This document shows positions 1 to 21,652 of a stretch of DNA of 21,652 nucleotides, one piece after another. The first letter of the stretch is position 1, and the number at the start of each line of letters is the position of its first letter. Under the pieces are notes generated by a model that had not been told where the DNA came from, made no database searches, and worked only from the letters and a program-made list of their open reading frames with translations. A program made the position numbers and the translations under genes. The DNA lies in IMG/VR virus record IMGVR_UViG_3300032093_000972, positions 1 to 21,652 of that record, one strand, 5' to 3'. The stretch is from a virus.

Positions 1-431
1 CTGTGATAATTGGTTTAAATGCTAATAATGAGGTAGCCTATGTAGATAGATTCCAAACGGATTGGGCAGCAACTACGGAGAAGATAGTTTCTATTGTTGG
101 GAACATTCCTGCGGTTATGGATAGTACTGGTGTTGGTGACCCTATAGTTGAGCAAATTCAGCGTAGATGTCCACGAGTTAAAGGGTTTAAATTTACCTCA
201 ATAAGTAAGCAACAGATAATGGAGAATTTAGTAGCACATTGTCACCAACAAAAGATATTCTTCCCTTTAGACCCAATAGGGTACGAAATGCAGAACATAG
301 AGTTTGAATACACCCAATCGGGTATAAGATACGCAGCACCATCAGGACTGCACGATGACTGCGTTATGAGTTTGGCATTGGCGTTAGAATGTAAGCATAC
401 AAATAGACAAGGAACATTTTACTATATATGA
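1..431 (+). CDS. terL: Terminase large subunit, C-terminal nuclease part (5' end outside window)
   Basis: This is the C-terminal part of the DNA-packaging motor, the RNase H-like nuclease that cuts concatemeric phage DNA. The frame is open from the left edge, and the first possible start (GTG at 3) lies inside the domain, so the real start is upstream. The fragment shows the family pattern: a beta-strand with Asp in VMDSTGVGDP (Asp codon at 120-122), then GFKFTSISKQQIMENL, and the terminal GLHDDCVMSLALA motif whose Asp pair completes the metal site. The ATPase domain is not in the window. The stop overlaps the next start as ATGA (428-431), so the tail chaperone gene is translationally coupled to it. 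Identification is from motif recognition of the family. The usual small-terminase neighbour would be upstream and is not visible. Confidence 0.93.
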   Translation, partial: VIIGLNANNEVAYVDRFQTDWAATTEKIVSIVGNIPAVMDSTGVGDPIVEQIQRRCPRVKGFKFTSISKQQIMENLVAHCHQQKIFFPLDPIGYEMQNIEFEYTQSGIRYAAPSGLHDDCVMSLALALECKHTNRQGTFYYI

Positions 432-964
432 AATACACAATCGGACAAATACAAGAGGTTCACTCATTAGGTGACTTGAGTAATTTAGATAAAAAAATAG
501 AGGCATTGGCTATTCTTACTGACAAAACTATTGACGAAGTAGAAGAAATGTCAATGGATGCTATTTTAGAGGAGTTTAAGACACTTAATTTTATCCCAAG
601 TAAGACAGAACCTAAATTTGCTTTTAAGCATTTAGGTAAGAAATATAAACTCCTAACCAACCCACTCGATTTAAAGGCTCACCAATGGATTGAATTGCAG
701 GAAATCTACAATGGTGACATTATCGAATCACTTAATAAGATTATGGCTCTCCTATCGGTAGAGTCCAGTTTATTTAATAAAAAACTGGACATCGGTAAAA
801 AGGAATTTGACAAACGATGCGAAGATTTTCTATTGTTGGATTTTGCCATTGCATATAATTATGCGCTTTTTTTTTCGAAAGTCTATCCAGAATTATTGAA
901 GGCTACCCTGTCTTATTTGAAAACGGAAGTGGAGAACCTACAACAGGACTTAGACCTACATTGA
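428..964 (+). CDS. Tail assembly chaperone, short (unshifted) product
   Basis: This 178-residue protein lies just after the terminase. Its N-terminal half is acidic and helical (LTDKTIDEVEEMSMDAILEEF), typical of Bacteroidota phage tail-chaperone proteins, and it ends in a lysine/glutamate-rich helix. By analogy with lambda gpG it would coat the tape measure during tail assembly. The case for this role is the gene arrangement. Its last ~105 nt overlap a second open frame (-1), and within the overlap lies a run of nine T at 867-875 read as CTT TTT TTT TCG. The stop at 962-964 would release the short form. The position upstream of tail genes and the tape measure fits. The functional name is inference from context and architecture, since the family itself is weakly conserved. 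Confidence 0.72.
   Translation: MKYTIGQIQEVHSLGDLSNLDKKIEALAILTDKTIDEVEEMSMDAILEEFKTLNFIPSKTEPKFAFKHLGKKYKLLTNPLDLKAHQWIELQEIYNGDIIESLNKIMALLSVESSLFNKKLDIGKKEFDKRCEDFLLLDFAIAYNYALFFSKVYPELLKATLSYLKTEVENLQQDLDLH
867..875 (+). other. Probable -1 ribosomal frameshift site (T9 run)
   Basis: Nine consecutive T follow a C. In the zero frame (from 428) the codons are CTT TTT TTT TCG, so 868-874 forms the heptamer T TTT TTT, which fits X XXY YYZ. The -1 frame is open from 859 (after TAA at 856-858) to the TAA at 1162-1164. A slip here therefore joins the first 149 codons to 96 more, giving a 245-residue product. This copies the lambda G/GT layout. The alternative is a homopolymer length error in the assembly. 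Confidence 0.72.
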
Positions 965-1164
965 TTTGGTTGGAGTTGGTCGATAAACTTTGCAGAGGCG
1001 ATAGGACTAAATGGGATTACTTCCTACAGATGGGATTGATTGAGTTCTTGAACACGGTTGCATTTTATAAGTCAACCAAGAAAGAACAAGCCAAGCGATT
1101 AGAACAAGCGGCAAATAAAGGATATCAGACATATATTGTGGCGGTGTTAAATGAGATGTTGTAA
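874..1164 (+). CDS. Tail assembly chaperone, -1 frame extension (T-like part of a G-GT fusion)
   Basis: This is the downstream part of the frameshift product, read in the -1 frame from the T9 slip. The first usable initiation codon in this frame is TTG at 961, and a free-standing gene from there would have 67 residues. The frame is open and protein-like well upstream of that TTG: residues such as EGYPVLFENGSGEPTTG lie between the slip and 961. That argues for synthesis as a fusion rather than independent initiation. The region from WLELVDKLCRGD to VAFYKSTKKEQAK resembles the second tail-chaperone ORF I recall from Bacteroidota phages. It would bridge the tape measure and the tube protein, as lambda gpGT does. 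The fusion is inference from the reading frames, and the role is by analogy. Confidence 0.68.
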   Translation, partial: FESLSRIIEGYPVLFENGSGEPTTGLRPTLIWLELVDKLCRGDRTKWDYFLQMGLIEFLNTVAFYKSTKKEQAKRLEQAANKGYQTYIVAVLNEML

Positions 1165-1233
1165 CAAATAATAGTGTAAAATTGTTACGAGATAAAGTGT
1201 TATATAAGGCACAAATTGACGGATAATTGTGAC

Positions 1234-1296
1234 ATTAAACACCATTTATCATATTAAAGTGTGATTTATTGCACATTAAAGTGGGATTCTTTATTG
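1234..1296 (+). repeat. Three degenerate ATTAAA-type repeats in the 1165-1343 gap
   Basis: The gap from 1165 to 1343 (179 nt) is one of the few non-coding stretches. ATTAAA-led units start at 1234, 1253 and 1275. The second and third share ATTAAAGTGkGATT (13 of 14 identical) followed by a TTTATTG tail, and the first is more diverged. A further AAAGTGTTAT lies at 1194. A 7-bp inverted repeat (GTAACAA 1161-1167, TTGTTAC 1182-1188) overlaps the preceding stop and has no T-tract. No convincing TAnnTTTG promoter was found before the GTG at 1344. The units could be a protein-binding or RNA element, but the function is unknown. Confidence 0.5.
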
Positions 1297-1343
1297 AGCA
1301 AAAACAGATTTAGGACGCATTTAAATCAAAACTATTTTATATT

Positions 1344-2480
1344 GTGAGCGTTACTATTAACCAAAAACCTGAATTAACTACACCTGCTTACAATGATATT
1401 AACTTTGTTGTAAGTGAATCGAGTTCAACTATCTACAATAAGGACAATTTCAAATGGATTGGTGAGGTTGTCGTAGATTCTACAACCATCGCAAAACTAA
1501 AAGCACCAATTTACTACGGAAGCACAAACAAGGGTGTGTTCAATATCGGTAGAATATTAGAATCCTATGTTACACACGATTTCAACCATTCCGATACTTT
1601 GGCGAGTGGTTGCACTAATTCAACAAAGGAGTACAATTTCAAAGTAGGATATGAGTATTCAGCAAGTGCAAGTGGTGCGGTAACGGAATACTTGAACCAA
1701 GCCTCCGCAAGTGGTAGCATTTGGAACGCTGCATTAAATCCATATGACTTCGTTTCGTTTGATATCGACACCTATACTGATTCAAGCCGTAAGTTCTTAA
1801 CATCAATTCGTAGTCAATCAATCCACAGAACGCAAAAGGCGTGGTTATATGCTCTACGAGGTGTAGCAACCAATTTAAGAATAGTTTATTCAGATGCGAC
1901 AACTTCTACTTATAATTTGCCGAATGTGCGAATGGTACGAATACCAGTTAATTTGGCTACTCCATCAGGTGCAACATATTTTGATTGTTATCTTCGTGAT
2001 GTAGATGGGGTGCAGATATCGGAGAGTTACCGATTCTACATTAAAGACGAGTGCAGTAAATACGAAACCTATGATTTGTTTTGGTTGAACCGATTGGGTG
2101 GGTTTGATTCATTCCGATTTAATAGAGTATCTAAAACATCGCACGAAATAACGCGACAAATGTACAGACAAAATCCGTACACGCTAAACAATAACGCGGC
2201 AAGTTGGACGTATAGCACGGATTCATTTAGCAACACACAATTCTACGGAGAGAGTAAAGAGAAATTAACCTTGTTTAGTAATTGGATAACCGATACTGAA
2301 AGCGTATGGTTAAGAGAATTGGTAGAATCTCCTGTAGTCTATATATGGGATGGCTCAATATTGCGTAGTTGCAACGTGACCAACAACACATACGAGGAGA
2401 AAAAGTGGATAAATGACAAGATGTTTAACCTACAATTGGATTTAGAATTTGCCTTTGTTGACAAAGTACAACGCAGATGA
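1344..2480 (+). CDS. Tail structural protein (distal tail/baseplate type)
   Basis: This 378-residue protein has no signal peptide or membrane segment and is rich in Ser, Thr, Asn and aromatic residues, as beta-rich virion proteins are. It has a core SKYETYDLFWLNRLGGFDSF followed by a run of aromatic and Arg residues. I recognise this LFWLNRLGGFDSF block from a family of uncharacterised Bacteroidota phage proteins that always sit with tail genes. It is followed with ATGA overlap (2477-2480) by the 913-residue tail protein, so the two are probably co-translated and may form the tail tip together. The start is GTG at 1344; no ATG in this frame lies close by. A precise role (distal tail protein, hub or baseplate wedge) cannot be read from the sequence. 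Confidence 0.6.
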   Translation: MSVTINQKPELTTPAYNDINFVVSESSSTIYNKDNFKWIGEVVVDSTTIAKLKAPIYYGSTNKGVFNIGRILESYVTHDFNHSDTLASGCTNSTKEYNFKVGYEYSASASGAVTEYLNQASASGSIWNAALNPYDFVSFDIDTYTDSSRKFLTSIRSQSIHRTQKAWLYALRGVATNLRIVYSDATTSTYNLPNVRMVRIPVNLATPSGATYFDCYLRDVDGVQISESYRFYIKDECSKYETYDLFWLNRLGGFDSFRFNRVSKTSHEITRQMYRQNPYTLNNNAASWTYSTDSFSNTQFYGESKEKLTLFSNWITDTESVWLRELVESPVVYIWDGSILRSCNVTNNTYEEKKWINDKMFNLQLDLEFAFVDKVQRR

Positions 2481-5218
2481 TAGAAATATTAGTAAATAAT
2501 CAGAGAGTAGATATCGGACAAGCATTTGATATCCTAATAAACAAATCCATAGCCGATGTAAGAGAACCCGAAAAGCGGTCAAGCGATTGGACAAAGACGA
2601 TAGTTCTACCAGGCACGAAGAACAACAACAAGATATTTGGTCACATATTTGAGGTTGAACACACGGTATTAAGTGATAACCAATTTAGCCCTAATTTCAA
2701 CCCAAACAAAAAAGCAAGTGCGGTAGTATTGGTAGATGGAATTGAGCAAATACAAGGCTTTATTCGCTTAATTAAGATACAAGTAACGGACACGGCAAAC
2801 ATAGCCTATGAATGTTCTATACACGGACAAACCGCAGACTTGTTTTCGTCTATCTCCGAAAAGAATTTATACGAGTTAGATTTCAGCGAGTATAACCATA
2901 CACTAAGTATTGACAACGTAAAGAACTCTTGGGATACTTCTATAAAGGTTAACAATTCCACCGTTTCATTCCAATATGGTAACGGCTATGTGTATGCGTT
3001 AATAGACAAGGACGATAGGAAGTTGACAACTCATTGGGTTTGGTCTTTGGAAGATACTACTCCGTGTTTATACGCTAAAACCATTGTAGACAAGATTTTT
3101 GCGGAAGAGGGTTACTCATATACTAACGATTCATTCTTCAACACAGAACGCTTTAAACGCTTAATTATACCCGCTCCATCAGGATTAGCGGTTAACACTA
3201 CATCGGCAAACACTCGACTATTTAGAGCAGAGCGTACAACTGCACAAAATATCTCTAATTATAGTACGAATTGGTTATTTGATAACGACTCTACAAGTGG
3301 TAACTATGACAATGGCGGTAATTACAACAATACAACAGGCGTTTATACTGTACCCGTAGGAGGTAACTACACGTTTTTTGTAGATTTACGAGGCAATATA
3401 GACACATCGAATTACGGATTTACCAACGACAAGGACATTTATTTGACTGTAGCACTAAAAGCAAACGGCAGTGTGAAAGCAACTTCGGTAGTATCTTGTG
3501 GAAGTGATGACGTTTATATTTTCAGCGGTGAAGTATTGATGTTCCCTAACGTGTATCTGTACTCAAACGACCAAGTATCAATAATTGTTTCTCGTGTTTA
3601 TGACTTAGACAGACCAATAACACCAATGATTGGTGACTTTGTGGTGAACGTAGAAGATTCAGTTTTCTACAACAATATGTCGGCGATTAATTTTGGTACT
3701 GGTAACGTGGTAGACTTTGGACAATTTTTTAATGCTGAGGGTAAGCAATCTGATTTCTTAGTGTCGTTGATTCGGATGTTCAATCTCTACGTTGAACCTG
3801 ACAAGAATTTCCCTAAGAAGTTGCGTATTGTTCCACGAGATGAGTTTTACAATGAACCTACTATTGACCTATCACGTAAATTAGACTATTCTCAGCCGTT
3901 GGAAATTATACCAATGGGAGAACTTAACGCCAATCCTTACTATTTCAGTTACAAGGATGGAGGAGATAAAGTGAACCAATCGTATCAATCGTATTACTCA
4001 CAGACCTACGGAAGTAGAAAGTATTTTATAGATAACCAATTTGTAAAGGGTGAGAAAAAGATTGAGTTGATGTTCCAACCAACACAGATGAGGAGTTATG
4101 GAAGTGAAAAGAACTTTGTGTTATCGTATGCACCAGGTGATAAATTAGGGTATCGTATTCTATACTATTCGGGTTGTACTTCTAATTTAAATCTTTCTTT
4201 AGTAACAGATTATTTTAGTGTAAGTCAAATCGCAACAGGTCAACAAAACAAACTACCGATTACACTACACGTTGATTCAGTTAGTTCAATGACCTTTGAT
4301 TTGTCGTTCGGTATGCCTCGTGAAGTGTTGTTAGGTGCAGGATATTCGTATTCTTCCAATAACCTATTCAATCAGTATTGGTATCGGTTTATGTACGAGA
4401 TTACTAACCGAAACTCAAAGATTGTAAGCGGATATTTTAGACTTTCACCTGCGGATTTTTACAACCTACGATTTGCCAATAATTATTTCTTCGAGGGTCA
4501 GTATTGGAAACTTAATAAGGTAGAAGACTACAACCCAATGAGTGACGGAGTGTATAAGTGTGAGTTCTTATTAAGCCAATACATAGAACCATTTATACCA
4601 ACGAATAAAATAATAGGAGCGGATACTGGTAGCGATACTATCACCAATGGTGAGACATATCCATACGGCTACAAATACACAACGCCAACGCAATCGTATA
4701 TCAACATCGGATTTAACAACGATGATACAAACCAAGCGATGGGTATTATCAATGCATCGGAAACGTCTGTAAGCCCATTAGCGTACAATACAACAATCTT
4801 AGGTGGAAGTGGTAACTATATACCGCCATTGATTAACAACTCAACCCTAATAGCGTGTGACGATTTTACACCTGACGAATCAGACACTCTATACTATGGT
4901 AATTACAAACTTTATCCAACGTGGGTAAGTGCAGGAAAGGTACAGACACTAACGGCTAATTACACGGCAACGGCTAACGATTGGTTGTTTTTGTGTGATA
5001 CTTCAGCAGGTGCAATTACTATTACACTTCCCGACCCTGCAACAATAAGCGGTAAGCATTGGATTTTCAAAAAGATTGCATCAAACCACCAAGTAACGAT
5101 TGACACTGCTGACGATAGCACCATAGACGGAGCAAATACATTCACGATGACCAACAACAACGATACACATTGGATTGTGACCGATGGCACTAATTACTAT
5201 TTAATAGCAAGTAAGTAA
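2477..5218 (+). CDS. Large tail-tip protein with C-terminal adhesin-like beta domain
   Basis: This 913-residue protein is the largest in the window. Residues ~38-100 carry the pattern DWTKTIVLPGTKNN ... FNPNKKA ... IQGFIRLIKI, seen at the N-terminus of Bacteroidota phage tail hub or baseplate proteins. The middle (residues ~270-650) is Asn/Tyr/Ser-rich and beta-like. The last ~80 residues (AGAITITLPDPATISGKHW, DSTIDGA, GTNYYLI) match a small beta-sandwich module often found at the ends of phage fibres and other surface proteins, so this end may be exposed and contact the host. It sits between the 378-residue tail protein and the tape measure, overlapping each by only a few nucleotides (ATGA, TAATG). 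That position suggests the tail tip or hub. Domain names are by recognition, and enzymatic activity is not evident. Confidence 0.6.
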   Translation: MIEILVNNQRVDIGQAFDILINKSIADVREPEKRSSDWTKTIVLPGTKNNNKIFGHIFEVEHTVLSDNQFSPNFNPNKKASAVVLVDGIEQIQGFIRLIKIQVTDTANIAYECSIHGQTADLFSSISEKNLYELDFSEYNHTLSIDNVKNSWDTSIKVNNSTVSFQYGNGYVYALIDKDDRKLTTHWVWSLEDTTPCLYAKTIVDKIFAEEGYSYTNDSFFNTERFKRLIIPAPSGLAVNTTSANTRLFRAERTTAQNISNYSTNWLFDNDSTSGNYDNGGNYNNTTGVYTVPVGGNYTFFVDLRGNIDTSNYGFTNDKDIYLTVALKANGSVKATSVVSCGSDDVYIFSGEVLMFPNVYLYSNDQVSIIVSRVYDLDRPITPMIGDFVVNVEDSVFYNNMSAINFGTGNVVDFGQFFNAEGKQSDFLVSLIRMFNLYVEPDKNFPKKLRIVPRDEFYNEPTIDLSRKLDYSQPLEIIPMGELNANPYYFSYKDGGDKVNQSYQSYYSQTYGSRKYFIDNQFVKGEKKIELMFQPTQMRSYGSEKNFVLSYAPGDKLGYRILYYSGCTSNLNLSLVTDYFSVSQIATGQQNKLPITLHVDSVSSMTFDLSFGMPREVLLGAGYSYSSNNLFNQYWYRFMYEITNRNSKIVSGYFRLSPADFYNLRFANNYFFEGQYWKLNKVEDYNPMSDGVYKCEFLLSQYIEPFIPTNKIIGADTGSDTITNGETYPYGYKYTTPTQSYINIGFNNDDTNQAMGIINASETSVSPLAYNTTILGGSGNYIPPLINNSTLIACDDFTPDESDTLYYGNYKLYPTWVSAGKVQTLTANYTATANDWLFLCDTSAGAITITLPDPATISGKHWIFKKIASNHQVTIDTADDSTIDGANTFTMTNNNDTHWIVTDGTNYYLIASK

Positions 5219-6804
5219 TGAGTACAATAAAAACCGCAATAGAACTCGAAGTTAAAGAGCCGAACCTCAAAGGATTTAGGCAACAACTTCGAGAGTTGAC
5301 ATTAGCCGCACAAGAAGCGGTTGTTAAATTTGGTGAGTTCTCACCAGAAGCGATTGAAGCAGAACGTCGTGTTGCTGAATTGCGGGATAGGATGGATGAC
5401 TTTAATGACCGAGTTGCAGCGGTTAACCCTGACAAATTCGCACAAATTAACACGGTTGTAAGTGGTGTTGCTCGTGGATTCCAAGCGGCTCAAGGTGCTA
5501 TGGCTTTATTTGGTAGCGAATCCGAAGATTTACAAAAGACTTTGGTGCGTTTACAAGGTGCAATGGCATTGGCTGAGGGATTAGAGGGATTAGGTAAAGT
5601 TCAACAACAATTTGGGGCTATTGCAGGAACGATAAAAGGTAGCGTAGTTAAGGCATTTTCGACTTTAAGAGGCGCAATTATAGCAACGGGAATTGGTGCT
5701 TTAGCGGTTGGACTTGCCTTAGTCGCTGCCAACTTTGATAAAGTAAAGACTGCTATTTTAAATATGTTCCCATTCTTGGAAAAGTTTGGGAAATTTATGG
5801 GTAACTTGATTCAAAGATTTACCGATTTTGTAGGTATAACATCAGAAAGTAACAGACAATTAGAAGCATTTAATAAAACTACTAATAATCGAATTTTATT
5901 ACTTGATAGAGAGATTGAATTTTTAAGGGCACAAGGTAAAGAGTTAGAAGCCTTTGCAAAAGAACGTGAAAAACTAAATCTACAATTAGCACAAGCGAGA
6001 GCAAACTACGGAAAGAATGCAGAAAAAGAATGGGGTAAAATTATCGGAGATACTAAGAACGCTTTACGAATTTTAGAAGTAACGGAGAAAAACTATTTAG
6101 CCGAACAGGCAAAAATGAGAGCGGAGGCAAGGGCAAAAGAACTTGAAAAAGAAAAGCAACATCGTAAAGACTTAGAATCTGCATTGTCTGACATACATCG
6201 TAAAGGCTTAGAACAACGTAGCGCATTAGATGCAGAAGTATTAAGAATCTCAAGAACAACACAAGCACAAATAGTTGTTGAATCACAACAATTAGAAGCA
6301 AGTAATTTAGAGCGTATGCGTATGTTTTGGCGTGCGCATTATACCGAGATAGTAGATTTAACCAGTCAAGCATTTGGCGCAATTACTTATTTAAATCAAT
6401 CATTTGAAAAACAAGACGAAGCGTCAAGAAAAAGAGCGTTTGAGAATAACAAAAAGTTACAGATTGCAAATACAATTATAGGTACACTTAATTCGATTGT
6501 TTCCATATTTGCAAACGCATCTAAGAATCCTGCATCTATTCCATTTCCTGCCTATCCTTATATTCAAGCATCATTGGCAGGTGTTTATGGATTTGCCAAC
6601 GTACAACGTATTAGAAACACTCAATACAACGGGGGAACGTCCGCTCCATCTGCTCCAACAATTGGAGGTGCAGCCCCTACAATGACAACAGGAAGTACAT
6701 TAAACGAGAATGCTTCAGGGAATCAAGTTTATGTGTTAGAGGGTGATATAACACGCACTCAACAAAGAGTAGGAATGAACAGAGGTGTATCAGTTGTCGA
6801 ATAA
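5218..6804 (+). CDS. Tape measure protein
   Basis: This 528-residue protein sets tail length and is thought to leave the tail during DNA ejection. The N-terminal ~130 residues are helical with heptads (residues 22-70) and contain AAQGAMALFGSESEDL, common in this family. A hydrophobic stretch at 153-171 (AIIATGIGALAVGLALVAA) is the usual tape-measure membrane-like segment. Residues 210-370 are a long charged coiled-coil. The C-terminal block from KKLQIANTIIGTLNSIVSIF (412-431) through NVQRIRNTQY (461-470) is typical of Bacteroidota phage tape measures. At ~1.5 A per residue it would give a tail of about 80 nm, an estimate only. It is unusual that the gene lies after two tail-tip genes rather than directly after the chaperones. 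Confidence 0.88.
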   Translation: MSTIKTAIELEVKEPNLKGFRQQLRELTLAAQEAVVKFGEFSPEAIEAERRVAELRDRMDDFNDRVAAVNPDKFAQINTVVSGVARGFQAAQGAMALFGSESEDLQKTLVRLQGAMALAEGLEGLGKVQQQFGAIAGTIKGSVVKAFSTLRGAIIATGIGALAVGLALVAANFDKVKTAILNMFPFLEKFGKFMGNLIQRFTDFVGITSESNRQLEAFNKTTNNRILLLDREIEFLRAQGKELEAFAKEREKLNLQLAQARANYGKNAEKEWGKIIGDTKNALRILEVTEKNYLAEQAKMRAEARAKELEKEKQHRKDLESALSDIHRKGLEQRSALDAEVLRISRTTQAQIVVESQQLEASNLERMRMFWRAHYTEIVDLTSQAFGAITYLNQSFEKQDEASRKRAFENNKKLQIANTIIGTLNSIVSIFANASKNPASIPFPAYPYIQASLAGVYGFANVQRIRNTQYNGGTSAPSAPTIGGAAPTMTTGSTLNENASGNQVYVLEGDITRTQQRVGMNRGVSVVE

Positions 6805-6819
6805 TAATATTTAATTACG

Positions 6820-7809
6820 ATGAAATTACCAGTTTATAAATTAGACATCAACGAATTTGATGAAGATAGCGGAATAGATTTTATCTCATTGGTCGAAGCA
6901 CCTGCCATACAGAAGGACTTCGTAGCATTTAACCAAGCCTTTGTCGAACCCAAACCCAACGAATCAGAGGAAGAGTTTATATCTCGTTGCATACCGGTAT
7001 TGATTGGTGAGGGTAAAGAACAAGCCCAAGCCGTAGCGATTTGTTACTCATACTTAGAGAAAAAATTTGAATCCTATACCGACTATCCCGAAGCCGCTAA
7101 AGAGAACGCTAAACGTGGTATTCGATTGAACGAGGAACAAGGCAACAAATGTGCTACACAAGTAGGTAAAGTAAGAGCGCAACAATTAGCCAATAGTGAG
7201 CCTATATCAGACGAAACCGTGAAGCGTGTATATTCCTACCTATCACGTGCAAAAGAGTACTACAATCCATCAGACGACACCGCTTGTGGAACAATCTCAT
7301 ATCTACTATGGGGTGGTGAAGAAATGTTAAGATGGGCTGAATCTAAATTGAACTTTAATAAATTTAGCATAACCAATGAAGAAAAAAGGATTGTATCGGG
7401 CGTTGCTATGGTTGCTGATTTACCAATTTATCGGAGGGATTCTATACGTGGCGAGTATTATGTAATGTTCGATAGAGAGGCAATCTTCAAACTTGCTAAG
7501 AAATGGGCAAGAAATGGTAAATATTCAAGCGTTAACCAACACCACGAAAGCGAAGTTAAAGGCGTTCACTTGTTGGAATCTTACCTAATAGACCGAGAGA
7601 GAGGCGTTAACCCACCAAAAGGCTTTGAAAAGATTGCCGATGGTTCTTGGTTTGTGTCTTACTTAGTAGACAATGACGAAGTATGGGCAAAAGTAAAAGA
7701 CGGAGAGTTCAAAGGATTTTCAGTTGAGGGTATGTTTGACTTTGTAGACGAAGAAACCGAACTCTACAACAAAATAAAACGTGTTGTAAGTCAATGGGAT
7801 GGCAACTAA
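6820..7809 (+). CDS. XkdF-type prohead protease with an internal domain insertion
   Basis: This is the maturation protease that processes the scaffold and capsid shell during head assembly. It belongs to the XkdF-like serine protease family (Peptidase_S78_2). The family N-terminus is at residues 1-38 (KLPVYKLDI ... SGIDFISLVEAPAIQKDF). The rest resumes at ~181 with FSITNEEKRIVSGVAMVADL, then the VNQHHE block (238-243) and FKGFSVEGMF (297-306). H241 or H242 and S301 are the likely catalytic residues, by inference. Between these halves lie ~135 extra residues: a small motif EEEFISRCIPVLIGEGKEQA (50-69), then a module with YPEAAKENAKRGI (89-101), QVGKVRAQQLA and ISYLLWGGEEMLRWAESKL (159-177). 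The insertion is unexplained. The scaffold and capsid genes follow directly, as expected. Confidence 0.85.
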   Translation: MKLPVYKLDINEFDEDSGIDFISLVEAPAIQKDFVAFNQAFVEPKPNESEEEFISRCIPVLIGEGKEQAQAVAICYSYLEKKFESYTDYPEAAKENAKRGIRLNEEQGNKCATQVGKVRAQQLANSEPISDETVKRVYSYLSRAKEYYNPSDDTACGTISYLLWGGEEMLRWAESKLNFNKFSITNEEKRIVSGVAMVADLPIYRRDSIRGEYYVMFDREAIFKLAKKWARNGKYSSVNQHHESEVKGVHLLESYLIDRERGVNPPKGFEKIADGSWFVSYLVDNDEVWAKVKDGEFKGFSVEGMFDFVDEETELYNKIKRVVSQWDGN

Positions 7810-7846
7810 AACTATAACAATTTTTACACTTTAATATTTTACACAA

Positions 7847-8383
7847 ATGAACTCTAAAGAAGTTTTAACCGAAATTAGGTCATTGCTTGGATTCTCAAGC
7901 GAAGAACCTAAAGAAGAAGTATCGTTCGAGTCAGCGATGTTGACCGATGGTACTACAATTAAATGGACGGGTGAATTAGCCGTTGGTACTGCTATTTTAG
8001 TAGAAACTGCCGAAGGTGATATTCCTGCTCCTGATGCAACTCACGAGGTAGAGGGTGGTATGTTGGTTACTACTATGGATGGTATTGTAACTGAAATCGT
8101 TGAACCCGAAATCGAAGTAGAAGTAGAATTGAACGCTTTTGATTCTGCAATCGAATCTGTTAACCTAAGAGTTGACGAAAAAATCGCAGAATTAAACTCA
8201 AAGATTGACGCTTTAATCGCTGAGAAAGCATCTGTTAAAGAGGCAATGTCTAAAGTAGTTAGTTTGGTTGAGGCACTTGCTGAAATGCCAAGCGCTGAAC
8301 CTACTAAAACCCCTATCGCTCCAAGTAAGAAAGAGCAACAATTTGAAAATCTTTTAAAATTCGCAAAATCAATTAACAAATAA
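7847..8383 (+). CDS. Capsid scaffolding protein
   Basis: This 178-residue acidic protein lies between the prohead protease and the major capsid gene, the usual site of the scaffold that guides prohead assembly and is then cleaved. Residues 31-85 contain a beta-repeat-like block (LTDGTTIKWTGEL, PAPDATHEVEGGMLV, TMDGIVTEI) that I recognise from Bacteroidota phage scaffolds. Residues ~98-146 form a heptad-patterned coiled-coil. The tail is a Pro/Lys linker (151-162) and a short basic helix (163-178), typical of the capsid-binding end of scaffolds. There is a 37-nt AT-rich spacer upstream with no clear promoter. The role is from context and composition. Confidence 0.75.
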   Translation: MNSKEVLTEIRSLLGFSSEEPKEEVSFESAMLTDGTTIKWTGELAVGTAILVETAEGDIPAPDATHEVEGGMLVTTMDGIVTEIVEPEIEVEVELNAFDSAIESVNLRVDEKIAELNSKIDALIAEKASVKEAMSKVVSLVEALAEMPSAEPTKTPIAPSKKEQQFENLLKFAKSINK

Positions 8384-8387
8384 AACA

Positions 8388-9317
8388 ATGGCATTTAACG
8401 TATCAGGATTAGTTAACTACACTAACGAGCAACAATCCGAATTATTAGTAAAAGCATTATTCGGTTCTAAAACCGCTTCTGTAATGCAGTCTGCTGGTCA
8501 GGTTCAACCTGGCATCAAATCTTCTTCTAAGTTGGCATTGGTAGGTTCTACCGTGTTCTTCCAAGCCGATGGTTGTGGTTACAACCCAAGTGGAACAACT
8601 ACTTTAACTCAACGTGCTATCACTGTAGGTGCGGTTAAGGTTGAAGAAACTCTTTGCCCTAAATCTTTGGAAGCAAAATGGATGCAAACTCAAATCGCTC
8701 CAGGTTCTGCAACTGCATTGCCTTTTGAAGAGCAGTTTGGTGCTGAAAAGGCTGCCGTTATTTCTGAGCAAATCGAAATCGCTATGTGGCAAGGTGACAC
8801 TGCAAGTGGTGACCCTAACATCAATCGTTTCGATGGATTCGTAAAAGTTATTAGCGGTGCTTCTCCTACATTAGGAAACTCTGCTCCTACTACTTTTACC
8901 TCTATCACTGTTTCTAACGTAGATGATATCTTAGACCAAATCTACGGAGTATTACCTGCTCGTGTTGCAACTAAGACTGACTTAGTTTGTTTCGTAGGTG
9001 TTGACGTATTTAAGTTGATGTTAGTTAACTTGAAAAACGCTAACTTGTTCCACTACACTCCTGAGGCTGCGGTAAATATGGAAATGGTTTATCCAGGAAC
9101 TAATATGCGTATAATCGCAGTTGGTGGTTTGAATGGCACTAACAAGATTGTAGCAGGTTCTTTGAGCAACTTCTTCGTAGGAACTGACTTAGCAAACGAA
9201 GAGGAGCAGTACAAGTTTTGGTACTCTGAGGACAATGACGAGGTAAGATTCCGTGCATCTTTCAAATATGGTGTACAGGTTGCTTACCCTGCTGAAATCG
9301 TTTATTTCACCCTTTAA
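8388..9317 (+). CDS. Major capsid protein
   Basis: This 309-residue protein builds the icosahedral head. It begins four nucleotides after the scaffold stop. The length and layout fit HK97-fold capsid proteins: an N-terminal helical arm (NEQQSELLVKALF), a loop region rich in Gly/Thr, then EEQFGAEKAAVISEQIEIAM, a spine-helix-like segment ending in WQGD, and a C-terminal part with LVCFVGVDVFKLML (Asp/Phe-rich core strand) and YKFWYSEDNDEVRFRASF. The last is a typical end for Bacteroidota phage capsid proteins. The position after protease and scaffold makes the call strong even though the capsid fold is poorly conserved in sequence. Codon choice looks more uniform than in neighbouring genes (many GCT and GTA, few rare codons), as expected for a highly expressed gene. 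Confidence 0.85.
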   Translation: MAFNVSGLVNYTNEQQSELLVKALFGSKTASVMQSAGQVQPGIKSSSKLALVGSTVFFQADGCGYNPSGTTTLTQRAITVGAVKVEETLCPKSLEAKWMQTQIAPGSATALPFEEQFGAEKAAVISEQIEIAMWQGDTASGDPNINRFDGFVKVISGASPTLGNSAPTTFTSITVSNVDDILDQIYGVLPARVATKTDLVCFVGVDVFKLMLVNLKNANLFHYTPEAAVNMEMVYPGTNMRIIAVGGLNGTNKIVAGSLSNFFVGTDLANEEEQYKFWYSEDNDEVRFRASFKYGVQVAYPAEIVYFTL

Positions 9318-9329
9318 TCAATTAACTAA

Positions 9330-9836
9330 ATGGCTTGTTTACTCACACAAGGATTTACCTTAGACTGCAAAGATTCAGTCGGAGGTATTAAGAGCATCCA
9401 CTTAATGAATTGGAGTGCTTCTAAATTTACTGTTGCCAGTGGTGAGGTAACTGCCACCACTTTTGCTTCGGGTGACGTATTCGATTACGAACTTCCAAAG
9501 GGTACAGGTTCTATGACTACCACTACTAACGTAAGTGTAGAAAATGGAACAGTATTCAACCAAGCGGATGTTGCGTTCAAATTGCGTAGATTGTCAACTG
9601 CTAAAAGAAACGAAATGAAATTATTGGCACAAGGTCGCTGCTATGCGATTGTAAAGACTAATAACGATGACGCTTTCTTAGTAGGTTACGAGTACGGATG
9701 TGACGTAACTTCTATGGTTGCTAATACAGGTACTGCAATGGGAGATTCTACAGGTTACGAGGTAACTCTATCTGCAATCGAATCTGAAGCCCCTTACAAA
9801 GTACAGAGCGGTGTATTGACCACATTAGGCATCTGA
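9330..9836 (+). CDS. Probable major tail tube protein
   Basis: This 168-residue protein directly follows the capsid gene and ends just before a strong terminator. Its composition is beta-rich, and the C-terminal half has AFLVGYEYGCDVTS followed by GTAMGDSTGYEVTLSAIE. That G-x-A-x-G-D-x-x-GY-x-x-x-L-x-A pattern is common in tail tube proteins of siphoviruses, where a strand next to a Gly-Asp turn leads into the last strand. The high Ser/Thr content and the placement at the 3' end of the capsid transcript suit an abundant virion protein. A head decoration protein is the main alternative, because the gene sits in the head block and far from the tape measure. Confidence 0.6.
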   Translation: MACLLTQGFTLDCKDSVGGIKSIHLMNWSASKFTVASGEVTATTFASGDVFDYELPKGTGSMTTTTNVSVENGTVFNQADVAFKLRRLSTAKRNEMKLLAQGRCYAIVKTNNDDAFLVGYEYGCDVTSMVANTGTAMGDSTGYEVTLSAIESEAPYKVQSGVLTTLGI

Positions 9837-9855
9837 TTATAGGTTTTCATAGTTG

Positions 9856-9886
9856 AAAGGGGAGGACTTCGGTTCTCCCTTTTTTT
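9856..9886 (+). terminator. Rho-independent terminator with UUCG tetraloop
   Basis: The 5' arm (9857-9867) is AAGGGGAGGAC, the loop is TTCG (9868-9871) and the 3' arm is GTTCTCCCTTT, with two G-T wobbles, followed by an unbroken T-run from 9880 to 9886. The stem of about 11 bp with a cUUCGg loop is very stable. It lies 20 nt after the tube-like gene and would end the capsid and tube transcript or reduce expression of the genes downstream. Confidence 0.88.
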
Positions 9887-9918
9887 ATTACATTTTTTTT
9901 GTTTACTATTTAATATTG

Positions 9919-10284
9919 ATGTTGCTACTACAGAAAGGACAAACAAAGTATTGGTATTTAACGCTAACCGAAAAAGTTACGATAACAAATCCGTACTTTT
10001 TATTTTGGCTGAAAAATAGGACAACAAATACTTCAACATATAAGATATTGGCTGATGTATCTACGCACAAGGAGAGATACAACCAATTTCAAGTTATAGA
10101 GGGGACTACGTTTACATTAGATGCAGGTGAGTATGAATACCAAGTATATGCTCAAACTTCCAATAGTAATTTAAATCCTGCTTTATCCAATGAATTAGTA
10201 GAAGAGGGATTATTAAAAGTTACTTTAACAACAAGTTCAATAACAGAATATCAACCGAATTTAACAGAAAAAATATATGAGTAG
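9919..10284 (+). CDS. Uncharacterised protein downstream of the capsid operon terminator
   Basis: The protein has about 121 residues. The frame opens earlier (TTG at 9853), but that start lies inside the terminator hairpin and would prepend an implausible Phe/Tyr-rich peptide, so ATG at 9919 is preferred. The protein begins MLLLQKGQTKYWYLTLTEKV and continues with alternating hydrophobic and polar residues (NPYFLFWLKN, FTLDAGEYEYQVYAQTS), suggesting a small beta-sandwich with a short fibre-like fold. It sits between the tube-like gene and the fibre genes and overlaps the next gene by 8 nt (10277-10284), so a minor structural role is likely. No specific family is recognised, and no promoter was found after the terminator. 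Confidence 0.6.
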   Translation: MLLLQKGQTKYWYLTLTEKVTITNPYFLFWLKNRTTNTSTYKILADVSTHKERYNQFQVIEGTTFTLDAGEYEYQVYAQTSNSNLNPALSNELVEEGLLKVTLTTSSITEYQPNLTEKIYE

Positions 10285-10546
10285 TTCAACCGAATTTATG
10301 GCAGGGTTCACAGGCAGCCGTGTTGTATCAGGCACTTCAGCAGTCACAGGAAATTGGCGTGGATTTATTGTAAACGCTGATTGCGTAGTATCTGCAATAT
10401 TAGACGAAGCAAACGCATCTTTATTGACATCATTAGGATTAAGTGGTGTTACATTAAGACAAGGTGCATTTATTGTCGTTCCTGAAGAGAAGATAATTCG
10501 CTCTATCACTTTGACAAGTGGTAGCGTAGTAATGTATAATATATGA
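10277..10546 (+). CDS. Small uncharacterised virion-type protein
   Basis: This 89-residue, Gly/Ser/Thr- and Val-rich protein has no Lys-rich patches or membrane segment. It contains SAVTGNWRGFIVNADCVVSA, then VTLRQGAFIVVPEEKIIRSI and a final SGSVVMYNI. The pattern of short alternating strands suggests a compact beta-barrel, such as a decoration, fibre-attachment or trimer-cap protein. It overlaps its upstream neighbour by 8 nt and its downstream fibre gene by 4 nt (ATGA at 10543-10546), so the three are translated as a unit. Similar short proteins occur before fibre genes in Bacteroidota phages, but I know of no assigned function. Confidence 0.55.
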   Translation: MSSSTEFMAGFTGSRVVSGTSAVTGNWRGFIVNADCVVSAILDEANASLLTSLGLSGVTLRQGAFIVVPEEKIIRSITLTSGSVVMYNI

Positions 10547-11907
10547 TTGGATTAGGCGTTGGCGTTAATCGTAGACGCTTTGCGGGTGGATTTGCAGGGT
10601 CTTATTCATCCCGTGTAATTGCCGATGGTGGAACGATTGAGGCACTTGATTGTGTTGCCGCTGCATCATCATTATTACAATCTGCATCGTTATTATTAAT
10701 CCCAAGCGGATATAAGGCAGGTGTTGCCTATGCTGAATTGCCATCCAATGGGAATGGCGATTTAACGTGGTCAAGAAATAGCGTAGCAAACAGAACGCAA
10801 TCTAATGGTAATATCGGTAGTGTTGCGGCTAACTTCCCACGTTTATCCTATATGTACGGAAGTTGCCCCGCATTATTGTTAGAACCACAGAGAACGAATA
10901 GTATCCGTAATTCTACAATGCAAGGTGCAAGTACAAGTCCGAGTACCTTGCCGACTAACTGGCTAAATCAATCAACGGCTGGATTGACATTGGAGGTCAG
11001 CGGAACGGGTCAAGAAAATGGACTTGATTATGTGGACATTCGATATAGTGGAACAGCAACAAGTACGACTGCTCGTTTATTTTTCGAAGCATCAAACCAA
11101 ATTGTTGCCGCTGATGGACAGATATGGACAGAAAGTATTTGGACTTCAATTTCGGGTTCAGCGTTACCGAGTAATTATAGATTGGGGGTTGCTACTAACA
11201 CCTCAGCAGGATTTTCGGTAAGTTCTATTGTTGCTACCCCTAACATCACTCAATCAACTACATTAACTCGTTATGATAGAGTAATGACATTACCAGGGGG
11301 GGCAACCGTTGCAAGGGCTAACCCTGGTATATACATTTCATTGGTTAACGGCAACACCTACGATTTCACCATTCGCATCGCAGCACCACAATTTGAATTT
11401 GGGCAATTTGTAACTACATATATCAATACAACCAATGCCGCAGCAACACGATTGGTAGATACATTTACTCGAAATAACATTTACACCAATGGTTTAATTT
11501 CTGCAAGTGGTGGAACTTTATTTATTGAAATGCTCAACAACATTGCATATACAAGAGATGCCGCAGCACAAGGTATAGGAATTGGCGATTCAAGTTCAAC
11601 AATTGCCAATGGATTTTTGATTGTGAATACTGGAACGGGTAGACAAGTAATTCAAAAAATAATTGCAAGTGCAACTACTAATTTATTCACTACAACAACC
11701 GACACTATTAAAATTGCTATCAAATGGAATGGAACGAGTGCTGATGTGTTTGTGAATGGAGTTAAACAAGTTAGTGCAACTGCATTTACAACTACAATAA
11801 TGGAATTTTTAAACGGAACTGGGGCGGGAATACCAAGATGGATTAAAACAATGGCACTATACCCAACGCCTTTAAGTGATGCAGATTGCACAGCCTTAAC
11901 AACATAA
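10543..11907 (+). CDS. Tail fibre / receptor-binding protein with LamG-like C-terminus
   Basis: This 454-residue protein starts MIGLGVGVNRRRFAGG and carries the short leader SYSSRVIADGGTIEALDCV (residues 20-38), common at the N-terminus of Bacteroidota phage fibre proteins. Residues 72-119 hold the phage adhesin motif DLTWSRNSVANRTQ ... FPRLSY ... CPALLLEPQRTN. The last ~145 residues (TLFIEML, IKIAIKWNGTSADVFVNGVK, WIKTMALYPTPLSDADC) match a concanavalin/LamG-like carbohydrate-binding sandwich. It most likely binds a host surface glycan or forms part of the tail fibre. Its first in-frame residues overlap the upstream small protein by 4 nt. It is far from the other tail genes, so it could be a head fibre instead. 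Confidence 0.7.
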   Translation: MIGLGVGVNRRRFAGGFAGSYSSRVIADGGTIEALDCVAAASSLLQSASLLLIPSGYKAGVAYAELPSNGNGDLTWSRNSVANRTQSNGNIGSVAANFPRLSYMYGSCPALLLEPQRTNSIRNSTMQGASTSPSTLPTNWLNQSTAGLTLEVSGTGQENGLDYVDIRYSGTATSTTARLFFEASNQIVAADGQIWTESIWTSISGSALPSNYRLGVATNTSAGFSVSSIVATPNITQSTTLTRYDRVMTLPGGATVARANPGIYISLVNGNTYDFTIRIAAPQFEFGQFVTTYINTTNAAATRLVDTFTRNNIYTNGLISASGGTLFIEMLNNIAYTRDAAAQGIGIGDSSSTIANGFLIVNTGTGRQVIQKIIASATTNLFTTTTDTIKIAIKWNGTSADVFVNGVKQVSATAFTTTIMEFLNGTGAGIPRWIKTMALYPTPLSDADCTALTT

Positions 11908-11911
11908 CAAT

Positions 11912-12169
11912 ATGATATTTGCAAAATTTGAATTACCGCAAGACAAGTGGGAAGAAATCAAACCCACATTAGAAAACTGTCATATTGTTGAATTAGGCGT
12001 GATTAATACATTATTTGCCGTTGATATTTTGTTTGATGGCGAACCCAACGAAGATTTATTGATTTACGAGGTATTTCCTGAACCTTGTGGATTACATACA
12101 TTTTTAGGAATGGAAGATTTATATTTAGAACGATTTAACGATTTTAACCCAACCGATGAACAAGTTTAA
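11912..12169 (+). CDS. Uncharacterised acidic protein
   Basis: This 85-residue protein begins MIFAKFELPQDKWEEIKPTL and ends in an acidic FNDFNPTDEQV. It is soluble, with many Glu/Asp and hydrophobic residues in alternation and no membrane segment. It follows the fibre gene after 4 nt and overlaps the holin-like gene by 14 nt (12156-12169), so it could be a fibre chaperone or accessory protein. That is only a position-based guess. No family is recognised. Confidence 0.55.
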   Translation: MIFAKFELPQDKWEEIKPTLENCHIVELGVINTLFAVDILFDGEPNEDLLIYEVFPEPCGLHTFLGMEDLYLERFNDFNPTDEQV

Positions 12170-12344
12170 CGATTCCGCAGCCGATAGTTTAGCAGCCGTT
12201 AGTGGTGTTAGTGCAGTTGCTCATTTCGCTACAGAAATACAACCCATAATTTCCGCAAGTGCAGGAATAGTTGCAATTGTTTCGGGTTTACTTGCCTCAA
12301 TTTATTATATAGTGAAGATATGGCAAAGGTTAAAACATCAATAA
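12156..12344 (+). CDS. Small membrane protein, holin candidate
   Basis: This 62-residue protein has an Ala/Ser/Asp-rich N-terminus, one long hydrophobic segment at ~residues 30-53 (PIISASAGIVAIVSGLLASI) and a positively charged tail (KIWQRLKHQ). The size, single strong membrane helix and cationic C-terminus fit small phage holins or antiholins. A second small membrane protein (12436) follows, with a basic peptide gene between them. It overlaps the preceding gene by 14 nt. The endolysin is ~5 kb downstream, so this is not a classic adjacent lysis cassette. The holin role is inference from topology alone. Confidence 0.5.
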   Translation: MNKFNDSAADSLAAVSGVSAVAHFATEIQPIISASAGIVAIVSGLLASIYYIVKIWQRLKHQ

Positions 12345-12439
12345 CACTATTTCGTAAAAAGCCAAAACGCAAGTTAGGCAGACATACCAAACACATTAAT
12401 AAACATAAATCGTGGAAACCAAATCGAGGTCAAGGGTGA
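12320..12439 (+). CDS. Tiny highly basic protein between two membrane proteins
   Basis: This 39-residue ORF starts at ATG 12320 and begins MAKVKTSITLFRKKPKRK, followed by LGRHTKHINKHKSWKPN and RGQG. About 40% of residues are Lys, Arg or His, and there are no acidic residues. It overlaps the end of the holin-like gene by 25 nt and the next gene start by 4 nt (GTGA at 12436-12439), typical of a real coupled gene in this genome. I recall similar short basic proteins with an FRKKPKRK-GRH-type motif next to portal or holin genes in Bacteroidota phages. Its role is unknown; the composition suggests nucleic-acid or membrane-surface binding. Confidence 0.6.
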   Translation: MAKVKTSITLFRKKPKRKLGRHTKHINKHKSWKPNRGQG

Positions 12440-12615
12440 AGTTCAAACCCTATTTTTCGCCAACACCTAAAAGAATTCGCATTTTTGGCGATAGTTTAGC
12501 CGCTGCATCTATAATGGTTGCAGGATTTAATATGTCTGAACCCTCCGTGATGATAGGTTGTGCAGTCGTTGGTGGATTAGGTAAATTCCTATCAAACTTT
12601 TTCACTATCGAATAA
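12436..12615 (+). CDS. Small membrane protein with two hydrophobic segments, holin-like
   Basis: The likely start is GTG at 12436, overlapping the preceding stop as GTGA, which gives 59 residues. An alternative GTG at 12412 would add 8 residues but overlaps the basic gene by 28 nt. The sequence starts KFKPYFSPTPKRIRIFGDSL and then has two hydrophobic stretches, LAAASIMVAGF and VMIGCAVVGGLGKFLSNFF. The FGDSLAAAS ... GKFLSNFF pattern is shared by small proteins placed before portal genes in Bacteroidota phages. The two-helix hairpin suits a holin or membrane-associated head factor. It lies 16 nt upstream of the portal gene. The function is inferred from topology only. Confidence 0.6.
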   Translation: MKFKPYFSPTPKRIRIFGDSLAAASIMVAGFNMSEPSVMIGCAVVGGLGKFLSNFFTIE

Positions 12616-12631
12616 ATACTATTTATAAGTG

Positions 12632-14509
12632 ATGTTTCATCGGATTAATTTTCACGACAACAAACTACCTGCTTTTAAAGAGAACAAAGCAAAGGGTATA
12701 TATACATTTGGAGATGACAACTTATACCCTGAGTTCTTAATCGAAATGTACAATAAATCCCCTAAGCACAATGCGATTGTAAGCGCAAAGGCATCGTATT
12801 TAGCAGGTGTAGGTACTTCAATCAAAGGACAAGATACCGCAATCATTGCAAAGGCTCAACAGAAAGTCGAGGCAATCAACGCATACGAAAGTTTAGACGA
12901 ACTCAAAGCCAAAGTAGCGGATGACTTAGAGTTGTTTAATGGGTTTGCATTGGAGGTTATTTGGTCACGTGACAAACAGAAAATATCCGAGATTTATCAC
13001 TTACCATTCCAAAAAATCCGTAAAACCTTAGCCGATAAGTTTGCGTTCTGCGAGGATTGGTCTGATAGAAAATGCGAGATAATCGAATACAACCCATTTA
13101 ACCCTATTACTCGTGAATCAAAGCAGTTGTACTATTGCCAACTATACAGAGCAGGACAAGGAATTTATCCTTTACCCGATTATGTAGGTGGATTAAAATA
13201 CATTGAAATCGACACGGAGGTTTCTAATTGGCATTTAAATTCCATCAAAAACGGATTTTCTGCTCAGACCTTAATTCAAATGTTCAAGGGTTATCCAACA
13301 CCTGAGGAGGCTCGTAAGACCGAAAGAGCATTAAAGAAAAACTACACGGGTACAGACAATGCAGGAGGCTTGATTATTCAGTACAATGACCCTAACGAAA
13401 AGGAAAGCATAATCAACAACCTACAACCAAGCGATTTTGACAAGCAATTTGACATCTTAAATAAGACCGTACAACAAGAGATTTTTGTTTCGCACAAGGT
13501 AAACTCCCCAATGCTCTTTGGAGTGCGTGTAGAGGGTCAATTAGGCGGTAGAAGCGAACTAATCGAAGCATATGAGATGTTTCAATCTGCATACGTTGAA
13601 CCACGTCAAAAAAAGTTAGACGATGCGTTGACTTACTTGTTTGAGTATATTGCACCTGTACAACTACGAACTGAGAACAAACCACCATTAGGTTTAGATT
13701 ATAGCGAATTGTTTGCAAAGGGAATTATAACCAACGAGGAAGCACGTCAAGAAATGGGATTACCTCAATTGTCCACCGTGAAAGTTCAGTCATCTCTAAA
13801 CGATGCTATCAATTCATTGAGTCCATTGGTTGCAAACAATGTGTTGTCAAATATGACAATCAACGAGAAACGTCAATTGGCAGGTTTACCACCAATTCCA
13901 AATGGGGATGCTATCGAATCGGCTACTCCTGCGGCTTTTAGCAAACAAAATCCATTCGGTTGGGATGACGAAAGAGATTTACAAGTATTCGCTAAATACG
14001 GAGAATCAGCGGACTTATACGAAGAGGTGAAGTTTGAGTTTGGCGATGCTCTTAACAAAGCGTTGTTGAATATTCTTGCAGAAAATCCAGGACTACAAAC
14101 AGGTGATTTGGTCAACCTAACTAAACAACCTGCACAGAACGTAATGGATGCGTTAACCGAGTTGATTAAATCGGATAGAATCGCTCCCGAAGTCAACGGA
14201 TATAAAGTGACCTCTAAAGGTAGAGATTTGATTAAAGGCTTAGAAACAGAATTAGTGGTTAGATATCAGTACGAAAAAGCACCCGGTATTGAGGGTGGTT
14301 TATTAATACCAACATCAAGGGATTTTTGCCGTAAAATCGTAGAATCAAACAAAGTATTTAGCCGTGAGGACATCAACCAAATGACCGCAGAACTTGGTTA
14401 CGATGTTTGGAAACGTCGTGGTAAATGGTACACTAACCCCGATACAGGAATAACAACTCCACAATGTAGGCATATCTGGCAACAAAAGGTAATGATTAGA
14501 AAGAAATGA
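12632..14509 (+). CDS. Portal protein with C-terminal winged-helix and MuF-like domains
   Basis: The start is ATG at 12632 (a GTG codon lies just before at 12629), giving 625 residues. The portal is the ring at one head vertex through which DNA is packaged. It begins FHRINFHDNKLPAF and has the portal core from GDDNLYPEFL to NKTVQQEIFVSHKVNSPMLF and LGGRSELIEAYEMFQ, with KGIITNEEARQEMGLPQL near 364-381. Beyond that is an unusual extension. Residues ~472-535 look like a winged helix (ALLNILAENPGLQTGDLVNL, EVNGYKVTSKGRDLIK). Residues ~543-626 carry SRDFCRKIVESNKVFSREDI and YDVWKRRGKWYTN, ending at CRHIW (613-617), a signature of MuF-type minor head proteins. No separate MuF gene follows, so the domain may be fused here. 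Confidence 0.85.
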   Translation: MFHRINFHDNKLPAFKENKAKGIYTFGDDNLYPEFLIEMYNKSPKHNAIVSAKASYLAGVGTSIKGQDTAIIAKAQQKVEAINAYESLDELKAKVADDLELFNGFALEVIWSRDKQKISEIYHLPFQKIRKTLADKFAFCEDWSDRKCEIIEYNPFNPITRESKQLYYCQLYRAGQGIYPLPDYVGGLKYIEIDTEVSNWHLNSIKNGFSAQTLIQMFKGYPTPEEARKTERALKKNYTGTDNAGGLIIQYNDPNEKESIINNLQPSDFDKQFDILNKTVQQEIFVSHKVNSPMLFGVRVEGQLGGRSELIEAYEMFQSAYVEPRQKKLDDALTYLFEYIAPVQLRTENKPPLGLDYSELFAKGIITNEEARQEMGLPQLSTVKVQSSLNDAINSLSPLVANNVLSNMTINEKRQLAGLPPIPNGDAIESATPAAFSKQNPFGWDDERDLQVFAKYGESADLYEEVKFEFGDALNKALLNILAENPGLQTGDLVNLTKQPAQNVMDALTELIKSDRIAPEVNGYKVTSKGRDLIKGLETELVVRYQYEKAPGIEGGLLIPTSRDFCRKIVESNKVFSREDINQMTAELGYDVWKRRGKWYTNPDTGITTPQCRHIWQQKVMIRKK

Positions 14510-15060
14510 GCAACTTCGTATATTTTATAAGTACCTCCTATCTAAAGGACAACTCCGCAATCAACGAGAATGTTGACGATAAACTATTAAAAAGTGCGAT
14601 TAAAGAGGCTCAAGAGATTTACATCCGTGATATTATTGGTTCTGGGTTGTACGATGAACTACAGACTCAAGCATTTGCAGGAACTTTAACGGCTAATAAT
14701 ACAACGCTTTTAGATTCGTATATTGCACCTTGTTTGAAGTATTACACCATCACTGAATCTATGCTCCCTATGACATTTAAAATGATGAATAAGAGCGTAG
14801 CAGCAAGGGAGGCAGAGAACGCAAGAGCGGTGAGTATTGACGAACTTACAATGATTGAAAAAAGATTCCGTGATAAAGCCGAATATTACGCTAATAGACT
14901 AAGAGATTACCTCCGTGAAAACACAAATACTTATCCATTGTTCCTCAATCCTGGAAGCGGATTTGATACAATTCGACCTAAAAACACATCTTTTTATGGT
15001 GGTTTTTACTTGGGGGACGATATGGATGATTGCTATTGGAACTATGACTATCCGCAATAA
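14506..15060 (+). CDS. Head-tail connector (adaptor-like) protein
   Basis: This 184-residue protein overlaps the portal stop as ATGA (14506-14509) and so sits where the first head-completion or adaptor protein is expected. The N-terminal half is helical: DDKLLKSAIKEAQEIYIRDI, then GSGLYDELQTQ and LLDSYIAPCLKYYTI. This is the pattern of gp6-like adaptor proteins that bind under the portal and offer the docking face for the tail. The C-terminal part (DKAEYYANRLRDYLRENTNT) is a long helix followed by an acidic, Tyr-rich tail. I recognise this composition from connector proteins of Bacteroidota phages. The role is supported by position, fold pattern and size rather than a catalytic motif. Confidence 0.72.
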   Translation: MSNFVYFISTSYLKDNSAINENVDDKLLKSAIKEAQEIYIRDIIGSGLYDELQTQAFAGTLTANNTTLLDSYIAPCLKYYTITESMLPMTFKMMNKSVAAREAENARAVSIDELTMIEKRFRDKAEYYANRLRDYLRENTNTYPLFLNPGSGFDTIRPKNTSFYGGFYLGDDMDDCYWNYDYPQ

Positions 15061-15063
15061 TAA

Positions 15064-15108
15064 ATGGCAGAAAAACAACGAAGCCAAATTAATCAAGTTT
15101 TTAAATGA
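15064..15108 (+). CDS. Possible 14-codon leader ORF
   Basis: An ATG at 15064 opens a 14-codon frame (MAEKQRSQINQVFK) that ends at TGA 15106-15108, overlapping the ATG of the next gene as ATGA. It fills the whole 44-nt gap between two connector genes. It could couple translation of the downstream gene or be chance. Nothing else supports it. Confidence 0.25.
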   Translation: MAEKQRSQINQVFK

Positions 15109-15542
15109 CGCTAAACCAAATAATCGCAAAAATTCAAACTCAAGCCGAAAGTCACAAGATGGTGGGCAAATTCGGAGTGGGTCAACAATCAAACCTAACG
15201 GTTGAGAATATAGAATACTATCCGCTTGTTTGGCTTTACCCCGATGGATTTACTTTAGATTTAGCGAACAAGTTACAAACTTACAACTTTGCTCTGTTGG
15301 TTATGGATAGAGTATTTGAATCTGAATCTAACGTAATAGAGGTACTATCTGACACCGCTCAAATTATGGGCGATATTTTTGCATTGTTGGATTCTGAGTA
15401 CCAAGACGAAGTTTGGCAATTGGTAGTAAATCAGAACGCCTCCCCTTTTTACGATTCAAGAACGGACATTTTAGCAGGATATGCAATCAACTTCTCTATA
15501 CAAGTTCCTTATTTGGCTAATACTTGCGTTGTGCCTGTATAA
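15105..15542 (+). CDS. Head-tail/tail completion protein
   Basis: This 145-residue protein has an N-terminal helix (TLNQIIAKIQTQAESHKMV), then alternating strands (YPLVWLYPDGF, FALLVMDRVFESESNVIEVL), a helix SDTAQIMGDIFALL and a C-terminal strand pair (DILAGYAINFSIQV). This alpha/beta order is what tail terminator and neck proteins of siphoviruses look like (helix, strand, strand, helix, strand), and I recall the same protein in Bacteroidota phages near portal and connector genes. It is preceded by the adaptor-like gene. The likely job is to cap the tail tube or form the neck ring. A weaker alternative is a head-closure protein. Confidence 0.65.
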   Translation: MTLNQIIAKIQTQAESHKMVGKFGVGQQSNLTVENIEYYPLVWLYPDGFTLDLANKLQTYNFALLVMDRVFESESNVIEVLSDTAQIMGDIFALLDSEYQDEVWQLVVNQNASPFYDSRTDILAGYAINFSIQVPYLANTCVVPV

Positions 15543-15747
15543 TTGTTTTATTAAAAAAACGCATTATAAGCACACTACAGACACTCAAATAATAAAGTGG
15601 ACTGATAGTATCACTAAGTGGAAGAAAGTCCGTCTAACGCTCTTAAAATATGACACGTTATATATTGATACTTTTACTCGTGATTCCATCGGTCTTAAAC
15701 GGGCAATTAATTTGCATCGACACCTCGATAGTATCGAACGCCAATAA
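15481..15747 (+). CDS. Candidate outer-membrane spanin (lipoprotein-like)
   Basis: This 88-residue ORF starts inside the last 62 nt of the tail completion gene. Its N-terminus has a signal-like stretch YKFLIWLILALCLYN followed by Cys, with the box L-Y-N-C (a plausible but non-canonical lipobox, -1 Asn), then Lys-rich KKTHYKH and a short polar domain containing ITKWKKVRLTLLKYDTLY. The last 98 nt overlap the next gene in a different frame. A short lipoprotein overlapping an inner-membrane coiled-coil protein is the arrangement of lambda Rz/Rz1-type spanins, with the gene order reversed here. The lipid anchor and role are inference. The frame could also be coincidental, since much of it lies over coding sequence. 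Confidence 0.4.
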   Translation: MQSTSLYKFLIWLILALCLYNCFIKKTHYKHTTDTQIIKWTDSITKWKKVRLTLLKYDTLYIDTFTRDSIGLKRAINLHRHLDSIERQ

Positions 15748-15985
15748 GTACTTAGTAAAGGGTGCTAATGCTCGTAGAGATGTAATCCGACTAAACAAAT
15801 TGGTTAAGGCTGATTCAATAATAATTAACTACCAAGATTCAGTGATTGAACGTCTTGAAATAAAGACAGATTCGTTATCCGTTGAAATTCAAAATCGTAA
15901 TAATACTATTTTATTGCAAAGAGATGTCATAAAAGGAGTAGGAATGTGGGCAATATTGGTTACTCTTATGGCAATATTTTTATGA
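15650..15985 (+). CDS. Candidate inner-membrane spanin: signal peptide, coiled-coil, C-terminal anchor
   Basis: This 111-residue protein has a hydrophobic N-terminus (RYILILLLVIPSVLNG), a predicted periplasmic part with heptad-like spacing (RRDVIRLNKLVKADSIIINY, SVIERLEIKTDSLSVEIQNR) and a C-terminal hydrophobic segment MWAILVTLMAIFL at the very end. It would sit in the inner membrane with a coiled-coil in the periplasm, the usual build of an Rz-type spanin. The Cys at residue 25 is not preceded by a lipobox. It overlaps the lipoprotein-like ORF before it by 98 nt and the metallophosphoesterase start as ATGA (15982-15985). Two-component spanins are known to overlap in this way; this assignment is inference. 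Confidence 0.5.
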   Translation: MTRYILILLLVIPSVLNGQLICIDTSIVSNANKYLVKGANARRDVIRLNKLVKADSIIINYQDSVIERLEIKTDSLSVEIQNRNNTILLQRDVIKGVGMWAILVTLMAIFL

Positions 15986-16968
15986 AACACATAATCAAAT
16001 CCTACTTGGAGAAGTATCCCGACGCTCCAAATCGCACATTAGCGAAATTAATCTTAGAAGAAAACCCACAATTTAAATCTATCGAACAAGTCAGGGAGAA
16101 AATTCGGTATTACAAGGGGGCAATTGGTGAGAGGAGATTAGGTCATTTAGCAGACCATACGTTCGTGACTAAAAAATCTACCATTAAAGAAGGCTTAGAA
16201 AAATTAAAGGTATTCTCCCATAATAAAGAAATGGTTAACGTCCATTTAAACGAGGGACGCTATCTAATCCTATCCGACATCCACATTCCCTACCACGATA
16301 TGGAGGCTTTATCTACTGCGTTAGAATGGGGATTAAACAACGATGTAGATTGTATCATTCTAAACGGAGATATTATGGACTGCTATCCAGTTTCATCGTT
16401 TATCAAAGAGGTAGGTATGCCGTCGCTAAGAGAGGAGATTGAAATGACTAAGACATTTTTCGCCTACTTGCGTGAACTATTCCCCATTATACCGATATAT
16501 TACAAGTTAGGTAACCACGAGGAAAGAGTTAGAAACTACTTATTGCGTAATGCTAAAGAGTTTAGCGATGTTGACAATTTGAAGTTTGAAAACCTATTAG
16601 GATTGAGCGAGTTTAAAATCAACTTGGTTAATCGTGAAATAATTAAGTTAGGCAAATTGAACGTATTGCACGGACACGAAATGGGAGAGAGTGTATTCTC
16701 ACCCGTTAACCCTGCACGTGGTATGTTTTTAAAGGCTAAATCGTCAACAATCTTTGGACACAACCACACAACAAGTCACCACTCAGAAAACAATATTAAT
16801 GGTGAGGCAACGGGTGTTTGGTCAATGGGATGTTTATGCACATTATCGCCAGATTACAGACCATACGCTTATACCAAGTGGAATTTAGGTTTTGCAGCGG
16901 TTGACGTTAAACAAGATGGTAACTTCATCGTTAAGAATTTTAAAATATTAAACGGAGAAATCTACTAA
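15982..16968 (+). CDS. Calcineurin-type metallophosphoesterase with N-terminal helical domain
   Basis: The start is ATG at 15982 (ATGA overlap), giving 328 residues. The metal-binding motifs of the family are all present: LSDIH (D99, H101), NGDIMD (D130, D133), LGNHEER (N178, H179), HGHEMG (H230, H232) and GHNH (H260, H262). It should be a two-metal phosphohydrolase, substrate unknown (nucleotide, phosphoprotein or nucleic acid). The first ~50 residues (IKSYLEKYPDAPNRTLAKLI, QVREKIRYYKGAIGERR) look like a small helical, possibly DNA-binding domain that Bacteroidota phage members often share. It lies among structural and lysis genes, not replication genes. No signal peptide. Confidence 0.88.
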   Translation: MKHIIKSYLEKYPDAPNRTLAKLILEENPQFKSIEQVREKIRYYKGAIGERRLGHLADHTFVTKKSTIKEGLEKLKVFSHNKEMVNVHLNEGRYLILSDIHIPYHDMEALSTALEWGLNNDVDCIILNGDIMDCYPVSSFIKEVGMPSLREEIEMTKTFFAYLRELFPIIPIYYKLGNHEERVRNYLLRNAKEFSDVDNLKFENLLGLSEFKINLVNREIIKLGKLNVLHGHEMGESVFSPVNPARGMFLKAKSSTIFGHNHTTSHHSENNINGEATGVWSMGCLCTLSPDYRPYAYTKWNLGFAAVDVKQDGNFIVKNFKILNGEIY

Positions 16969-17198
16969 TGAGAATCTTAAAAGTTGAAATCGTACACCAA
17001 GAGCAACAAGATTCGATTTACAAGGAAGTTGGCTTAGGTGCGGATATTGTCGAAGTCTTAGAGGATGGATATATCAATTTAGACGATGTTTCGGGAGCAA
17101 TTGCCAACTATGACTATACTAATGTTCTTTTTAAAGGCGGTCAAATGCTACTAATTACGATGGATATTAATAGATTTGTAGCAGAATGGATATCGTAA
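16968..17198 (+). CDS. Uncharacterised small protein
   Basis: This 76-residue acidic protein starts with TAATG overlap at the metallophosphoesterase stop. It begins MRILKVEIVHQEQQDSIYKE and has a GYINLDDVSGAIANYDYTNV middle and a GGQMLLITMDI strand near the end. No membrane segment, signal peptide or recognised motif is present. It overlaps the DUF3310 gene by 13 nt. No function can be assigned. Confidence 0.5.
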   Translation: MRILKVEIVHQEQQDSIYKEVGLGADIVEVLEDGYINLDDVSGAIANYDYTNVLFKGGQMLLITMDINRFVAEWIS

Positions 17199-17431
17199 AC
17201 AAACCAAGCCACTACAACAAAGGCGAAATTGAGGCAATGGATGCAATCTTAACCGCAGTAAAAGGACTACCACCAGAAGAAGCGTACACAATTGGAAATG
17301 TAATTAAGTACGTTTGGAGGTACGATATGAAAGGCGGTAAAACTGATTTACTTAAAGCCTCTTACTATTTAAATAAAACAATGGAACTCTATGAAAAGCG
17401 TTCAAACATTTCTAAACCAACGGGGCTTTAA
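17186..17431 (+). CDS. DUF3310 (SaV-like) protein
   Basis: This 81-residue protein matches the phage family DUF3310. It has NKPSHYNKGEIEAMDAIL near the start, GNVIKYVWRYDMKGGKTDLL in the middle and KASYYLNKTMELYE near the end. The family is common in phages and has sometimes been named a nucleotide kinase, but no kinase P-loop is visible here and its role is not settled. It overlaps the upstream small gene by 13 nt and the endolysin gene by 41 nt (17391-17431). The unusually long second overlap is supported by the endolysin's N-terminal domain needing that start. Confidence 0.85.
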   Translation: MDIVNKPSHYNKGEIEAMDAILTAVKGLPPEEAYTIGNVIKYVWRYDMKGGKTDLLKASYYLNKTMELYEKRSNISKPTGL

Positions 17432-18011
17432 TCTAAAAGTTGACGGAGTAATCGGTCAAAAGACCTTAGACGCTGCGAATCAGTGGGTGCAGAACTATTT
17501 TTCTGTTAAGCGTTGGATATGGACTCCGAAGAGTTTAGTATTTGTTCGTACAGACGATAAACTCACCAATACATTTGATGACTTTTTATTGGTAATTGTC
17601 AACGAGCGTGTAGTATCAATCGTGCCATGTTCAACCACCGCAGGTAAATTCTATGTACAAAACCCAATAACACACGGAGGAGTTACCGGAACGGCAATCG
17701 CAATACCTGCACAATACTTGTGGACACATCAATTTATTACTTCATCAAATTGGAAATCTCTTTGGTTAGGTATGCCCTATTTCAAACAAGTTAAAGCGAT
17801 AGATATTTACCGAGACGGCAACAAGGACGGAGTAATCGATAAAACTAAAACCCAACACGGACTATTTGGCATTAATTTCCATAGAGCAGGTGCAGGAAGT
17901 TTAGTTGACCGATGGAGTGCAGGTTGTCAAGTTGTACCCGATGGTTATTGGAAAGAGGTAATAAAATATTTTACAAGTGGTGAACTAATACACTTTAATC
18001 TCATTGGCTAA
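17391..18011 (+). CDS. Endolysin: peptidoglycan-binding domain plus L,D-transpeptidase-like catalytic domain
   Basis: This 206-residue protein has an N-terminal peptidoglycan-binding module (residues 1-36: VQTFLNQRGF, DGVIGQKTLDAANQWV). The second half ends in GLFGINFHRAGAGSLVDRWSAGCQ, where H164, S176 and C179 fit the His ... Ser-x-Gly-Cys motif of L,D-transpeptidase/YkuD-like enzymes. The likely role is cell-wall cleavage or remodelling at lysis, acting on the peptide cross-links. There is no signal peptide, so a holin would be needed; membrane-protein candidates lie at 12156 and 12436. The start at 17391 overlaps the DUF3310 gene by 41 nt but is required for the peptidoglycan-binding fold. 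It could instead be a virion-associated wall enzyme. Confidence 0.75.
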   Translation: MKSVQTFLNQRGFNLKVDGVIGQKTLDAANQWVQNYFSVKRWIWTPKSLVFVRTDDKLTNTFDDFLLVIVNERVVSIVPCSTTAGKFYVQNPITHGGVTGTAIAIPAQYLWTHQFITSSNWKSLWLGMPYFKQVKAIDIYRDGNKDGVIDKTKTQHGLFGINFHRAGAGSLVDRWSAGCQVVPDGYWKEVIKYFTSGELIHFNLIG

Positions 18012-18543
18012 GACTATCAACATAGATGAGTTAATAAATCGCTTAGGAGAGGATAAAACACTCTTCACGGAAGAATCATCCCTATTACAACAGATAATCG
18101 CTGATTGGTCAAATAAAGCGGTAAATCTGATGCGTAAGGAGTTGGACAATAAGAACGCCAACGCTTCATCATCATTAAAACAGTCTATACAACCAGGTGA
18201 GATAACACAAACTCCTACTTCGTTATTGATTACGTTCTTAATGGAGGACTATTGGGAACAAGTAGAGTTCGGACGTAAACCAACTAAAAGCGGTCACAAA
18301 GAGGGTACTCCATATCTATGGCAATCTATCAAAGAGTGGATGTCATTTAAAGGTATCAAACCAAACAAAGGAGTTTCATACGATACATTGGCACGTGCAA
18401 TCGCTCGTAAAATCCACAGACGTGGTTATAAAGGCAAACACTTTATCGAGGATTCATTCACGGAATCACTACAACAAGAACTTGCAAACGAATTAGCAAC
18501 CAAGTTAGGCGATATTATTTTCTCGATAGATATTAAAAAATAA
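18004..18543 (+). CDS. HK97 gp10-like tail completion protein
   Basis: This 179-residue protein starts at TTG 18004 and overlaps the endolysin stop by 8 nt. No ATG gives a sensible N-terminus, so TTG is the best start. The core follows the HK97 gp10/minor tail pattern: LTSSLKQ-like N-terminal helix (SSLKQSIQPGEITQTP), then DYWEQVEFGRKPTKSG, PYLWQSIKEWMSFKGIKPN, LARAIARKIHRRGYKGKHFI and DSFTESLQQELANEL. It would sit in the head-tail neck. Its usual partners (portal, adaptor, tail terminator) are 3-5 kb upstream, separated by spanin-like, phosphoesterase, DUF3310 and endolysin genes. It is the last gene of the late block before a promoter. Confidence 0.75.
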   Translation: MAKTINIDELINRLGEDKTLFTEESSLLQQIIADWSNKAVNLMRKELDNKNANASSSLKQSIQPGEITQTPTSLLITFLMEDYWEQVEFGRKPTKSGHKEGTPYLWQSIKEWMSFKGIKPNKGVSYDTLARAIARKIHRRGYKGKHFIEDSFTESLQQELANELATKLGDIIFSIDIKK

Positions 18544-18544
18544 A

Positions 18545-18576
18545 TTTGCATAATTGAAAGTTTTAGTTTACCTTTG
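18545..18576 (+). promoter_or_regulatory. Bacteroidota-type promoter, nearly leaderless
   Basis: A -33 element TTTG lies at 18545-18548 and a -7 element TACCTTTG at 18569-18576 (consensus TAnnTTTG), separated by 20 nt. The ATG of the helix-turn-helix gene at 18585 is only 8 nt beyond the -7 element, so transcription probably starts at or within a few bases of the start codon. TGAAAG (18555-18560) and CTTTCA (18577-18582) form an inverted repeat across the -7 region, a possible operator. Confidence 0.8.
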
Positions 18577-18584
18577 CTTTCACT

Positions 18585-18791
18585 ATGACAATAGAACAAA
18601 TCAGAGAAGAAATCCTTAAAAAGCGTTATCACGGCATTTATAAGGACATCCAACACAGAACAGGGTTGAGTTTACCAACCATTCGTAGGTACTTTCACGG
18701 AGATATCTACCAAAAAAACGCTAAAACAGTATTATCAACGGCTTACAAATTAATTAAGGAAAATGAAGTGGGTAGCAGTTTTGGAGAATGA
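18585..18791 (+). CDS. Small helix-turn-helix DNA-binding protein
   Basis: This 68-residue protein has the pattern IYKDIQHRTGLSLPTIRRYF (residues 18-37), a helix-turn-helix in which TGLS is the turn and LPTIRRYF the recognition helix, with basic residues on both sides (ILKKRYHG). A phage regulator is the natural reading, perhaps controlling the promoter directly upstream. The ATG lies 8 nt after the -7 element, so the message is leaderless or nearly so and would be read without a Shine-Dalgarno site. It overlaps the next gene by 29 nt (18763-18791). It is the first gene of the recombination/early block. The target is unknown. Confidence 0.72.
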   Translation: MTIEQIREEILKKRYHGIYKDIQHRTGLSLPTIRRYFHGDIYQKNAKTVLSTAYKLIKENEVGSSFGE

Positions 18792-19041
18792 CATAGTATT
18801 AGACTATCACTCCGTACAATATTACTTCCGTAAATCCGATGTAGAGTTCTATCTCGTTGGATTAGAAGATTCATTAGTTAACCAATATTACAAATCTACC
18901 GCAATACCTTTCGAGGATTGCATAGACTTTGAAAATTGGTTTGACTTTGAGCAGTTTCAAAAAGACCATCACGATGCTTTTATGTGTCACATTTATCTTG
19001 GATGGATTTCAGGCAAATTAAAACATTACAACTATGAATAA
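18763..19041 (+). CDS. Uncharacterised acidic protein in the recombination block
   Basis: This 92-residue protein begins KWVAVLENDIVLDYHSVQYY, has an aromatic and acidic middle (FEDCIDFENWFDFEQFQKDH) and ends GWISGKLKHYNYE. No membrane segment or known motif is seen. It starts 29 nt before the helix-turn-helix gene stops and overlaps the ERF gene by 8 nt, so it is translated in a tight unit with them. The high Asp/Glu and Tyr/Phe content could mimic DNA, but this is only a composition-based thought. Confidence 0.55.
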   Translation: MKWVAVLENDIVLDYHSVQYYFRKSDVEFYLVGLEDSLVNQYYKSTAIPFEDCIDFENWFDFEQFQKDHHDAFMCHIYLGWISGKLKHYNYE

Positions 19042-19594
19042 ATCAGAGTCAATTGCGAATCTTGCAGCGGCATTGTGCAAGTTCCAAGCCAACATCGGAA
19101 AGGTTAAAAAGGAAGCAACCAATCCGTTTTTTAAATCTAAGTATGCGTCATTGGCGAACATATTAGACGTTATCCAAAAACCATTAGCGGATGCAGGGTT
19201 GTCGTTCTGTCAATTACCCGATGCAGACTGCTTAACAACCATTCTAATGCACGATAGCGGAGAGTGGATAGAGGCTACCTATTGTATGCCAGTGGTGAAA
19301 ACTAACGACCCTCAAGCAATGGGTTCTGCTATTACCTACGCTCGTAGATATGCACTTGGTTCTATTCTTGGATTGAATATTGATGAGGATGATGACGGAG
19401 AGAAAGCGATGCAGAGAAATAAGGTAGAAGTAAAGGCACAAGATAAACCACAAGAGAAACCATTCATAAATCCTGCGATGGTTCAATGGGAGAAAGCCGT
19501 TGAGCATATTAAAGGAGGTGGAGCGATTGAGGATATACTGAAGAAGTATCAACTCAAGCCCGAACACTTGACGATTTTAAAGGCAGTTAAATGA
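19034..19594 (+). CDS. erf: ERF-family single-strand annealing protein
   Basis: This 186-residue protein anneals complementary single strands in phage recombination. It carries the ERF family signature GSAITYARRYALGSILGL (residues 97-114) followed by an acidic DEDDDG, with the N-terminal half FQANIGKVKKEATNPFF ... YASLANILDVIQKPLADAGL typical of the family. The C-terminal ~60 residues (from VEVKAQDKPQEKP) are a linker and a small helical tail. It lies upstream of a YqaJ-type exonuclease (19989), the usual two-part recombination unit, with two small genes between them. Confidence 0.92.
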   Translation: MNKSESIANLAAALCKFQANIGKVKKEATNPFFKSKYASLANILDVIQKPLADAGLSFCQLPDADCLTTILMHDSGEWIEATYCMPVVKTNDPQAMGSAITYARRYALGSILGLNIDEDDDGEKAMQRNKVEVKAQDKPQEKPFINPAMVQWEKAVEHIKGGGAIEDILKKYQLKPEHLTILKAVK

Positions 19595-19607
19595 ATGGTA
19601 GAATATT

Positions 19608-19829
19608 ATGAGCAACAATAAACAAAGTAGCATAATGTGGCTATATGAAAAAATGTTTGTTCATCGTGGACATATAACGATTGAGGAATTTGAACAAGCC
19701 AAAGAAATGGAAAAAGAACAAATGACTAAAGCGTGGAAAGCAGGGGATGGGCAACACGATAAAGTTGCAGATAAAAAAGCAGAACAATACTACAACGAAA
19801 CATTTGGAGGTAACAATGAGAACAATTAA
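19608..19829 (+). CDS. Small uncharacterised protein common next to recombination genes
   Basis: This 73-residue, strongly helical protein begins IMWLYEKMF and has IEEFEQAKEMEKEQMTKAWK, then EQYYNETFGGNNENN at the end. I recall the EQAKEMEKEQ...EQYYNETF pattern from many small Bacteroidota phage proteins without an assigned role. The gene starts 13 nt after ERF. The end of the gene contains the GGAGG (19806-19810) that serves as ribosome binding site for the small membrane protein starting at 19816, so the two overlap by 14 nt. Confidence 0.65.
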   Translation: MSNNKQSSIMWLYEKMFVHRGHITIEEFEQAKEMEKEQMTKAWKAGDGQHDKVADKKAEQYYNETFGGNNENN

Positions 19830-19989
19830 AAATAAATTTATTCGATTATTGGTTGCGTTGATTATACCAAGTTTAGTAATCGCTTTTGGTTTTGTACTTA
19901 CCGAATATCCAATAATAGCAGGAATAACAATATGTATTTTATCACTTATTGTATTGACATATATTATTTATAAATTTTTAACACCATAA
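19816..19989 (+). CDS. Small two-helix membrane protein
   Basis: The preferred start is ATG at 19816, five bases after GGAGG, giving 57 residues. The longer frame from 19747 lies over the preceding gene and adds no plausible domain. The sequence has a basic start (RTIKNKFIRL), a first hydrophobic helix (residues 11-28) and a second (33-52) separated by TEYP, ending KFLTP. No function is evident. It sits between ERF-associated and exonuclease genes and could be a superinfection or host-envelope factor, but there is no direct support. It abuts the exonuclease start by a single base. Confidence 0.62.
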   Translation: MRTIKNKFIRLLVALIIPSLVIAFGFVLTEYPIIAGITICILSLIVLTYIIYKFLTP

Positions 19990-20618
19990 TGATTAGTACA
20001 AATTTAACAGAAGAAGCGTGGTTGCAATTACGGCAATCACGCTTTACAGGCAGCGAGATTTATAAACTAATGGGTAAGCCTCGTAACAAATCGGAATACC
20101 TCAGCGAAACCGCTAAATCCTATGTTTACGAAAAGGCAGGGGTTATCCTTACAGGCATTCAACCCGAAATCTTCGGACGTGCTTTAGAATGGGGTAAAAC
20201 TTACGAGCGTCAAGCCTTTGATACATTCGCAGCACAGGATTTTAAAGAGTACACATACTATGGTGGTGAAACTTTTACGTTCATAGAGTTTAACGAAATA
20301 AGCGGATTTTCTCCCGATGGATTAGGTGAAGATTCTATTATTGAAATTAAGTGTCCGTTCAATTCTGCGGTACACCTACGCAACGCCACAATTACGGATG
20401 CTGAAAGTTTAAAGGATAATCACCCCGAATATTACTGGCAAATGCAATTTGGGATGCTCTGCACTCAGACCGAATACGGAATCTTTGTTTCTTATGACCC
20501 TCGTATGCCCGAATCTCACCAACTATTTACCTCCGTTATTGAGTTGGAAGATATCAGAGAGGAAGTAGAAGAGAAACTATACCACGCAGGATTGATGTTA
20601 AATAGTATCATTCACTAA
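19989..20618 (+). CDS. YqaJ / lambda exonuclease-like recombination nuclease
   Basis: This 209-residue protein is a PD-(D/E)XK family 5'-3' exonuclease that makes single-stranded DNA for the ERF annealing protein. Family motifs in order: RFTGSEIYKLMG (18-29), EWGKTYE (67-73), the active-site SPDG (D110), IEIK (E119, K121) and YYWQMQFGM with Q151 and Q153. The length is typical for YqaJ proteins. It is the last gene of the unit that begins at 18585. The stop is followed by an intergenic region (20619-20700) with an inverted repeat and a promoter. Confidence 0.9.
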   Translation: MISTNLTEEAWLQLRQSRFTGSEIYKLMGKPRNKSEYLSETAKSYVYEKAGVILTGIQPEIFGRALEWGKTYERQAFDTFAAQDFKEYTYYGGETFTFIEFNEISGFSPDGLGEDSIIEIKCPFNSAVHLRNATITDAESLKDNHPEYYWQMQFGMLCTQTEYGIFVSYDPRMPESHQLFTSVIELEDIREEVEEKLYHAGLMLNSIIH

Positions 20619-20638
20619 GGAAATTGTCCGTTTACTAA

Positions 20639-20676
20639 AAAAGTGTAAGGATAGTGAAAATTATTCTTGCACTTTT
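20639..20676 (+). repeat. 11-bp inverted repeat around the promoter -33 region
   Basis: AAAAGTGTAAG (20639-20649) and CTTGCACTTTT (20666-20676) pair over 11 positions, one of them a G-T wobble, leaving a 16-nt loop. It lies 20 nt after the exonuclease stop. The right arm contains the TTG (20667-20669) of the following promoter, so it could be an operator. It could also be a weak terminator, with four T at the end. Confidence 0.5.
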
Positions 20677-20696
20677 GAAAGTTATATCTATCTTTG
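20667..20696 (+). promoter_or_regulatory. Bacteroidota-type promoter, leaderless
   Basis: TTG at 20667-20669 serves as -33 and TATCTTTG at 20689-20696 as -7 (consensus TAnnTTTG), 19 nt apart. The ATG at 20701 is four bases after the -7 element, so the mRNA start should be at the ATG itself. TTGAAAGTT (20675-20683) lies ~5 nt before the -7 element and occurs in the same place in the promoter at 18545. Confidence 0.8.
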
Positions 20697-20700
20697 AATC

Positions 20701-20928
20701 ATGGAAACAACACTTAAACTATTATGCACAGAGCAGGAAGCTCATGCGTTGTTGGAATTACTACCAACGGATGAATTTATTAAAATGGTAAAGAACGATC
20801 CTGAATGGGGGTTTGCTGGGTCGGGTGAATTGTATGTGGTGTATATAAATAACCAATACAACTATTATTCCGCATCCCTATTATTTAGGTTGGGTATTGA
20901 TTTGGCTAAAAAGATTGCTAATAAGTAA
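20701..20928 (+). CDS. Uncharacterised small protein, leaderless gene
   Basis: This 75-residue protein has an acidic start (ETTLKLLCTEQEAHALLELL), GFAGSGELYVVYINNQYNYY in the middle and a helix FRLGIDLAKKIANK at the end. No signal peptide or known motif. The ATG is four bases downstream of a good TAnnTTTG element with no room for a Shine-Dalgarno site, so it is probably translated from a leaderless message. Its first codons also lack an upstream alternative. It is the first gene after the exonuclease and probably the head of a separate transcript of small genes. No function is assigned. Confidence 0.65.
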   Translation: METTLKLLCTEQEAHALLELLPTDEFIKMVKNDPEWGFAGSGELYVVYINNQYNYYSASLLFRLGIDLAKKIANK

Positions 20929-20938
20929 AATATTGATT

Positions 20939-21160
20939 ATGTTGCCAATAGAATTTTTAATACTATATCCTATGAGCCTCCCAGTTGCTTTTTTATTGAG
21001 CAAGTTATGGGCAAAGATTAGCCGCAAGAGATATGTAGATACGCCCGAAGCTACGCCATACGAGTTTGAAAAAGACAAACCCATAAAGAATTATAATCAG
21101 GTGATGAACCACATCTATAAAGAATCTAAACGAATGTACAGAGGGAAACTATTATCATGA
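20939..21160 (+). CDS. Small membrane-anchored protein
   Basis: The preferred start is ATG at 20939; a TTG start at 20897 lies inside the preceding gene. The 73-residue product begins MLPIEFLILYPMSLPVAFLL, giving one N-terminal membrane segment, followed by a basic stretch (KLWAKISRKRY) and a soluble tail rich in Lys, Asp and Asn. The positive residues after the segment suggest the tail lies in the cytoplasm. It overlaps the next gene by 4 nt (ATGA). No known family; the function is unknown. Confidence 0.55.
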   Translation: MLPIEFLILYPMSLPVAFLLSKLWAKISRKRYVDTPEATPYEFEKDKPIKNYNQVMNHIYKESKRMYRGKLLS

Positions 21161-21432
21161 AACTATACACAGAATTTGAAGTACGCAAGGCAATTGAATT
21201 GGCACAAGAATGTGAGCACGAATGTGGTGGAGTTTATTTTGACTATACTAAAAAGGAAATAATAGATGAACTAACCCCCATCGAACTACCAAGTGATGAG
21301 GAGATATGGGAAGAAGGTAAATTGGTATTTAGTGAAAAAGGTAAAACTATTTATACTCATTACAATACAGTTCCAAGCTGGAGTGATGGAGCAAAATGGA
21401 TGAGAGATAAAATACAAGGAGGTAACAAATGA
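21157..21432 (+). CDS. Tandem paralogue A, small acidic protein
   Basis: This 91-residue protein begins MKLYTEFEVRKAIELAQECE, has LTPIELPSDEEIW in the middle (residues ~39-51) and ends WMRDKIQGGNK. The same beginning, the TPIELPSDE block and the same KIQGGNK end occur in the next gene, so the two arose by duplication. The region in between differs (WSDGAKWMRDK here, FQFGAMWLKDK there). The pattern of a variable middle with a conserved W-x-x-x-K end is found in small phage proteins of unknown role. It starts ATGA after the membrane protein. Confidence 0.7.
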   Translation: MKLYTEFEVRKAIELAQECEHECGGVYFDYTKKEIIDELTPIELPSDEEIWEEGKLVFSEKGKTIYTHYNTVPSWSDGAKWMRDKIQGGNK

Positions 21433-21433
21433 A
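21407..21433 (+). repeat. Repeated junction (copy 1): gene end, Shine-Dalgarno and next start
   Basis: This stretch, and its copy at 21615-21641, are near-identical (one mismatch near the left end): AAAATACAAGGAGGTAACAA followed by ATGA. Each encodes the KIQGGNK end of one gene, a GGAGG ribosome binding site and the start codon of the next. ATGAAACTATACACAGAA is also repeated at 21157-21174 and 21429-21446. The unit probably spread by tandem duplication. Confidence 0.75.
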
Positions 21434-21641
21434 ACTATACACAGAAGAACAAGTAAAGGATATGTTAAATGGTTATGGTAACTTTGAGGATATCACCCCC
21501 ATCGAACTCCCAAGTGATGAAGATATATATAATGAAGCACAAAGCAAAAAAGACAACATAAAAAAACTACCATTCGATAGTGCTTCATTTCAATTTGGTG
21601 CAATGTGGTTAAAAGACAAAATACAAGGAGGTAACAAATGA
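21429..21641 (+). CDS. Tandem paralogue B, small acidic protein
   Basis: This 70-residue protein begins MKLYTEEQVKDMLNGYGNFE, has ITPIELPSDEDIYNEAQSKK and ends FQFGAMWLKDKIQGGNK. The first six residues and the last seven are identical to the preceding gene, and the TPIELPSDE block is conserved, but the middle is shorter and more diverged. It has a clear Shine-Dalgarno site, GGAGG at 21418-21422, six bases before ATG. The ATG overlaps the previous stop (ATGA). Confidence 0.7.
   Translation: MKLYTEEQVKDMLNGYGNFEDITPIELPSDEDIYNEAQSKKDNIKKLPFDSASFQFGAMWLKDKIQGGNK
21615..21641 (+). repeat. Repeated junction (copy 2)
   Basis: This is the second copy of the junction at 21407-21433, again with GGAGG (21627-21631) six bases before an ATG (21638). 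The third occurrence of GGAGGTAACAA is at 19806, before the membrane protein at 19816, but without the surrounding sequence. Confidence 0.75.
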
Positions 21642-21652
21642 TAATCTACCAC
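21638..21652 (+). CDS. Start of a further gene, cut by the window end
   Basis: ATG at 21638 overlaps the preceding stop as ATGA and follows GGAGG by six bases. Only five codons (MIIYH) lie in the window. It does not begin with MKLYTE, so it is not an evident third copy of the paralogue, though it shares the same upstream junction. Confidence 0.55.

Follow-up and report, generated by a model that had tools for sequence, protein, structure and literature searches.

The window analysed here, the whole 21,652-nt stretch of IMG/VR virus record IMGVR_UViG_3300032093_000972, begins inside a terminase gene whose end runs into a pair of overlapping reading frames, and a run of nine Ts lies within their overlap. 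The features at this locus are:

3–431, + strand: 3' part of the putative large terminase gene (weak PHROG terminase matches), overlapping the start of the pair
428–964, + strand: zero-frame ORF for the short product of 178 aa, made up of an N domain and 29 residues past the T run
859–964, + strand: overlap of 106 nt in which both frames are open
859–1164, + strand: -1 frame ORF, of which the part from 874 gives a 96-aa C domain with an invariant DRTKWD..F motif
867–875, + strand: T9 slip run, in the phase CTT TTT TTT TCG
868–874, + strand: embedded heptamer T TTT TTT, candidate site for a ribosomal -1 slip
428–1164, + strand: predicted 245-aa fusion (codons of 428–874, then 874–1161 in the -1 frame, stop at 1162–1164)

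The zero frame ends with a stop codon at 962–964; the -1 frame is preceded by a stop at 856–858, and its first ATG, GTG or TTG is the TTG at 961. The run, its phase, the two-frame overlap and the late start had all been picked out in an earlier note made from the sequence alone, and the ORF coordinates confirm them, as the spliced translation does for the predicted 245-residue fusion, obtained by reading to 874 and resuming at 874 in the -1 frame. The same note held that the -1 frame reads as protein from 874, which is correct for the open reading but not for the peptide that it quoted: translation from 874 gives FESLSRIIEGYPVLF, and EGYPVLF... begins only at 898. The predicted junction peptide of the window protein is CEDFLLLDFAIAYNYALFFFESLSR as against CEDFLLLDFAIAYNYALFFSK. 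The AlphaFold2 model of the zero-frame product has a mean pLDDT of 88, that of the C domain is only moderate (pLDDT 70), and an Rfam search of the window gave no match. No other run of nine or more As or Ts occurs in the window. By our own arithmetic, about 0.2 T9 runs would be expected by chance from the window's size and T content, so that the presence of the run alone is little proof, and the proof has to come from its conservation.

Conservation of the T run in two phage families

A search of IMG/VR with the fusion returned 79 loci, with identities from 95% down to about 31%. All of them have an upstream ORF of about 180–235 aa (truncated by the contig in L072) with the C domain in its -1 frame, and exactly T9 where the two frames overlap; the peptide patterns behind these loci exclude the T run itself. 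Three further scans led to 140 unique records (32 clusters when grouped at 80% amino-acid identity, 13 when grouped at 50%), and the run could be clearly placed in 139 of these records. Every one of the 139 informative relatives has exactly T9 and the -1 relation, with no T7, T8 or T10 among them, and L198, which is cut at its contig start and stands outside the 139, reads T9 likewise. Overlaps in the relatives range from 106 to 214 nt, and homology spans the full length of the fusion in L002–L009 and many others. An independent DNA pattern that tolerates other run lengths (seven Ts and 0–4 free bases) found T9 in 93 of 93 true matches, its sole T7 match being an unrelated sequence. The expectation of the earlier note that homologues would keep the run and an open -1 frame is thereby borne out, and the artefact that it had considered, a continuous frame or a miscounted T8 or T10, has no example in either set. 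Judging from these alignments, T9 has been kept despite very deep divergence among uncultured tailed phages that form a large group and whose hosts are probably Bacteroidota; two genome scans for a named host or prophage of the window phage gave no confirmed relative. On the tree of the family, L075 and its relatives (L075–L080 and L081–L092) sit on a very long branch of 2.1 changes per column, with an unchanged T9 site.

Purifying selection on the -1 ORF is strong. Past the zero-frame stop the -1 frame is the only coding one; seven clusters have a dN/dS of 0.006–0.08 there, with dS of 0.36–1.3, and the value obtained for the -1 ORF after that stop is about 0.014; across the 240 nt of the zero-frame ORF that precede the run it is about 0.04. 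With dS of this size, synonymous sites have been much altered, and the T run has not. Elsewhere in both frames, 71% of the Phe codons are TTT.

Searches of annotated phages by DNA and by tblastn with the window fusion as the query found no close homologues, and a PDB fold search with the zero-frame model gave no meaningful match to a solved structure. A fold search with the same model led to uncharacterised phage proteins that include one of Nonlabens phage P12024S, and the link between the window family and P12024 was obtained by fold only. In the related P12024L, the gene directly after the terminase has T9 at 24388–24396 and its -1 ORF encodes a C domain that has diverged, and the T9 site is also present, unannotated, in the cultured Nonlabens phage P12024S. 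The gp40–gp41 pair of these Nonlabens (Persicivirga) phages thus resembles that of the window in its position after the terminase, its T9 and its recognisable C domain, which has a WGW motif but, unlike that of the window, no DRTKWD motif. The annotation overlooks the fusion, and the P12024L record shows gp40 and gp41 as two separate, unrelated hypothetical proteins. Twelve additional relatives all have T9, and a wider scan with the P12024 C domain reached more than 551 relatives, 80 of them listed; the -1 relation is kept in all 80 listed loci of this sister family, the automatic call of another frame for L351 being an artefact of a short overlap. Of 41 representatives that differ from one another by more than 15%, 34 have T9, six T10 and one T8, and none has a run below eight.

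The sole T8 lineage (L380, L383, L385, L388, L405 and L417) has a hairpin (e.g., GGACATCGTGGAGGGATGTC) that ends about 3 nt before the run and resembles an intrinsic terminator or the hairpin-aided slippage of other T8 sites; it is found in this one lineage only. A weak fold match in Flavobacterium phage 6H (AGN89393) has T7 and a -1 frame that stops at once, and was left out of the counts. The gene at 10352–10927 on the minus strand of that phage (L224) ends near a T TTT TTC, and a C-domain-like ORF comes later.

Polymerase or ribosome at the T run

Programmed -1 fusion of the two overlapping frames at T9 is very strongly supported by these comparisons. Recoding in tail chaperones is textbook ribosomal frameshifting, and to our knowledge every characterised tail chaperone uses a ribosomal frameshift. 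A programmed -1 frameshift at the heptamer was also what the earlier note had proposed, and of that claim the -1 fusion stands, while the ribosomal route does less well, a length of nine kept in three phases being a better fit to the polymerase. Under the mechanism that we favour, ordinary expression would give the short 178-aa protein, and host RNA polymerase would slip on the template of U9 so that a fraction of the transcripts carries one extra U. Normal translation of the U10 message would then lead into the C domain and yield the 245-aa fusion. Messages that had lost one U by slippage would be read into the third frame, with a short truncated product as the result. The short and long forms would be made in a set ratio and would most likely act like gpG and gpGT of lambda: the N domain that they share would sit on the tape measure, and the C domain would bring in tail tube subunits. 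Since the polymerase and the ribosome would yield the same protein, the question of which of them slips hinges on what is conserved.

The length of the run is conserved in a way that is not tied to one reading of it. T9 was found in codon phases 0, 1 and 2, and over 73 representatives a loss of Ts at one end goes with a gain at the other, with a correlation of -0.82. T9 is present in 66 of the 73, as against 40.9 expected if the two ends were independent, a number that none of 100,000 shuffles attained, with the proviso that the shuffle ignores ancestry. On a tree, the minimum number of changes is eight for the left end, ten for the right end and five for run length, and supported branches force at least five changes for T9 in phase 2; a tree-aware sign test, underpowered with only five independent pairs, gave about 4.4 in agreement and none in disagreement (p 0.06–0.25). 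Conserved length of a run of nine As or Ts among homologues was described by Baranov et al. as a sign of purposeful transcriptional slippage (PMC1088944), and the window family has T9 in all of its informative members, with T8–T10, mostly T9, in the sister family. Outside the site, 230 kb of sequence contain no T9 or longer where about five would be expected, and two A9 or longer where about ten would be, and runs of eight are closer to expectation than these. A scarcity of runs of nine or more, but not of eight, fits a slippage threshold near nine, and replication slippage could also be its cause. Downstream RNA structure, a frequent but not constant companion of ribosomal -1 sites, was not found in the 32 clusters (mean z +0.19 and +0.13), and just upstream of the run there was no general signal of conserved structure (window family mean z -0.33).

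The same fusion would be made if two tRNA-Phe slipped back by one base on U UUU UUU in ribosomal -1 frameshifting, a long run only boosting its efficiency, and this is a serious possibility if not a likely one. A ribosomal -1 slip calls for a heptamer X XXY YYZ, and T TTT TTT, which has this form, stands in the zero frame at every homologue examined, as it must in any in-frame T9, and the sister family has T8 and T10 besides T9. The claim of the earlier note that all-T slip sites are less often described has to be set beside an existing precedent, P2 gpE/E+E', where a shift described as translational takes place at T TTT TTG with no downstream structure (PMC3091744). However, the sites of P2 gpE and its relatives are T6G and nothing longer, and U_UUU_UUU shifts far less readily than A_AAA_AAG in E. 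coli (PMC5009743). Ribosomal slipping does not account for nine Ts where six or seven suffice, nor for the compensation between the two ends over three codon phases, nor for the absence of runs below eight. The presence of T9 in three phases, the end compensation, the scarcity of long runs elsewhere, the lack of structure and a P2 site of only T6G together favour slippage of RNA polymerase, which is the probable main route, and both routes may contribute.

P2 gpE and gpE+E' (Pfam PF10109, Phage_TAC_7), a pair with a role in the tail, resemble the window pair in having a short and a -1 extended form from one start, an all-T slip site and no downstream structure; they differ in their T6G site, which is assigned to ribosomal frameshifting, in adjoining the tape measure and in lacking profile similarity to the window pair. 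In lambda, gpG and gpGT act in tail assembly and are likewise a short product and its -1 fusion with a second domain, but G/GT adjoins the tape measure gene H, and no similarity to the window pair was detected. The ribosomal slip site of lambda gpG/gpGT is G GGA AAG. Two length variants from an A or T homopolymer by transcriptional slippage, as proposed here, are made by mxiE/spa13 of Shigella, tssM1 of Citrobacter and IS elements, all of which differ from the window in not being phage tail genes and in having a conservation shown over far fewer lineages; tssM1 and the IS elements also have poly-A in place of the T run. Both length forms are needed in the case of tssM1 (PMC4256274). The literature searched, which takes in few subscription journals, yielded no phage tail chaperone for which transcriptional slippage is described. 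If polymerase slippage is the true route, it is the homopolymer length, rather than its codon reading, that selection keeps, and RNA polymerase can drive the tail-chaperone design, here in hosts that are probably Bacteroidota. That a large phage group sets its tail-chaperone ratio by slippage of RNA polymerase on T9, and not by ribosomal frameshift, is put forward tentatively, at slightly under even confidence. Hundreds of contigs carry the site, and the cultured P12024L and P12024S allow direct testing.

Gene neighbourhood and the nature of the pair

Beyond the terminase and the pair, three genes bear on the role of the products:

1344–2480, + strand: tail-region gene of the phrog_35281 family, common to P12024L gp45
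2477–5218, + strand: tail-region gene of 913 aa, an example of the ~900-aa protein downstream of the pair
5218–6804, + strand: candidate tape-measure gene of 528 aa, assigned by position and composition only

The place of the pair between the terminase and the tail genes is conserved, with an ORF of about 400 aa at the position of the terminase in the relatives and an annotated terminase in P12024L. There the tape measure also lies downstream, gp50, which is syntenic with the 5218–6804 gene, matching the tape-measure phrog_9483 at 5.6e-12. From this gene order and from the short and long products, the pair is likely to be a tail-assembly chaperone. The earlier note had called it a lambda G/GT pair, and both the design, a shared N domain in a short and a long product as read from the frame arrangement and its conservation, and the gene order agree with that. 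The relationship itself was not recovered, as hhalign comparisons with lambda gpG and P2 gpE gave probabilities under 1%, and the matches to chaperone families stayed below threshold for both Pfam PF10109 (best E 0.0037, with matches in 3 of 19 members) and PHROG phrog_1613 (E 0.29). Nor does the pair lie between a major tail protein and the tape measure, from which tail genes separate it. The chaperone role is thus judged likely on the G/GT-like design, as set against a non-adjacent tape measure, null profile comparisons and weak Pfam and PHROG matches. The full account, with polymerase slippage and a tail-chaperone pair taken together, we infer with confidence that is only slightly better than even.

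It is unlikely, by our estimate, that the recoding is real and the product some other virion or packaging factor that belongs beside the terminase. The position of the pair directly after that gene and several genes ahead of the candidate tape measure would suit such a factor, as would the lack of homology to known chaperones. Against it, short and long products that share an N domain are the hallmark of tail chaperones, the chaperone families do give the weak matches noted above, and no second overlapping pair of this kind was seen in the window.

It is far less probable still that the -1 ORF is translated as an independent gene from a start of its own. P12024L gp41 is annotated in this way, and the end of the run forms a TTG in many class 1 sequences. 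In the window, though, nothing earlier than the TTG at 961 could serve, no ATG precedes the conserved -1 motif in 20 of the 32 cluster representatives, and in six of the 32 there is no start codon whatever before DRTKWD. As 20 of the clusters have no ATG before the motif, the -1 frame relies on an upstream start, and both the homology and the T run are located at the joint of the fusion. Homopolymers are common sequencing errors, but an assembly error or a broken gene has a negligible probability and is refuted by conservation: about 200 loci drawn from many metagenomes share the frame arrangement, as do the cultured P12024 genomes, and purifying selection on the -1 ORF is strong.

Some minor observations concern the rest of the window. 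The 179 nt that separate the pair from the following gene (1165–1343) hold no listed ORF, and a gene of about 170–230 aa occupies this place in most relatives (e.g., 5273–5899 in L028). The portal protein encoded at 12629–14509 has C-terminal residues (474–518) that weakly match MarR/HTH domains. Bacteroidota rarely use Shine-Dalgarno signals, and an imperfect 54-nt repeat at 21387–21440 and 21596–21649, upstream of two small genes, carries AAGGAGGTAACAAATG, a strong Shine-Dalgarno-like sequence that would be unusual if the host belongs to that phylum.
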